From contig JAAFJU010000016.1 in assembly GCA_013298165.1 (NCBI GenBank), positions 1-57,693 on the forward strand: 57,693 nt of DNA, read 5' to 3'. This DNA comes from Synechococcales cyanobacterium bin31.maxbin.ball.101 (lineage in GTDB: Bacteria > Cyanobacteriota > Cyanobacteriia > Leptolyngbyales > Leptolyngbyaceae). The notes beneath the pieces were generated by a model. That model was given only the letters and a program-made list of their open reading frames with translations, searched no databases and had not been told where the DNA came from. This document shows positions 1 through 57,693 of this stretch, in pieces; position 1 is the first letter of the stretch, and every line of letters begins with the position of its first letter. The position numbers were made by a program, and so were the translations under genes.

Positions 1-1
1 T

Positions 2-112
2 GAGTATCTGCAAGCTGCAACTCGCCAAGCGCCTCCAGCGGAATTGATGGAAGCGATGGGGATTCCTGTTGAGTCTGTGGGCGAACTGGAAGCGAGCAAG
101 GTGGAGGCTTAA
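2..112 (+). CDS. ndhK: NADH-quinone oxidoreductase subunit K, C-terminal end (partial)
   Basis: The window opens inside this gene. Only the last 36 residues and the TAA stop are present, ending in a Gln/Ala/Pro-rich, acidic tail (QAPPAEL, then PVESVGELEASKVEA). Cyanobacterial NdhK has such a variable tail after its 4Fe-4S-binding core. It stops 3 nt before the ndhJ start, which matches the conserved ndhC-ndhK-ndhJ operon. NdhK is the peripheral-arm iron-sulfur subunit of photosynthetic NDH-1. The identity rests mainly on this position and the tail, because the catalytic part lies outside the window. Confidence 0.8.
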   Translation, partial: EYLQAATRQAPPAELMEAMGIPVESVGELEASKVEA

Positions 113-115
113 GTC

Positions 116-631
116 ATGGCAGACGAGAAGAAGCTAGACACAGCGGCGATCGAAGCCGTCGGTACGGTTTCAAAATGGCTGAGTGATCAGGGTTTTGACC
201 ATGAGTTTTTGGGGTTAGATGCGTCTGGGGTGGAGATGATTAAGGTCGAACCCGACTTTTTGATTCCCTTTGCCAGTGCGCTTTATGCCTATGGGTTTAA
301 CTCTTTAGCTTGTCAGGGCGGTTATGATTCGGGTCCTGGTGCTGATTTGGTGAGTTTTTATCACTTGATCAAGGTTTCGGATAACTGCGTCAAAACTGAG
401 GAAGTTCGCTTAAAGGTCTTCTTGCCAAGAGCCGAGCCGAAGGTGGCTTCGGTGTATTGGATCTGGAAGGGTGCGGACTGGCAGGAGCGCGAGACCTTCG
501 ACATGTATGGCATTGTCTATGAAGGCCATCCGGGGTTGAAGCGCATTTTGATGCCAGAAGATTGGGTGGGCTATCCTTTACGCAAGGATTATGTCTCGCC
601 TGATTTTTATGAGTTGCAGGATGCTTATTAG
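116..631 (+). CDS. ndhJ: NAD(P)H-quinone oxidoreductase subunit J
   Basis: This 171-residue protein is the cyanobacterial counterpart of the 30-kDa subunit (NuoC-like) of complex I. It sits in the hydrophilic arm of thylakoid NDH-1, used for respiration, cyclic electron flow and CO2 uptake. The diagnostic C-terminal block is present: [21 protein letters not shown], followed by the [13 protein letters not shown] and YPLRKDY segments. The ATG lies 3 nt after the upstream ndhK stop, so the two are translationally linked in one operon. Length is typical for the family and no damage is seen. A palindromic repeat cluster follows directly and may form the 3' end of the transcript. Confidence 0.97.
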
Positions 632-647
632 CGATCGGGTTGTGTTC

Positions 648-757
648 GGGCTTCGACTCCGCTCAGCCCACGTAGATTAGAGGACTGAGCGGAGTCGAAG
701 TCCGGATGTAAACTAGGACTCCGCTTACCCCGCGTAGATTCGAGGGCTGAGCGGAGT
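648..757. repeat. Palindromic repeat cluster, family B (TCGACTCCGCTCAG core)
   Basis: Two imperfect hairpins follow ndhJ. The first pairs GCTTCGACTCCGCTCAG (from about 650) with CTGAGCGGAGTCGAAG (about 685-700). The second pairs GACTCCGCTTACCC (from about 718) with GGGCTGAGCGGAGTC (about 743-757). A further palindromic stretch (TTCGCGAAGCG, then GCTAACGCAACG in reverse) follows to about 787. The same core recurs at 55303-55452 and 56146-56170. They probably act as mRNA 3' hairpins or are mobile small repeats; no protein is encoded. Confidence 0.75.
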
Positions 758-814
758 CGTTCGCGAAGCGTTGCGTTAGCAAAGCCCGGTTTTGTATATG
801 GAATGGATTGATTT

Positions 815-1216
815 ATGAACCTCGAAACTCCCAGCGCAACTGAAACTGTCGAACTTTCCCCGAGCTATACGCTCTCGATCGCAGTCGTCCTGATCGGCGC
901 GGCGATCGTCCCTCTACAGCTTTGGGTCGGCGCAGTGGTTGCGTTGTTTGGAGGTTTCTTGCTGTTGCAGAGTGCTTTACTTCGGCTCCGATTCACTGCG
1001 ACAGACCTAGAGGTTTATCGTAGTGGCAAGATTATTCGTAGTTTTCCCTATGCGGAGTGGAGCCATTGGGAAATCTTTTGGCAACCTGTCCCGATTTTGT
1101 TCTACTTCCGAGAAGTCAATAGCATTCACTTTCTACCGATTCTCTTCGACCCCAAAATGCTCCGACAACTTCTCACCCAGCGCTGCCCCCAGCTTCCAAC
1201 GGAGTCCCAACTCTAA
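815..1216 (+). CDS. DUF3119 family membrane protein
   Basis: This 133-residue protein has two closely spaced hydrophobic segments at about residues 20-55 (LSIAVVLIGAAIVPLQLW, then VALFGGFLLLQSALL). A soluble C-terminal part carries the pattern FPYAEWSHWEIFWQPVPILFYF and ends with FLPILFDPKMLRQLL. This matches the DUF3119 family known from cyanobacteria and chloroplasts, whose molecular function is not established. It lies 36 nt upstream of a DUF3086 gene; the pairing of these two families recurs in cyanobacteria, so they are likely co-transcribed. The family call is from recall of the sequence pattern. Confidence 0.75.
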   Translation: MNLETPSATETVELSPSYTLSIAVVLIGAAIVPLQLWVGAVVALFGGFLLLQSALLRLRFTATDLEVYRSGKIIRSFPYAEWSHWEIFWQPVPILFYFREVNSIHFLPILFDPKMLRQLLTQRCPQLPTESQL

Positions 1217-1252
1217 ACTTCGATAGTCTAAATTCAATAGTCTAAATTCAAT

Positions 1253-2218
1253 ATGTCCGACGATCGCCTACCAGAACTCAATAGCCAAATCGCAGAACTC
1301 GAAACCAAACGCGATCGTCTTCAAACCGAAATTGCTGAGTCCCAGGACTATCTTGCGCGCTTCATGCAGGACAGTCTCGCCGACCTCGATCGTCGCCGCC
1401 AAGCCCTTCAACTCACTGTTGATCAATTAGAACGTCGTCAGTCCCGCATCCAAGAAGAGATGAAAGGGACGTTTTCAGGCAGTTCCCAAGAAATTGCCAT
1501 TCGGGTTCAGAGTTTTAAAGACTATTTAACGGGAAGCCTGGAAGATCTCGTGCTGGCAGCCCAAAAGCTGGATCTCGGTCGTCCTGAGCCAGAGGTTTTA
1601 CCCGCCGCTCCAGTCGTTAACCCTGCGGATGAAGCTTTAGAAGATCCACAGTTCGCCAAGACTGTTTATGAGCAGCAGACGGAAAAAATTCGTGCGGTGA
1701 TCCGAATTTTCCGCACGGAGCCTGACTACTACGGACCCACTTGGAAATTCCGCCGCACCTTTGAATCCATTCATGCCGATCGGATCAACGACTGGTTCTT
1801 CACCCAAGGTGGACGCGGTTCGTTAAAATCCATGGGTTCCCGCTTGCAAAATATTCTCGTGTCTTCTGCGGCGATTTCGATTCTGTATAACCTGTACGGT
1901 GACAAGCTGCGGCCTTTGGTCTTGGCGAATTCGCCCGATCGGTTAGGGGAATGGCGGCGGGGATTGCAGGATTGTTTGGGATTGCGGCGGGATGACTTTG
2001 GGAGCGATCGGGGTGTGATGCTGTTTGAAGTGCCGGAGACGATGGCCGCACGGGCTGAACGAATTCAGCAAGAGGGCAAAATGCCGTTGATTATTATTGA
2101 TGAAACCGAGGAATTGGTCAGCCTTGCTTTGTTGCGATTTCCCCTGTGGCTAGCCTTTGCGCCCGATCCTCAAAAGCTCCCCTACGCCACTCAACCCGGC
2201 ACCCCGAACTATTTTTAA
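1253..2218 (+). CDS. DUF3086 domain-containing protein
   Basis: This 321-residue soluble protein begins with a long coiled coil (about residues 5-70, rich in E, L, R and Q heptads: LNSQIAELETKRDRLQTEI). An acidic linker (about 110-135) follows, then a globular domain with RTEPDYYGPTWKFRRTFE, GGRGSLKSMGSRLQNILVSSA and a WRRGLQDCLGL segment near residue 230. It ends LPYATQPGTPNYF. The layout fits DUF3086, a cyanobacterial family of unknown function. The gene follows the DUF3119 gene with a short spacer and is followed by a family-A palindrome that could end the transcript. Confidence 0.75.
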   Translation: MSDDRLPELNSQIAELETKRDRLQTEIAESQDYLARFMQDSLADLDRRRQALQLTVDQLERRQSRIQEEMKGTFSGSSQEIAIRVQSFKDYLTGSLEDLVLAAQKLDLGRPEPEVLPAAPVVNPADEALEDPQFAKTVYEQQTEKIRAVIRIFRTEPDYYGPTWKFRRTFESIHADRINDWFFTQGGRGSLKSMGSRLQNILVSSAAISILYNLYGDKLRPLVLANSPDRLGEWRRGLQDCLGLRRDDFGSDRGVMLFEVPETMAARAERIQQEGKMPLIIIDETEELVSLALLRFPLWLAFAPDPQKLPYATQPGTPNYF

Positions 2219-2229
2219 ATCATAGAATC

Positions 2230-2307
2230 CGAACCGCCCCCCGGCCCCCAATTTTGGGGGAGCAAGAAATTCCGAAGCCCCCAAAATTGGGGGTTGGGGG
2301 CGGTTCG
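2230..2307. repeat. Palindromic repeat, family A copy 1
   Basis: This 78-bp near-palindrome starts CGAACCGCCCCC and ends GGGGGCGGTTCG, with inner arms CCCCCAATTTTGGGGG and CCCCCAAAATTGGGGG around a short AGCAAGAAATTCCGAAG spacer. It sits between the stop codons of two convergent genes. Other copies lie at 4559, 8315, 15482, 23855 and 56061. It can fold into a long hairpin and may help terminate both transcripts. Confidence 0.85.
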
Positions 2308-2316
2308 TCAGGGTTC

Positions 2317-2913
2317 CTAAATCAACCCCAAACTCAAAATCCCCACAATCTTCTCAACCTGACTCAAAAAATACTCCGTCAGATCAACCATGACAGTATT
2401 GCCTTCAAGACGCATAAACTTCCAGTTACTCCCCGTCGTCACTGCCCCAAAGACGATCGGTACTTCATTGTTTCGCTGTTGATTAAAGATCTGTGCGGCC
2501 ACCATTTCTGCCATGCACTGCCCTAACCCCAACTCAATATTTTCATTTTTTGCTTCCACGATGGTGATGACGGGCGCTGAAATCAGAAGTTGCTGCGATG
2601 ATCGGCTCACCATAAAATCACAAAAGCCTGTCAAACCTCGCGCCTGATCCACTGAAAACTCTTTGCCGGAAAAGATGCTGACCCGATCGGGATACAGCCG
2701 CTTTAACTCCCACAGAATCGGAGCGATGATCATTTCCGATCGAGATTTTTCTGAGTTGATGGCTAAGGCGATCGAGGTATTAAACGCGAGCGTTTCCCGT
2801 AAGTAGTCACTGCTATGAATCGCAGCAATATGCGCAAATAAATTGGGAGACTCTACAACAGAGACATTTAGCTCAGCTTTGACCTTTTCAATATCGAACT
2901 GACTGTAAGCCAT
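2317..2913 (-). CDS. Hypothetical protein, PD-(D/E)XK nuclease-like
   Basis: This is a 198-residue soluble protein. The ATG at 2913 is preferred over a TTG two codons upstream. The centre carries GFCDFMVSRS followed by ITIVEAKNENIELGLGQCMAEMVAA. The order D, ExK, then a Gln-containing helix is the core of PD-(D/E)XK nuclease folds. The C-terminal part (VPIVFGAVTTGSNWKFMRL) resembles the strand-rich end of similar cyanobacterial hypotheticals. No partner methylase or helicase is adjacent, so I do not call it a restriction enzyme. It is convergent with the DUF3086 gene and divergent from the next membrane protein. The function is inferred only at fold level. Confidence 0.6.
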   Translation of the reverse strand: MAYSQFDIEKVKAELNVSVVESPNLFAHIAAIHSSDYLRETLAFNTSIALAINSEKSRSEMIIAPILWELKRLYPDRVSIFSGKEFSVDQARGLTGFCDFMVSRSSQQLLISAPVITIVEAKNENIELGLGQCMAEMVAAQIFNQQRNNEVPIVFGAVTTGSNWKFMRLEGNTVMVDLTEYFLSQVEKIVGILSLGLI

Positions 2914-3133
2914 GCTCAACTCCGAACGATAAATTGCAATGTGAAGATCTCAATTTTAACCCCTATCAGCTCGTCACAAAAAATCTTCGATCGCTACAAT
3001 CATAAGCCAACACACTCAGCATTCAGCTCGCATAAGACGGTGTGAGCCAGTTTTATAGGTTTAATCCATCCGATTATCTGGAAATTTGGATTCAAATCGA
3101 TCGGATCATTCGCGTTCCTGAGGAAAATAATCA

Positions 3134-3823
3134 ATGAACTATTTTTCAACCTTTACAGCATTACTGAAAGATCGACAGACGTTTTTAGAAGAGATTCATC
3201 AAGGGATTCAGCTTAAAAATAAAATCTCTGCATTGCTCATTTTTAGCTTTCTCTGTTTTTCGATCTATGGGGCGATCATTGGATCGTTTCATAGCCCTTT
3301 CCAAGCCATGTCTTCCATGGTGAAGCTGCCCGCGCTGTACCTGATTACCTTAATGGTCTGCTTGCCTGCGCTTTATATTTTTAATGCCCTGTTTGGGTCC
3401 CGTAAAACCCTTGCTCAACACTTCACCTATGTCCTGAGTGCGGCGGCGGTGATTGCCCTTTTACTCTGTGGATTTGCACCTGTTGTCTTGTTTTTCTTGA
3501 TGACCTTGAGTGTGAAAGAGTATTCATTTTATCTATTAATGAACGTGTCTATTTTCGCGGTTACAGGTATCTTTGGCGTCTCGTTCCTGTACCAAGCCAT
3601 GCGACCCATGCCGGGAGAAAATGAAGTTGCCGACACGGTGAAAATTCGGAATCGGATTTTGCAGTTTTGGTTGATGCTGTATGGCTTTGTGGGGAGTCAG
3701 TTGGGTTGGACGCTGCGGCCATTTTTTGGATCGCCAGGGAGTTTTGAAGTGTTTAGACCCAAAGATGGCAACTTCCTCACCGGGGTCTTTCAAGCCTTAG
3801 GGCATGTGCTATCGGGTCGGTAA
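3134..3823 (+). CDS. Polytopic membrane protein, Yip1-like
   Basis: This 229-residue protein has five or so hydrophobic segments. They begin near residues 30-55 (ISALLIFSFLCFSIYGAII) and continue through ALYLITLMVCLPALYIF, YVLSAAAVIALLLCGFAPVVLFFL and YLLMNVSIFAVTGIFGV. The C-terminus has LGWTLRPFFGSPGSFEVFRP. Similar cyanobacterial proteins carry the unhelpful label actin-binding WH2 protein; the fold looks like a Yip1/DUF1282-type membrane domain. The ATG follows AGGAAAATAATCA, an acceptable ribosome site. It lies 39 nt upstream of a second membrane protein gene, so they are probably one operon. Function is unknown. Confidence 0.65.
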   Translation: MNYFSTFTALLKDRQTFLEEIHQGIQLKNKISALLIFSFLCFSIYGAIIGSFHSPFQAMSSMVKLPALYLITLMVCLPALYIFNALFGSRKTLAQHFTYVLSAAAVIALLLCGFAPVVLFFLMTLSVKEYSFYLLMNVSIFAVTGIFGVSFLYQAMRPMPGENEVADTVKIRNRILQFWLMLYGFVGSQLGWTLRPFFGSPGSFEVFRPKDGNFLTGVFQALGHVLSGR

Positions 3824-3862
3824 ACGTTCAACTTCTCGATAAACTTCTAGACCCTAAATTGC

Positions 3863-4567
3863 ATGAAGGATGATGTTGCGACGTTAGAGATTACGCCCCA
3901 TGAACTTGAAAAAGTCTGTGGGCGTGAAGTGAATGATCTGTTGATTGGGGGAATTTTGGGCGGAGTCCTACGATCGTCCGCCCTCAGCAATCCAACTAAA
4001 CAGATCTCGTTTTTGATCGTGGAAGTGGCTATGTCAGGACTGTTACTCGTGTTCACGCTCCCTGTCAGTTTTGCAATCACTCGTCATATCAATCTTCAGG
4101 AAGCCTCGGGAGAGCGGTTTTTTATTGGAATGACCCTTGGGATTGCGATCGCTTTGATTGGGCTGTGGAATGCTTCGATGCTGTTGCGATCGAAGCCCTT
4201 TAAAATGCTGATGCGATTGCTGGATGAAGTCGATCGGTTTAATGAACTCGTGCGGGCCGTGGATGTGGTCGATCGCCTAGATGGTGTCCAGCCCGAATCC
4301 CGCCATTTTGAAAACCGTCTTGAAATTCTCAATGCTTTGAATGTCACGAGGGATAGTTTAATCTCGGGCCTGATGACGGAAAAAATTCTGCGAGAAAATC
4401 GCGGCTTACTGTCTCGTCGTCAGGATTTGATCCGCCACATTGAAACCAATCTTTCGGCTTTAAGTGTGATGGCGGTGAGTGATGAAGCCAGTGATTATTC
4501 TCGGATTTTGAATGAAGCACTCCAGATTGGTACGATCGTTCAACGGGAGATGAGGCAGGCCCCCTAG
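3863..4567 (+). CDS. Hypothetical membrane protein with two transmembrane segments
   Basis: This 234-residue protein is not recognised. It has a short soluble start, two transmembrane segments (LIVEVAMSGLLLVFTLPVSF near 50-70 and FFIGMTLGIAIALIGLWNASMLL near 85-107) and a C-terminal helical cytoplasmic domain rich in D, E, R and L that could form coiled coils. The gene begins 39 nt after the preceding membrane protein. The last codons and the TAG stop lie inside a family-A palindrome (4559-4630), so the original C-terminus may have been altered when that repeat arrived. Confidence 0.6.
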   Translation: MKDDVATLEITPHELEKVCGREVNDLLIGGILGGVLRSSALSNPTKQISFLIVEVAMSGLLLVFTLPVSFAITRHINLQEASGERFFIGMTLGIAIALIGLWNASMLLRSKPFKMLMRLLDEVDRFNELVRAVDVVDRLDGVQPESRHFENRLEILNALNVTRDSLISGLMTEKILRENRGLLSRRQDLIRHIETNLSALSVMAVSDEASDYSRILNEALQIGTIVQREMRQAP

Positions 4568-4630
4568 CCCCCAATTCTGGGGGAACATGAATATCAAAAG
4601 CCCCCAGAATTGGGGGTTGGGGGCGGTTCG
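4559..4630. repeat. Palindromic repeat, family A copy 2
   Basis: This 72-bp copy of the GCCCCC-AATTCTGGGGG palindrome ends in GGGGGCGGTTCG. Its left edge lacks the CGAACC start and overlaps the end of the upstream coding sequence, supplying its TAG stop (in CCCCCTAGCCCCC). Confidence 0.85.
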
Positions 4631-4777
4631 TCCGAAGTTCGAGCAAGCCACCTGACAAAACGTCACATCCGATCGATCTCGCCCAAAATGCATAGAATAT
4701 ACTGCCCAACAACAATAGATTGACAGATTGACGATCGATTTGATTCATCCCCCTATTCACGTTTTTAAACAGCCTCA

Positions 4778-6490
4778 ATGAAACTTTGGAAGCCACTCCT
4801 TGGACGATCGCCTCAGCGCTACCCGCGAATTTTCCATCGCCTTTTGGCTTTTGGGTTAGGACTAATCATGGTTCTGACGCCGTTTCTAACGATGCAAACG
4901 ATCGCACAACCCGCAACCCCCAGCCCAACCCCCGCATCTACTCCAACCCCTACCCCAACAGCTACTCCCGGATCTTCAAGTCCAGCCGACACCCTCACCC
5001 CTACTCCTGTCTCTCAGCCCAAGCCTGAGGCTCAAGAAAAAATCAAACTAGAACTCCCCGAAGATCCCTTTGAAAAGGGCAAAACCAAACAGGAAAAGCA
5101 AGAAGACGAAGCCCGAATCGGAAAACTCATCGAAGCCGATCGCCTTTACAAAGCAGGCAAAATCCCAGAAGCCGTCCAAATCTACCAAAAGGTCAAACGT
5201 CCTTTCCTGACGGCTCTTCCACCCAAAGTCGCTGAACTCCCGATCGTCACTGACCCAGAACAACTGTCTCCTGGTGGTCAAGTCTACTGGCGAGAAGCCA
5301 AAGAAGGCTTAGCCCAAAACATGGAAAGTCGGGCGATCGTCGCCATTGATCTGCTGATTAAAAAACATCCCGAATTCCTCCCCGGCCAACTTCTCAACAC
5401 CCAAATCCAAACCCAATACGGCAAACCTGAACAGGCCCTTGCCACCCTAGAAGCCCTAGCTGTCCGATATCCCCGCAACGCCGAAGTGCAACGCCTCCGC
5501 ATCACAGCCCTCAACAAAGCCGAAAAATCCCTTGATGCCAGTATCGCCGCCAGACAATACGCCCTCCTCGCCAGCACCAACCCCATTGAATCCGAGGAAT
5601 TCACCCGCCTCGCCGACAATGCCTTTGACGATTACCGCAAAGCCCTCCGCCGCAAAATCAATGGCAGCGTGATTGGAAACGTGATTACGGGGGCGATCGG
5701 CACTCTCCTCACAGGCGGACTCATCGGTCCCCTCACCGCGACCCAAAGCGCCTTCAGTTTAATTCAAGGCGAATCCGCGATCGGCAAAAGTGTTGCGAAA
5801 CAAGCCAAAAGTCAACTGACCATGGTGGACGATCCCGAACTCAAAGCCTACGTCAATGAAATCGGTCAAAAACTTGCCAAGGTTGCAGGCCGTAAAGATT
5901 TTGAATATGAATTCAATATTGTCTTAGACGAAAACATCAATGCCTTTGCGCTTCCCGGAGGCCCGGTCTTTATCAATGCGGGGGCGATCGCCAAGACCGA
6001 CTCCGAAGCAGAATTAGCGGGATTGGTCGGCCATGAGATTTCCCATGCGGCTTTAACGCACGGGTTACAACTGATGGCTCAAGGCAATCTGATGACCAGT
6101 ATTGTCGGGTACATTCCCTATGCCGGAGGCTTGGTGAGTGATGTGTTTGCGTTTAACTACAGTCGGGATATGGAACGTCAAGCCGATGACTTTGGCACCC
6201 GAATTTTAGTAGGCGGTGGCTATGCCGCTGATGGACTCCACAGTCTCATGCTGAAGCTCCAAGCCGAAGAAGCCAAGAGAAACCGCGCTCGGCCTCCCGT
6301 CTGGCTGTCCAGTCATCCCGGCTCTGATGAGCGGGTGACAAATATCGAAGCTGTGATTCTGAATTCCGGGTTCGATCGCTACGCCTACGAAGGAGCCGAT
6401 CGGCACGCAAGTTTTAAAGCCAAAGCCCAGAAGCTCATTCAAGACGAGAAAAAACGAGTGAAATTGAAGAAAAAGAACCCGGATATGTAG
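4778..6490 (+). CDS. M48 family zinc metalloprotease with TPR-like N-domain
   Basis: This 570-residue exported protease has a basic start and signal segment (LLAFGLGLIMVLTPFLTMQT, cleavage near residue 40). A Pro/Thr/Ser-rich linker (about 45-80) follows, then a TPR-like helical region (about 105-270) and the peptidase domain (about 345-545). The zinc site is visible: HEISH at residues 419-423 with the third-ligand Glu at about 466 in ERQADDFG. The domain content resembles BepA/YfgC-type periplasmic proteases, which act on outer-membrane protein assembly, but BepA has its TPRs at the C-terminus and here the helical repeats precede the protease. Location is periplasmic or membrane-attached by inference. 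Confidence 0.85.
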   Translation: MKLWKPLLGRSPQRYPRIFHRLLAFGLGLIMVLTPFLTMQTIAQPATPSPTPASTPTPTPTATPGSSSPADTLTPTPVSQPKPEAQEKIKLELPEDPFEKGKTKQEKQEDEARIGKLIEADRLYKAGKIPEAVQIYQKVKRPFLTALPPKVAELPIVTDPEQLSPGGQVYWREAKEGLAQNMESRAIVAIDLLIKKHPEFLPGQLLNTQIQTQYGKPEQALATLEALAVRYPRNAEVQRLRITALNKAEKSLDASIAARQYALLASTNPIESEEFTRLADNAFDDYRKALRRKINGSVIGNVITGAIGTLLTGGLIGPLTATQSAFSLIQGESAIGKSVAKQAKSQLTMVDDPELKAYVNEIGQKLAKVAGRKDFEYEFNIVLDENINAFALPGGPVFINAGAIAKTDSEAELAGLVGHEISHAALTHGLQLMAQGNLMTSIVGYIPYAGGLVSDVFAFNYSRDMERQADDFGTRILVGGGYAADGLHSLMLKLQAEEAKRNRARPPVWLSSHPGSDERVTNIEAVILNSGFDRYAYEGADRHASFKAKAQKLIQDEKKRVKLKKKNPDM

Positions 6491-6511
6491 GGGCATGGCA
6501 CGCCGTGCCCC
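6490..6511. repeat. Perfect-ended hairpin GGGGCATGGCA/TGCC
   Basis: GGGGCATGGCACGCCGTGCCCC forms a 22-nt hairpin starting at the last base of the M48 stop codon. This GGGGCACGGC-type palindrome is common in cyanobacterial spacers. There is no T tract, so it is a small repeat rather than a canonical terminator. Confidence 0.6.
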
Positions 6512-6567
6512 AAACACAACCCGAACCACTGAATAGTTGGATTATTTCCGCATTAAACGACTAGTTC

Positions 6568-7125
6568 CTAATCGTCGTTCTTTTCCGAATTCAGCGCATC
6601 GACCACCAATGCCTTAAAGTCCACATACATCGGCTGCGTCGAGTCATACAGCACCCCAGAATTGGGGGTGTTGAGCGAAACCAGCAACGTGCTGAGGGCA
6701 CGTTCGCGCATGTAGGACGATCGGTGTGCCTGTCTCAAGGTCAGAAGCTGTGCGCCTTTACTACAGGGCATTCCCCACTCCGTCACTATACAGATGACAG
6801 GCTGGTTATTCTGCATTCCCGTGGTCAGATAGGCCGCTCCTGCATTCATGTTCCAAGCGCTCAATCGATCGCGCACAATCCCACAGCGATCGGCAGAGGC
6901 ATAACCGCCCATGGAACTGAACTTAATAATGCGCTTGCGATACTTATCGCTCGTGCGTTTGACAAACATGTTATTCCCATCGCATTCAAACGAAACGTCC
7001 GGAAACCTCGCCGCTTGCGATGGAGAAGAGAAAAGCATCTGGCTTCCGATCGCCAGCGTACAGCCCACAAGACTAACGCCGATCGTGCTTTTAGCCATTG
7101 ATCGAATCGACTGTAAAACCTTCAT
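6568..7125 (-). CDS. COP23 family exported protein
   Basis: This 185-residue protein has a signal peptide (STIGVSLVGCTLAIGSQMLFSS, cleavage near SQAA at about 40). The mature domain has four cysteines in the COP23 pattern: FECDGN, DRCGIVRDRLS, VICIVTE and MPCSKGAQLLTL, which likely form two disulfides. COP23 was described as a circadian oscillating, membrane-associated cyanobacterial protein of unknown activity. The start ATG is followed by a basic N-region as expected. Codons for NTPNSGV contain a CCCCAGAATTGGGGG-like stretch (6652-6670) that matches the core of the family-A repeat, possibly by chance. It is convergent with the M48 gene. Confidence 0.85.
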   Translation of the reverse strand: MKVLQSIRSMAKSTIGVSLVGCTLAIGSQMLFSSPSQAARFPDVSFECDGNNMFVKRTSDKYRKRIIKFSSMGGYASADRCGIVRDRLSAWNMNAGAAYLTTGMQNNQPVICIVTEWGMPCSKGAQLLTLRQAHRSSYMRERALSTLLVSLNTPNSGVLYDSTQPMYVDFKALVVDALNSEKNDD

Positions 7126-7465
7126 GTGTGATTCCTTAAAGCTGATAAGACTGTAAAAATTTAAGACAGTAAAAAATGACCCGATCGGTAAATCGGGAAA
7201 TATCGGGTTGTAAGGGCACCTGTTCTATTTCTTTCTTCAGAAACTTCGAGATTCTCTCCGGACAATCCGGACACATTTCTGAACCCATTTTTGGATTCTC
7301 CATCTTGAGATGGAGCCTAATTTTGCTCATAACGTCAATATTTTTATATATTTAGAAATATTAATCCTGCCCTTCAACCTTAACGTTTGGTATAACTCCA
7401 GATTTGGAAGGCGTATAGTAGTTTAGGACTCGCCTAACCTGAATTTTAAGCCGTTGCCCCTATTT
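7126..7465. other. Divergent intergenic region with an 18-bp palindrome
   Basis: This spacer separates the COP23 gene (minus) and the glycerate kinase gene (plus). It contains a perfect palindrome at 7298-7315 (CTCCATCT-TG-AGATGGAG) and an AT-rich block around 7335-7365 that likely holds promoter elements. A 64-codon minus-strand frame exists here but has no recognisable family and I do not call it. Confidence 0.4.
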
Positions 7466-8293
7466 ATGTCTCATCCCATCTGGTTGCAGCTCGCCCAAGA
7501 TCTTGCCAATTGGCACCAATCCCAAAAATCAGAGACTTCGAACCCGGTTCTTGTCGCTGGAATTTTAGCGGGACAGGGCACTGGGAAATCCACCCTGGTG
7601 AGTCTTTTAACTCAGATTCTCAAGGATGAGCATCAGCTTCATGCGGTCTGTTTGTCATTGGACGATTTGTATTTGCCCTATGCCGATCGGCTTCAGCTTC
7701 AAGCCCAGGACCCCCGTCTAATCTGGCGAGGACCACCGGGAACCCATGACATCCCGCTAGGACTGACACTCTTAAAACAAATTCGTGCCCAAGTTTTTCC
7801 GGCATTCATTCCGCAGTTTGATAAATCTCTTCACCAGGGCGCAGGCGATCGGAGCAATGCCCTGGAAATTCAGGCCGCAGACATTGTGCTATTTGAAGGC
7901 TGGTTTGTGGGATGTCGTCCTGTGGCACCGTTCTTGATTGACCAAGCCCCGCCCCCGATCGTCACCGCTGCCGATCGAGACTTCGCCAAAGACATGAACT
8001 GCGCCCTCCATGAATATCAGCCCCTCTGGGAAGAAATCGATCGGCTGATTTTACTTAATCCCACGGACTACCATTTAAGTATTCAATGGCGACAGGAGGC
8101 CGAAGCGAAAATGCGATCGGCGGGAAAACCGGGGATGAGCGACGCCGAAATTGTGGAATTTGTGCAGTACTTTTGGAAAGCCTTACATCCAGAACTATTT
8201 GTATTGCCGCTCCTAGATGAACCGCAGTGGGTCGATCGGGTGATTGATATTGCTGCCGATCATAGTCCTGTTCAGATCTATGCCCCGAAATAA
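7466..8293 (+). CDS. D-glycerate 3-kinase (plant/cyanobacterial GLYK type)
   Basis: This 275-residue P-loop kinase has Walker A GQGTGKST at residues 36-43, then the signature LSLDDLYLPYADR, DPRLIWRGPPGTHD and FEGWFVG. These match the plant-type glycerate kinase, which converts D-glycerate to 3-phosphoglycerate in the last step of photorespiration and returns carbon to the Calvin cycle. It is probably cytosolic. The ATG at 7466 is preferred to a TTG four codons upstream because it starts the conserved region directly. It stands alone, convergent with cobU across a family-A palindrome. It is not related to the bacterial GlxK or GarK kinases. Confidence 0.87.
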   Translation: MSHPIWLQLAQDLANWHQSQKSETSNPVLVAGILAGQGTGKSTLVSLLTQILKDEHQLHAVCLSLDDLYLPYADRLQLQAQDPRLIWRGPPGTHDIPLGLTLLKQIRAQVFPAFIPQFDKSLHQGAGDRSNALEIQAADIVLFEGWFVGCRPVAPFLIDQAPPPIVTAADRDFAKDMNCALHEYQPLWEEIDRLILLNPTDYHLSIQWRQEAEAKMRSAGKPGMSDAEIVEFVQYFWKALHPELFVLPLLDEPQWVDRVIDIAADHSPVQIYAPK

Positions 8294-8314
8294 TAGATTG
8301 AATCAACGCTCTGA

Positions 8315-8392
8315 CGAACCGCCCCCAACCCCCAATTCTGGGGGCTTCGGAAACTCTTTCTCCCCCAGAATTGGGGGCCGGGGGGCGGTTCG
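8315..8392. repeat. Palindromic repeat, family A copy 3 (inverted)
   Basis: This 78-bp copy lies in the opposite orientation to copies 1 and 2 (CGAACCGCCCCC ... CCCCCAGAATTGGGGG ... GGGGGGCGGTTCG). It sits between the ends of the convergent glycerate kinase and cobU genes, where it can act on both transcripts. Confidence 0.85.
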
Positions 8393-8407
8393 CCCGGATC
8401 GCACACA

Positions 8408-8971
8408 TCAAATCAACGGATCGCGATCGATCGCAATCCCAATCTTCTGCACATCGATCGCAAACCCCGCCGCCACCAAAAATGTTTGGTCTGAGATTTG
8501 ACCTAACTCCCGAACCAACCGCCCCAACCGATCGCGAAACAACCGACCCATTGGATAAGCTGGGATCACGCCCCATCCGGTTTCTTCAGAGACAAAAATC
8601 AAACCGACAACGCTGGATTTGACAGCAGTAATCAAACCCTGACAACAGAACTGCCAATCCTCATCCGTCATCTCCAACGCATTCCCCACCCAACTCCCCA
8701 ACGAATCCACCAAAAAGCATTCGGTTTCTGATCCCGTTGCGATCGCGCCTGCTAAATCAAACGGGACTTCGACCGATCGCCAATTCCCTGGCCGTCGTTC
8801 AATATGCTGATCAATCCGTCTATCCCAATCCGTATCGCCTTCATAGCGCTGTGCCGTCGCCACATAGACGATCGATTTTCCAATTCCTTCCGACTGCGAC
8901 GCCAGCCGTTCCGCCCATTCACTCTTCCCCGATCGCGCCGCCCCCGTCACCAAAATCACCCGTTGAGTCAT
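8408..8971 (-). CDS. cobU: Adenosylcobinamide kinase / adenosylcobinamide-phosphate guanylyltransferase
   Basis: This 187-residue bifunctional enzyme acts in the nucleotide-loop assembly of (pseudo)cobalamin: it phosphorylates adenosylcobinamide and then transfers GMP. The P-loop GAARSGKS is at residues 10-17. The YVATAQRYEGDTDWDRRI stretch and the HIERRP motif, which contains the histidine region that carries GMP, are intact, as are LVDSLGSWVGN and the FVSEETGWGVIP strand. Length is typical. The start overlaps the stop of the upstream Uma2 gene by 4 nt (ATGA), so the two are translationally coupled although not functionally related. No B12 riboswitch is seen upstream. Confidence 0.93.
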   Translation of the reverse strand: MTQRVILVTGAARSGKSEWAERLASQSEGIGKSIVYVATAQRYEGDTDWDRRIDQHIERRPGNWRSVEVPFDLAGAIATGSETECFLVDSLGSWVGNALEMTDEDWQFCCQGLITAVKSSVVGLIFVSEETGWGVIPAYPMGRLFRDRLGRLVRELGQISDQTFLVAAGFAIDVQKIGIAIDRDPLI

Positions 8972-9579
8972 TCCACTATTGCCGCCTTAAAATCAACACT
9001 GTCATATAAGTCCATGAGCGCAATCTCAACTGGGATCGTCATTAAGGCAATGCGTTTATCCTGACCGTCATACTCCGTAAACAACCACTGAGTTTCGTTT
9101 TGTTTGACATAATGCTCCACATGATAGCGAGACTGATCGATGAGTAGATATTCTTGAAAGGTTGCAATCGTCCGATACGCCGCAAATTTATGATCCCTGT
9201 CATAAGCCTCCGTTGAATCAGACAAGACCTCAGCGATCAAAATCGGATTCATAACAGTATTCTTTCTTCCAGCCTGAAGCTCGATCGGACGCGGTACTAC
9301 CATTACGTCGGGATAGGTGTATCGGTTGCTATTGGGAATCGCAAGACGTTGATCCGCAATAAAAAGAGCATAAGGTTTCCCCTTAAGTCCGAACCACAGT
9401 AGACCATTTAAATTACTGTTGAGTTCGTTGTGCGTTGGGGTACCACCAGCCATCGGGATAATCGCTCCGTTGTCATATTCATTACGAGTTTCTGACGCCA
9501 CTTCTAGAGCGAGATATTCATCAGCGCTGTAAATTTTGTTTTTGGGTTCAGCCTCGGGTGCCGCTAGGGTAACAACCAT
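8968..9579 (-). CDS. Uma2 family endonuclease (DUF820)
   Basis: This 203-residue protein carries the Uma2/DUF820 pattern: an N-terminal YSADEYLALE, a middle YPDVMVVPRP and PILIAEVLSDSTEAYDRDHKFAAYRTIATFQEYLLID. It is a PD-(D/E)XK-type fold that has expanded greatly in cyanobacteria; the biological role is unknown and catalysis is mostly unproven. I start at the ATG at 9579 (MVVTLA), where the family normally begins, rather than at a GTG four codons earlier. The stop overlaps the cobU start, giving a two-gene operon. Confidence 0.85.
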   Translation of the reverse strand: MVVTLAAPEAEPKNKIYSADEYLALEVASETRNEYDNGAIIPMAGGTPTHNELNSNLNGLLWFGLKGKPYALFIADQRLAIPNSNRYTYPDVMVVPRPIELQAGRKNTVMNPILIAEVLSDSTEAYDRDHKFAAYRTIATFQEYLLIDQSRYHVEHYVKQNETQWLFTEYDGQDKRIALMTIPVEIALMDLYDSVDFKAAIVE

Positions 9580-9736
9580 CGATCGCTCCACAATTCAACT
9601 CAACTCATTCTAACGCAACCTCATTCAGCTCACTTCTTCAACCAATCGATCCGATCGGACGACCCCAAAAATCTTTCAAAACGTGCCAAATTTCAACCAG
9701 CGTATAGAATGGAGCATCCGATCGACCCCATGAGCT

Positions 9737-10558
9737 ATGAAAACTGGCATCAAACGCATAGAACAGACCCTCCGTCACTTAGAAAACCCCACGAAAGGTG
9801 TGGACTCTAAGGTGCCAGCGGCTGCAAAAAACGCTAGCGTCGATCGGCCCCCTTCATTTGAACCCCCCTCACTCTCCTTTAATATCTATCCGACCTCCGA
9901 TCGCAACCGATCGGATGATCTCAAGCATTCAATAGAAGACCTACCCTCCATCTCGAACAGCTCAAATTCTGCCTCCAATCGAGGTTTATCGCAGCCAAAA
10001 CTCGCCCTCCAAGATCTGCACCTCCCCAAACCTAAAAGCTTTAACCTCACCCATCACCGCAACGCCCCAAACCCAGCACTAGCAGCCTCCTTACTACAAG
10101 ACATGCTGGCGATCGTCACCACCTGGCAGCGCGAACTCACCACCATCGTCCAAACCATTCAAAACATCTATACCGAAGGCCCCGTCCTCGACGCATGGCT
10201 CGAATCCCTCGCCGCCCCCAGTCAAGCCGAAACCATCGCTTTCCGCCACGCTGACATCAATCAACTCCTCAGCTTCGTTGAAAAACTACAGGCGGGAAAA
10301 ATTCAGCCCGACGATCTCAACTCCATCGAGGATTATTGCACCGCCCAAAAGAATGCCACCTATCGACTCTGCGGCATCAACCCCGACGGCAAAGTCTGGA
10401 CCTACCCCTGCCCCGCCGAACAAATCCCGACGATCAGTATGGCGATCGCCCGTCACCATCAACTGCGTCAACTACGGATTCGCCAAGCCGATTTAGAGAA
10501 CCGTCTGGGGCATTTCTCCGAAGATCTAGTGAGGTTACATAGCCAACTGAAAGACTAG
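9737..10558 (+). CDS. Hypothetical protein with disordered N-half and helical C-half
   Basis: I do not recognise this 273-residue soluble protein. Residues 1-110 are low-complexity and rich in Ser, Pro and Asn, probably disordered. Residues 115-273 look helical, with LQDMLAIVTTWQRELTTIVQTIQ and LRQLRIRQADLENRLGHFSEDL forming likely amphipathic or coiled helices, and a small strand-turn segment (YRLCGINPDGKVWTYPCP) between them. There is no signal peptide. It is separated by 45 nt from a downstream glycosyltransferase on the same strand, so they may be co-transcribed. Function is unknown. Confidence 0.6.
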   Translation: MKTGIKRIEQTLRHLENPTKGVDSKVPAAAKNASVDRPPSFEPPSLSFNIYPTSDRNRSDDLKHSIEDLPSISNSSNSASNRGLSQPKLALQDLHLPKPKSFNLTHHRNAPNPALAASLLQDMLAIVTTWQRELTTIVQTIQNIYTEGPVLDAWLESLAAPSQAETIAFRHADINQLLSFVEKLQAGKIQPDDLNSIEDYCTAQKNATYRLCGINPDGKVWTYPCPAEQIPTISMAIARHHQLRQLRIRQADLENRLGHFSEDLVRLHSQLKD

Positions 10559-10603
10559 GATGGGAGAAATTTGCTCCGTCTCCCATGAGCTTCGGATTTC
10601 ACC

Positions 10604-11575
10604 ATGCCGCCCGTCACTCCTCAAATCTCAGCGACTCCTCAAATCTCAGCCATCATCTGCACCCACAACCGCGATCGATACCTGGGGAAAGCGATCGACA
10701 GCCTACTTAGCCAAACCTGCGGCCATTACGAAATCCTGATCATCGACAACGCCTCCACGGACAACACCCGCCAAGTCGTTGAACCCTATTTGTCTAATCC
10801 CCTCGTGCGCTACCACTACGAAGCACAGGTGGGTTTATCCGTCGCCCGCAATACAGGCGCAAAGCTCTCAACTGCCCCGATCCTGGCTTATCTTGACGAC
10901 GATGCGATCGCCTCACCCCAATGGCTCCAGACCTTCATCGATGCCTACCACCAAGACGAAAAACTGGCGATTTCTGGCGGTAAAGTGAATTTGATTTGGG
11001 ATTGCACGCCGCCAAGCTGGATCTCCGAAAATCTATCGGGTAATCTCGGGTTTTATGATCTGGGCGATCGGCAACTTCGTATTGAACAGCCAGGACTAAC
11101 CCCACGAGGCTTGAACTATGCCATTCGTCGAAGCTTTTTAGATCAAGTCGGCGGCTTTGACCTCAACCTCGGTCGTGTGGGTAAAAACCTTCTGTCCAAC
11201 GAAGAACTCCACATGACCAATCTCGCCCTTCAATCCGGTTGGCATGTCTCCTATCTACCGGACGCGATTGCAGGTCATCATGTCGCCCCAGAGCGCGTGA
11301 AACGAGCTTGGTTTCTAGAGCGGGGCTGGTGGCAGGGTATTAGTGAATGCTATCGCGAACAGTTAGCGGGGGAAGCGGGCTGGGGACAACTGGGCCGAGG
11401 CGGTGAACGCCTGCTGCGAGGACTCTATAAATCCGTGAAACTCCAGCTAAAAGGGAACGCAACTCCCGACAACCAAGTCTTTGAAAACTTAGTCTATAGC
11501 TATGGACAGATTGGGTATCTCCTCAAAGTCGTAGAAGGTCTCGCACCTTGGGTAAAAACTACCGGGAAAGCATGA
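10604..11575 (+). CDS. Glycosyltransferase family 2
   Basis: This 323-residue cytosolic enzyme has the GT-A fold order: SAIICTHNRDRYLGKAIDSL and ILIIDNASTDNTR for nucleotide-sugar binding, LSVARNTGA, then the metal-binding LAYLDDDA (DxD-type) near residue 105. The acceptor side has NYAIRRSFLDQVGGFD and NEELHMTNLALQSGW, followed by a helical C-terminus. The donor and acceptor cannot be predicted. Such GT2 enzymes also occur in cyanobacterial polysaccharide and hormogonium-sheath clusters, but this one stands apart from the EPS locus 7 kb downstream. The start is preceded by an imperfect repeat of TCAAATCTCAGCGACTCC within the first codons. Confidence 0.85.
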   Translation: MPPVTPQISATPQISAIICTHNRDRYLGKAIDSLLSQTCGHYEILIIDNASTDNTRQVVEPYLSNPLVRYHYEAQVGLSVARNTGAKLSTAPILAYLDDDAIASPQWLQTFIDAYHQDEKLAISGGKVNLIWDCTPPSWISENLSGNLGFYDLGDRQLRIEQPGLTPRGLNYAIRRSFLDQVGGFDLNLGRVGKNLLSNEELHMTNLALQSGWHVSYLPDAIAGHHVAPERVKRAWFLERGWWQGISECYREQLAGEAGWGQLGRGGERLLRGLYKSVKLQLKGNATPDNQVFENLVYSYGQIGYLLKVVEGLAPWVKTTGKA

Positions 11576-11784
11576 AATTCCAGGAATATCTGCAAATTTC
11601 TTCCACATCTAAGAAGAAATGATGAATTTCTTCCGGATAGTGCTTGATGAGAGGAGCAGAGATCTCGTAGATTCTAGAATAAGTGCGCCTATGCACTGCA
11701 AAACCGTCCTCAACAAATCTGTGGGGAGGGCCTATTTTTATTCTCTGTCTGTTTCCTGAATCGTCCTAAGGCTAAAGATTCACT

Positions 11785-13278
11785 ATGAACCTCACTCCAA
11801 CGATGCCAGTGTCTTCTGAAAGCTGCGATATTCGTAGACTTATTCAAGACTGCTATAACGCAGGTGCCACAGCGCTCTACATCCAAATTGGACGATCGCC
11901 CTTTTTTAGACTTCACGGGAAAATAGTACCACAGGAGGGCTTCCCGATCGTCACCCCCGATTGCTATAGCCAAATTATCCAAGACTTACTGCCGGATTCA
12001 CTCCTCCGTCTCTACCGCGAACAGCAAAAGCTGGACACTGAAATTACAATTCCAGGCTTTGTTCAAGCACGTCTGAACTGTGGCCCAACAACGCAAGGGG
12101 TACAGTCTCTCAGCCTCAGTAGTTTGGTCATGGACGATGCGACGGACGCATTGGAGCAGCAGGGCACGGTTTATGGAATGGTGCGGGATGCCTACGAGAA
12201 AGGAGCCTCTGATCTTCATTTACAAGTGGGAGAGTTACCCCGCTTCCGGATCCGAGGTCAGATTTATCCGCAGCAACAGTATGGCGTACTGACTCCGAGG
12301 CAGTTTAGAGAGCTACGAGAGGAAATTCTCTCTGAGGAGCAGCAAGCTCATTTTCAGAAGCATTGGGAACTGGATACGGCCATTTATTATCCTGGGCTGG
12401 TGCGTTGCCGGGTCAACTGTGCCCAGTCGATGACGGGCGGGGTGATGGTGCTGCGGCTGATTTCGTTACAGGTGCCGACGATCGACGGCTTGCGCTTACC
12501 CCCCATCTTAAAAAGTCTAGCGGAGCAGCGACAGGGACTGATCTTAGTCACAGGTTCGGTGAATACTGGGAAATCGACGACCATGGCCGCGATGATTCGT
12601 CATGTCAACGATTCACTAAATCGCAAAATTGTCACGATCGAGGATCCCGTTGAATACATTCACACCTCGAACTGCTCCTTAATTACCCAGCGCGAAGTGG
12701 GCCTACATACCCATGAATTCAAAGACGCTCTGCGGACCTCACTTCGTCAGGATCCAGATGTGATTTTGATTGGGGAGATGCGCGATCGGGAGACGATCGA
12801 TACTGCCATCCGTGCGGCATTGACGGGACATCTAGTGCTGGGAACCCTGCACACCAAAGGATCCGTCAACGCCCTCAAGCGGCTGCTCAATTTCTATACG
12901 CCTGAAGAGCAGGAAACCGTGCGCCATCAGATTGTGGAGTCGATGCAGGCTGTCATTTCCCAGGCATTAGTCCCGACGATCGCAGGCGGACGGACAGCGG
13001 CTTTAGAAGTGATGATCAATACCCCGGCGATTCAAGACTATCTTCAGCGCGGCGAAATCGATGCGATCTACCAACTGCTAGAACAAGGCCAAGACGGTGC
13101 CCAAACCTTGAACCAGGCGCTGTTCGACCTAGTGGAAACCGACACAATCTCGCTGGATGATGCGCTTTCGGCGTCTCTGTTGCCTCAGGACTTGATCTAT
13201 ATGAACAAGAACGGCACCCGCAAGTCCAGCCGATCGGGCCTCCACAGCAAAGACTACCGCGACAAAATCCTCACCTAG
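11785..13278 (+). CDS. PilT-family ATPase with two tandem N-terminal domains
   Basis: This 497-residue secretion-type ATPase has a C-terminal PilT core with Walker A GSVNTGKSTT (residues 257-266), Asp box TIEDPVEYIH (about 284-293), Walker B DPDVILIGEMRD (about 324-335) and His box TLHTKGS (about 354-360). Unusually, the N-terminal PilT domain is duplicated. Residues 15-105 (IQDCYNAGATALYIQIGRSPFFRLHG) and 128-225 (VRDAYEKGASDLHLQVGELPRFRIRG) align with each other, so the protein is about 120 residues longer than usual PilT. It may be a type IV pilus retraction or regulatory ATPase, as in cyanobacteria with several PilT paralogues. No other pil gene is nearby. Confidence 0.85.
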   Translation: MNLTPTMPVSSESCDIRRLIQDCYNAGATALYIQIGRSPFFRLHGKIVPQEGFPIVTPDCYSQIIQDLLPDSLLRLYREQQKLDTEITIPGFVQARLNCGPTTQGVQSLSLSSLVMDDATDALEQQGTVYGMVRDAYEKGASDLHLQVGELPRFRIRGQIYPQQQYGVLTPRQFRELREEILSEEQQAHFQKHWELDTAIYYPGLVRCRVNCAQSMTGGVMVLRLISLQVPTIDGLRLPPILKSLAEQRQGLILVTGSVNTGKSTTMAAMIRHVNDSLNRKIVTIEDPVEYIHTSNCSLITQREVGLHTHEFKDALRTSLRQDPDVILIGEMRDRETIDTAIRAALTGHLVLGTLHTKGSVNALKRLLNFYTPEEQETVRHQIVESMQAVISQALVPTIAGGRTAALEVMINTPAIQDYLQRGEIDAIYQLLEQGQDGAQTLNQALFDLVETDTISLDDALSASLLPQDLIYMNKNGTRKSSRSGLHSKDYRDKILT

Positions 13279-13315
13279 GGCACCCGTCTGACCGATATTT
13301 CCCAAATTCAAGCCT

Positions 13316-13362
13316 AAGCCAGATCCCGCCATACCAGTGGTTGTGGGGTCTGGCTTATTTCT
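13316..13362 (+). terminator. Rho-independent terminator after the PilT-family gene
   Basis: AAGCCAGATCCC (13316-13327) pairs with GGGGTCTGGCTT (13345-13356) with one G-T wobble, followed by the T-rich ATTTCTTTC. It lies 37 nt after the stop codon. Confidence 0.7.
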
Positions 13363-13809
13363 TTCATCAAATCTTTATTGGAATCGGATTGTAACATTGT
13401 GTTAAGTTCACAAAAATTCGTTACAATTTCTTTAGAAAGGTAGATGATGAAGTCGAAGACAAGTGAACTTTTGTCTCTGGAATCGTTAATTTTCTTTTTT
13501 AATCAGGTAAATCCCCCCTCATTGATCTGTTTGATTCATCAATGTTAATCATCAGACTGTTCACGTTTACTTAACTTCATGATCGGGTAATATAGGTGAG
13601 TAGGTAATTATTCCTATTTGCCTTTCACTGGATTCATGCTTTCACACGATCGTTGATGGATCTTTTTGGGTAGGTAGGGGTTGTATGGACCGGATGGTGC
13701 GGAGGTGGGCGAAGGTTGACGGGTTTGACCTTTTTGTCTTCTTACTTCGAGCCACCGATCGCGTTTCACATCAAATAGCGTCCTAAATCAATCTCAGTAG
13801 GTTACTCTC
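13363..13809 (+). other. Long leader region upstream of ndhD
   Basis: About 450 nt separates the terminator and the GTG start of ndhD, with no convincing coding frame. It holds an inverted repeat ATTGTAAC (13388-13395) / GTTACAAT (13420-13427), whose second arm overlaps a possible -10 box (TACAAT). A second, LysR-like palindrome is at 13520-13544. A G-rich stretch (TAGGTAGGGG, 13670-13680) lies nearer the start codon. A long 5' untranslated region or several promoters are likely. Confidence 0.5.
13520..13544 (+). promoter_or_regulatory. Candidate LysR-type operator upstream of ndhD
   Basis: CATTGAT-N11-ATCAATG is a perfect 7-bp dyad. It includes the T-N11-A geometry of LysR-family sites. NdhR/CcmR-type LysR regulators control NDH-1 and inorganic-carbon genes in cyanobacteria, and their reported sites contain TCAATG and ATCAAT half-sites, so binding here is plausible but unproven. 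Confidence 0.35.
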
Positions 13810-15390
13810 GTGACGACTCAGTTTCCATGGCTTTCTGCCATCATCATGCTGCCTCTCGCAGCCGCTCTCTTCATTCCAGTCATTCCTGATAAAGACGGAC
13901 GAACCGTTCGTTGGTACGCATTAGGGGTGGGTTTGGCTGACTTTGCGCTGTCGCTTTATGCGCTTTGGAAGCACTATGATTTTTCGCAGGCAGGCTACCA
14001 ACTGACTGAAACGGTGTCTTGGATTCCGCAGTTAGGGGTGAACTGGGCGTTGGCGATCGATGGATTGTCCATGCCGTTGGTGGTGCTGACGGGGTTGGTG
14101 ACGACGCTGTCGATTTTGGCGGGATGGCAGGTTAAGGAAAAGCCACGGCTGTTTTACTTCTTGATGTTGGTCATGTATAGCGCCCAGATTGGCGTGTTCT
14201 GTGCCCAGGATTTGATTCAGTTCTTCCTCATCTGGGAACTTGAGTTGGTGCCTGTCTATCTCTTGATTGCCATTTGGGGCGGTCCGAAGCGGCGCTATGC
14301 GGCGACGAAGTTTATTCTCTATACGGCGATCGCTTCTATCTTCATTTTGGTTGCGGCATTGGCGATGGCCTTTAATGGCGGCGGACCTTTGACCTTTGAT
14401 CTGACGCAGTTGGGCCTGAAGGATTACAGCTTAGGCTTTGAACTGTTGATGTATGCCGGATTCTTGATTGCTTACGGTGTGAAACTGTCGGTCTTCCCAC
14501 TGCATACGTGGTTGCCCGATGCCCATGGTGAAGCTTCTGCGCCTGTGTCGATGATTTTGGCTGGGGTGTTGCTGAAGATGGGTGGCTACGCGATGATCCG
14601 CATGAATGTGCAGATGTTGCCCAATGCTCATGCTTACTTTGCGCCTGTGTTAGCGGTGTTGGGTGTTGTCAATATTGTCTACGGAGCATTGGCATCCTTT
14701 GGTCAACGCAACTTGAAGCGTCGGATGGCTTACTCGTCGATTTCCCACATGGGCTTTGTTCTACTCGGGATTGCGTCCTACACGGATCTCGGTATGAGCG
14801 GTGCGATGTTGCAAATGGTCTCTCATGGTTTGATTGCATCGGTGATGTTCTTCTTGGCTGGCGTGACCTACGATCGGACCCACACCTTAGATATGGATCA
14901 AATGGGTGGTTTGGGTAAGAAGATGCCATCTGCGTTTGCGTTGTTCACGATTTCTTCCATGGCGTCCTTGGCGCTTCCTGGGATGAGTGGATTTGTCGGT
15001 GAGTTGATGATTTTCCTAGGCTTTGCCAACAGCGAAATCTACTCTGTTCCCTTCAAAACCCTCATCGTGTTCCTAGCGGCGGTGGGTTTGATTATTACGC
15101 CGATGTATTTACTGTCGATGCTGCGGGAAATGTTCTACGGCAAAGAAGGCAAAGCGGTGGAAGGTCAAGCGTTCTTGGATATGAAACCCCGTGAACTGTT
15201 CATTGCAGCGTCTTTGATGTTGCCAATCATCGGAATTGGTTTGTATCCGAAGCTGATTACGCAGACCTATGATGCGACGGCGGTTCAGATTGCTCAGACG
15301 GCGCGGAATGGGTTGCCGACGATCGCCTCCAACAGTCTATTCAATCGGATTTCGGCAGCACCGAGTTTGGATGATGTGATTGTGAAATAG
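13810..15390 (+). CDS. ndhD: NAD(P)H-quinone oxidoreductase subunit 4 (NdhD)
   Basis: This 526-residue protein has about 14 transmembrane helices and is a proton-pumping antiporter-like subunit of the NDH-1 membrane arm. Family signatures include the [17 protein letters not shown] segment with its key Glu, [34 protein letters not shown], the [15 protein letters not shown] helix and [11 protein letters not shown]. The GTG start is supported by a protein that begins at the usual place. The gene is monocistronic with a strong terminator, and is not next to ndhF3 or cup genes. That suggests the respiratory/cyclic NdhD1/D2 type rather than the CO2-uptake D3/D4 type; this last point is inferred. 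Confidence 0.95.
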
Positions 15391-15413
15391 AGGTTTCAAC
15401 TCTGATTTCAAAT

Positions 15414-15450
15414 AAAAGCGGTGAGGAAATTAACTTCCTCACCGCTTTTT
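15414..15450 (+). terminator. Strong rho-independent terminator of ndhD
   Basis: AAAAGCGGTGAGGAA (15414-15428) pairs perfectly with TTCCTCACCGCTTTT around an ATTAAC loop, ending in a T tract. It lies 24 nt after the stop. Confidence 0.93.
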
Positions 15451-15481
15451 GTATGGATTGGTTATTTTTGAAAACCTCTGG

Positions 15482-15558
15482 CGAACCGCCCCCTAGCCCC
15501 CAATTCTGGGGGAACATGAATTCCGAAGCCCCCAGAATTGGGGGTTGGGGGCGGGTTG
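15482..15558. repeat. Palindromic repeat, family A copy 4
   Basis: This 77-bp copy (CGAACCGCCCCC ... AATTCTGGGGGAACATGAATTCCG ... GGGGGCGGGTTG) lies between the ndhD terminator and the stop codon of the convergent beta-helix gene, directly abutting that stop. Confidence 0.85.
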
Positions 15559-17748
15559 TCAGCGTCCAAACCGTAGTCGAGCGGCGATCGACTGTGCCAA
15601 AGCCGTCGGCTGATACTCGGGTTTGGGTTCCGCTTGAGGGATTGGCTGAGGCATGGGTTGTGGCATGGGCTGTGGGATTGGATCAGGAACAGGTTGCGGC
15701 ATGGGGATTGGATCGGGAACTGGAGTGGGAATCACGATCGCCACTTCAAACGCACCGATCGAAGGATTCACGGCACTCCGAGGTTTACCCGCAAAATCTT
15801 TCGTCAATCCGCCCGGAACTGCAACGCCAGCTCCATACCAAGGTGAGCCTGCGATCGGTGCATAGTTTTCAGCGAGCAATCCAGTGAGATTCGCTTCTCC
15901 CACCTTGGTCCCGGTAATCACAACATTTCTCCGTCCTCGCAGCACTTGGTTCGCATTGACCACGCCATTGTTTTGAGCCGTAATGCCGCTGTTAATGCCT
16001 CGGTAGAGAAGGATCGAATTGCTCGTGACGAGATTATTCAGCACCTTTACGTTTTCGCCGAGATCCACATAGATCCCTTCAGAACCCGAAACCAGGGAAC
16101 CAATGGTGTTGTTGGCAATCACAGAATTCAAGAGATAGCTCGGTCCGCCTTCGTAGGCAAACGATCGGATCCCGCCTCCCGTTCCCGTGATGATGTTGTT
16201 CGTCACCCGAATGTTGTAAACTCCCGGCGTTTGATCTTCCTTGGCAAAATCGGCAGTTTCATTGGCGATGCGGATCCCGTCGGAAAAGTCTTTCTCGTGG
16301 GTTTTGTATTTTCCAGTGTTGTAAATTAGGTTGCCATCCACCACCACATCCCCGAGGTCAGTGTCTACATAGACATTCACTGACCAGTTGTCGTAGATGA
16401 TGTTGTTGAGGATTTGCCAACGATCGGATCCGATGTAGGGACCAACACCTTCACCATTGTTATTGTGAATGCGGTTGCCTTTGACGATGACATCGCTGGT
16501 GTTGTAGCCGATGATGGCGTGGGGCCAGATGCCATTGGGATCTCGGGGGAAGTTGAGCTGGGCGTTGTTGTGAACATTGTTGTTTTCAATCACGGCTCCG
16601 TTCCAGTTATCAAGACGAATGCCGTAGTTCCAAGCAAATTTCACTTCGCTATTGCGAATGGTGAGTCCGGTCGATCGGGGCGCATTATCATTCAACCGCT
16701 CCGCTAAAATTCCCACATCCGCCGCCCGTGAGGAGATGCCATCCAGGATGACATGATCCACATCCAGGATCCGAATCCCTGCAGAAGTCTGTCCCGCTGC
16801 CCGTCTGGCTAAGACCAACACCTCCTGCCCAGCGGGATTTTTACCTTCAGCCGCCCAGGTATAGAGCGTTCCATTGATGCCATCGACCCAGAAGGTGCCT
16901 TCTTTGAGTTCGGATTGTCGTAGCACTTGGGTCAATGGAATATTATTGACAACCACCCGGATAATATTTTCAACCCGATCGAGCGTCGGTTCGGCCACGA
17001 TGGGATTGGTTCGGAAAATATTGGGATTATCGGTTGCGGTCCAAGTTTCTGTCTTGAATCCATGATCGACCACCACCATTTCTCCAGGGACGGATTGAAC
17101 GGTAATCGGTCGATCGCTCGTTCCGCCGCGCGTGAGTTGCAGGACGCGATCGTAGTAGGTGCCGCCACGAATCATGACCGTATCACCGGGATCCAGGCGA
17201 TTAGTAGCAGCTTCGATCGTGGCATAGGGCGCACTGTAGGTCCCGAGATTACTGTCATTCCCGCTGGTCGAGACAAAGTAGGTATTGCCTTCCAATAGAC
17301 TGAGCCGATAGTTACTGGCGGTCGGGGTCTCACCAGAAACCGTCAGATAATAGCGTCCCGGACGTAAGCTGCCCGTGAGGATCTTAGTACTGCCATCGCC
17401 CTGAGGAGTCAATGCGTTGACGGCTCCAGTCTCCTCATTGACAACGGCCAGCTTAATATCCGTCGTCAGTCCACTGAGTAAAAAGCTCCAATTTTTAGTA
17501 TCGCGAACGGTAAAGCGATAGAAGTCCGTCTTATCTTCGTTACTGACGGTCCCATTAAAGAGCTGTCCGCCTTTTAAGTTGGTGAGGTTTTCGGAACTGG
17601 CAAGGGAGGTATTTAATGCACTTTGTATAGAGACGCCGCGCCCATCTGGTAATCCAATTTCTGGAATTCTTCCGAATTGTTGACGAGTTAAATCCGAAAT
17701 CGCAGAAACACTGGTAGATAACAAATTGGCTGATGATGAATCCGTCAT
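15559..17748 (-). CDS. Right-handed parallel beta-helix repeat protein with N-terminal PPC-like domain
   Basis: This 729-residue protein has several parts. Residues about 55-155 form a pre-peptidase C-terminal (PPC)-like beta sandwich (GGQLFNGTVSNEDKTDFYRF to YYLTVSGETPTASNYRLSLL). Next is YFVSTSGNDSNLGTYSAPYATI, the usual entry to DUF1565/pectate-lyase-like helices. A long parallel beta-helix (about 165-650) has N-rich turns such as IENNNVHNNAQ and VTNNIITGTGGG. A Pro-rich tail follows with repeated PMPQP/PDPIP units. There is no classical signal peptide. It is divergent from the exopolysaccharide operon, so it may be a polysaccharide lyase, epimerase or sheath protein that modifies that polymer; no catalytic residues can be assigned. 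Confidence 0.8.
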   Translation of the reverse strand: MTDSSSANLLSTSVSAISDLTRQQFGRIPEIGLPDGRGVSIQSALNTSLASSENLTNLKGGQLFNGTVSNEDKTDFYRFTVRDTKNWSFLLSGLTTDIKLAVVNEETGAVNALTPQGDGSTKILTGSLRPGRYYLTVSGETPTASNYRLSLLEGNTYFVSTSGNDSNLGTYSAPYATIEAATNRLDPGDTVMIRGGTYYDRVLQLTRGGTSDRPITVQSVPGEMVVVDHGFKTETWTATDNPNIFRTNPIVAEPTLDRVENIIRVVVNNIPLTQVLRQSELKEGTFWVDGINGTLYTWAAEGKNPAGQEVLVLARRAAGQTSAGIRILDVDHVILDGISSRAADVGILAERLNDNAPRSTGLTIRNSEVKFAWNYGIRLDNWNGAVIENNNVHNNAQLNFPRDPNGIWPHAIIGYNTSDVIVKGNRIHNNNGEGVGPYIGSDRWQILNNIIYDNWSVNVYVDTDLGDVVVDGNLIYNTGKYKTHEKDFSDGIRIANETADFAKEDQTPGVYNIRVTNNIITGTGGGIRSFAYEGGPSYLLNSVIANNTIGSLVSGSEGIYVDLGENVKVLNNLVTSNSILLYRGINSGITAQNNGVVNANQVLRGRRNVVITGTKVGEANLTGLLAENYAPIAGSPWYGAGVAVPGGLTKDFAGKPRSAVNPSIGAFEVAIVIPTPVPDPIPMPQPVPDPIPQPMPQPMPQPIPQAEPKPEYQPTALAQSIAARLRFGR

Positions 17749-18072
17749 GGTGATATCTCTGAGGAATAAAGAGTCAGCAACGATCGCCTTAGGTTATCGC
17801 AGGAAAGAACGCTAGGAAATTAACCCAAGGGAACAATTTTTGAGTCTCTTTGCATAAGCTTTGAACCTAGGACATAGATTAATAGCACAAGCCAACTCAA
17901 AGCTTCTAAACTCTCACTAAAGTCATATTTCGGTGGCGATAAAGAGAGGGGTCTAAGCTCCTATCTGTGGGGCCATGCGCCGATCGGAGGGATGAGATAG
18001 ATTAGACCTAGACTCAAGTTCCTGCCGTAGATTCGCGCCGTTTATTCAATTCTCCAGATAAGGTTTTCGATC
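17749..18072. other. Divergent intergenic region at the EPS locus
   Basis: This 324-nt spacer lies between the beta-helix gene (minus) and the sugar transferase gene (plus) and presumably carries both promoters. I see no coding frame, RNA gene or strong repeat in it. Confidence 0.4.
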
Positions 18073-18738
18073 ATGAGAATTTATAGATTTTGGGAACGGA
18101 TTCCAGCTTTTCAATCTAAATTCAATATGTCTCATCGATCTAGTGTTTCTGTACTCAAGCGTCTGCTTGATATTGTGGGTAGTTTGATTGGTTTAGGGAT
18201 TCTCGCCTTGGTGTTTATTCCGATCGTCATTGCGATTAAATTAGACAGCCCTGGGTCCATTTTCTACGAGCAAACGCGCTGTGGATTAAATGGACGACCG
18301 TTTCAGATCCGCAAGTTTCGATCGATGGTGGTGGATGCTGAGGCATTGAAATCATCGATTAAAAATGAAGCGGAAGGGTTTATTTTTAAGAATAAGTCTG
18401 ATCCGCGTGTGACCCGCGTGGGCAAGATTCTGCGGAAGACCAGTTTGGATGAGTTGCCTCAGTTTTGGAATGTGTTGATGGGGGATATGAGTCTTGTGGG
18501 GACTCGTCCGCCCACCCTTGATGAGGTCCAATGCTACCAGCCGCATCATTGGCAGCGCCTTGCGGTGAAGCCGGGGATCACGGGAGAGTGGCAGGTCTAT
18601 GGCCGATCGACGGTACAGAACTTCGAGCAAATTGTTCAACTTGATCTGCGGTATCAAGATCGTTGGAGCATTTTGTATGATCTGCTGCTGATTTTTAAAA
18701 CCGTCAAAGTGGTTCTATTCCGCGAAGGTGCTTACTAG
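18073..18738 (+). CDS. Priming sugar transferase (undecaprenyl-phosphate sugar-1-phosphate transferase)
   Basis: This 221-residue monotopic phosphoglycosyl transferase is of the WbaP/WcaJ/ExoY catalytic-domain type. It has one N-terminal membrane segment (IVGSLIGLGILALVFIPIVIA, about 36-56) followed by the core motifs SIFYEQTRCGLNGRPFQIRK, FRSM, LRKTSLDELPQFWNVLMGD, SLVGTRPPT and KPGITGEWQVYGRS. It loads the first sugar phosphate onto the lipid carrier at the inner face of the plasma membrane. It is the first gene of the plus-strand EPS run and is followed by a terminator-like hairpin, perhaps an attenuator. The minimal form lacks the extra N-terminal helices of WcaJ. Confidence 0.92.
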   Translation: MRIYRFWERIPAFQSKFNMSHRSSVSVLKRLLDIVGSLIGLGILALVFIPIVIAIKLDSPGSIFYEQTRCGLNGRPFQIRKFRSMVVDAEALKSSIKNEAEGFIFKNKSDPRVTRVGKILRKTSLDELPQFWNVLMGDMSLVGTRPPTLDEVQCYQPHHWQRLAVKPGITGEWQVYGRSTVQNFEQIVQLDLRYQDRWSILYDLLLIFKTVKVVLFREGAY

Positions 18739-18753
18739 ATTGTGAATCATTTC

Positions 18754-18787
18754 ATCATCCCTCTGACTGTAAGGGGGATGATTTTTG
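18754..18787 (+). terminator. Hairpin with T run after the sugar transferase gene
   Basis: ATCATCCC (18754-18761) pairs with GGGATGAT (18775-18782), followed by TTTTG. It may end or attenuate the transcript before the rest of the EPS genes. Confidence 0.7.
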
Positions 18788-18862
18788 TTGTTTGTCTTGC
18801 TTTTTGTTTGCTTTTTGTTTGCTTTCCATTGTCTTTTATTGCCCCCACCTTTCTACACTCCT

Positions 18863-20182
18863 ATGCAAAGCCCTACCCTTTCGAATTCATCTTCTAATTC
18901 ACCTGCGAATTTCTCAAATCTCTCCCATCTCCGAAAGCCTGTGCTGACTATCTTTTTTCAGTTTAACCCTTGGAAAACGAGTCTGGGTGGGATTCAGACC
19001 ATTATCCGATCGTTCATTAAATATGCGCCGGACACCTTTGAGATTCGCTTAGTCGGGACAGGTGATGAAGACACACCCGCCCGTCTCGGTTGGCAAACGA
19101 AGGTTTTGGAAGGACGCAGTATTGAGTTTCTGCCGTTGTTTGATTTGCCTGAAGATAACCATCGCAAGCGGCTTCCGACCACGGTGCAATATACCGCTGC
19201 CCTGCTCAAACGATCGCTTCTCAAAAATGACTGTGCTTCGGACTTTATGCATTTTCATCGAATTGAGCCGACGATGATCAGTTTGCCTTGGTCCGGTGAA
19301 AAGACTTTCTTTTTGCACAATGATATCCAACAGCATATGGCCCCTAGCACGGGTAAAAATGTGATCTTGTGGCGACGGTTTCCAGCGGCTTACTATGCCA
19401 TGGAACGCCTGCTGGTGAAGCAGTTTGACGAAATCCTGTCCTGCAATACCAATTCGATCGAGGTCTATTGCCAACAATATCCAGAGCTAGCCGATCGGAT
19501 TCACTTTATTAAAAACAGCTTTGATGGCGATGTCTTTTTTCCAGTCAGTGAGGAAACGCGCGATCGGTTGCGGGGCGAATTAGCGCAAGAGTTGAATCTT
19601 CCGTCCGATCGACAGTTTTTGCTCTTTGCTGGACGACTCCATCCCCAAAAGGATCCCTTGTTACTACTAGAAGCCTTCCATCACGTCACGTCACCGAGGG
19701 CGCATTTATTAATTGCAGGCGATGGAGAACTCATGATGCCGCTAAAAGAACGCATTGCGAGTCTGAATCTAGAGAATCGAGTCACGCTTTTAGGTCCCGT
19801 TCCTCAATCCAAACTGGCCCAACTCCATCGTCTCAGTGAGAGCTTTGTCCTGAGCAGTGTCTTTGAAGGATTGCCCTTAGTAGCGTTAGAAACGCTGGCC
19901 TGTGGGACGCGCCTGGTGACGACGGATGCTGGGGATACGCCCAATATTTTGCAGCCCAATACGGGAATTGTGGTGGCCGATCGCAACGCCACCGCATTAG
20001 CCGTCGCTATCGATCGAATTTTACAAAACCCCGAAGCCTTTCCCCGCGAAATCTGTGCCCAGTCAGTGCAAGCCTATTCCGCAAGGTCGATCGTCCAGTC
20101 TGTCTTTGATGCGATGTATCAGCGCTGGTGCGATCGAATCACCCTGGAGGGAGATGAAGCGGGGAATCTCAATATAGGTTAA
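18863..20182 (+). CDS. Glycosyltransferase family 4 (GT-B)
   Basis: This is a 439-residue cytosolic enzyme when started at the ATG at 18863. The frame is open to a TTG at 18785, but that would begin inside the terminator hairpin and add a Leu/Phe-rich stretch of 26 residues. The C-terminal GT-B nucleotide-sugar domain is clear: LLFAGRLHPQKDPLLLLEAF, LLIAGDGELMMPL, VTLLGPVPQSKLAQLH and SSVFEGLPLVALETLACGT with the E-x7-E pattern. The N-domain shows SLGGIQTIIRSF, typical of the acceptor side. It presumably extends the EPS repeat unit; the sugar is unknown. Confidence 0.9.
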   Translation: MQSPTLSNSSSNSPANFSNLSHLRKPVLTIFFQFNPWKTSLGGIQTIIRSFIKYAPDTFEIRLVGTGDEDTPARLGWQTKVLEGRSIEFLPLFDLPEDNHRKRLPTTVQYTAALLKRSLLKNDCASDFMHFHRIEPTMISLPWSGEKTFFLHNDIQQHMAPSTGKNVILWRRFPAAYYAMERLLVKQFDEILSCNTNSIEVYCQQYPELADRIHFIKNSFDGDVFFPVSEETRDRLRGELAQELNLPSDRQFLLFAGRLHPQKDPLLLLEAFHHVTSPRAHLLIAGDGELMMPLKERIASLNLENRVTLLGPVPQSKLAQLHRLSESFVLSSVFEGLPLVALETLACGTRLVTTDAGDTPNILQPNTGIVVADRNATALAVAIDRILQNPEAFPREICAQSVQAYSARSIVQSVFDAMYQRWCDRITLEGDEAGNLNIG

Positions 20183-20315
20183 TGGCTTTAAAGTTTGTAT
20201 TTTATTGCTTTCTGTAATTTTCCTGTTTTTTATAGTCACGCCAACTCTCATCAGTGATGTTGGATTGTTATTGTTCGCAAATTGTTGAACCTGTTTTCCA
20301 GGAGAGCCTGCATAG

Positions 20316-22628
20316 ATGAAATCTAACAACAACACTAGCGCTGGTAATCCGATTGACAGAAATGGTAACGCCGATCGAGCGCCTATTCGTAATATTCAGC
20401 AGAGTCAGTCCTCTAGATCGCCGCAGTCGATCGACTCCTTGGAGCAGTTTGATTTTCAGCAGTATGGGGCATTGATTAAGCGCCGCTGGCAGCCTGCTTT
20501 GGGTATTTTTGTGTTGACTTTGACCCTGGCTACCCTAGCGGCTCAAAATCAAAAACCTAGCTATGTTGCCACAGGTAAAATAACCCTCAAGGCCAACCGT
20601 CTACCGACCTTAACGGGACTCGGGAGCAATGCCAATGGCGAAGTCTCGAATGGCATGGGCGCAATTTCTAACCTGACACCCCAAAGCAGTCCGCTGCGGA
20701 CTGAAGCTGAGAAACTTTTGTCAAAACCTGTACTGGAAAAGACGATCGCCGCGCTCAAGCTCAAGGATGCGTCCGGTCAATTGCTAGAGCCTGAAGACTT
20801 GATTCCTCGGTTGAAGGTGAAGGAAATTGCTGGAGCGGATGTCTTAAGCTTGACCTACACTGACGGAAATGCTGAACAGGCCGCTAAGCTGGTCAATCAG
20901 TTGATGAAGGAGTACATCAAGCACAATGTAATCGAACATCGATCGGAAGCCGCCGCCGCACGATCGTTTATTGCGAAACAGCTTCCCAAGACCGAAGCCG
21001 TCGTCACCCAAGCCGATCGGGCAGTGCGTGATTTTAAAGAAAAAACAGGCATTACGGATCTGGAATACACTGGGAAACAGCTCGTTACAGCGCTATCCGA
21101 GGCTGAAACTCAGATCACCCGATCGAAAACAGAATTAACCGAAGCGAATTCTCGCTATTTGTCCCTGCGCGATCGCATCGGCATGTCCCCTGGGGACGCA
21201 GTGAACGCCAGTACCTTAAGCCAAGCGGCTCCTGTCCAGCAAGCCCAAGCCCAATGGCAACAGCTTCAGGCACAACTGCGTCTAGCCCGTGAAAACAATA
21301 CTGAAGAACATCCGACGATTGTTAAATTGAAGGCACAGGAGGCAACGCTAGAGCGAACCTTGCAGGAACGCATTGGACAGACGATCGGAACCGCCACTAC
21401 GCCCCAGAGTTTAAACATGGGAGATGTCAAGCAGGGCATGGTCAAGGAATATGTTGCTAGTGAATTGGCGAGGGCCAGCGTTAGCGATCGGTTGGCCGTG
21501 CTCAATGCGGCTCGCAATGACTATCGACTGCGATTGGATGCGCTGCCTCGCATTGAGCAGCAAGATCGGGAGTTGCGTCGTCGTCTCGCAGCGGCCCAAG
21601 AGACCTATCAAAGTCTGCTGAAGCGGCTTCAAGAAGTGAGTCTCGCAGAACAGCAAAACGTCGGGACAGCTAGCATTGTCGAAATGGCCAGTAAGCCGAA
21701 ATTACCCAGTGGCTCGGCAAAACAAATGCTGATGGTGATGGGGATTTTGGGTGGATTACTGGCCGGGATTGGGATCATGTTGATCTTGGAAATGGGCGAT
21801 CGATCGGTTAAAACCATCAAGGATGCCCGTGCCCTCTACGGCTATGCCTGGTTGGGCAATATTCCCTGGGTTGGCAAGGTGCGCAAGAAAGGTCGGGATT
21901 GGATCATTCCAGAAATCCCTGTGCGAGATGCGCCGCGATCGGGTGTCAGTGCGACCTATCGAATGCTACAAGCGAACTTGAGGTTTTTAAACTTTGATCA
22001 GTCGTTGAAGAGCATTGTGATTACCAGTGCAGTCCCTCAGGAAGGGAAGTCTACGATCGCGGCCAATCTTGCTGCAACGATGGCTCAACTGGGTCGGAAG
22101 ACATTGCTGATTGATGCCGATCTCCATCATCCTTCTCAACATCAAATCTGGAGCTTAGCAAATGCGAGTGGACTCAGTAATGTGATCGTGGGACAGACGC
22201 CCTTGAAGATTGCGATCGAATCTCCCATGGAGAATCTAGATGTAATTGCAGGGGGAATCATTCCACCGAATCCTTTGGCACTTCTGGACTCGAAGCGGAT
22301 GAGTGCCTTGATGGCGCAGTTAGAAAATGACTACGACTTCATCATCATTGACGCGCCGCCCTTGGGTGTGGAAGCGGAAGCATTGACGCTTGGCAAACTC
22401 GCGGATGGCGTGCTACTGGTTGCCCGTCCTGGCATTTTGGAACATCAAAGTGCAAAGCGTGCCAAGGAACTGCTTCAGCAATCGCACCAAAACGTTTTGG
22501 GTTTGGTGGTCAATGGATTCCTCAGCGAAAGCCAAATTCCCAACCTGAGCTACTACGATCACACCGAACAGCAACCCTTATCCGATCGGCGCTCCAAGGG
22601 TGAAACACAAGTCGCATCTCGTCGCTAA
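20316..22628 (+). CDS. Wzc-like polysaccharide co-polymerase with BY-kinase domain
   Basis: This 770-residue inner-membrane protein controls chain length and polymerisation in Wzy-dependent export. It has an N-terminal transmembrane segment (ALGIFVLTLTLATLAA, about 65-80), a Wzz-type periplasmic domain with long coiled coils (about 90-440) and a second transmembrane helix (MLMVMGILGGLLAGIGIMLIL, about 472-492). A cytosolic BY-kinase domain follows, with Walker A PQEGKST (about 574-580), Walker A' LLIDADLHHP (about 595-604) and Walker B DFIIIDAPP (about 673-681). The C-terminus has only an isolated YY pair, not a long tyrosine cluster. The ribosome site AGGAGAG is good. Confidence 0.92.
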   Translation: MKSNNNTSAGNPIDRNGNADRAPIRNIQQSQSSRSPQSIDSLEQFDFQQYGALIKRRWQPALGIFVLTLTLATLAAQNQKPSYVATGKITLKANRLPTLTGLGSNANGEVSNGMGAISNLTPQSSPLRTEAEKLLSKPVLEKTIAALKLKDASGQLLEPEDLIPRLKVKEIAGADVLSLTYTDGNAEQAAKLVNQLMKEYIKHNVIEHRSEAAAARSFIAKQLPKTEAVVTQADRAVRDFKEKTGITDLEYTGKQLVTALSEAETQITRSKTELTEANSRYLSLRDRIGMSPGDAVNASTLSQAAPVQQAQAQWQQLQAQLRLARENNTEEHPTIVKLKAQEATLERTLQERIGQTIGTATTPQSLNMGDVKQGMVKEYVASELARASVSDRLAVLNAARNDYRLRLDALPRIEQQDRELRRRLAAAQETYQSLLKRLQEVSLAEQQNVGTASIVEMASKPKLPSGSAKQMLMVMGILGGLLAGIGIMLILEMGDRSVKTIKDARALYGYAWLGNIPWVGKVRKKGRDWIIPEIPVRDAPRSGVSATYRMLQANLRFLNFDQSLKSIVITSAVPQEGKSTIAANLAATMAQLGRKTLLIDADLHHPSQHQIWSLANASGLSNVIVGQTPLKIAIESPMENLDVIAGGIIPPNPLALLDSKRMSALMAQLENDYDFIIIDAPPLGVEAEALTLGKLADGVLLVARPGILEHQSAKRAKELLQQSHQNVLGLVVNGFLSESQIPNLSYYDHTEQQPLSDRRSKGETQVASRR

Positions 22629-22653
22629 ACGTCCCCAAATTTTAAATTATTTT

Positions 22654-23817
22654 ATGTTCAAACCCTTTACTCAAGGCTCCTCGATCGCGCTCCTAAGTCT
22701 GACCGTTTTGGGAACGATCGCGCCTTACGCTCAAGCGATCGAAGCTCAAGCGGGAGCCAACCCAACCCTAACGAATCCCGCATTTAATCCAACCGTTAAC
22801 CCAACCGCTAATCCAACCACTAATCCAGCCACCACAAACCCTCGCCCCATCACCCCATCACCCGCCACCCTACCACCAAAAACTCCCATCCTCCCTCCAG
22901 CCAACGACACCTACCGTCTCGGGTCAGGTGATCATCTAGACATCAACGTCTTTGACGCACCTGAATTTACCGGAAGCCGAATCATTGCCCCCGACGGCAC
23001 GGTCAGCCTTCCTATCGTCGGTCCCATTCCCGCCGCAGGCCGATCGCCGGAACAACTCACCCAAGATTTGCAAACCAAACTCAAACGCTGGTTAAAGAAG
23101 CCTGTCGTTTCGATCGGTGTCACCCAATTTCGGCCTTTGTTGGTTAGCGTCGCAGGCGAAGTCCAACGCCCTGGACCGCTGCAACTGCGCAGCATTCCCA
23201 ATGAGATCAAGTCCGACAATTCCAGCATTCCCTCTACTGCTCCAACGCTGACCTTGCCCACTCTCAGCGCGGCTGTCACCAATGCCGGGGGACTCACGAA
23301 GGATGCAGATATTCGCCAAGTGACCCTGAGGCGAGGCAATAACAGCATCAAAATTGATCTCTGGGCGGGTCTGACCTCTGACCAAGCTCCCCCCGACTAT
23401 TTACTTCAAGATGGCGACTCTATCTTTGTACCGAAACTCAATCCTCAGGATGTCCTCGATCGGCGTCTCCTCGCCAAGTCCAGTTTGGCTCCTAAAACCA
23501 TTCGAGTCCGAGTTGTGGGGGAAGTGAAAAAACCGGGTGAAGTGGATGTGACGCCGAATAGCACGATTTCCAGTGCGGTGGCGATCGCGGGCGGTCCTAC
23601 GGACAAGGCGCGCATGGAAGAGGTGAGTCTTGTGCGGCTGGGAGATGATGGCCGGATTCAGGAGCAGCGCATGGACTTGAGTAAGTTGATTGATAGTCAA
23701 CAGGTTCAAGATGGCGATGTGGTGCTGGTGCCAAAGAGTTCTAATTCCAGTTTCTTGGATGTCGTGGGTCAAGTGGTTCCGCCCTTGGGAATTTTGTTCA
23801 ATCTCTTTAAGAAATAG
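22654..23817 (+). CDS. Wza-like outer-membrane polysaccharide export protein (SLBB)
   Basis: This 387-residue exported protein has a signal peptide (IALLSLTVLGTIAPYAQA) followed by an Asn/Pro/Thr repeat linker (NPT, about residues 40-70). The Poly_export domain (YRLGSGDHLDINVFDAPEFTG ... KLKRWLKKPVVSI) comes next, then two SLBB-type domains (VAGEVQRPGPLQL; VVGEVKKPGEVDV). It forms the outer-membrane/periplasmic channel for the polymer. No lipobox is visible, unlike E. coli Wza, so anchoring may differ. I start at the ATG at 22654 because an upstream start at 22600 would overlap the Wzc-like gene and put 18 polar residues before the signal peptide. It belongs to the EPS operon. Confidence 0.9.
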   Translation: MFKPFTQGSSIALLSLTVLGTIAPYAQAIEAQAGANPTLTNPAFNPTVNPTANPTTNPATTNPRPITPSPATLPPKTPILPPANDTYRLGSGDHLDINVFDAPEFTGSRIIAPDGTVSLPIVGPIPAAGRSPEQLTQDLQTKLKRWLKKPVVSIGVTQFRPLLVSVAGEVQRPGPLQLRSIPNEIKSDNSSIPSTAPTLTLPTLSAAVTNAGGLTKDADIRQVTLRRGNNSIKIDLWAGLTSDQAPPDYLLQDGDSIFVPKLNPQDVLDRRLLAKSSLAPKTIRVRVVGEVKKPGEVDVTPNSTISSAVAIAGGPTDKARMEEVSLVRLGDDGRIQEQRMDLSKLIDSQQVQDGDVVLVPKSSNSSFLDVVGQVVPPLGILFNLFKK

Positions 23818-23854
23818 CCTGATACCAAATCTAGTGATGAATAAAGCATCCTGG

Positions 23855-23889
23855 CGAACCGCCCCCCAGCCCCCAATTCTGGGGGAGCC
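23855..23889. repeat. Family A repeat, half copy 5
   Basis: CGAACCGCCCCCCAG followed by CCCCCAATTCTGGGGG is present, but the second half of the palindrome is lost. It lies in the spacer between the Wza-like and Wzx-like genes, inside the operon. Confidence 0.75.
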
Positions 23890-23925
23890 AGATTCAATTT
23901 CCGGTCCCCAACTCCCCAAATCCCT

Positions 23926-25302
23926 ATGAGTCTTCGTTCAAAAATTCTGCAAGGAAGTCTGTACCTCGTCATGCGCGAGGGCTTTGGGATGGTGCTGAGT
24001 ATTGCAGCGATGTTCCTGATTACCCGTGCGATCGGACCGGGGCAATATGGGATTTTTGCGTCGGCCTATGGGTTGACCATCTTTTTGCAGAGCTTTGGCA
24101 ACCTGGGTATTGGCGTTTATTTAGTCCGTCAAGAAGGGGAACGGGAGGCGCGACTATCGCACCAGGCGTTTGCTTTATTTATCGTGCTGGGGGGCTTGGT
24201 GATTTCGATCGCCGCCCTAGCCGCACCGTTGATTGAGTCCTGGTCTCGACTCAATGGACTGACCCAGATTTTGCAAATGCTATTGCTGTTTTCATTTCCA
24301 ATGCTGTTGGCCCAAGTTCCACTGGCGGAATTAGAACATCAATTGCAATTTAAACGCATTGCTTGGGTGGAATTGTTGGGGCAATTGCTATATGTCTTGA
24401 TTGCGTTTCCTTTAGCACAAAAAGGCTTTGGGGCTTGGGCACCTGCGATCGGCTGGTGTGCCCAGCAAATGCAGAGTTTTGTTCTCCTGATGCTCTGTGC
24501 CAAGTACCGTCCCCGCTGGGTTTGGGATATGGCGTTAATTCGGGATATGTTGGCCTATAGTATGGGCATTTCGGCGTCGGGTTGGGTTTGGTCGCTTCAG
24601 TCTTTGATTAGTCCGTTGATTGTGGGTCGCTTTGCGGGCGAGGCGGCGGTGGGCTATGTGGCCTTGGCGATTCGCTTAGTGGATGTGTTGGGCTTTGCGA
24701 AGGGCGCGACCTACCGGATTTCGATCGCAGCCCTAGCAAAGGTTCAGGGCGATCGCGATCGGTTGCGGCGGGCGGTGAGTGAAGGCATGGGATTGCAGAT
24801 TTTAGCCTTGGGTCCATTGCTGGTGGGTGCGGCTTGGATTAGTCCTTATCTGCTGCCGTTGGCGTTTGGGGATAAGTGGAATCCCGTGATGGAAGTCTAT
24901 CCCTACATTGCCCTTTGCTACATGAGTAATGCGTTGTTTAATCTCCATACTTCTGTGTTGTATGTGCTTAAAAAACCGGGTCAAGTGACGATGTTTCATG
25001 CGGCTTATGTGTTGGTCTTTGCGATATCTGCGTTTGTGTTAGTTCCGAATATGCGACATGTGGGTTATGGCGTTGCGGATACGATCGCAATCTTTACCTA
25101 CGGCATTATCCATCTTTCTCTAGCCCGATCGGTGGGGAGTCCTGACTATCGATTGCCGCTACTCTGGTGGGCCGGGTTTTCGATCGCTCTCTTCCAATCG
25201 GTGCTGGGCTGGGGAGTGGCTGTAGTGTTGGCGTTTATCCTACTCATTCCCAGCACCCGCAACAAAATTCAAGGCTACGTGCAGAGTATGCAGGAGGCTT
25301 GA
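23926..25302 (+). CDS. Wzx-like oligosaccharide flippase
   Basis: This 458-residue protein has about 12-14 hydrophobic helices and the MOP-superfamily start (LRSKILQGSLYLVMREGFGMVLSIAAMFLITRAIGPGQYG). It would flip lipid-linked repeat units to the periplasmic face. Motifs such as GPGQYGIFASAYGL and the internal AGEAAVGYVALAIRLVD are typical of the polysaccharide biosynthesis/transport family. It lies between Wza-like and a GT2 gene in the same direction. The following GT2 start is 4 nt after its stop, so they are one transcription unit. Confidence 0.88.
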   Translation: MSLRSKILQGSLYLVMREGFGMVLSIAAMFLITRAIGPGQYGIFASAYGLTIFLQSFGNLGIGVYLVRQEGEREARLSHQAFALFIVLGGLVISIAALAAPLIESWSRLNGLTQILQMLLLFSFPMLLAQVPLAELEHQLQFKRIAWVELLGQLLYVLIAFPLAQKGFGAWAPAIGWCAQQMQSFVLLMLCAKYRPRWVWDMALIRDMLAYSMGISASGWVWSLQSLISPLIVGRFAGEAAVGYVALAIRLVDVLGFAKGATYRISIAALAKVQGDRDRLRRAVSEGMGLQILALGPLLVGAAWISPYLLPLAFGDKWNPVMEVYPYIALCYMSNALFNLHTSVLYVLKKPGQVTMFHAAYVLVFAISAFVLVPNMRHVGYGVADTIAIFTYGIIHLSLARSVGSPDYRLPLLWWAGFSIALFQSVLGWGVAVVLAFILLIPSTRNKIQGYVQSMQEA

Positions 25303-25305
25303 AGG

Positions 25306-26346
25306 ATGGCCACCTGTCATTCATTTACAACCGATCATTCATTTACAACAATGGAATTATCAAATCCCGCTGAAAGTTCGAATGCAAGTTCTAGCGTAAA
25401 TCCTGTCCCAGATCTGTTGCCAAACCCGTCCTCGAAAATTGCCCTTAGTTTTGTCATTAATAACTACAATTACGATCGGTTTCTCACTGATGCTATTACC
25501 TCTGCCCTGAACCAAACAGATGTCGTTCAAAACTTTGAAGTGATTGTGGTGGACGACGGCTCGACGGATGATTCGCAAACTATTTTGAATCATTTTACGC
25601 CACACATTCACACGGTGTTAAAACCCAATGGAGGGCAAGCTTCGGCTTTTAATGCGGGATTTATGGCAAGCCAGGGAGAATGGGTTTGTTTTTTGGATGC
25701 GGATGATTGTGCGCGACCGGATAAAGCGGCAAGGATTTTGCAGATTGCGGACGACTATCCTCAGGCTGAATGGATCTTCCATCCGCTGCAACCCGTCGAT
25801 GAATGGCTCAATCCCCTACTCGCCACCTGTGATCAAACGGGAGCAACGCTCCTAAATCTCCGATCGGACCTGACCCACGGCAAACTCAAAAGCAATGCAT
25901 TGCCGTTTCCAATCCCTGCAACCTCGGGACTCTGCATTCGCCGATCGCTCCTCACCCAAATTTTGCCCATGCCGGAGTCCGAAGGCATTACTTTGAATGA
26001 TACCTATTTGCAGTTTGCGGCGCTGGGGAATCGGCCTGGGGTCTTTTTAAATGAGCCTTTAGCGGCACAGCGATACCACGGCAGTAATTCCTTTATTACG
26101 CAATCCCGTCCTGAACTCAATGCCCGGATCATGCTCTTAACAGCCTATTGGTTGCGCCAAAACTTTCCCCATTTAGCGGCATTTTCTAATGTGCTGTTGT
26201 CGCAGTCATTGGTTCATCAATGGCGATCGCGTCAGCCCTTATCGCCCAATGAGCAAGCTTTAATGACCAACTACCTCGCGAGTCTTTCGGGGTTCGATCG
26301 GGTTTATATCTATCTCAAAGCGGTCTATCGCTTTTTGCGGAATTAG
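25306..26346 (+). CDS. Glycosyltransferase family 2 in the EPS operon
   Basis: This 346-residue GT-A enzyme has FVINNYNYDRFLTDAITSAL, the donor-binding VIVVDDGSTDDSQ, GGQASAFNAGFMASQGEW and the metal site CFLDADDCARPDKA. The ATG at 25306 follows GGAGGCTTGAAGG, a good ribosome site within the end of the flippase gene. A second ATG at 25351 would also leave the domain intact. It likely adds a sugar to the repeat unit. The region between residues 1 and 40 is low-complexity (Ser/Asn/Pro). Confidence 0.87.
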   Translation: MATCHSFTTDHSFTTMELSNPAESSNASSSVNPVPDLLPNPSSKIALSFVINNYNYDRFLTDAITSALNQTDVVQNFEVIVVDDGSTDDSQTILNHFTPHIHTVLKPNGGQASAFNAGFMASQGEWVCFLDADDCARPDKAARILQIADDYPQAEWIFHPLQPVDEWLNPLLATCDQTGATLLNLRSDLTHGKLKSNALPFPIPATSGLCIRRSLLTQILPMPESEGITLNDTYLQFAALGNRPGVFLNEPLAAQRYHGSNSFITQSRPELNARIMLLTAYWLRQNFPHLAAFSNVLLSQSLVHQWRSRQPLSPNEQALMTNYLASLSGFDRVYIYLKAVYRFLRN

Positions 26347-26379
26347 AAGATTTAAGCATTTAATTTTAGGACTGAAACC

Positions 26380-27810
26380 ATGCTGTCTCACTCAACTCAG
26401 GATTTTGATAACCCAGAATTTGATCATTCAGAATTGGATGAAGTAGTAACGCCGATCGAACGCTGGCTCGATCGCGGTGAACGGGCCTTTGTGGTCCTGG
26501 CGATTTTGTACCAGACGGGCTGTCTTTATTCATTGTTGAATTGGAACTTTAGTGCTGCCGATCCGATGATGACGCGGACGGATGCTGCGACGGAAGTGAG
26601 TGGTCCTGCGGGCGCACTGATGCGGTATTTTATTTTGCTTTGTCTGGGCTTGCTCTTGGCGGTGCGGTGGCGATCGGTGTGGGCTGCAGCTAAGCGACGC
26701 AAGGCGCTGTGGCTCTTGATGGGATGGCTGCTCCTGTCCTGTAGCTGGTCCATCAATCCCAATAGCCAAAAACTCGCCAATGAAATCATCAGTATTACGG
26801 TGATGGGAATTTACTTCGCCGCTCGGTTTCCGCTACGTGAAATGATGCCTTTGGCGGCCTTGGGTTTTGGGATTAGCGTGGTGATGAATTTCTTATTTTG
26901 TTTAGCGTTTCCGCAGTTTGGGATTCAGGTGGGGTTGCAGGAGGGGGCTTGGCGCGGGATGTTGATTCAGAAAAATTCGCTGGCTTGCTTGGTAGTGTTT
27001 GCGGCGATTCCGTTGCTCTGTACATTATTTTCGGGGGTGAAACGCGATCGGCTCTGGTACTGGCTGGGGCTGGTGGTTTCTGCCTTGCTTGTGGTGATGT
27101 CCAACTCTAAAACGGGATTATTAATCTTTGTGATGATGATGGTGTTCATTCCGATTTTCCAAAAGATGCGCTCTAGACACTATTTGGCATTGCCGATGTT
27201 TTTCTGTGCGATGGTGGCGGGAACGATGGTAGCGTTGCTATTGCTGGGAAACTATGAGGAGATTTTGCTCGGATTGGGGCGAGATCCAAGTTTGTCTGGC
27301 CGGACAGAAATCTGGGAAGCGATGGCTGAAAAGATCATGCAGCAACCCGTTACGGGCTACGGCTACAACGGGTTTTGGTTAGCAAGAGAGGGAGAATCTC
27401 TGGATATTTGGTATCGATCGAAGGACTTACCTCCCCATGGCCACAATGGCTATCTCAACCTAACGTTGGACTTAGGCTTAACGGGATTGGGACTCTTTTT
27501 AGCCAGTTATTTTAAGGCATTCCAACGATCGTTCGTCTGGTTGCGCTGGACGGCGGGACCGGAGGGCTTGATGCCAATTCTATTTGTCTCTGTGATGCTG
27601 ATTTACAACATGACCGAAGAAGTCTTGATCGCGAACGCCAATTTCAACGCATTTTGGTTATTTTACGTTTACCTGACGACCGCGATCTTGATTAACTCCG
27701 TTACGGATGAAGCGCTTGAAGGAAAAAGCGACGATACAGGTCACAACTGGGAATCAACTGCTGATTTTCCACAACCACTAGCCCTTGACTCTGAAGTTGA
27801 AACGCCATAA
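26380..27810 (+). CDS. Wzy-like O-antigen/EPS polymerase
   Basis: This 476-residue membrane protein has about 10-12 transmembrane segments. It carries the O-antigen ligase/polymerase signature: the W-rich WLLLSCSWSINPNSQKLANE region, GRTEIWEAMAEKIMQQPVTGYGYNGF, and the conserved PPHGHNGYLNLTLDLGLTGLGLFLASYF loop near residue 350. It would polymerise flipped repeat units at the periplasmic face, completing the Wzx/Wzy/Wzc/Wza set. The last 36 codons overlap the 3' end of the convergent AAA-like gene by 110 nt, and the tail (EALEGKSDDTGHNWE) is hydrophilic and probably dispensable. Confidence 0.88.
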   Translation: MLSHSTQDFDNPEFDHSELDEVVTPIERWLDRGERAFVVLAILYQTGCLYSLLNWNFSAADPMMTRTDAATEVSGPAGALMRYFILLCLGLLLAVRWRSVWAAAKRRKALWLLMGWLLLSCSWSINPNSQKLANEIISITVMGIYFAARFPLREMMPLAALGFGISVVMNFLFCLAFPQFGIQVGLQEGAWRGMLIQKNSLACLVVFAAIPLLCTLFSGVKRDRLWYWLGLVVSALLVVMSNSKTGLLIFVMMMVFIPIFQKMRSRHYLALPMFFCAMVAGTMVALLLLGNYEEILLGLGRDPSLSGRTEIWEAMAEKIMQQPVTGYGYNGFWLAREGESLDIWYRSKDLPPHGHNGYLNLTLDLGLTGLGLFLASYFKAFQRSFVWLRWTAGPEGLMPILFVSVMLIYNMTEEVLIANANFNAFWLFYVYLTTAILINSVTDEALEGKSDDTGHNWESTADFPQPLALDSEVETP

Positions 27811-29047
27811 GCGGTTCGATGTAGTCCAGCTTTTTGTTGTTGACGATCGCCTTCATCACCATGGCCGCTTCTGGGTTTTGGCGCAAATCTGCAAGCTTTT
27901 GCCGCAGGTGGCTACTGTAAATGCCATTGGGAGAAATGGAGCTTTCAAAGAGCTGGTCAATGGTGACTTCCGGTAAGCTCAACTGATACAGACCCCAATG
28001 GATCAAAAATGGATTGCTACCGACGAGCTTCGACATTTCCTCAGCAACTTGGTCTGCATCGGCGAGGCTGTAGCGCTTGGCGAGTTCCTGCACTTGAGAC
28101 AACCCAAACCCTGGCAGATCAATCAAAACCCCGGCATTGAACGGAGATTGCGTCATGTTCATGGGCGCATAAACATCCGTTGCGTAGACGAGTGCCAGAC
28201 GAAGCTGCTGCCACAGTTCGCTATGCCGATCGCCGTAACGACCTTTTTCATGCCAAGTGCGCAACATGCCGAAGAAGTCTGCGGCAATGTGACCATGATT
28301 AAAGACCACATCCACGTCATCGAGCACCACCACCAGTGGCACTTTCATCTGCGGCAGAATGTAGTTCTCAAAGTAGTGGGTGCAGTTGTAGCTCACCCCA
28401 AAGAGAGCATCCCAGTGATCATCCAGCTTGTTTTCCAGACCCAAGCTGCGCGTGACGACCGCACAGAACCATTTTAAAAATCGGCCTAAATCTTGCATGA
28501 CCTCTGCATCGACCAGACGCAAATTAATCATGACGGTGCCGACGGACTGCGATCGGACATCTAAAAGCACTTTAGAAGCCAAAGAACTCTTCCCTGATTG
28601 ACGAGGAGCCTTAAGTCGGACAAGTCCACCCGCCTGGTGAAGGATGGCATCTTGGAAAATGGACTCGACAGGCGTGCGCGAGACATAAAATGGAGAATCT
28701 AAGGCCAGTTGGCCGCTGGGAGGCAGCACCATGCGCCCACCAACGGCTCCTTCGGAATCGGTGTAGTCTTCAGGATTCAGAGAGAGGTCAAAAGCCCGGA
28801 AATAACATTCTAAGGTCTGCTGATCGACCGCAATTTTCCGCCCACGGACTCGGGCAAGGGTGTTAGCGCTTAAACCCGTTCGATCGCTCAAATCTTGCAG
28901 CGTCAAGAGTTTACTATCGTTGTGTTGATTGACGTACCGCATCTCAGCCGCCTGCAATCTTTGCCAGCCCTTTTTGCTGAGCAAGATACCGCGCTTGCGT
29001 TTAGCCGCCTGAGATTTCTGGGCCATGGGAGGTATTGATAGCAGCAT
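27701..29047 (-). CDS. AAA-like domain ATPase with N-terminal HTH-like region
   Basis: This 448-residue protein matches the cyanobacterial AAA-like (AAA_35) STAND-type ATPases. An N-terminal segment (about 45-72, LTLQDLSDRTGLSANTLARVRG) looks like a helix-turn-helix. The ATPase follows with FYVSRTPVESI, P-loop APRQSGKSS (147-155), Walker B PLVVVLDDVDVVF (about 244-256) and a sensor region IDLPGFGLSQVQELAKRY. The C-terminal part is a winged-helix-like domain. Such proteins are thought to be signalling or regulatory switches; no specific role is known. It is convergent with and overlaps the EPS polymerase gene. An alternative ATG lies seven codons downstream. Confidence 0.78.
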   Translation of the reverse strand: MLLSIPPMAQKSQAAKRKRGILLSKKGWQRLQAAEMRYVNQHNDSKLLTLQDLSDRTGLSANTLARVRGRKIAVDQQTLECYFRAFDLSLNPEDYTDSEGAVGGRMVLPPSGQLALDSPFYVSRTPVESIFQDAILHQAGGLVRLKAPRQSGKSSLASKVLLDVRSQSVGTVMINLRLVDAEVMQDLGRFLKWFCAVVTRSLGLENKLDDHWDALFGVSYNCTHYFENYILPQMKVPLVVVLDDVDVVFNHGHIAADFFGMLRTWHEKGRYGDRHSELWQQLRLALVYATDVYAPMNMTQSPFNAGVLIDLPGFGLSQVQELAKRYSLADADQVAEEMSKLVGSNPFLIHWGLYQLSLPEVTIDQLFESSISPNGIYSSHLRQKLADLRQNPEAAMVMKAIVNNKKLDYIEPLMAFQLQSQGLVVVENQQLIPSCDLYRRFFLQALHP

Positions 29048-29308
29048 TTTGTGTAAGTTGAGCGACGTTCAAGACATATCCAGTCCACTAACAATATCAC
29101 CTGTGACAAATAAGGGATACAACTTTAAGGCCCGAAGAAAATAGATCCGTCAGACTAAATTTTAATTGCAACAGTTAATGAGATTGTTAAAGTGGATTTT
29201 TTTGTCCAAAGAATTTGGAATAAAAGTCAATTCTTTTCCGTTTCTCAATATACGTCATTTTGGCCAATTAGGTCGGCAAAGTTACTTATTTGGCAGAATT
29301 TCCCTGTT

Positions 29309-29488
29309 CTAGGTCAATTTTCGGGCTTTCCAGGTCCCACCATATTTGTAATGGGGATTGGATTTGTGATCTAAACAACAAGCTTGGCAGAGGAAAAACC
29401 ACTGCTTTGAGGCATCTTTTTGGACTCGAAATAATGTGTCCATGCTGTGTTGACAGATATTACATTTTTTTTCTCTTTGTCTCGCCAT
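29309..29488 (-). CDS. Small zinc-ribbon-like protein (59 residues)
   Basis: This short gene is easy to miss. The ATG at 29488 (reverse strand) opens a 59-codon frame with two paired-cysteine knuckles: CNIC at residues 9-12 and CQACC at 34-38. It is strongly basic and ends YKYGGTWKARK, a pattern I recall from small conserved cyanobacterial and proteobacterial zinc-ribbon proteins. It probably binds one zinc and perhaps nucleic acid. It lies 26 nt downstream of clpB on the same strand, so it may be the last gene of a clpB transcript. No strong ribosome site is seen. The family recognition is from memory. Confidence 0.75.
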   Translation of the reverse strand: MARQREKKCNICQHSMDTLFRVQKDASKQWFFLCQACCLDHKSNPHYKYGGTWKARKLT

Positions 29489-29514
29489 GTAGAATTTACG
29501 ATTGCCAGTGATTT

Positions 29515-32169
29515 TTAGGTGTCTTTTCGATCGAAGGTCAAAGCGTCATCCACACAGTCAATCAGGATGGTATCGCCGGGTCCAAAGGTTTGGTCGAGGA
29601 TCTGGGTGGCGATCGGATTTTGCAGTTTGCGCTGGATGGCACGGCGCAGCGGTCGAGCACCGTAGGTCGGGTCGTAGCCCGCTTCTGCGACGTAGGATTT
29701 GGCGGATTCTGTGATTTCCAAGGCGATCTTTTGGTCCTTGAGGAGCGATTCGATGCGTTGGATTTGCAGGGTGACGATGCTGCTGAGTTCCTTGCGGCCC
29801 AGGGGATGGAAGATGATGGTTTCGTCAATGCGGTTGAGAAACTCTGGCCGGAATTGTTTCCGCAGTGCCGTTAAGACGCGGGTTTCGAGTTCGGGATGGT
29901 TGCGATCGTCCGACGAAAGTTCCAAGATATCGCCGCTGCCGACGTTGCTGGTCATGATGATGACGGTATTTGCAAAGGCGACGGTGCGGCCTTGACCGTC
30001 CGTAATCCGGCCATCATCCAGCATCTGCAAGAAGATATTGAAAACGTCGGGATGGGCTTTTTCCATTTCGTCTAGCAAAATGACGGAATAGGGTTTACGC
30101 CTCACGGCTTCGGTGAGCTGCCCGCCTTTTTCCGAATCGACATATCCCGGCGGCGACCCAATCACCCGCATGACGGAGTTTTTCTCCATATATTCCGACA
30201 TATCCAGCCGAATCATTGCCTCTTGGGTGTCGAACAGGACTTCAGCGAGGGCGCGGGCCAGTTCGGTCTTACCCACGCCTGTGGGTCCGAGGAAAAGAAA
30301 GGATCCGATCGGACGGTTGGCGTCTTTCATGCCGGAGCGTGCCCGACGAATGGCAGCGGCGACGGCTTCGATCGCATCCGGTTGACCGACGACTTTTTGG
30401 CCGAGGTAGGATTCTAGAGTGAGCAGCTTTTGCCGTTCTGACTCCACAAGGCGGCTGACGGGAATTCCGGTCCATTTGGCGACGATTTCGGCAATATCGG
30501 ACTCGTTGACCTGTTCACGGGCCAGCATGGATCCAGAGGACTGAAGGGCGGTGATGTCGCTTTCTTTTTTGGCGTGGTCTGCTTCGAGTTGCTGCAATTC
30601 GTATTGCAGGCGATACATGTTGTTGTAATCAAACTCCCGTTCGGCTTGTTTGATTTGGGTACGGAGTTGATCTTCTTTTTTCAGATCTTCGTTGCGCTCG
30701 TCCAGGATTGCTTTTTCGCTTTCCCAGCGTGTTGCAAGATCGGTTTTCTTCAGTTCTAGTTTTTCAATTTCAGATTCGATTTTCTCAATGCGGGTTTTGG
30801 ACGTAGCACTGGTGTTTTTACCTTCGTCGGATAGCGATCGCTTTTCCATTTGCAACTTAGCCAGTCGCCGCTCCATCATCTCTAGGGCGGCGGGTTTTGA
30901 CGTGACTTCCATCTTCAATTTTGCGGCGGCTTCATCGACTAGATCGATCGCTTTATCCGGCAAAAACCGATCGGCAATATAGCGCGATGATAAGGTTGCG
31001 GCTGCCACCAATGCAGAGTCGGCAATCTTGACGCCATGATGCGCTTCGTAGCGCTCTTTTAATCCGCGCAAAATCGATACGGTATCTTCGACACTGGGCT
31101 GCTCCACGAGGACTTGCTGAAAGCGCCGATCGAAGGCGGGATCTTTTTCAATATACGCCCGGTATTCATCCAAGGTCGTCGCGCCAATGCAGCGCAATTC
31201 GCCCCGCGCCAACATGGGTTTGAGTAAATTACTAGCATCCATGGCTCCTTGACTGCCACCTGCGCCCATGACCGTGTGAAGCTCATCGATAAAGAGGACA
31301 ATCTGCCCCTCGGAATCCATCACGGCCTTGAGGCACGATCGCAGCCGCTCTTCAAATTCCCCCCGATATTTCGCTCCGGCGATCAGGGATCCCATATCTA
31401 AGGAGATCAACTGCCGATCTTTGAGCGAGTCCGGGACTTGTCCGTCGGCAATACGGGAGGCGAGACCTTCGGCGATCGCGGTTTTGCCGACGCCGGGTTC
31501 GCCGATTAAGACAGGGTTATTTTTGCTGCGACGGGAGAGAACTTGAATGACGCGGCGGATTTCTTCATCGCGACCAATGACGGGATCGATTTTGCCCTGT
31601 TTTGCCATTTCGGTCAGATCTCGTCCGAAGCGTTCTAGGGGAGATTCGGTGTTGCTGCTCTTGCCGGAGGGTAAACCGGGAACATTGGTTTCTCGGGCTG
31701 CTGCGAGTTCTTTGGCGGCAGCAGCTTCCTTGAGGACTTCTTTGACAGCTCCTTCGAGTTGCTTGACATCGAGGCTAGACGCACGGAACAGGCGCATTCC
31801 GATGCGGGGATCCGTGGAGAAGCCGATGAGGATGTGGGCTTCGGAGATCAGGTCATCCTGGAGGCTTTTGCGGGTGATTTCGGCCCGATCGAGCAGTTTT
31901 TCTAGGCTATAGCCGACGTAGAGCTGATCGACGGTGCCGAGCTTGGGTTGGCGGTTGGTGAAGTCGTCAAGCTGCTGGAAGAAGCGGGTGACATCGACGT
32001 TGACCTTCGTGAGCATTTTGGATGCGATGCCGTCAGACTGCTCTAGGAGCGCGATCAGCAGATGCTCGGCTTCTAGGTTCTGGTGCTTATAGCGCCGAAC
32101 GATATCCTGGGACTGGACGATCGCCTCCCATGCTTTTTCGGTGAATTTGCTCGGATCGGTTGGCTGCAT
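29515..32169 (-). CDS. clpB: ATP-dependent disaggregase ClpB
   Basis: This 884-residue Hsp100 chaperone works with DnaK to rescue aggregated proteins. The N-domain (about 1-150) is followed by AAA1 with Walker A GEPGVGKT (about 223-230) and Walker [11 protein letters not shown]. The coiled-coil M-domain (about 420-545, [15 protein letters not shown] to [17 protein letters not shown]) marks it as ClpB rather than ClpA or ClpC. AAA2 has Walker A GPTGVGKT (about 628-635) and [13 protein letters not shown], and the C-terminal domain ends with [18 protein letters not shown]. No IGF/L ClpP-binding loop is evident, as expected. The upstream 347 nt must hold its promoter, but I see no CIRCE element. 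Confidence 0.97.
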
Positions 32170-32516
32170 CGGTCTGGGAAATGAATGATAAGAGCTTCTA
32201 TTGTAAAGCTAGGTGACACAAGCGCTCAGAGTTTTCTTTGAAGGCGGAGTCTGGAAGGGTCTTTCTACCATTTTCTGACACATTTGTTACGTTTTTGCAC
32301 TTTAATCCTCTTTTGCGGATTTCAGCAGGCGTTGTGTAAAACAATCTTGAAGCGATCGCGCTACTTAGATCTCTCAACATAAAAACAGGATAAAGACTGA
32401 ATCTTCTCCGCAATTTAGCTGAGTGAGATGCGGATACTAGGGACATGGCAACTTTGTTGTTAAGGAATATTAATTCCTTGTGACTAGACACCCCCTAATA
32501 CTCAATCAGTTTCATT
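32170..32516. other. Promoter region between clpB and a small membrane protein gene
   Basis: This is a 347-nt divergent spacer. It contains a near-palindrome AAGGAAT-AT-TAATTCCTT at 32462-32479, close to the plus-strand gene. No GAGTGCTAA-type CIRCE is visible, so heat control of clpB, if any, must use another system. A 97-codon minus-strand frame here lacks recognisable features. Confidence 0.4.
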
Positions 32517-32819
32517 ATGCTTCACAGATTATTTTCCCCTGGGCCATCACTCCGGTTCGATCGGTATATCCGATTTTTACTCTTGGCGTCTGGCAGTTTG
32601 ATTATGGTGACGTTACTTTCGAGTTTGGCCTATGGCAAGACGTACGATCGCTTGATGCGATTGGGGACGATTTTGTCTTTGCCGGATGTTCCTGCAAGTT
32701 CAGTGCCTATTTTTTGGGGCTGCTTTTTGTTGTTGGGGTTGTTTGTTGCGTTTTTGGCACAGCCGCTTTATGTGCGGGGGCGGGGGGGCGATCGGGGGAA
32801 TTCTCGTCGGGGGATTTGA
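32517..32819 (+). CDS. Small hypothetical membrane protein
   Basis: This 100-residue protein is not recognised. It has two clear hydrophobic segments (FLLLASGSLIMVTLLSSLAYG, about 21-41, and IFWGCFLLLGLFVAFLAQPLY, about 65-85), a short loop with KTYDRLMRLGTILSLPD, and a basic Arg/Gly tail. The hydrophobicity pattern makes this frame more plausible than the overlapping 115-codon frame from 32480. It stands alone, divergent from clpB, and is followed by a small palindromic repeat. Confidence 0.5.
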   Translation: MLHRLFSPGPSLRFDRYIRFLLLASGSLIMVTLLSSLAYGKTYDRLMRLGTILSLPDVPASSVPIFWGCFLLLGLFVAFLAQPLYVRGRGGDRGNSRRGI

Positions 32820-32852
32820 ATTTTTGAATTTTTGAATTTTTTCGTGGGGTTT

Positions 32853-32879
32853 GGGTGCGTTGCTTCGCTTAACGCACCC
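32853..32879. repeat. Palindromic repeat GGGTGCGTT...AACGCACCC
   Basis: GGGTGCGTT (32853-32861) and AACGCACCC (32871-32879) form a perfect 9-bp stem around GCTTCGCTT. This GGGTGCGTTxxGCTTxxGCTAACGCACCC motif is a known type of interspersed cyanobacterial repeat. It lies between the convergent small membrane protein gene and exbD. Confidence 0.75.
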
Positions 32880-32911
32880 TACCAGTTTTTGGGGTTTTGG
32901 GATTCCGGGAT

Positions 32912-33322
32912 TTACAGTTTTTGGGTGGCGATCGCGACTTTGATGCCTTCGATCTTTTTGACTTGATCTAATACGGCGACGATGTTGCCATGCTCAACCG
33001 ATTTGTCGGCGTTGATGATGACGACGGTTTGTTGTGTGGCGATCATTAACGATCGGAGATTCGATTCTAATTGTTCGATCGGGATCACCTGTTCGTTCAA
33101 TGCCAGAGTTCCATTGGGAAAGACGGTGATATTGACGCGGGTTTGCTGTTGCTGTTGGGATTGGGAGGCTTTGGGAAGGTTGACGATTAAGCCTTCTGAT
33201 TTGGTCAAGTATAAGGTTGACATAATAAAGAATGTCAAAATGGCAAACACAACATCCATCAGCGGCACGATCGTGGTGGCAATTTCAACCGGACGATCGG
33301 ATTCGGGCGGGGTTCGCATCAT
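32912..33322 (-). CDS. exbD: ExbD/TolR family biopolymer transport protein
   Basis: This 136-residue protein has a short cytoplasmic start, one transmembrane helix (VPLMDVVFAILTFFIMSTLYL, about 19-39) carrying the conserved Asp of the proton pathway in PLMDVVF, and a periplasmic domain (INVTVFPNGTLALNEQVIP ... VVIINADKSVEHGNIVAVLDQVKKIEGIKV). With ExbB it converts proton motive force into motion of TonB. The start overlaps the exbB stop by 4 nt. tonB and a TonB-dependent receptor lie just upstream in the other direction, so ExbD is favoured over TolR. Confidence 0.92.
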   Translation of the reverse strand: MMRTPPESDRPVEIATTIVPLMDVVFAILTFFIMSTLYLTKSEGLIVNLPKASQSQQQQQTRVNITVFPNGTLALNEQVIPIEQLESNLRSLMIATQQTVVIINADKSVEHGNIVAVLDQVKKIEGIKVAIATQKL

Positions 33323-33987
33323 GAGACTTCCACTCCAGCCGTTTCAAATGGGGTTTCAAGCAAGTTTTCAAGCCGACAACGATGGACTAATTCCATTTGT
33401 CCGCCGCATTCTTCTAAGAGGGTCATCTGTCGTTGGTAAGTCCCTCGGAAAATGGTCAGTGCAAGCAGGGCGATCGTGGCAACCATCAGACCTGCTGCTG
33501 TCGTAATTAATGCTTCACTAATGCCCGCCGATACAACGGCTGTCTTCGTTCCACCCACATCGCCTAAATTTAAACCGCTAAAGGCTTGAATCAATCCCGT
33601 TACGGTCCCTAGTAGTCCCAGCAATGGCGCTAATCCCACAATCATTTCATACCAATTCATAAACCGTTTTAGCCCCGGAATTTCCGATCGCAGTTCGGCT
33701 TCCATGGCCAAGCGAAAGGTGTCTGGACTGGCTTTGGGCAATTGCAATGCCGCTAACATAATGCGGGCGATCGGCAAATCCAAATTTCGCTGAGCCTTTT
33801 CGATCGCAAGCTCGGGCTGGCGCTGGTAAAGTTCCACCAACTCCTTTGCAAACTTCGGCTGACGCTTGGACAGTTTTAACCAAAAGCGCGATCGTTCAAT
33901 CCCCGATGCAATCACAAAAATCGAAAACCCCAACAACGGGAATAGCACAATCCCCGCAACGGTAAACAGCAACTGAAATACGCCCAT
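33319..33987 (-). CDS. exbB: ExbB/TolQ/MotA family proton channel protein
   Basis: This 222-residue protein has three transmembrane helices: one near the N-terminus (VAGIVLFPLLGFSIFVIASG, about 10-29) and two after a cytoplasmic helical stretch. The family signature is clear: LGLLGTVTGLIQAFSGL followed by SAGISEALITTAAGLMVATIALLALTIF. It forms the pentameric channel around ExbD dimers in the inner membrane. It is the first gene of an exbB-exbD operon (4-nt overlap), divergent from tonB, with a MITE-like palindrome between them. Confidence 0.92.
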   Translation of the reverse strand: MGVFQLLFTVAGIVLFPLLGFSIFVIASGIERSRFWLKLSKRQPKFAKELVELYQRQPELAIEKAQRNLDLPIARIMLAALQLPKASPDTFRLAMEAELRSEIPGLKRFMNWYEMIVGLAPLLGLLGTVTGLIQAFSGLNLGDVGGTKTAVVSAGISEALITTAAGLMVATIALLALTIFRGTYQRQMTLLEECGGQMELVHRCRLENLLETPFETAGVEVS

Positions 33988-34023
33988 AAAACCCCAACAG
34001 TTTTCTCGTAACGACTGAAACCC

Positions 34024-34113
34024 GATCCCCCTAGCCCCCTTGGGAAGGGGGAACCAGAACTATTTTGCAAGTCCTCTTCAAAGTCCCCCTTCCCAAGGGG
34101 GATTTAGGGGGAT
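34024..34113. repeat. 90-bp inverted repeat, family C (MITE-like)
   Basis: GATCCCCCTAGCCCCCTTGG (from 34024) and the matching CCAAGGGGGATTTAGGGGG...ATC (to 34113) are ends of a long palindrome with inner arms CCCCCTTGGGAAGGGGGA / TCCCCCTTCCCAAGGGGG and a 30-nt loop. This is a widespread cyanobacterial small repeat. It sits in the exbB-tonB divergent spacer. Confidence 0.8.
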
Positions 34114-34176
34114 CTCTTCTTACAACTTTTTTAATACCAGCACGTAGGAGAATTATGGTACCTTAGGGCCAATAAG

Positions 34177-34191
34177 TGCAAGTCTTTCTCA
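34177..34191 (+). promoter_or_regulatory. Candidate Fur box upstream of tonB
   Basis: TGCAAGTCTTTCTCA matches the 7-1-7 Fur consensus (TGAGAATNATTCTCA form) at about 11 of 14 informative positions, 38 nt before the tonB start. Iron control of tonB is common in cyanobacteria. The match is imperfect, so this is a weak call. Confidence 0.3.
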
Positions 34192-34228
34192 ATAAGACAG
34201 CCTGTCGTAGTTCAGATCTCGGTCTACC

Positions 34229-35641
34229 ATGGAAGCTCCCTCAACCCCCAAACCTGTCTCTCCATCCGCACTTCAGCATCGTCAGCAGGAACATCAGCGG
34301 CAGGCGAAGTTTTTGAAGCTGGCGGTGCCGATCGCACTCCTTTTGCATGGGATCACGATCGGAGGCGGCGCGTTTTTGATGGGTCGAGGGGGCCGCGAGG
34401 TGGCGATCGATGAAGTGGAAATTATTGCAGGGGAGACCCCCACGGCATCGGAACGATCCAAAGATCAAGCAGGTGGGGGCGGTGATCCCAAGCTTTCTCT
34501 ATTCCAAAGTCAGACACCTGAGGGAAAAAAAGATGGCAATAATATTGCTGCACTAGGCAATCCCTTCGCCTCACCCGATGTCAAAACGCCAGAGGCTCCC
34601 AGCATTGAACCGCCACAGGTCATGCCGATCGAGGCTTCAACAGAACCTATGGCGGATGATACCGTTGATCCCGATGAAAAGCCGATCGAAGACTCTAAGA
34701 AAAAACCTGAAGCAAAATCCATTAGTTCCAATTCAACAGACAACAAAAACAAACCTGCAACTCCAGGAAGTTTGGAGGGAGAAAAGGGCGGGAAAGACCA
34801 AAAAGGAGAGCCAACAAATAAATCTAAAGATCCCAATCTGCCTCCTGGACCTGGACCTAACGCCATACCCTCCAAGCCAGCAAATCCGCCTAAACCCATT
34901 AATCCGCCTAAACCATCCGATCGTCCTTCACCATCGCCTGCTCCATCCGCCTCCCCTAAACCCACCACTCCGTCACCTGCTACTCCCAAACCGGATATCG
35001 CGATCGTCACACCAACTCGCCCCACACCGAAAAAAGGACCCCGCTGCGTTGAAAATTGCAGCCTAGATGACTATTTAGGTGCAGAAGGAAAGGCTGACAT
35101 TCGGCTTAAAATCGATCGCGACGGCAATGTGATTGAGGCTACGCTGGGCAGTTCTAGTGGAAATACCGAGGTCGATCGACAAGCCCTTGAACATGCAAGA
35201 AGTAGGAAGTATACGCCATCTGATGAAGGAGCCAATAGTAGTTTTTCTGTCACATCCGAGAGACCCAACTCTGAGTTCGCCCGTCAACAAGAAGAACGCC
35301 GTCGTCAAGAAAAAGCCGATCGCGATCGCACAATTTCAGCCCCAGAACCCCGCGAACCCGATCGAATCTCTGCTCCCGCTGCACCAGAACCTGTTGTAGA
35401 ACCGATCGTAAAACCCGTTCCTGAACCCATTCCCGAACCCGTTTCAAAACCCATTCCCGAACCTTCTGCACCCGCCGTTCCTGAACCCGTCGTCGAACCT
35501 GTTGCCCCAGCCCCCGAACCTGTTGCGCCCCCAGTTGCAGAACCCATTGCAGAACCAGCACCTGCTCTCCCCGAACCCACTGTCCCCGAACCCGCCGTAG
35601 CAGAACCGATCGCCCCAGCCGCTGCCCCAGTGGTGCCCTAG
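34229..35641 (+). CDS. tonB: TonB family protein with long C-terminal Pro-Glu-Pro tail
   Basis: This 470-residue protein has a cytoplasmic start, one transmembrane helix (LKLAVPIALLLHGITIGGGAF, about 30-50) and a Pro/Lys/Ser-rich periplasm-spanning region (about 75-265). The TonB C-terminal domain (about 272-350) shows YLGAEGKADIRLKIDRDG, IEATLGSSSGNTEVDRQALE and ARSRKYTPSDE. Unusually, about 120 more residues follow it: a basic helix (RQQEERRRQEKADRDR) and a repetitive PEPVVEPI/PEPIPEP-type tail to the stop. In usual TonB proteins the globular domain is terminal. It transduces energy from ExbBD to outer-membrane receptors, probably including the TBDR encoded 1.7 kb downstream. Confidence 0.88.
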   Translation: MEAPSTPKPVSPSALQHRQQEHQRQAKFLKLAVPIALLLHGITIGGGAFLMGRGGREVAIDEVEIIAGETPTASERSKDQAGGGGDPKLSLFQSQTPEGKKDGNNIAALGNPFASPDVKTPEAPSIEPPQVMPIEASTEPMADDTVDPDEKPIEDSKKKPEAKSISSNSTDNKNKPATPGSLEGEKGGKDQKGEPTNKSKDPNLPPGPGPNAIPSKPANPPKPINPPKPSDRPSPSPAPSASPKPTTPSPATPKPDIAIVTPTRPTPKKGPRCVENCSLDDYLGAEGKADIRLKIDRDGNVIEATLGSSSGNTEVDRQALEHARSRKYTPSDEGANSSFSVTSERPNSEFARQQEERRRQEKADRDRTISAPEPREPDRISAPAAPEPVVEPIVKPVPEPIPEPVSKPIPEPSAPAVPEPVVEPVAPAPEPVAPPVAEPIAEPAPALPEPTVPEPAVAEPIAPAAAPVVP

Positions 35642-36306
35642 GATCCCACAGCTTGAAGTTGGCAAATGGCTTTGAGACATTGTAAGAGCAGCACCGCCCG
35701 ATCGCGCTCAAATAAATACAAAGGCGGCAATAATTGATAGGTAATGGGTTGCTCCCGATGGCCCTGCTCGATGTACACAAACTGAGAATAGCTACCACAG
35801 GTAAGCAATCCCCACACCGAAGGCTGAGATTTGAGGCGTTCTAGAGCATAAACTAAAAGCTGGGGTAGTCCGGCTGCTGGGACGATCGCACTGTTTTTAG
35901 CTTCCACAATGACGACCCAAAAGGGCTGATTGATCGATGATCCCGTGTCATTCAAAGCAATCAGATCTAACCGTCCAGTAATAACCGCCTCTTCCTCAAC
36001 AATCTCAATATCTGTGATCGATTCTTCCACGCGCAATTCGATCGGAGCATGATAAAACCCTGCTAATTTCAACAATGGATATAAGGTTAAGATCTTAATC
36101 AAACCTTCCGAAACCTTCTCCGCATTCAAATAGCCGCGAAAATCTTCCACAATTTGAAACAGCTCTAATTCTTCCCGTTCCGATAATGCCGTCAGGGCTA
36201 ACCGATCGGCATAGCCATCCACCGAAATTGTTTCCTGAATCCCTAGAAGCCGCTTCACCTCTCGCAGGGACAGATTCTTTGCATTGTAGGTTTTAGTCGG
36301 CGTCAT
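35638..36306 (-). CDS. Hypothetical protein with PD-(D/E)XK nuclease-like core
   Basis: This 222-residue soluble protein begins MTPTKTYNAKNLSLREVKRLLGI, a helix-turn-helix-like or SSB-type start common to a cyanobacterial hypothetical family. The central part has VITGRLDLIALNDTG and FWVVIVEAKNSAIVPAAGLPQLLVYALERL, which gives the D...ExK...Q arrangement of PD-(D/E)XK nucleases. The last part (WGLLTCGSYSQFVYIEQG) resembles the strand end of the fold. It may derive from restriction-type proteins, but no partner is present. Its stop overlaps the tonB stop by 4 nt on the opposite strand. Confidence 0.6.
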   Translation of the reverse strand: MTPTKTYNAKNLSLREVKRLLGIQETISVDGYADRLALTALSEREELELFQIVEDFRGYLNAEKVSEGLIKILTLYPLLKLAGFYHAPIELRVEESITDIEIVEEEAVITGRLDLIALNDTGSSINQPFWVVIVEAKNSAIVPAAGLPQLLVYALERLKSQPSVWGLLTCGSYSQFVYIEQGHREQPITYQLLPPLYLFERDRAVLLLQCLKAICQLQAVGS

Positions 36307-36422
36307 GGGTTTTCCCTCTCATGTCCCTCAGATTTAGTTTAGCATTTCATCAATTTAAGCTCTTAGCCAAAATTTGTTATGCTGGTGGAAGCGCTGAAGT
36401 GTCCTTCATCCACCCGATCATC

Positions 36423-37262
36423 ATGACTCCCACAGCCCTCGAATCCACAGCACTAACCGACGATTCTTCTGCCCTGCGTGCCGCATTTCTAGAGGCAGGC
36501 ATCACAATGCCACCCACGCAGTACGATCTTCCCTGCTCCGACGGCAACAAAATGGAAACCTATCGCCATAAGCTTCAAATGGACCTCCTGATCGAAACCC
36601 TTCAACCCTGGGTCAGAGCAAGGTCAGATGGCTTCGTCAGCGGTGATATGTTTGTGTACTACAGCCTAGAGCAAGTTAAAAACAAAGACTTTAAAGGACC
36701 CGACTTTTTCGCAGTCCATGGTGTCCCGAAAGGTGAACGGCTAAGCTGGGTCTGCTGGGAAGAAGGGAAGTCCCCCGATGTTGTCATCGAACTCCTCTCA
36801 CCCAGTACCGCCCGATACGACAAAACCGAGAAAAAAGATATTTACCAAAACGCCATGAAAGTGGGGGAATACTATTGGTACAACCCCTTTGACTCCAATG
36901 AATTCAAAGGCTTCCAAATCCAAAATGGTCGTTATCAAGAAATTCAGCCCGACGCCCAAGGCAATCTCCCTAGCCACGAATTAGGTCTGCAACTCGTCCG
37001 GTGGGAGGGCGAATACTATGATGTTGCCGCCACCTGGCTACGGTGGGCATACCCCGACGGCACCCTAATCCCCAACCGCGAAGAGCTTTGCATCGCTGCA
37101 GAAGCCAATGCCACTCAAGCTCAAGCTAATGCAGATGCCGCCGAAGCTAATACTGCTCAAGCTCAGGCTCAAGTCCGACAGATTATCAATAATTTGAAAG
37201 CTTCTGGTATGGATGCGGCGCAAATTGCGATCGTCACCGGACTCCCGATCGATCAAATCTAA
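36423..37262 (+). CDS. Uma2 family endonuclease with C-terminal Ala/Gln-rich helix
   Basis: This 279-residue protein has the Uma2/DUF820 fold: YYSLEQVKNKDFKGPDFFAV, WEEGKSPDVVIELLSPSTARYD, KDIYQNAMKVGEYYWYNPF. An unusual end follows with repeated AQANADAAEANTAQAQ units and LKASGMDAAQIAIVTGLPIDQI, the latter resembling the C-terminal helix of PD-(D/E)XK transposase-related proteins. I prefer the ATG at 36423; the frame is open to an ATG at 36321 but those 34 residues are unlike the family. Role unknown. A hairpin follows its stop. Confidence 0.8.
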   Translation: MTPTALESTALTDDSSALRAAFLEAGITMPPTQYDLPCSDGNKMETYRHKLQMDLLIETLQPWVRARSDGFVSGDMFVYYSLEQVKNKDFKGPDFFAVHGVPKGERLSWVCWEEGKSPDVVIELLSPSTARYDKTEKKDIYQNAMKVGEYYWYNPFDSNEFKGFQIQNGRYQEIQPDAQGNLPSHELGLQLVRWEGEYYDVAATWLRWAYPDGTLIPNREELCIAAEANATQAQANADAAEANTAQAQAQVRQIINNLKASGMDAAQIAIVTGLPIDQI

Positions 37263-37308
37263 ACGCAAATCTAAAAACCAGTCACTAGATTGATGTGCAA
37301 CTTCGACG

Positions 37309-37335
37309 CTCTGTCTTTTGACAGAGACAGCTTTT
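37309..37335 (+). terminator. Possible terminator upstream of the TonB-dependent receptor
   Basis: CTCTGTC-TTTT-GACAGAG (37309-37326) is a perfect 7-bp stem followed by ACAGCTTTTC. The T tract is weak and offset. Confidence 0.4.
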
Positions 37336-37377
37336 CTCTTAAACAATAGGATTAATTCTTCATTCCCTTGTTGAGAG

Positions 37378-39414
37378 ATGGTTCAGGTTATGGTTTCTAA
37401 AATTCAACTTCAAACAACGATCGTCCTCGGCCATCTCCTGATTCTCACCGCCCCCGCCCTAGCCGAACCCCGCATTGTTCGCACCCAAGACCTAGCCCTA
37501 CCGACCACCACCGCCGACGCCCTCCTCTCGCAGGCGACGGAAATCATCGAGGAAGAAGTCGTTGTCACCGAGAAAAAGAAGCCCAAACCTAACTCAACTC
37601 CAGTTTATAACGTCACTCAAGAGGATTTGAAAAAGCAAGGCAATCGTAGCGTTGCTGATACTCTAAAAAGCCAACCGGGATTTGCAGTCAATGACACAGG
37701 TTTTGCAGCCGATATTCATACCGGAACCACCTATCGCGGGGCCAACATTAACCAATCGGTTTACCTTCTCAATGGGCGACCCATTGGCACTAACGTGAAT
37801 ACTTACCATGGCAACCTCGACCTTAATAGCATTCCCACCAGCACGATCGATCGCATCGAACTCTCCAGTGGCAGTGCCGCAACCCTCTATGGATCAAACG
37901 CCTTCGGAGGTGTTGTCAACATCATTACAAAACCCGGCAGTCAAAAGCCAGAACTTAAGCTGGGAGTGATGTTAGGAAGTTTTGGGCAGCAAAACTATCG
38001 GGCTAGCTATGCGGGATCGGGCAAAGGGTTTGACTATGCGATCGGCTTTGAGCAATCCCGCGCTGACAATAACTACGATGTCCCCGTCGGTGCCGCCAAC
38101 CGTGGACCCGATGGCAAACTGTTTAACGCCGATACCGCCACCAATAGCTACTATGCACGCATTAGTGCCGCACTTGATCCTCGCAATACGTTGAGTTTCG
38201 ATGCGACGAAGATCACGAGCCAAAAGGGATTGATTTATTTCGGGTTTCCCTTGCAAAAAGATCGGCTGGATCACGATGGTTATAACATTGGTCTAAACCT
38301 GCGATCGGAATTTGCAAAAGACTCAGTGTTAAATACCACGATCGGCTACAACCGTAACTATTTCAACACCTACGGGCCAACAGGTGCAAACTTCTATCGC
38401 CAAGGCGACTTGGATTCTCAAGCCATTACCCTGCGAGTGGATCATGAATGGCAATTGGCGAAGGGATTCAAATTGCGATGGGGAACGGATCTCAAAAATG
38501 AATCGCTGAGTTCCAATGCTCTCAGCAGCAATCCTTCTGTGCTGGTGAACAATGGTCGAATTGATCAATCCCGGTTTTTACCGTCTTTTTTTGCTTTGGG
38601 AACGATCGATCTCGCCTCCAATCTCCAAGCCGAACTCGGACTCCGTCAGAACTTCAGCAGCGATCGGCTCGGCAGTTCCCTCAATCCCAGTCTCGGACTA
38701 AACTGGGCCGCTAGCAAAACTATTAATCTTCGCGGAAGCTGGGTTTCGGTGCGTCGTCTGCCGGGACTTGACCAACTCTACGCCTACGACACCGTTCACG
38801 GCTGGTTCCCCAATGCGAATCTCAACGCAGAATCAGGCAGTGCTTGGACGGTGGGCGTTGATTTCACGCCCAATGATAAATTCACGGGACAATTGACCTA
38901 TTTTGGAAATAGTTTAAGCGATCGGATCGCCACCCAAGCTAGAACCGTCAATGGCAGAACCATCACTCAATGGCAAAACATTGGACAAGTCAGTACCAAT
39001 GGTCTTGAACTAGCGCTGAAATACCAATTCACTCCGGCATGGCGATCGTTCTTCAATTACACCTACACCGATGCCCGCATTGGCACGGGCGTTGATACTG
39101 GATTACAGCTTGCCGCCATTCCATTTTCTGTAGCGCAATTGGGAGTCGGGTATGACCATAAGGGCTGGCAGGTTAATTTGTTTTCTAATTATTACAGTGG
39201 ATCGAGACGATCGGTGTTTGCCAGTTCTGCCAGTTTGACCCGTGAGTTTTCACCCTCCTGGCTCAACGTTGATCTCAATGCCCGCGTCCCCATCACCCCC
39301 CAAATCGGCATCACCGCCTACATCCAAAACCTCTTCGGTGGAACCTATGAAAAAACCAATCGACTCTATGAGCCGAGCACAACGTTTCGAATTGGGTTAG
39401 ACGCTACATTTTAA
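37378..39414 (+). CDS. TonB-dependent outer-membrane receptor
   Basis: This 678-residue protein has a signal peptide (TTIVLGHLLILTAPALA, cleavage near residue 29) and a TonB-box-like segment EEEVVVTEKK at about 59-68. The plug domain (about 75-190) has YNVTQEDLKKQGNRSVADTL, YRGANINQSVYLLNGRPIG, IDRIELSSGSAATLYGSNAFGGVVNIITK, and a 22-strand barrel ends with the terminal aromatic ...DATF. The plug resembles BtuB/FepA-like receptors. Ligand is unknown: siderophore, vitamin B12 or metal complex are all possible. The tonB and exbBD genes within 5 kb make a functional uptake group. An internal ATG four codons downstream is an alternative start. Confidence 0.93.
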   Translation: MVQVMVSKIQLQTTIVLGHLLILTAPALAEPRIVRTQDLALPTTTADALLSQATEIIEEEVVVTEKKKPKPNSTPVYNVTQEDLKKQGNRSVADTLKSQPGFAVNDTGFAADIHTGTTYRGANINQSVYLLNGRPIGTNVNTYHGNLDLNSIPTSTIDRIELSSGSAATLYGSNAFGGVVNIITKPGSQKPELKLGVMLGSFGQQNYRASYAGSGKGFDYAIGFEQSRADNNYDVPVGAANRGPDGKLFNADTATNSYYARISAALDPRNTLSFDATKITSQKGLIYFGFPLQKDRLDHDGYNIGLNLRSEFAKDSVLNTTIGYNRNYFNTYGPTGANFYRQGDLDSQAITLRVDHEWQLAKGFKLRWGTDLKNESLSSNALSSNPSVLVNNGRIDQSRFLPSFFALGTIDLASNLQAELGLRQNFSSDRLGSSLNPSLGLNWAASKTINLRGSWVSVRRLPGLDQLYAYDTVHGWFPNANLNAESGSAWTVGVDFTPNDKFTGQLTYFGNSLSDRIATQARTVNGRTITQWQNIGQVSTNGLELALKYQFTPAWRSFFNYTYTDARIGTGVDTGLQLAAIPFSVAQLGVGYDHKGWQVNLFSNYYSGSRRSVFASSASLTREFSPSWLNVDLNARVPITPQIGITAYIQNLFGGTYEKTNRLYEPSTTFRIGLDATF

Positions 39415-39470
39415 ACGTCTGCCTCAACAGTCGGTTTATAATTGCCTCTAATAGTTGAGGCTCTGTCTGC

Positions 39471-40499
39471 ATGACCAAACCAGCGATCGACTCCGCGATG
39501 GAGAAAAGTTTTGCGGAAGTGGTGCAATTGATTCAATCTGCCAAACAAAAAGCTGTACAGACGGTCAATACACAGCTTGTTGAAATGTATTGGCAGGTTG
39601 GGGCTTACATTAGCCAAAAGCTGGAGAAGGCAGAATGGGGGGATGGCGTCGTGCCACAATTGGCAGCTTACATCGCGAAAACCCAACCAGGATTGCGAGG
39701 ATTTACCCGACCAAGCCTCTTTCGGATGCGCCAATTTTATGAGGCTTACCGTGATGATGAAAAAGTCTCACCACTGGTGAGACAATTACCCTGGACTCAC
39801 AATCTGATTATTCTCAATCAGAGCAAACGCCCAGAAGAACGGGAGTTTTACCTACGGCTGGCGATTCGGGAGAAGTGGTCAAAGCGGGAATTAGAGCGGC
39901 AGTTTAAGACGGCTTTATTTGAACGGAGTGTCTTGAATCCTGTCAAAGTTTCGCCTGTGGTAGAACGATCGCATCCGACTGTAATGAATGTATTTCGAGA
40001 TTCCTATTTTGTAGAGTTTCTGAATTTGCCAGAAGGGCATGGGGAAGCAGATTTACATCAAGGATTACTGCAGCATTTGCGAGACTTTTTGAGTGAGTTG
40101 GGGCGAGACTTTTGTTTTGTGGGTTCGGAATATCCACTACAGGTCGGTGGGCGTGATTTTGCTCTGGATTTGCTATTTTTCCACCGGGGTTTGAATGCCT
40201 TAGTCGCCATTGAACTCAAAGTCGGTCGGTTTGAACCCGAGTATTTAGGCAAGCTGAATTTCTATTTAGAAGCATTGGATCAGGATGTGCGAAAACCCCA
40301 TGAGAACCCTGCGATCGGCATCTTGTTATGTGCGAGTCAGGATGATGAAGTGGTGGAGTATGCGTTGAACCGATCGTTGTCCCCAGCGTTGGTGGCAGAG
40401 TATCAGACGCAGTTACCGGATAAGGCGTTGTGGTTGGCGAAGTTGCAGGAGTTTTATGCGCTGAATGGGTTAGGTGGAGATTTAGATGGTCGATCGTAA
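39471..40499 (+). CDS. YhcG family PDDEXK nuclease (DUF1016)
   Basis: This 342-residue protein has an N-terminal DUF1016-N helical domain (about 10-150: VQLIQSAKQKAVQTVNTQLVEMYWQVGAYI, LRGFTRPSLFRMRQFYEAY, LPWTHNLIIL). The C-terminal nuclease domain (about 175-330) contains FCFVGSEYPLQVGG, DFALDLLFFHRGLNALVAIELK and LGKLNFYLEALD, the PDDEXK core with D and ExK. The family is found beside restriction systems and mobile elements and is linked to phage or plasmid defence, but the mechanism is not established. It is monocistronic here, at the left edge of a toxin-antitoxin stretch. Confidence 0.88.
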   Translation: MTKPAIDSAMEKSFAEVVQLIQSAKQKAVQTVNTQLVEMYWQVGAYISQKLEKAEWGDGVVPQLAAYIAKTQPGLRGFTRPSLFRMRQFYEAYRDDEKVSPLVRQLPWTHNLIILNQSKRPEEREFYLRLAIREKWSKRELERQFKTALFERSVLNPVKVSPVVERSHPTVMNVFRDSYFVEFLNLPEGHGEADLHQGLLQHLRDFLSELGRDFCFVGSEYPLQVGGRDFALDLLFFHRGLNALVAIELKVGRFEPEYLGKLNFYLEALDQDVRKPHENPAIGILLCASQDDEVVEYALNRSLSPALVAEYQTQLPDKALWLAKLQEFYALNGLGGDLDGRS

Positions 40500-40551
40500 A
40501 GACTGGTAGTTTTTTGACAATTTGAGCATACTGCGAATTCCAACACCAACC

Positions 40552-40632
40552 TCACGACCAATCTTCCAAACGTAATCCAACAATTTGACCAAAATCCGAT
40601 CGATTCGGCGACAGTAAGATCGAACCATACAT
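40552..40632 (-). pseudogene. Remnant of a PIN-domain (VapC-type) toxin, C-terminal end only
   Basis: The reverse-strand frame directly after the orphan antitoxin gene encodes GSILLSPNRSDFGQIVGLRLEDWS before a stop. This is the conserved last strand-helix of cyanobacterial PIN toxins. Compare the intact toxin at 40922-41341, which ends GIVVTRNQRDFQRVPGLRIEDWSI. The first about 110 residues, including three of the four catalytic acids, are missing, so no active RNase can be made. Confidence 0.65.
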
Positions 40633-40642
40633 AAAGAATCGA

Positions 40643-40861
40643 TCAATCACCCCTATCAAGCCAATCATCCTGCGCCGACCTCCGCCACTCCCGCCCCAAA
40701 CGTTCCGCTTCATCAAAATCAGGATCGTCAACACAACTACCCGCAATTTTGTCCCACCAAGGTATCTGCGGCATCTCTTCCTTTGTTAGTAAAAGCCGCT
40801 TAACCTGAATCATCTCCTCTTCCAAAGTCGCAAGACGAGTCTCTAACTGCTGTGTAGTCAT
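40643..40861 (-). CDS. Orphan VapB-like antitoxin
   Basis: This 72-residue protein starts MTTQQLETRLATLEEEM, a short coiled coil, and continues IPWWDKIAGSCVDDPDFDEAERLGREWRRS. It is the common cyanobacterial antitoxin pattern encoded just before PIN toxins: an N-terminal helix, then PWWxKIxGxxxDDPxxDEAxRLGR, which blocks the toxin active site. The frame is open 12 codons further upstream, but the ATG at 40861 is where the family begins. The matching toxin gene downstream has been reduced to a 26-codon stub. Whether it still represses or cross-inhibits another PIN toxin is unknown. Confidence 0.72.
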   Translation of the reverse strand: MTTQQLETRLATLEEEMIQVKRLLLTKEEMPQIPWWDKIAGSCVDDPDFDEAERLGREWRRSAQDDWLDRGD

Positions 40862-40921
40862 AGTCAAAACCCTATCGAGATGTCCATGCAGAATCATAAA
40901 ACTCCGAACTGCCTAATCCAA

Positions 40922-41341
40922 TTAAATTGACCAATCTTCGATTCGTAAGCCTGGGACTCGTTGAAAGTCTCGCTGATTACGGGTGACAACAATACCCCCG
41001 GTAGACAGCGCAATGGCCGCAATCCGTAAATCTTGTGTGCCTGTTCTGACTTTCTGACGAAGTAACTGTTGAAATTGAATTGAAGCAGCGGCATCAAAAT
41101 CTAAAACAGTTTTCGTTCTGTAAAAATCGAGGGCTTCATTGAGCTTGCCATAACCGAAGATCAATTGATCAAAATCACTAGACGATCGGCTAATAACTTT
41201 AAGCCATCCCCGTAGTTGTTCTTCATAGCTAACGATCGTTACCGCGACTTCTTTGGGTTCGATCGATTGAATCTTACGGATGACGGTTGAATTGCCACGT
41301 TGAAAAAGAGAGATGTGATCGGTGTCAAGAATCCACAACAT
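40922..41341 (-). CDS. vapC: PIN-domain RNase toxin (VapC family)
   Basis: This 139-residue protein has the PIN acidic site. The first Asp is in MLWILDTDHISLFQRGN, the second acidic position follows in TIVSYEEQLRGW, the third Asp is in TGTQDLRIAAIAL and the fourth region is VTRNQRDF. The C-terminal GLRIEDWS is characteristic of this cyanobacterial VapC subgroup. It is a Mg-dependent endoribonuclease expected to cut tRNA or rRNA when released from antitoxin. The start is 3 nt after the antitoxin stop, a tight bicistronic arrangement. Confidence 0.88.
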   Translation of the reverse strand: MLWILDTDHISLFQRGNSTVIRKIQSIEPKEVAVTIVSYEEQLRGWLKVISRSSSDFDQLIFGYGKLNEALDFYRTKTVLDFDAAASIQFQQLLRQKVRTGTQDLRIAAIALSTGGIVVTRNQRDFQRVPGLRIEDWSI

Positions 41342-41344
41342 AGT

Positions 41345-41692
41345 TTAAACATCGTCGCTATGAAGTTCTGGACGATCGGCATCCAGTTCCCGCCGATAGC
41401 TTGCTATTTCCTCTAGGACTTCATCAAATAACGGTTCATCTTGAAACATTCCCGCATGTTTCATCCAGGGATGTTCGATTTGCGGAGCGGGTAAGTCGAT
41501 AAAGACGACATCTGTACGGGTGAGCCGATCGTTGAGAGTTTGTTTAATTTCAACGATCGCAGCCTCACGACTAGGAGCCAATGCTTGGCACTCCTTCCAA
41601 CCCAGCACTTGCGCTAACCATTGACCGTTGGATTGCTGTTCAACGGAAATGGGGTAGGGAATACGTGAGGGTGTCAGGGTGGAATCAATCAT
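41345..41692 (-). CDS. Antitoxin of the PIN-toxin pair
   Basis: This 115-residue protein lies 3 nt upstream of the PIN toxin. The N-terminal half (YPISVEQQSNGQWLAQVLGWKECQALAPSREAAIVEIKQTL) looks like a HicB/UPF0150-type small beta-alpha domain. The C-terminal half (HPWMKHAGMFQDEPLFDEVLEEIASYRRELD) is the toxin-neutralising tail common to antitoxins of PIN toxins. This HicB-like plus VapB-tail layout is a recognised mixed class in cyanobacteria. I start at the ATG at 41692; an upstream non-ATG start at 41725 is possible. Confidence 0.78.
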   Translation of the reverse strand: MIDSTLTPSRIPYPISVEQQSNGQWLAQVLGWKECQALAPSREAAIVEIKQTLNDRLTRTDVVFIDLPAPQIEHPWMKHAGMFQDEPLFDEVLEEIASYRRELDADRPELHSDDV

Positions 41693-41780
41693 CAGAGTTA
41701 ATGTCCTGGAAGAAGATTGAAGCAAACAGGTGCGTTTTTAGTTTAACGCGATCGACTGATCAGATTGCATCGTCTAAATC

Positions 41781-42095
41781 TTAAAGACCATTTTGTGTTT
41801 TCGTCATGGCTTGGTCGTTGAGGAAAATAATGGTAATGGACCGATCGCCATCCTTCCAGGTCATCGTCCGGCCACTAATGCCAACGCCACCCACACCCAA
41901 GCTTCCACTATTTTGCTCGGTCGGTTCACCTAACAGTTCTTTTACTTTTTCAACCTTGAGTCCCGAAACTCCCGTTTCAATCTTGTCGTAGTTCGCGAGG
42001 GTGATTTTACTACCGATGCATCCCGTTAGGCTGAGGCCCAGAGTTGCCGCTGCTAGAAGGGCGATCGTAGCGTGACGAAAGGATTGAAACAGCAT
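41781..42095 (-). CDS. Small lipoprotein (DUF3862/SmpA-like)
   Basis: This 104-residue protein has a lipoprotein signal (ATIALLAAATLGLSLTGC) with the lipid-attached Cys at residue 26. The mature part, ITLANYDKIETGVSGLKVEKVKELLGEPTEQ and TMTWKDGDRSITIIFLNDQAMTKTQNGL, resembles the BLIP/SmpA-type small alpha-beta folds (NYxKIxxGMT..EVxxLLGxP). These bind partners in the periplasm; the role here is unknown. It is a single gene, divergent from ddl. Confidence 0.78.
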   Translation of the reverse strand: MLFQSFRHATIALLAAATLGLSLTGCIGSKITLANYDKIETGVSGLKVEKVKELLGEPTEQNSGSLGVGGVGISGRTMTWKDGDRSITIIFLNDQAMTKTQNGL

Positions 42096-42262
42096 AGAAA
42101 TTCTCCTGGGGTAATACCGTTCACTACAAGTCTAACCAACGGATTTCGGAAAAATAACCCCAACCTTGGACCAGATTCTTAGCTCCAGAAATGAGCCAGT
42201 CCCAGCCCCATCATCTGCTATGATCTTTGCGAAATTACGACCCATCGCCAGGACCCATCGCC

Positions 42263-43330
42263 GTGACTACTCCAAGCACCAAACTGAACGTAGGACTACT
42301 TTTCGGAGGCCGATCGGGGGAGCATGAGGTGTCCATCATCTCCGCTGGGGCGATCGCTAAGGGTCTATTGATGGGAGCAAACGCCGATCGTTACCAAGTT
42401 CAACCGTTCTACATTCAAAAAAATGGCGCTTGGGTTGATGGTGAGAAGGCGGCGCAGGTCTTAGAGAGTAAAGCGCCGATCGTCACTGATGAAACCAATA
42501 AACCCAATCTCTGGCAATTTCCCGCCAGCGCCGCCAGCATCGATCTCTGGTACCTCGTCCTCCACGGACCCAATGGCGAAGACGGGACCATTCAAGGCTT
42601 AATGGAACTGATGCAGGTGCCCTACGTCGGGTCTGGCGTCCTGGCTTCCAGCGTTGGCATGGACAAGATCGCCATGAAAATGGCCTTTGCCGAAGCGGGT
42701 CTGCCCCAAGTGAAGTACTATGCCGTCAACCGATCGGACATCTACTCCGACCCCTGCCGCTTCCCAAAACTCTGCGACGACATCGAAGCCCAGCTCGGCT
42801 ACCCCAACTTCGTCAAACCCGCCAACCTCGGCTCCTCCGTCGGCATTTCCAAATGTCGCACCCGCGCTGAACTAGAAAAAGCCTTGGATGAAGCGGCCAG
42901 CTACGATCGGCGGATCATCGTCGAAGCCGGAGTCACCGCCCGCGAAGTCGAATGCGCGGTCCTCGGCAATGACAATCCCAAAGCATCGGTCGTGGGCGAA
43001 ATCACCTTTGACAGCGACTTCTACGACTACGAAACCAAATACACCGAAGGCCGATCGAAAGCCTATATTCCCGCCAATCTTTCACCTAGCGTCGTGGCGC
43101 GGATTCAGGAAATGTCGGTGAAAGCCTTCAAAGCGATCGACTGTGCAGGCATTTCCAGAGTGGATTTCTTCTACAGCGAAGCCACTGACGAACTGTTTAT
43201 TAATGAAGTCAATACTCTGCCGGGATTCACCGCCATGAGCATGTATCCCCAGCTTTGGGCCGCATCGGGCATTGAATTTGAATCATTGGTGCATCAGATT
43301 GTGCAATGTGCGATCGATCGGCATCGCTAG
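42263..43330 (+). CDS. ddl: D-alanine--D-alanine ligase
   Basis: This 355-residue ATP-grasp enzyme makes D-Ala-D-Ala for peptidoglycan in the cytosol. Motifs: [16 protein letters not shown] at the start, [105 protein letters not shown]. Length is typical. I start at the GTG at 42263, which follows CAGGACCC, giving [12 protein letters not shown]; an upstream TTG at 42227 would add twelve residues. Confidence 0.95.
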
Positions 43331-43445
43331 CCCTCATAGTTAGTTTGCGGTGAAAATTTATAAAAAGCGCATTTCCAATCTCCACTGTGTACACTAGGGA
43401 TTCACCTGCACCGATCGGTACAATTTAGCTTATCCCCCATAATCC

Positions 43446-45248
43446 ATGCGCGACTTCTTTAAGACCACTCTGGCAACCCTCCTCGGTCTGACATTATTTA
43501 CAGGAGTCAGTATTTTTGGATTATTGACCCTCTTGGTAATCATCGGCAGTCAAGACAGCAAGCCCGAAGTGCAAAACCAGAGTGTCCTGACCGTCGATCT
43601 CGCCAGAGGCATCACCGACGCGCAACCGCAACAGACCCCCAGAGAACTCGTCAATGACCTACTTTCTGGCGATTTCTCTGACAACTTAACGCTTCGTCAG
43701 GTCACAACGGCGATCGACCAAGCGGCCCAAGACCCCCGCATTCTCGCCATCTACCTGCGCAGCAACAGCACCGCCGCCAATAATCCCTCCGGTTACGCCA
43801 CGCTTAAAGAAGTCCGCGATGCCCTGGTGCGCTTCAAAGGATCGGGCAAAAAAATCTACGCCTACGACACCCAATGGCGTGAAAAAGAATATTACATCGG
43901 ATCCGTCGCCGATTCGATCGCCATTAATCCCATGGGAGCCATGGAATTCAATGGATTGAGCAGTCAGACGATGTTTTACACCCAAGCCCTAGAGAAGTTT
44001 GGGGTGGGGGTGCAGGCGATTTGGCGGGGGAAATATAAGTCTGCGATCGAACCCTTCATCCGCAAAAGCAGCAGCCCCGCCAGCAAAGAACAAACCCAAA
44101 AACTCCTCGGCGACATTTGGTCTGATATCCTCACCACCACCGGAAAAGCCCGCCAAATTCCCATCGCCAACCTGCAAAAACTAGCAGACACCAAAGGCAT
44201 CCTCACCCCCAAGGACGCCCAAAGCGCAAAACTCGTCGATCGCATTGCCTATCCCGACGAAATTCAAGACGAACTGAAAAAACTCACAGGCGAAGACCAA
44301 AAAACCAAATCCTTCCGCAACATCAGCCTACAGCGCTATGCCGAGGCCGTCTCCGATCGAGTCAACACCGAAAAAGGCGGTAAAGTCGCAGTCGTCTACG
44401 CTGAAGGCAGCATCGTCGATGGCATGAGTGGTCCTGAAACCGTCGGCGGGGACAGCCTAGCTAAAGAAATCCGTAAACTGCGTCAAGATCCAGAGGTCAA
44501 AGCGATCGTCCTGAGAATCAACAGCCCCGGCGGCAGCGCGGTCGCCTCGGACATCATTCAACGCGAAGTCAAACTGGCCAAAAAAGCCAAACCCTTAGTC
44601 GTCTCTATGGGCAGTGTTGCGGCATCCGGCGGCTATTGGATTGCCACCTACAGCGATCGAATCTTTGCCGAACCCAACACCATCACAGGCTCCATCGGCG
44701 TCTTTGGCTTGCTCCCCAACATCCAAAAAATTGCCAACGAAAACGGCATCACCTGGGATGTTGTTAAAACCGGGAAATTTGCCGACGCTGAAACCTTGAG
44801 TCGTCCCAAGACCCAGGAAGAAATTGCGATCGTGCAGCAGGTGATTGGCCAGATTTACGATCAGTTTTTAGACAAAGTGTCTGAATCTCGTAAGCTCGAT
44901 CGATCGAAAGTGGGAGAAATCGCCCAAGGCCGCGTCTGGTCTGGTGCTGAAGCCCAAAAAATTGGACTTGTCGATGAAATGGGCGGACTTGATGCGGCCA
45001 TTCAAGATGCTGCAAAACGAGCCAAACTAGGAGACAACTGGCACGTTGAGGAATACCCCAAAGGTGGCACCTTCGAAGAGCGCCTGTTCCAAAATCTCTC
45101 CGGGACCTATCTGAAGGCCAATCCACCTCAGAATGATGCTTTTAGCCGAGAATTCAAGAAGCTGCGGGCGGATTTTGACCAGTTAAAAACCTTAAATGAT
45201 CCCCGTGGCGTATATTTACGGATGCCAGAAAGTCACTTGTTTGAATAG
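43446..45248 (+). CDS. sppA: Signal peptide peptidase SppA, 67-kDa type
   Basis: This 600-residue membrane-bound serine-lysine protease of the ClpP/crotonase superfamily has two tandem S49 domains after one N-terminal transmembrane helix (LATLLGLTLFTGVSIFGLLTLLVIIG). The Lys of the dyad lies in RGKYKSAIEPF (about residues 196-198) and the nucleophile Ser is about residue 394 in AASGGYWIATYSDRIFA, followed by GSIGVFGLLPN. It degrades cleaved signal peptides; in cyanobacteria SppA homologues have also been tied to phycobilisome degradation. Promoter candidates lie in the 115-nt upstream spacer (TACACT -10 at about 43388). Confidence 0.93.
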   Translation: MRDFFKTTLATLLGLTLFTGVSIFGLLTLLVIIGSQDSKPEVQNQSVLTVDLARGITDAQPQQTPRELVNDLLSGDFSDNLTLRQVTTAIDQAAQDPRILAIYLRSNSTAANNPSGYATLKEVRDALVRFKGSGKKIYAYDTQWREKEYYIGSVADSIAINPMGAMEFNGLSSQTMFYTQALEKFGVGVQAIWRGKYKSAIEPFIRKSSSPASKEQTQKLLGDIWSDILTTTGKARQIPIANLQKLADTKGILTPKDAQSAKLVDRIAYPDEIQDELKKLTGEDQKTKSFRNISLQRYAEAVSDRVNTEKGGKVAVVYAEGSIVDGMSGPETVGGDSLAKEIRKLRQDPEVKAIVLRINSPGGSAVASDIIQREVKLAKKAKPLVVSMGSVAASGGYWIATYSDRIFAEPNTITGSIGVFGLLPNIQKIANENGITWDVVKTGKFADAETLSRPKTQEEIAIVQQVIGQIYDQFLDKVSESRKLDRSKVGEIAQGRVWSGAEAQKIGLVDEMGGLDAAIQDAAKRAKLGDNWHVEEYPKGGTFEERLFQNLSGTYLKANPPQNDAFSREFKKLRADFDQLKTLNDPRGVYLRMPESHLFE

Positions 45249-45383
45249 AGACTGGCATAGTCCCCATAAGGGAAGTTTCGGGGAATGGTACCATAGATTT
45301 CACGGCCTCAATCTATGCTCGAATCATCCCTGATTGTCGATATAGATAGGCCCTTGCACACCTCGTTCGTGAGTTTTTCTGGG

Positions 45384-46400
45384 ATGATTTCTGGCTCCTT
45401 TCTTGACCGATCGGTCACAGCTTGTTTCATATTAGCGACGGCAGCCCTGTCGGTTTCGGCTCCTCCCGCTCTCGCACAGAAGGCCACGCCCGATTCCAGT
45501 ACGATGCGATCGTTGGCTCAAGACAACAGTATTCTCACGTTACAAGCTGGACAAAAACTGGCCCAAGAAGGAAGCAATGCCTACAACGCCGGAAACTTCC
45601 CCCTAGCTGTGAAAAAGCTCCAGGAATCTAAACTCGTCCTAGGACAGGTTTCAGACTTTCATCAGGTCTTAGTGAGCGCATTTGGCGGTCTCAATAGCAA
45701 AATCTCCGCCAGTGCCCGCGATCGGGCGGTGCGATCGGCCCAAGCCCGTGACGAAGCGACCTACGATCTGGCCCGGACTCACCGAGCCTTAAAGCAGGCC
45801 GACTTAGCCGTGCCGCTGTTAGTTCAAGTCTTAAGAAGTCAGCAGTCCACCCGCGAACTGGGTCAAAAAGCCTACAACGAACTCCTCCAGATCGGGTTCA
45901 TGGATATTCCTTACTCCGGTCAGCGGGAAGCTGAAGGCAAAAAAGGCAAAGCGACCGAAGCCCCTCCTACGGCTCCCGTGGCTCCGGCAACGCCAGAACT
46001 TGCCCTAGTCAGTTTGGCAGGTGGTGAGACCTTACTCAATGATGCCAAAACCGCGATCGCAGCCGGAAACTATTCCCTCGCCCAGACCAAACTCAAGGAA
46101 TCACGGAGTATGTTTACTCTGATTTCCAAGTTGTACGAGGATCTATTGGGTGTGTTTTCGGGCGTGGATACTCCCATTGCCAATAGCAGTCGCGATCGTG
46201 CCCTCGCTGCCGCTGAAAAACGCGACGAAGCCACCTATCAGCTAGCCCTCGTTCACCGTGCGATGAACCAGCCGGAGCTATCGGTGCCGCTTTTAATCCA
46301 GGTGATCAGAAGCCAGCAGGTAACAAGAGCATTAGGTAAGAAAGCCTACGCGCAACTGATTGAGCTAGGGTTTTCTGAAAATATTCCCTACAACCGCTAG
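45384..46400 (+). CDS. Exported protein with two copies of a helical repeat domain
   Basis: This 338-residue protein is not a named family to me. A signal peptide (SVTACFILATAALSVSAPPALA) is best placed with the ATG at 45384, though the frame opens at 45315. The mature part holds two about 120-residue domains that align with each other. The first runs from GQKLAQEGSNAYNAGNFPLAVKKLQESK to NELLQIGFMDIPY; the second from AKTAIAAGNYSLAQTKLKESR to AQLIELGFSENIPY. Each contains RDRA, RDEATY, ALVHRA-type and VPLLxQVxRSQQxTR segments. A Pro/Ala linker joins them. The folds look TPR-like. It is likely periplasmic; role unknown. Confidence 0.72.
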   Translation: MISGSFLDRSVTACFILATAALSVSAPPALAQKATPDSSTMRSLAQDNSILTLQAGQKLAQEGSNAYNAGNFPLAVKKLQESKLVLGQVSDFHQVLVSAFGGLNSKISASARDRAVRSAQARDEATYDLARTHRALKQADLAVPLLVQVLRSQQSTRELGQKAYNELLQIGFMDIPYSGQREAEGKKGKATEAPPTAPVAPATPELALVSLAGGETLLNDAKTAIAAGNYSLAQTKLKESRSMFTLISKLYEDLLGVFSGVDTPIANSSRDRALAAAEKRDEATYQLALVHRAMNQPELSVPLLIQVIRSQQVTRALGKKAYAQLIELGFSENIPYNR

Positions 46401-46401
46401 G

Positions 46402-46423
46402 ATTACGGATTGGAATCCGTAAT
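46402..46423. repeat. Perfect 10-bp hairpin after the duplicated-domain gene
   Basis: ATTACGGATT-GG-AATCCGTAAT is an exact inverted repeat starting right after the TAG stop. No T tract follows. Confidence 0.6.
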
Positions 46424-46462
46424 CAGGGTTTAGCAGTATCAACAAATTCGATCAGCGGCAGG

Positions 46463-46510
46463 CTGCGTTTATACAAACTGAGATTTTCTTCTTAGTTTGT
46501 ATAAACGCAG
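46463..46510. repeat. Perfect 17-bp inverted repeat upstream of brnTA
   Basis: CTGCGTTTATACAAACT (46463-46479) and AGTTTGTATAAACGCAG (46494-46510) pair exactly around a 14-nt loop, with three further base pairs extending inward after a G-T wobble. It lies just before the brnTA promoter and could be a terminator for the preceding gene or an operator. Confidence 0.75.
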
Positions 46511-46539
46511 TTATTGTAGCGACAAATTGTAGCTACAAT
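46511..46539 (+). promoter_or_regulatory. brnTA promoter with overlapping operator
   Basis: A -35-like TTATTG (46511-46516), a 17-nt spacer and -10 TACAAT (46534-46539) lie 26 nt before the brnT start. Within them are direct repeats ATTGTAGC (46513-46520 and 46526-46533) and the palindrome TTGTAGCTACAA (46527-46538). BrnA antitoxins autoregulate their operon, so this is the expected operator position. Confidence 0.55.
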
Positions 46540-46565
46540 AGAATTCCTATGGCAGTCATCCGGTA

Positions 46566-46646
46566 ATGGAATTTGAGTGGGATGAGGACAAACGCCTTGC
46601 CAACATCAAGAATCATCAAAATCTCCGTGAAACCCCGCCGTTCTAG
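46566..46646 (+). pseudogene. brnT: BrnT toxin gene, 5' fragment (split by TnpB element)
   Basis: ATG at 46566 opens MEFEWDEDKRLANIKNHQ, the canonical BrnT start (xFEWDxxKxxxNxxKH). After codon 18 (46619) the reading frame runs into the mobile element and stops at TAG (46644-46646) after eight foreign residues. The missing rest of the toxin continues in frame at 47949. The gene is therefore inactivated unless the element excises. Confidence 0.85.
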
Positions 46647-46735
46647 GGCGGGGAGGTAGAGGAGCGTCAGCTTTGCTGACACACCATGTTTGCTTAAAAC
46701 TAGGCATCTCACAAAACTCATATTAAAATGTGAGT

Positions 46736-47866
46736 ATGACACAACGCGCTTTCAAGTACCGATTCTATCCAACGCCTGAGCAAGAAACTTTGCTGAGACG
46801 GACGATTGGCTGTACCCGTCTTGTCTATAACCGCGCCCTGGCCGCAAGGACTGAGGCTTGGTATGAACGACAGGAACGGGTCGGGTACGTTGAAAGTTCG
46901 GCACTGTTGACGACCTGGAAGAAAGAGAACGGTCTCGAATTCTTGAATGAAGTTAGCTGTGTGCCACTGCAACAAGGATTGCGGCATCTCCAAAAAGCCT
47001 TTGGCAATTTCTGGGCAGGACGGGCTAAATATCCGACCTTCAAGAAAAAGCGTAATGGCGGCAGTGCGGAGTTCACCAAGTCGGGATTCAAGTTCAAAGA
47101 CGGTCAGGTATTCTTGGCTAAATCTTCGGACGCCTTGAATATCCGCTGGAGTCGATTCTTGCCCGAAGGCGCGGAGCCGTCCACTATTACGGTGAAGCTC
47201 TCGCCTGCTGGAAGATGGACTGTTTCCTTGTTGGTGGATATTGAGATTGAACCACTGCCAGAGTCTCCTAACAAAATTGGGATTGATTTGGGTATTACCA
47301 GTTTGGTCGCGTTGAGTACGGGCGAAAAGGTCGCCAATCCCAAAGGCTTTAAAGCCAAACGTCGCAAGCTGAGAAAAGCTCAGAAGGCATTGAGCCGCAA
47401 GGTTAAGGGTTCTAACAACCGCTATAAAGCCCGTCTCAAAGTTGCTAAAGTCCATGGGGAAATTAGTGATGCGCGACAAGATTTCCTTCACAAGCTGACG
47501 ACTCGATTGGTTCGTGAAAACCAAACGATCGCTGTCGAAGACTTGGCTGTGAAGAATATGGTCAAGAACCGGAAACTCTCACAGTCCATTAGCGATGCTA
47601 GTTGGGGAGAGTTGGTCAGGCAGCTTGAATACAAGTGCGACTGGTATGGTCGCAGCTTCGTCAAGATCGATCGATGGTTTCCGAGTTCTAAACGATGTGG
47701 GCATTGTGGTCACGTTGTTGAAAAGTTGCCGTTAAATATCCGGGAATGGGATTGCCCTAAATGTGGGACAACGCATGACCGGGATGTAAACGCTGCAAAT
47801 AATATTCTGGCCGCTGGTCTAGCGGTGTCAGTCTGTGGAGCGAACGTGAGACCGGATAAGCAATAG
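46736..47866 (+). CDS. tnpB: RNA-guided endonuclease TnpB (OrfB) of the IS element
   Basis: This 376-residue protein has an N-terminal helix-turn-helix (FKYRFYPTPEQETLLRRTIGCTRLVYNRAL), then a RuvC domain with Asp184 (IGIDLGITS), Glu268 (VEDLAVKNM) and Asp350 (HDRDVNAANNIL). The zinc finger CGHCG...CPKCG is between the last two. All catalytic and zinc residues are present, so it looks active. TnpB cuts DNA using an omega RNA made from the element's right end and helps retain the element after excision. The ATG at 46736 is preferred to the GTG two codons upstream. Full-length for the family. Confidence 0.95.
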   Translation: MTQRAFKYRFYPTPEQETLLRRTIGCTRLVYNRALAARTEAWYERQERVGYVESSALLTTWKKENGLEFLNEVSCVPLQQGLRHLQKAFGNFWAGRAKYPTFKKKRNGGSAEFTKSGFKFKDGQVFLAKSSDALNIRWSRFLPEGAEPSTITVKLSPAGRWTVSLLVDIEIEPLPESPNKIGIDLGITSLVALSTGEKVANPKGFKAKRRKLRKAQKALSRKVKGSNNRYKARLKVAKVHGEISDARQDFLHKLTTRLVRENQTIAVEDLAVKNMVKNRKLSQSISDASWGELVRQLEYKCDWYGRSFVKIDRWFPSSKRCGHCGHVVEKLPLNIREWDCPKCGTTHDRDVNAANNILAAGLAVSVCGANVRPDKQ

Positions 47867-47948
47867 CTTTGATGGCGGTTGCTATGAAGCAGAAACCCTA
47901 AGAAGTGATTCTTAGAATCCCCGCGCCTTTAGGACGGGGAGTAGTCAA
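47790..47948 (+). ncRNA. Probable omega RNA (reRNA) scaffold at the right end
   Basis: In TnpB systems the guide RNA scaffold overlaps the 3' end of tnpB and stops at the right end of the element, with the guide taken from the flank. Here the expected hairpins lie at 47899-47914 and 47919-47939 and the end is 47948. The 5' boundary is a guess. The guide would begin GGTATCGATTTTGTCG, the interrupted brnT sequence. Confidence 0.5.
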
Positions 47949-48173
47949 GGTATCGATTTTGTCGATGTGTCAGAGGTTTTTGATGGCGATACCTTTACCG
48001 TCGAGGACGACCGCTACAGTTACGGAGAGCAGCGTTTTGTGACCTTTGGCTTGTTAAAAGGTAGCGTCGTTGCTGTTGTTAATACTGACCGTGGTGAGTT
48101 TATTCGGATTATTTCTATACGAAAGGCAACTAAAAATGAGTACAGATCCTACTTCCAAGCGATCGCAGACTGA
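47949..48173 (+). pseudogene. brnT: BrnT toxin gene, 3' fragment
   Basis: Beginning at GGT (47949) directly after the element, the frame reads GIDFVDVSEVFDGDTFTVED, then GEQRFVTFGLLKGSVVAVV and IRIISIRKATKNEYRSY before TGA at 48171. These are the strands and the RIISxRKAxxxE helix of the BrnT RNase fold, including its catalytic Arg/Lys region. Joined to codons 1-18 it gives a 92-residue toxin with no frameshift or stop. As it stands a GTG at 47967 could start a truncated product, but it lacks the N-terminal helix. It overlaps the brnA start by 38 nt. Confidence 0.85.
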
Positions 48174-48411
48174 TTGGCAGCGGCTCGAAGCGATGACCGA
48201 TGAAGATATTGATTTATCAGATTGTCCAGAAATTACACCCGAGCAATTTGCTAGAGGAGTCGTGCGAAGGGGTTTGCCCGTGGCTAAAAATAAGGCACAG
48301 ATTACATTACGGGTTGATAGTGATGTGTTGGAGTGGTTTAAAGCTCAAGGACGTGGATATCAGACCCAGATCAATACGTTGCTGAAAGCCTACATGGAAG
48401 CACATAGATAA
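48136..48411 (+). CDS. brnA: BrnA antitoxin
   Basis: This 91-residue protein starts at the ATG at 48136, inside the 3' end of brnT (38-nt overlap, the usual brnTA layout). The N-terminal part is acidic (WQRLEAMTDEDIDLSDCPEITPEQF) and binds the toxin. The C-terminal part, KAQITLRVDSDVLEWFKAQGRGYQTQINTLLKAYMEAH, is a ribbon-helix-helix DNA-binding domain for operon autoregulation. An upstream frame to 48070 exists but belongs to the toxin overlap. The antitoxin is intact while its toxin is split. Distance from the original promoter is now 1.6 kb, so expression may depend on read-through of the element. Confidence 0.9.
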   Translation: MSTDPTSKRSQTDWQRLEAMTDEDIDLSDCPEITPEQFARGVVRRGLPVAKNKAQITLRVDSDVLEWFKAQGRGYQTQINTLLKAYMEAHR

Positions 48412-48432
48412 CTTTTTTCTGTTCATGCCTGA

Positions 48433-48765
48433 TCACTGCAAGGTATCGGACGATCGCTCATCAAGCCAAATCGTCAAATCAGACAGTTGCTCAAAATCGA
48501 GCAATGCCTCGCCTAATGATTCGAGTTGGATAACCGATAGTTGTTCAACTTGCGATCGAAGTTCCGCAGGCAAAATACCAATTCGTCTCGCTAATAATCG
48601 GATGACGAGCGATCGAGTTTGCTGTTGTCCGATCGCAATTCCCCTAGCCTGTCCTTTGGCTTCTGTGGCTTGTTCCCAATCCAGAAATGCTTGCGAGAAT
48701 GCCATGATGATCTCCTGCCCGAAAAAGTTTTCAACTTCACCTACTTCGATTTTAACGCCCCACAT
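48433..48765 (-). CDS. DUF4351-containing C-terminal fragment of an Rpn-type nuclease
   Basis: This 110-residue protein is made of FSQAFLDWEQATEAKGQARGIAIGQQQ and RLLARRIGILPAELRSQVEQLSVIQLESLGEALLDFEQLSDLTIWL. The second part is the DUF4351 helix pair found at the C-terminus of Rpn/PD-(D/E)XK transposase-like nucleases. The nuclease domain (about 200 residues) that normally precedes it is absent; the sequence upstream becomes a tandem repeat instead. It is probably a decayed remnant or a stand-alone small protein. The first 20 residues (MWGVKIEVGEVENFFGQEII) have no clear match. Confidence 0.6.
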   Translation of the reverse strand: MWGVKIEVGEVENFFGQEIIMAFSQAFLDWEQATEAKGQARGIAIGQQQTRSLVIRLLARRIGILPAELRSQVEQLSVIQLESLGEALLDFEQLSDLTIWLDERSSDTLQ

Positions 48766-48787
48766 CGATGCAGGACTATAAAAAAGT

Positions 48788-48891
48788 CGATCGGAGATTT
48801 TTTAATTGAGTTGGGGATTTTTTAACTCGATCGGAGTTTCCGTAATTCGATCGGGGATTTTTTAATTGAGTTGGGGATTTTTTAACTCGAT
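48788..48891. repeat. Two-copy 60-bp tandem repeat
   Basis: CGATCGG(A/G)GATTTTTTAATTGAGTTGGGGATTTTTTAACTCGAT occurs at 48788-48831 and again exactly 60 bp later at 48848-48891 with one mismatch. Each unit itself contains two GGGGATTTTTTAA-like sub-repeats. Too few copies and no spacers for CRISPR. It lies at the truncated 5' side of the DUF4351 fragment. Confidence 0.85.
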
Positions 48892-49141
48892 TTTGCTGAA
48901 GGGCGATCGGCTGATCAATAATTTCGGGAGTTCAGAAGAAGATTGAGGGGTCTGCGATCCAATAGTTTTCGAGGTTCTGGATCCATATCATCTCCCAATT
49001 CAGTCTAATTCCTGGTTTTGGGATCTTAGGCAGATTGGCGAAATTCTTTGTCCTGGAATATACTGAGATGGTCAGTCTAAGATCCAAATTTAGGTACTTA
49101 AGCGGACAACTTAGGCATACAACTATCCATCCATATAATTG
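48892..49141. other. Non-coding stretch before the cassette array
   Basis: No gene or integrase frame is visible here. It ends at the G of GTTGGGTAGC (49141), the R'-box-like point where the first cassette begins. It could contain a relic of an attI or a target site; I see no attC-like stem upstream of 49141. Confidence 0.35.
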
Positions 49142-49791
49142 TTGGGTAGCTTAAATCATCTGTGAGGGCAATTCTAGAAAGTTACCTGATTGAGCGATAG
49201 ATACGATTAAACATACGATGATTTTTATGGCTGAATCGAAAAAAGATAAATCTAGAATACGAGCTGTTTCAGCAGCAGATAACGAGATAGGTCAAGAAAG
49301 ATTTGAGCTTTACAGGGCTGCATTTTCTTGGATCTCAAATGCTATAGATAACGGCTATTACCTAGAAGCAATTAGCATTGAAGAAAGCCTGATTTCTGAT
49401 CGTTTAGAGAGCTATTTGTCTTTTTTGAAAGATGAAGATTTTAGTTTTAAGACCCTTGGCAATTTAATTGATGCATTCAGATCAAAAGAAAGTAAGGCAG
49501 ATGAGCTTTTACGTTCTATTGTTATTGACAAAGTAAATTCATGGAGAATAAGGAGAAATATTGCTGCTCATGAGATGGTTAAAATTGAAGATGGCAAGAA
49601 TATCAATTGGGCAGATCGAGTAAAAATCAATCAGGACGTAGCAAGAGATGGGTTAGAATTAGTGCGTGAAATTGATGGGCAAGTTCGGAAAGTGCGCTCA
49701 AAAAATGCGCTACCCAACAACCGCAATGCACCGGAACTTTGAAGTATACTAATTGGTAGCCAAAGTTATCTGAGTCCGGTGATTGCGAACG
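49142..49791 (+). mobile_element. Integron-type gene cassette 1 (HEPN-like gene plus attC)
   Basis: The cassette starts TTGGGTAGC after a G at 49141 and ends with attC, cut between G49791 and TT. Its first bases GTTGGGTAGC are the exact reverse complement of the R'' box GCTACCCAAC at 49709-49718, as required when an excised cassette circle rebuilds its own attC. One gene fills it in the usual orientation. Base composition is distinctly more AT-rich than the core genes either side. Confidence 0.78.
49218..49742 (+). CDS. HEPN-like protein in gene cassette 1
   Basis: This 174-residue soluble, helical protein has segments RAAFSWISNAIDNGYYLEAISIEESLISDRLESYLSFL, GNLIDAFRSK and VNSWRIRRNIAAHEMVKI. 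The R113-N-x3-H118 motif (R-x4-H) is the RNase site of HEPN domains, and the YYLEAISIEESLISDRL helix is common to a family of HEPN-like cassette and phage-region proteins. It may be an RNA-cutting toxin or defence factor; no partner antitoxin is adjacent. An in-frame ATG three codons later (49227) is an alternative start. The last codons lie inside the attC site. Confidence 0.65.
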   Translation: MIFMAESKKDKSRIRAVSAADNEIGQERFELYRAAFSWISNAIDNGYYLEAISIEESLISDRLESYLSFLKDEDFSFKTLGNLIDAFRSKESKADELLRSIVIDKVNSWRIRRNIAAHEMVKIEDGKNINWADRVKINQDVARDGLELVREIDGQVRKVRSKNALPNNRNAPEL

Positions 49792-49797
49792 TTATGC
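49709..49797 (+). other. attC recombination site 1
   Basis: R'' box ACCCAAC (49712-49718) is followed by a 3-nt spacer AAC, then CGCAAT-G-CACCGGA (49722-49735), a variable loop with an inner AACTTTG/CAAAGTT stem, then TCCGGTG-ATTGCG (49775-49787), spacer AAC, and R' GTTATGC (49791-49797). The 13-bp stem with a single extrahelical G at 49728 and the symmetric unpaired spacers are the structural hallmarks read by integron integrases on the folded strand. Confidence 0.82.
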
Positions 49798-50713
49798 CGC
49801 TTAGTTCTTGGTAGAGATACAATCGGAGCTTTGCTTATCGAGATTTTGGAATTAAGCTAGACCGAGCTTGTTTGTGAAGTGTTACTTTAGAAGCAAGCAG
49901 GAGACGAACCATTAAGCTTTGAGAGAGAGCTTTATGCTATCAAGATCGCCAGAAAATTGGAGTGACAAAGAAGGTTGGGAAGATTATTGGAGAAAGACTT
50001 TAGCGGACGATGAATGGTTAATTAAAAAGCGGTTATTACAAGACACTGAATATTTTGATTCTATTGATTACTTTAAATCCGAAGGTATTAGAAATGTTCT
50101 GTTTCTAGGCTGCGGTATCTCTCAAGCCCCCAAGTTTTTTGTTTTTGGAGGTTTGCAGGCTACAGGTTTAGATGTATCGGAGACAGCTATAAACTTTGCC
50201 ATAAATTATGCGTTTGAGTATGAGAAGTTTTATCGCTGGTTTAACTCACAGAAATTCAAAGTAAACAAGCAAGTCTGGATTGAATTCTGTTCTGTATCTA
50301 GAAAAGCAAGTTATGAGTGTGGTAGCATCCTTGACCCAAATGTTGCTCAAGGGGCTTTTGATTTAGTTGTAGCCACAAAGATGTTGCAAGGTTTTTGTAA
50401 AGATCAATTCAAAATACGTGAGATTTTAGAATGTATAGATCAAAGATTGACGAGTAATGGAAAGTTATTAATTTTCACAATCAATGCTCCAAGTGCTAGA
50501 GAAATGATTGACGACCAATTGACAAGAATGGGATATGGCAATATTAAGCAGCTATCAGATAGTAATGGTAAATTAGGTAAGTCTTTTCTGCATCTACTGG
50601 CAAGTGCATAGCTCTCAACTTAGTGAGTATTCGCGACATAACAATCGCCATGCAACGGACGAGCGACAATTGCTGGTGTAGATGTAAAGGTGTGGGTCGC
50701 CGCATGGCGGTCG
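49792..50713 (+). mobile_element. Integron-type gene cassette 2 (methyltransferase gene plus degenerate attC)
   Basis: The cassette starts TTATGCCGC at 49792. Its first ten bases from G49791 (GTTATGCCGC) match the reverse complement of the terminal R'' box GCGACATAAC (50633-50642) at 9 of 10 positions. It carries one AT-rich gene followed by an attC whose left half is well formed. The right edge, near 50713, is less clear because the R' box is degenerate and meets the stop of the next core gene. Confidence 0.65.
49934..50611 (+). CDS. Class I SAM-dependent methyltransferase in gene cassette 2
   Basis: This 225-residue protein has the Rossmann-type SAM fold: motif I IRNVLFLGCGISQAP (about 52-66), the ribose-binding ATGLDVSETAINFA, motif IV FDLVVATKMLQGF and the post-motif strand NGKLLIFTINA. 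The ATG at 49934 is chosen over a TTG at 49919 because it follows GAGAGAGAGCTTT, a good ribosome site. The substrate is unknown; the W-rich N-terminus (WSDKEGWEDYWRKTL) resembles small-molecule or thiopurine-type methyltransferases found in cassettes. Codon use is AT-rich, unlike the core genes. It is followed by the second attC-like site. Confidence 0.75.
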   Translation: MLSRSPENWSDKEGWEDYWRKTLADDEWLIKKRLLQDTEYFDSIDYFKSEGIRNVLFLGCGISQAPKFFVFGGLQATGLDVSETAINFAINYAFEYEKFYRWFNSQKFKVNKQVWIEFCSVSRKASYECGSILDPNVAQGAFDLVVATKMLQGFCKDQFKIREILECIDQRLTSNGKLLIFTINAPSAREMIDDQLTRMGYGNIKQLSDSNGKLGKSFLHLLASA

Positions 50714-50719
50714 CTACTG
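50633..50719 (+). other. attC-like site 2 (partly degenerate)
   Basis: R'' GCGACATAAC (50633-50642), spacer AAT, CGCCAT-G-CAACGGAC (50646-50660) show the same layout as site 1, including the extrahelical G (50652). On the right, ATGGCG (50704-50709) pairs with CGCCAT, but the inner arm and the R' box (GCTACTG, where GTTRRRY is expected) have diverged. Confidence 0.6.
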
Positions 50720-51682
50720 CGGTTGATCGATCGGCTTCGATCGGCTGCAATAGACCACCAATGCAATAAACAATGCCGTGCCAAACAAATACTTCATCGG
50801 AGCCGGAAGCCAAAGCTGCGGTGAAACAAACGCCTCAATCACCCCCGCCACAATCAACAGCGCCACCACCCCAAACATCAACTGCGCCGCCTTCAACCCA
50901 TACAGCTTAAAGGCATCCACCCGCCGATACTCACCCGGAAACAACAGCGCCCGAGCAATCAATAATCCCGCTCCCCCCGAAATGAAAATCGCAGGTAACT
51001 CCAAAGACCCATGGGGCAACACAAACGCCCAAAACGGATAGGCCAATCCCCCCTGCGCCACCAAAACGCCCACCGCCCCAATCAATAGACCGTTAAACAC
51101 CAAAATATAAGTCGTAAACAGTCCCGCCGTAATCCCACCCGCCGCCGCCCGAAAGGAAACGCTGAGATTATTCGTCATGATCGAACTAGACGACATCGGT
51201 TCATTACCCAAAATCCGTCCCATCCACAACTTCTTCTCCGTCATCACCATATCAATCATGGGCTGAGGAACCACGATCGTCATAAATGCCGGATCCCGCC
51301 ACGCATACCACCAAGCCACCAAGCCACCGACTAAAAACATCAACGTCGCCAGCCCAATATAAAGCGCCGTCTCCTGCACCACCGCCGGAAACCCCCACAG
51401 GACAAACTCCCGCGCCGCCTTCCAGTCTTGACGGCGAGAGCCTTGATAGACTTGGCTATAAGCCCTCGTTGTCAGAACTTGTAAGCTGTGGGTCAAGGTT
51501 TGGCCGAGTTGGTGGGTGCGGGCACGGGCGAGATCGGCGGAGACAATTCGATAGAGGCTGGAGAGCGATCGGACCTCTGAAGCATTCAGGGATTTAAAGC
51601 CTTGCTTGTCGATTTTTTGGAGGAGAGCCTCTAGTTGTTTCCAGAGAGGTTCCTTACGATTAATCCAGCGCTGGAGATTCAT
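50714..51682 (-). CDS. Stage II sporulation protein M-like membrane protein (SpoIIM/DUF95)
   Basis: This 322-residue protein has a helical cytoplasmic start (about 1-95, LEALLQKIDKQGFKSLNASEVRSLSSLYR) and six or so transmembrane helices. The SpoIIM signature includes RAAAGGITAGLFTTYILVFNGLLIGAV and FVLPHGSLELPAIFISGGAGLLIA. Outside spore formers the family occurs with RDD, MoxR and DUF58 genes and may serve in membrane or envelope organisation. The RDD gene nearby fits. Its stop codon coincides with the right edge of the cassette array. Confidence 0.88.
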   Translation of the reverse strand: MNLQRWINRKEPLWKQLEALLQKIDKQGFKSLNASEVRSLSSLYRIVSADLARARTHQLGQTLTHSLQVLTTRAYSQVYQGSRRQDWKAAREFVLWGFPAVVQETALYIGLATLMFLVGGLVAWWYAWRDPAFMTIVVPQPMIDMVMTEKKLWMGRILGNEPMSSSSIMTNNLSVSFRAAAGGITAGLFTTYILVFNGLLIGAVGVLVAQGGLAYPFWAFVLPHGSLELPAIFISGGAGLLIARALLFPGEYRRVDAFKLYGLKAAQLMFGVVALLIVAGVIEAFVSPQLWLPAPMKYLFGTALFIALVVYCSRSKPIDQPQ

Positions 51683-51770
51683 AGAACGATCGGTGGCATC
51701 TTGAAAGAGTGGCTATGATTTAACTGTAGGCGAGATTTTTGCCCAGGGCCAATTTTTATTCTTATTTTTG

Positions 51771-52811
51771 ATGAATCCTGCGATGAATGAAGTCACCAGT
51801 CTCAGTCAATTTACTCGCCTTCGACAGCCGCTAAGCATCGGCGATGTCGTCAGCGTCGGTCTCGCCATCGCCAAGCAGCGGTGGCCTTTATTCTGTGGAA
51901 TTGCGCTGCGATCGATCGCTTGGCTCGTGATTCCATTGATGGGCGTTATTTTTGGGACCGCCTTTCTGACGACGATCAGCAGTGGTTCAAGCAGTGAAGT
52001 CTCTAACCTTGGGGCGGGGGTCTTGCTGTTTGTGATTTGGCTCGTGGTGGCGCTCTTTTGTTTTGGGAAATATCTGGCCAATGCAGGCTTGATTTCACGC
52101 ATTGTCTTTAATGACCTATCCCAGCGAGATGAAACCGTCAAAGAAGCCGCCAGAATCACCCGATCGCTCACTTGGTCCTACCTTGGGGCGAGTGTATTGT
52201 ACCTGGTCATTTTCATCAGTGCCGCACTGGTGCTGAGTCTTGCCTTTAGCCTAGTGGGCAGTCTTCTCATTCTGATGTTTGCCGGAATCATTGGGGGACT
52301 GACCAGTGGTGCGATGGTGGGTCGAGGCGATCCGGTGATGATTGGGATCGTGTCGGTGCTGATTGTGATTGTGGCGGTGCTGCTGATTTTGGGATACGTC
52401 ACGGCCATGGTCTGGGTGATGGCAAGGTTTTTCTTTTCGGAGGTGCCGCTGTCGGTGGAGCCGAAGATTGGGGGGATTGGGGCGATCGGTCGAAGCTGGG
52501 AACTGAGTGAGCGATCGGGTTGGCGACTAATGACCATCACGACCGTGGGGTTTTTAGTGACGCTGCCCATTACGACCTTGGGGCAACTGATCGTCGCCTT
52601 GCCCTTACTCGCGGTGCAGTTTAGTGAAGCCTCGGAAGGCGGTGCAACATCGTCCTTCTGGGCCACGGGCTTGTCTAGCTTACTAAACTTAATTTCAACC
52701 TTGGTGGTCACGTTGCTGACCATGGGCTTTTGGCAGGCGGTGAAGGCGGTGGTTTACTTTGACTTGCTGAACTGTCGGGAAGGGAAGGCCCTGGAGTTGC
52801 AGGATCCATAA
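51771..52811 (+). CDS. Polytopic membrane protein, DUF975/glycerophosphodiesterase-membrane-domain-like
   Basis: This 346-residue protein has an N-terminal LRQPLSIGDVVSVGLAIAKQRWPLFCGIALRSIAWLVIPLMG and about six to eight hydrophobic helices. The arrangement (a short cytoplasmic lead, L..R..L-type first helix, then a conserved RSWELSERSGWRLM segment before the last helices) matches the membrane domain family seen beside RDD and SpoIIM genes. Function is not established. ATG codons at 51771 and 51783 are both possible. It is divergent from the SpoIIM-like gene and 50 nt before the RDD gene. Confidence 0.65.
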   Translation: MNPAMNEVTSLSQFTRLRQPLSIGDVVSVGLAIAKQRWPLFCGIALRSIAWLVIPLMGVIFGTAFLTTISSGSSSEVSNLGAGVLLFVIWLVVALFCFGKYLANAGLISRIVFNDLSQRDETVKEAARITRSLTWSYLGASVLYLVIFISAALVLSLAFSLVGSLLILMFAGIIGGLTSGAMVGRGDPVMIGIVSVLIVIVAVLLILGYVTAMVWVMARFFFSEVPLSVEPKIGGIGAIGRSWELSERSGWRLMTITTVGFLVTLPITTLGQLIVALPLLAVQFSEASEGGATSSFWATGLSSLLNLISTLVVTLLTMGFWQAVKAVVYFDLLNCREGKALELQDP

Positions 52812-52861
52812 ATCAGCAACGTAGCTAGTTTGGATTGATATTTTGATGGAGATGAGGGTTT

Positions 52862-53722
52862 ATGGGACGGTTTGAGTCGGATAGCTTGGCGGATGATTCG
52901 GGAAGACGGGTGGGGAAGAAACCCCTGCGTTTTTTTAGTGAGATTCGGTTGCGGACGCCGGAGAGTGTGGAGTTGGAGTTTCCGCTGGCAGGGATCGGGA
53001 GCCGTGCCTATGCGCTGTTTGTAGACTATCTGCTGCTCTCGGTTTCGATGATTGTGGTGGTCTTGGTCGGTTGGCTGATGGTCTATCAGATTTGGGCTTA
53101 CTTCCGGTTTTCAACGGATCTCGTGGGTGCGATCGGCGGTTGGATTGCGGCGATCGTACTATTTCTGTTGTTTTGGATTTTTGTGGGTTATTTCGCGATA
53201 TTTGAAACACTATGGCAAGGTCAGACACCGGGCAAACGGCTGGCCCAGATTCGCGTCATCCGAGATGATGGCCGTCCGATCGCCCTGCCCCAGGCGACCT
53301 TGAGAGCCTTATTGCGGGTATTTGACGATTTCTTTTTGTTTTTAGTCGGGTTTCTCTTGATCTTGCAGGGTCGTCAGGAAAAACGACTGGGGGACTGGGT
53401 TGCCGGGACGGTGGTGATTCAAGAATTGCGTCAAAAAAAGGACCGGATCAAAATCGCCGATGAAGCGAAGGCCACGGAAGTCGCCCTGGGTCTTCTGGAG
53501 CTTTCAAATTTAGATCCACTCTCACCCGATGACTTTGCGATCGTCAGGGAATACTTAATGAGACGGGCTAATTTTTCAGCAAAAGCCAGAGAGACTGTGA
53601 GTTTGCGTTTAGCACAGCAGTTGAAGCGTAAGCTGAATTTAGAAACCCTGCCCTTTGATATGACTGCGAATTTATTTTTGGAAGGTCTTTATTTGGCCTA
53701 CGGAAAAATCAAGTCTCGCTAG
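52862..53722 (+). CDS. RDD family membrane protein
   Basis: This 286-residue protein has the RDD signature: GSRAYALFVDYLLLSVSMIVVVL in the first helix (R and D) and GQTPGKRLAQIRVIRDDG before the last helices, with three to four transmembrane segments in residues 35-185. A soluble helical C-terminus (about 190-286, LSPDDFAIVREYLMRRANFSAKARETVSLRLAQQLKRKL) is an addition common in the RDD proteins linked to SpoIIM genes. Function is unclear; some RDD proteins act in ion or polymer transport. The ATG follows GATGAGGGTTT, a weak ribosome site. Confidence 0.87.
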   Translation: MGRFESDSLADDSGRRVGKKPLRFFSEIRLRTPESVELEFPLAGIGSRAYALFVDYLLLSVSMIVVVLVGWLMVYQIWAYFRFSTDLVGAIGGWIAAIVLFLLFWIFVGYFAIFETLWQGQTPGKRLAQIRVIRDDGRPIALPQATLRALLRVFDDFFLFLVGFLLILQGRQEKRLGDWVAGTVVIQELRQKKDRIKIADEAKATEVALGLLELSNLDPLSPDDFAIVREYLMRRANFSAKARETVSLRLAQQLKRKLNLETLPFDMTANLFLEGLYLAYGKIKSR

Positions 53723-53917
53723 CGGACGATCGCACCTCAAGCGCTTAATTTTGTTGCGTTTGAAGGGATCTGTTCTATCGATCGGTCTACGTCTTTTGCT
53801 TTTTAAGCTGAGATAAAATCTACCTTCAATCTTACGGATTAGGGAAAAAACTGTTGTATGGATATTCAGTGGGCTAAAAATTATTCAGAACCCACCCCTA
53901 ATTTATCGAGAAAGCGC

Positions 53918-53932
53918 AAGTTAAGATAACTT
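53918..53932 (+). promoter_or_regulatory. Short dyad before the reductase gene
   Basis: AAGTTA-AGA-TAACTT is a perfect 6-bp dyad 24 nt upstream of the start codon. It may be an operator or a leader hairpin; nothing else supports it. Confidence 0.2.
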
Positions 53933-53956
53933 GATTCACCGGAGCAACGACTAACT

Positions 53957-55120
53957 ATGACAAACCCTATGGATACTTCCGCATCGACTGCAATTAATTT
54001 GGTTGACTGTGTCGTTGTGGGTTCTGGACCTGCGGGCGGCGCGGCGGCCTACCACTTAGCAAAACGAGGTCGATCGGTGGTGGTCTTCGATCGGGACGTG
54101 CTGCCTCGCTATAAGACTTGCAGTGGTGGGGTGTCTCCGGCGGTGGGAGCTTGGTTTGATTTTGACTTTTCTCCGGTGATCTCGAAGACAGTGAATCAGA
54201 TTCGCTATACCTGGAAAGTGGGCGATCCCGTGGATGCCACATTGAATACCAGTGAGCCAATGTGGATGGTGAACCGATCGGAGTTTGATCACTACATCGT
54301 GCAGCAGGCGCAGTCCCACGGTGCTGAGGTCCATGGGGGCACGACGGTCTTGGGCGTGAAGTTCAAGGGCGACCGATGGTTGGTCAAGACCGACAAGGGC
54401 GATGTCCAAGCCAAGTATGTGATCGCCGCAGATGGCGCAACGGGTCCGATGGCGAAGTGGCTCGGGTTTGGCGATCGTGAGGTGCGGATGGGTGCGGTCC
54501 TAGAAGTGCCTAGCCAAGACAATAATCCCAATGCTCAGTTTGACTTCGGGATCATTAAGAATGGCTTTATCTGGTGCTTGCCCAAGGCGGGGGGCTATTC
54601 GATCGGCACGGGTACGTTCCGAGGCAAGGACAACGAAGATTTGAAAGATGCGCTGTTGGAATATGCGAGCTTGAAGGGGTTGAACATCACCCAAGCTAAA
54701 TTCCACACCCATCCCATGTGTCTCTGGACTGAAGATCAGCAGCTTCACACCCGCAATGCGCTGTTGGCCGGGGAGACGGCGGGTCTGAGCGATCCCTTCA
54801 CCGCAGAAGGCATTCGTCCGGCACTGTTCAGTGGCATGAAGGCTGCTCTGGCGATCGATGGGTCACTGGCTGGAGATAGTCAAGCTTTGGCTAACTACAC
54901 GACAATTATTCAGCAGGAATGGGGTCAAGATATGATCTGGGCACAAAAATTGGCCAACATTTTCTACCGCGTACCAGGAATTGGCTACAAAGTCGGCGTG
55001 AAGCGGCCTTCGGCGACCGATCGACTCTGCAAGATCATGTGCGGTGAGTTGAAGTATGCCGATGTGGCAAACCGAGCGCTGAAGCGTTTGAGTGGGGGAT
55101 TGATTCCGGGTTTAGGATAG
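53957..55120 (+). CDS. Geranylgeranyl reductase family FAD-dependent oxidoreductase
   Basis: This 387-residue flavoprotein has the FAD-binding CVVVGSGPAGGAAAYHLAKRG at residues 18-38, VVFDRDVLPRYKTCSGGVSP, a second nucleotide segment KYVIAADGATGPMAKWLG, and the family motif LLAGETAGLSDPFTAEGIRPALFSG. The family reduces isoprenoid double bonds (chlorophyll, archaeal lipids). It is not the usual ChlP: the C-terminal part and the N-terminal PRYKTCSGG differ from cyanobacterial ChlP, so I leave the symbol blank. The ATG follows a good ribosome site (GGAG). A strong terminator follows. Confidence 0.85.
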   Translation: MTNPMDTSASTAINLVDCVVVGSGPAGGAAAYHLAKRGRSVVVFDRDVLPRYKTCSGGVSPAVGAWFDFDFSPVISKTVNQIRYTWKVGDPVDATLNTSEPMWMVNRSEFDHYIVQQAQSHGAEVHGGTTVLGVKFKGDRWLVKTDKGDVQAKYVIAADGATGPMAKWLGFGDREVRMGAVLEVPSQDNNPNAQFDFGIIKNGFIWCLPKAGGYSIGTGTFRGKDNEDLKDALLEYASLKGLNITQAKFHTHPMCLWTEDQQLHTRNALLAGETAGLSDPFTAEGIRPALFSGMKAALAIDGSLAGDSQALANYTTIIQQEWGQDMIWAQKLANIFYRVPGIGYKVGVKRPSATDRLCKIMCGELKYADVANRALKRLSGGLIPGLG

Positions 55121-55226
55121 GGAGTCGATCGGGTTCTATTGCGTGACCGATGCATAACCGATCGGGCTTCGACCTATAGGTTAGTAAGAGCAATCAAAGT
55201 TTTATCAAGTTTCAACCGTAAATCTT

Positions 55227-55279
55227 CACCCTTTTGGAGCTGGGACGTGCAAAACGTCCTGGCTTTGAAAGGGTGTTTT
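55227..55279 (+). terminator. Long hairpin terminator after the reductase gene
   Basis: CACCCTTT (55227-55234) pairs with AAAGGGTG (55268-55275), with an inner GGGACGT/ACGTCC stem, and the 3' side runs into TTTTA. Confidence 0.8.
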
Positions 55280-55302
55280 ATTGGGGTGCTTTGCGTGGTG
55301 TT

Positions 55303-55452
55303 CGGGCTAGTCCTTACGGACGTAAACTACGACTCCGCTCAGCCCACGAAGATCAGGATAAGCGATGGTGTTCGGGCTTCGACTCCGCTCAGCCCACGAA
55401 TACGGAGGGGTGACAACAGAGACGACGAGGGGTGAGCGGAGCCGAACCCCGG
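55303..55452. repeat. Family B repeat cluster
   Basis: Two copies of the GACTCCGCTCAGCCCACGAA core lie at about 55331-55350 and 55381-55400, with GTTCGGGCT ahead of each. The GGGGTGAGCGGAGCCGAA arm at about 55429-55446 can pair back. It lies between the convergent reductase and GIY-YIG genes and shares its core with 648-757. Confidence 0.8.
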
Positions 55453-55454
55453 AC

Positions 55455-55985
55455 TCATTTCAAATCCAAAAGCCCCACTTCCTTGAGCTTGGGATTAAAC
55501 CGAATTTCAGCTTGTAATCCTCTGGTCTTGAGGGTTTCCAAAATGGTGGCTTCGACGCGGCGGCAAGCTTTCTTGAGGATCCCCACCTTGCTGATATCGT
55601 CGATCGCCTTCTCCAATTGCCCCTGTTCCTCCTCAGTCAACTGCGGCTTCACATCGATCGGCTCCGTCCAAGGCGATTCACTCTTCACAGTTGCGATCGT
55701 CGGCTGATTAATTTCCTGGATCCAAGCTTGACAGATCTCATCTAAAATCGTGCGACTGGGCCGATCGATCGTCTCCACTTGCACAAAGCCACAGGACAAC
55801 GGCTGACGGATCAAGTGCTGTTTCAAGCTTAAAAATACATCCCGAGAGTAGCCAATGTACTGGACGATGCGATCGTCATTGGAAATCGCATAGACCCCAA
55901 CCTTGCCTTGGAACTCGTCCGGCAGTTGACCTTCGGCGTTGATATAGGCGATCGGGCACAGATCGCTGAGCTTTGAAAATGTCAT
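55455..55985 (-). CDS. GIY-YIG nuclease superfamily protein
   Basis: This 176-residue protein has the motif pair VGVYAISNDD...VQYIGYSRDVF, a GIY-YIG variant (GVY...QYIGYS), at about residues 30-50. LKQHLIRQPLSCGFVQVETIDRPSRTILDEICQAWIQEIN follows. The C-terminal half (about 110-176) is a helical extension with a basic end. This cyanobacterial form is a stand-alone protein related to chloroplast and cyanobacterial GIY-YIG proteins, with no recognised substrate. The stop is flanked by family B repeats. Confidence 0.82.
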   Translation of the reverse strand: MTFSKLSDLCPIAYINAEGQLPDEFQGKVGVYAISNDDRIVQYIGYSRDVFLSLKQHLIRQPLSCGFVQVETIDRPSRTILDEICQAWIQEINQPTIATVKSESPWTEPIDVKPQLTEEEQGQLEKAIDDISKVGILKKACRRVEATILETLKTRGLQAEIRFNPKLKEVGLLDLK

Positions 55986-56060
55986 AGTTATTTAGAGGTT
56001 TGATGAGATTTTAGATATTAAAAAGACGCTGATTAAAGCGTCTGTCCTTACGAAGGCTTT

Positions 56061-56095
56061 CGGCCCCCTAACCCCCAATTCTGGGGGAACATGAA
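56061..56095. repeat. Family A repeat, half copy 6
   Basis: CGGCCCCCTAACCCCCAATTCTGGGGGAACATGAA keeps the left half of family A, as in copies 2 and 4, and lacks the right half. It lies between the GIY-YIG gene and frr. Confidence 0.75.
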
Positions 56096-56145
56096 GTATT
56101 TTTCTTCACTCTAACTCCCCCAAGGCCGAGGGCTGAGAAGAGTTG

Positions 56146-56170
56146 AGGGCTGAGCGGAGTCGAAGCCCGG
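56146..56170. repeat. Family B repeat, single arm
   Basis: GGGCTGAGCGGAGTCGAAGCCC is present just downstream of the frr stop, matching the right arms at 648-757 and the left arms at 55303-55452. Confidence 0.7.
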
Positions 56171-56179
56171 ATAGGCTAC

Positions 56180-56728
56180 CTACACCTTCATAATGTCCTT
56201 CTCTTTTTCAGCGAAGAGCTTGTCAACTTCCGCCACATACTTATCCGTCATCTTCTGGATTTTGTCCTGCTGATCACGGGACTCATCCTCAGAGATCTCA
56301 CTCGCTTTCTCTTGCTTACGGACACTATCCACCCCATCCCGACGGATATTCCGAATCGCCACCTTGCCTTCCTCAGCGTACTTCGACGAGATTTTGACAA
56401 ACTCCTTGCGGCGCTCAGTCGTCAACGGCGGAATATTCAACCGAATCGAAACCCCGTCATTGTTGGGTGTCAGACCAATATCAGACAGCGAAATCGCCTT
56501 CTCAATGATATTGACCGTGCTGCGATCGTACGGCTGAATCTGCAACGTCGTCGCATCCGGGGTCGAAATGTTCGCCATCTGCTTCAAGGGCGTCGGCGTC
56601 CCATAGTACTCCACCAAAATCTTGTCCAACAGGGAGCCACTCGCCCGACCCGTCCGAACCGTATTAAATGCGCGGAGCGTAGACTCCACGGCCTTCTTCA
56701 TCGAACTTTCTACTTCAGATAACTTCAC
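56180..56728 (-). CDS. frr: Ribosome recycling factor
   Basis: This 182-residue protein splits post-termination ribosomes together with EF-G. The start is the GTG at 56728: GGAGGTTCTT lies just before it, and the product ([15 protein letters not shown]) then has the usual length, whereas the ATG at 56752 would add eight residues. Diagnostic parts include [15 protein letters not shown], the [14 protein letters not shown] loop, [18 protein letters not shown] and the C-terminal three-helix end. The start overlaps the last 14 nt of pyrH on the same strand, so translation is coupled in a pyrH-frr operon. Confidence 0.96.
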
Positions 56729-57443
56729 AAGAACCTCCAACAATCGTTCCAATCTGCTCGCCCATCACCGCTCGACGGACATTGCCTGCTACAGACAAGT
56801 TAAACACCATAATCGGGATGTTGTTGTCCTTACAGAGCGCGATCGCCGTGCTATCCATGACCTGTAAATCATTCTTTAAAACATGGGAATAGGTCAGGCT
56901 TTTAAAGAGTCTGGCCTCTGGATTTTTCTTTGGATCAGAATCATAGACTCCATCCACCTTAGTCGCCTTAAACACGACCTCCGCCCCAATCTCCGCACTT
57001 CTCAGCGCTGCCGTAGTATCAGTCGTGAAGAATGGATTTCCGGATCCAGCTCCAAAAACCACCACACGGCCCTTCTCTAAATGCCGAATCGCCCGACGAC
57101 GAATATATGGCTCTGCAATTTCCTGCATCGCGATCGCCGTCAAAACGCGGGTCTGAGTGCCCATGCGCTCTAAAGCATCCTGCAAGGTAATGGCATTCAT
57201 GACTGTGGCAATCATGCCGACATAGTCCGCCGTTGCCCGCTCCATTCCCGCCGCAGATCCCTTGACCCCGCGAAAAATATTTCCGCCGCCCACCACGATC
57301 GCCACTTGGACGCCCGCATTCACGACTTCGACAATTTCCTGAGCGATCGCATCGACAACTGCTGGATCAATCCCGTAGGCCAGATCGCCCATCAGAGCCT
57401 CACCACTCAGCTTTAACAATACGCGCTTATATGTTAAGGCCAT
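56715..57443 (-). CDS. pyrH: UMP kinase
   Basis: This 242-residue hexameric kinase turns UMP into UDP. Motifs: [20 protein letters not shown], the nucleotide-binding [64 protein letters not shown] and [21 protein letters not shown]. All are as in bacterial PyrH. It is upstream of frr in the common tsf-pyrH-frr type order; what precedes it here (57444-57693) is a 250-nt spacer reaching the window end with no visible gene. Regulation in other bacteria is allosteric by GTP and UTP. Confidence 0.97.
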
Positions 57444-57693
57444 CTCACCATCCGCCCCTGCCCGTGAAGATTCCCAACTAAAGATACCAGTAGAGCGGCA
57501 CTTTTAGCGTGACTTCCCCCGGACAAGTTGGGAATAAGTTGGGAACATCTGCCCCTCTGACAGGCTTTTATTCCACTTCGTGAGAGAAGTTTAAACAAAT
57601 TAACAAACCGTGAAATCCCTTCTCAGACTGCCTTAAAATCCCCAAAGCAGCACTCCCTATTGGGTTCGGGGTCCCATTGGCTGTACTGTGATA

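Follow-up and report, generated by a model that had tools for sequence, protein, structure and literature searches.

How do two integron-type gene cassettes come to lie in a cyanobacterial chromosome far from any integrase, when integrons are described as a single platform that holds the integrase gene (intI), the attI site and the cassette array in cis? The window analysed here (the whole stretch of 57,693 nucleotides) contains such a pair beside a SpoIIM-family gene, with no intI in the window and no trace of one in the 9 kb to the left of the cassettes.

A cluster of attC sites lacking an integron-integrase is termed a CALIN (IntegronFinder 2.0, PMC9024848), and with at least two attC sites and no intI nearby, the locus is CALIN-like, as the original prediction had it. 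The same prediction singled the array out for attention because such arrays are best known from Proteobacteria, but an integron in a cyanobacterium is not unexpected, given that integrons in Cyanobacteria were reported by 2008 (PMC2426708; also PMC8618304), that a taxon-specific attC model exists for this group (PMC8352920), and that intI exceeds the curated cut-off in 31 of the 58 genomes that we searched. The basic kind, cyanobacterial integron cassettes in a CALIN, is already known. On the strength of sequence comparisons, we propose to read the locus as an integron platform that lacks an integrase of its own, one of a set of scattered attI-plus-cassette platforms probably served in trans, and we give this reading a probability of roughly 0.7.

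Layout of the locus and its attC sites

The features of the locus, in window coordinates, are as follows.

48993..49141, + strand: attI-like docking site, with iterons at 48998-49034 and 49055-49119 (profile R2 and a near copy at C10:880-998)
Between 49141 and 49142: crossover of the attI-like core GGCATACAACTATCCATCCATATAATT^G, adjoining cassette 1
49142..49791, + strand: gene cassette 1, from TTGGGTAGC to the G of the next R' (10/10 R'/R'' complementarity, attI-like site at its left end)
49218..49742, + strand: cassette 1 ORF, 174 aa, HEPN-like by weak profile matches (start ATG at 49218 or 49227)
49709..49800, + strand: attC site 1 (model R1, 59.5 bits, E 1.2e-14; fold)
49792..50713, + strand: gene cassette 2 (9/10 R'/R'' complementarity)
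49934..50611, + strand: cassette 2 ORF, predicted class I SAM-dependent methyltransferase, 225 aa (230 aa from TTG 49919)
50633..50722, + strand: attC site 2, degenerate (R1, 32.9 bits, E 4.7e-7)
50714..51682, - strand: SpoIIM-family membrane protein, the chromosomal neighbour (Pfam SpoIIM, E 1e-41)

The extent first assigned to the feature, 49141-50719, covers the cassettes and leaves out the attI-like head at about 48993-49141. Both cassettes are AT-rich, with GC contents of 0.374 and 0.386 vs 0.498 for the window, and the stop codon of the SpoIIM gene abuts the right cassette border. To the left of the platform, at 46730-48765, lie an IS200/IS605-type TnpB, a BrnT/BrnA-like toxin-antitoxin pair and a DUF4351 gene.

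The borders originally proposed for the cassettes hold. Cassette 1 starts with GTTGGGTAGC (49141-49150), of which the R'' box GCTACCCAAC (49709-49718) is the exact 10-nt reverse complement, while cassette 2 starts with GTTATGCCGC (49791-49800) and its R'' box GCGACATAAC (50633-50642) pairs at 9 of 10 positions. The architecture described for site 1 is likewise borne out: R'' GCTACCCAAC, L'' CGCAAT-G-CACCGGA, L' TCCGGTG-ATTGCG and R' GTTATGCCGC are separated by AAC/AAC spacers, the L stem consists of 6 bp, an extrahelical G and 7 bp, and the crossover triplet is GTT. A simple structural scan finds the full attC pattern in the window only at this site, and none of 20 shuffled windows yields a 12/12 stem with an extrahelical G. 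In folding, the bottom strand of site 1 adopts the attC hairpin with a z-score of -3.74, compared with -2.52 for the top strand.

Site 2 was described as having the same left half with the same extrahelical G, which is correct (R'' GCGACATAAC, L'' CGCCAT-G-CAACGGA); the right half is also present at the correct distance, with an outer L' of ATGGCG that closes the outer 6-bp stem, but the inner arm is unpaired and R' reads GCT (50713-50715), not GTT. In folding, site 2 by itself does not surpass 15 of 200 shuffles. By its overall score site 2 is classed as an attC, but a degenerate one.

An exact attC pattern run genome-wide recovered site 1 alone and was too strict, so a covariance model (R1) was used instead. 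R1 was trained on 10 attC sites, of which relatives supplied five and a different contig of the genome the other five; neither site of the window is included. The model matches both window sites significantly, with no further match in the 57.7-kb window up to E = 10. Compensatory changes occur in 7 of 15 stem pairs, and the covariation score was reached by none of 500 shuffles; with site 1 added to the alignment, 96.4% of cells pair, and slid controls collapse. Rfam gave no match in the window at gathering thresholds.

An attI-like site heads the cassettes

Alignment of the left borders of the dispersed arrays described below revealed a shared element with (T)AATT^GTT at its end. True attI sites beside intI in relatives are made up of imperfect palindromes of the type GGGATCTTAGGCGGAAANTTTCCGTCTAATAAT(T/A)^GTT, arranged in tandem with a period of about 40 nt. 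From 14 attI sites we built a sequence-only profile (R2), leaving out the window and the loci C10, C194 and C271. In the window, R2 matches at 49057-49119 (- strand, E 1.3e-6), 49055-49117 (+ strand, E 6.1e-6) and 48998-49034 (E 0.007), and these matches are confined to the stretch directly left of cassette 1. The core of the site is divergent, as R2 aligns the iterons to model position 66-70 of 77, short of the crossover.

By sequence, then, attI-type repeats and a core stand beside the G^TT of the first cassette, which qualifies the stretch as an attI-like site. The original prediction overlooked it, and its presence makes the locus a platform with a docking site, not two stray cassettes. 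It also provides a concrete definition of attI in cyanobacteria, tandem palindromic iterons of about 40 nt, that is searchable and testable. A promoter-like TATAAT lies inside the core (49134-49139); such matches do not exceed their frequency in shuffles.

One integrase and many platforms in the same genome

The genome is a draft assembly of 5.39 Mb in 356 contigs. The original prediction reported no integrase gene in the window, which holds. In the genome, a single intI exceeds the curated cut-off; it is intact (C305:4258-5199; TIGR02249, 458 bits vs a cut-off of 265), and the array is therefore not integrase-orphaned at genome level. Five attC sites lie behind this intI. In this home integron (L009:5367-8423), a DUF1232-like cassette occurs twice, the copies showing no difference over at least 300 nt, and its attC occurs in three nearly identical copies. 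These copies suggest recent integrase activity at C305, the doubled cassette being a sign of recent rearrangement. A tandem array of 21-nt units of the GAGTTACAAACGAACGTTGCT type lies downstream of intI (L009:3860-4130).

The genome-wide search for intI and further attC sites, proposed together with the original prediction, was thus productive on both counts. R1 finds 23 attC sites, spread over 14 contigs; 18 of the sites lie away from intI, and the pair in the window is one such cluster. Attached to C305, and also to C319, C86, C272, C201, C353, C271, C194, C10 and the window locus itself (C351), are attI-like sites that head attC cassettes, so that eight loci besides the window show this arrangement without intI. 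R2 is significant at these loci apart from C10, where its matches are weak. It also matches at C168 and C282, neither of them with an attC in the vicinity.

Six of the R2 loci in this genome belong to the training set and six lie outside it. Among those outside, attC sites occur at four (C351, C10, C194 and C271) and are lacking at C282 and C168; by chance, with 23 attC sites in 5.4 Mb, only about 0.3% of random points would have an attC on the right strand within 1.5 kb. No intI traces were found at the platforms of this genome that were tested. At C272 the assembly includes only 120 nt upstream of attI, and an intI may lie beyond.

The attI-like site at C168 (19440-19512; L146) resembles the attI region of C305, with 83% identity over 95 nt. 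No attC accompanies it, and the gene immediately downstream is a chromosomal one that looks SelO-like by eye; the site is possibly an empty docking site.

Common flanks carrying different cassettes

Upstream of the cassettes, the window matches C10 in blocks that are 82-97% identical. Both have the same attI core and neither has intI; some 70 nt of iterons present at C10 are missing from the window. At the crossover base the cassettes diverge, with a 136-aa ORF following at C10 and the HEPN-like ORF in the window. The two loci thereby constitute a natural experiment, one platform with different cassettes. Short tandem units of the GATCGGGGATTTTTTAATTGAGTTGGGG type, at 48780-48895 of the window, are also common to the C10 platform, upstream of the attI-like site.

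Two more families, C353/C271 and C319/C86/C201, likewise combine the same flank with different cassettes. Over 453 nt, the first C86 cassette has 88% identity to the third one in the C305 array. The upstream flank of C319 is 81.6% identical over 532 nt to the region behind the C305 intI; in sequence, C319 looks like the C305 locus minus its intI segment. The segment behind intI that recurs beside the C319 platform (L138) corresponds to L009:3351-3856 on the home integron contig and appears to hold a small reverse-strand gene.

We read the different cassettes on common flanks as marks of site-specific exchange at intI-less platforms, and it is because of these marks that service in trans is preferred over inert remains. 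As a counterpoint, different cassettes on the same flank could also arise by gene conversion, or by insertion before the loss of intI.

Related genomes and controls

Relatives show the same association. attC sites were found in 23 of 25 genomes searched, and R2 matches at E <= 0.001 in 12 of 14, the two genomes without R2 matches (G035 and G038) being also without attC. We took 20 dispersed attI-like loci of relatives from the R2 match list; at 16 of them an attC follows downstream, within 6 kb and on the same strand. The first cassette mostly starts at the attI end, with 7-10 of 10 positions of R'' complementarity, and one of the 20 loci (L213, G006:C8) has a complete intI about 5 kb away. 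An intI fragment lies behind attI at 3 of 19 of the relatives' platforms, and none was found in about 3 kb upstream at the other 16. For three genomes (G001, G007 and G014) the intI search gives no match at E below 1e-40, yet they contain 23, 39 and 39 attC sites, respectively.

Control regions are nearly devoid of such sites. In 185 kb around SpoIIM genes there is no attC beyond those of the window, and in 672 kb around the SpoIIM genes of 80 named cyanobacteria there is no attI-like site and one weak attC-like match, about 3.7 kb from SpoIIM. Two outcomes had been named as refuting the original prediction, and neither is seen: R1 is significant at both sites, and relatives, judged by these 80 orthologous neighbourhoods, do not carry the cassette genes at this place.

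A comparison with sister strains, in search of an empty site, had also been suggested, and its outcome is mixed: the cassettes are absent beside SpoIIM in relatives, in keeping with a gain in this lineage, and a clean empty site is not demonstrable because the sister genomes differ in the left flank. Siblings G001-G003 keep SpoIIM, at 82-84% identity, and in three same-genus genomes SpoIIM has a longer C-terminus and no adjoining cassettes, an attC noted there (L061:9829) being 6.6 kb from SpoIIM. The sppA gene and the next ORF, left of the cassettes in the window, are on contigs other than that of SpoIIM in G001 and G002, and the ORF next to sppA was not found in G003. From these comparisons, positions 46400-50714 of the window mark a synteny breakpoint. 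The gene that follows SpoIIM in G003 sits on C338 in the source genome.

Mechanism and alternative origins

In the proposed mechanism, the C305 IntI most likely inserts and removes cassettes at the scattered platforms in trans, and recombination at G^TT would join the folded bottom strand of attC to the attI-like site. Several platforms would probably have arisen when integron ends were duplicated and intI was lost. By recombination between the attI-like site and the intact attC1, cassette 1 should still be excisable; cassette 2 is probably locked, because the R' of attC2 is GCT. Whereas the att sites, their borders, the association of attI-like sites with attC arrays, the distant intI and the common flank of C10 with another cassette can be read directly from the sequence, action in trans, current activity and origin by intI loss are what we infer from it.

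The strongest competing account holds that the locus is the remainder of a complete integron that received its cassettes with intI in cis, then lost the gene and is now inert. An attI with cassettes and no intI is the expected residue of such a loss, which is listed as one source of CALINs (PMC8618304), and the degenerate attC2 fits as well. The intI fragments in the right position at 3 of 19 relatives' platforms and the resemblance of C319 to C305 make intI loss a real source of platforms. Against inertness stand the lack of intI traces at the tested platforms of this genome and, above all, C10 and C351, whose common flank is intI-less and whose cassettes differ at the same base, for which exchange after intI loss is the simpler account. 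We consider an inert remnant unlikely, bearing in mind that intI loss and service in trans are compatible.

Insertion of the cassettes by IntI at an ordinary genomic attG site is a known mechanism (Loot et al. 2024, as cited in PMC12901181), and the GCT of the right border, which prompted us to consider it as the main reading, is consistent with the relaxed GNT rule of secondary sites (PMC10127599). We dropped it in view of the left border, an attI-like iteron array that is repeated at other occupied loci, whereas attG sites reportedly diverge greatly from classical att sites (PMC12901181); it now seems very improbable. Chance inverted repeats unrelated to integrons would suit the folding of site 2 taken alone, but the R1 matches at both sites and nowhere else in 57.7 kb, together with the shuffled-window control and the covariation, reduce this idea to a negligible one and refute it for site 1.

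An intI-less platform served in trans has affinities with each of the known systems. Like a CALIN, it has cassettes with two attC sites and lacks a nearby intI; it differs in its attI-like head, in the many such platforms of the genome and in the intact intI elsewhere. With the sedentary chromosomal integron of Cyanobacteria (PMC2426708; PMC8352920) it shares the AAC/AAC spacers and the arms of 6 bp, G and 6-7 bp, and its attI iterons are related to those at the intI-bearing C305; unlike that system, it has no integrase in cis and only two cassettes. As in attG insertion (in the account of Loot et al. 2024 given by PMC12901181), the cassettes lie outside an integron, presumably placed by IntI in trans, but the target resembles attI in sequence and iteron layout. 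No description of an attI-headed, scattered, intI-less platform was found in the literature searched, drawn mainly from outside the subscription journals.

More broadly, and with odds that we put somewhat short of even, filamentous cyanobacteria may have a distributed integron, in which tens of scattered attI platforms are served in trans by a single integrase or by a few, with short exchangeable arrays near chromosomal genes and no single large array. If attI-like sites are scattered and served in this way, cassettes could be kept and expressed at many places in the chromosome and shuttled round it by an enzyme acting at a distance, and many clusters filed as degraded CALINs would be working platforms.

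Proteins encoded by the cassettes

The functions of both cassette genes are inferred from motifs and profile matches. The protein of cassette 1 contains an HEPN-type R-x4-H motif (RNIAAH) and matches PADLOC CARF_HEPN weakly (E 1.8e-5) and Pfam Cas_Csm6_HEPN below the cut-off (E 0.0043), which points to an HEPN-like protein. Its AlphaFold model, computed for the protein alone, is poor (pLDDT 49), and searches of solved structures returned nothing useful. The protein of cassette 2 is a predicted SAM methyltransferase, with 22.1 bits against a cut-off of 21.2 for Methyltransf_11 and E 5.1e-5 for Methyltransf_12, below the cut-off of that family. The 3' end of the cassette 1 ORF overlaps attC1, and a relative of its protein, 38% identical and in another family, is encoded directly upstream of an attC (L133).
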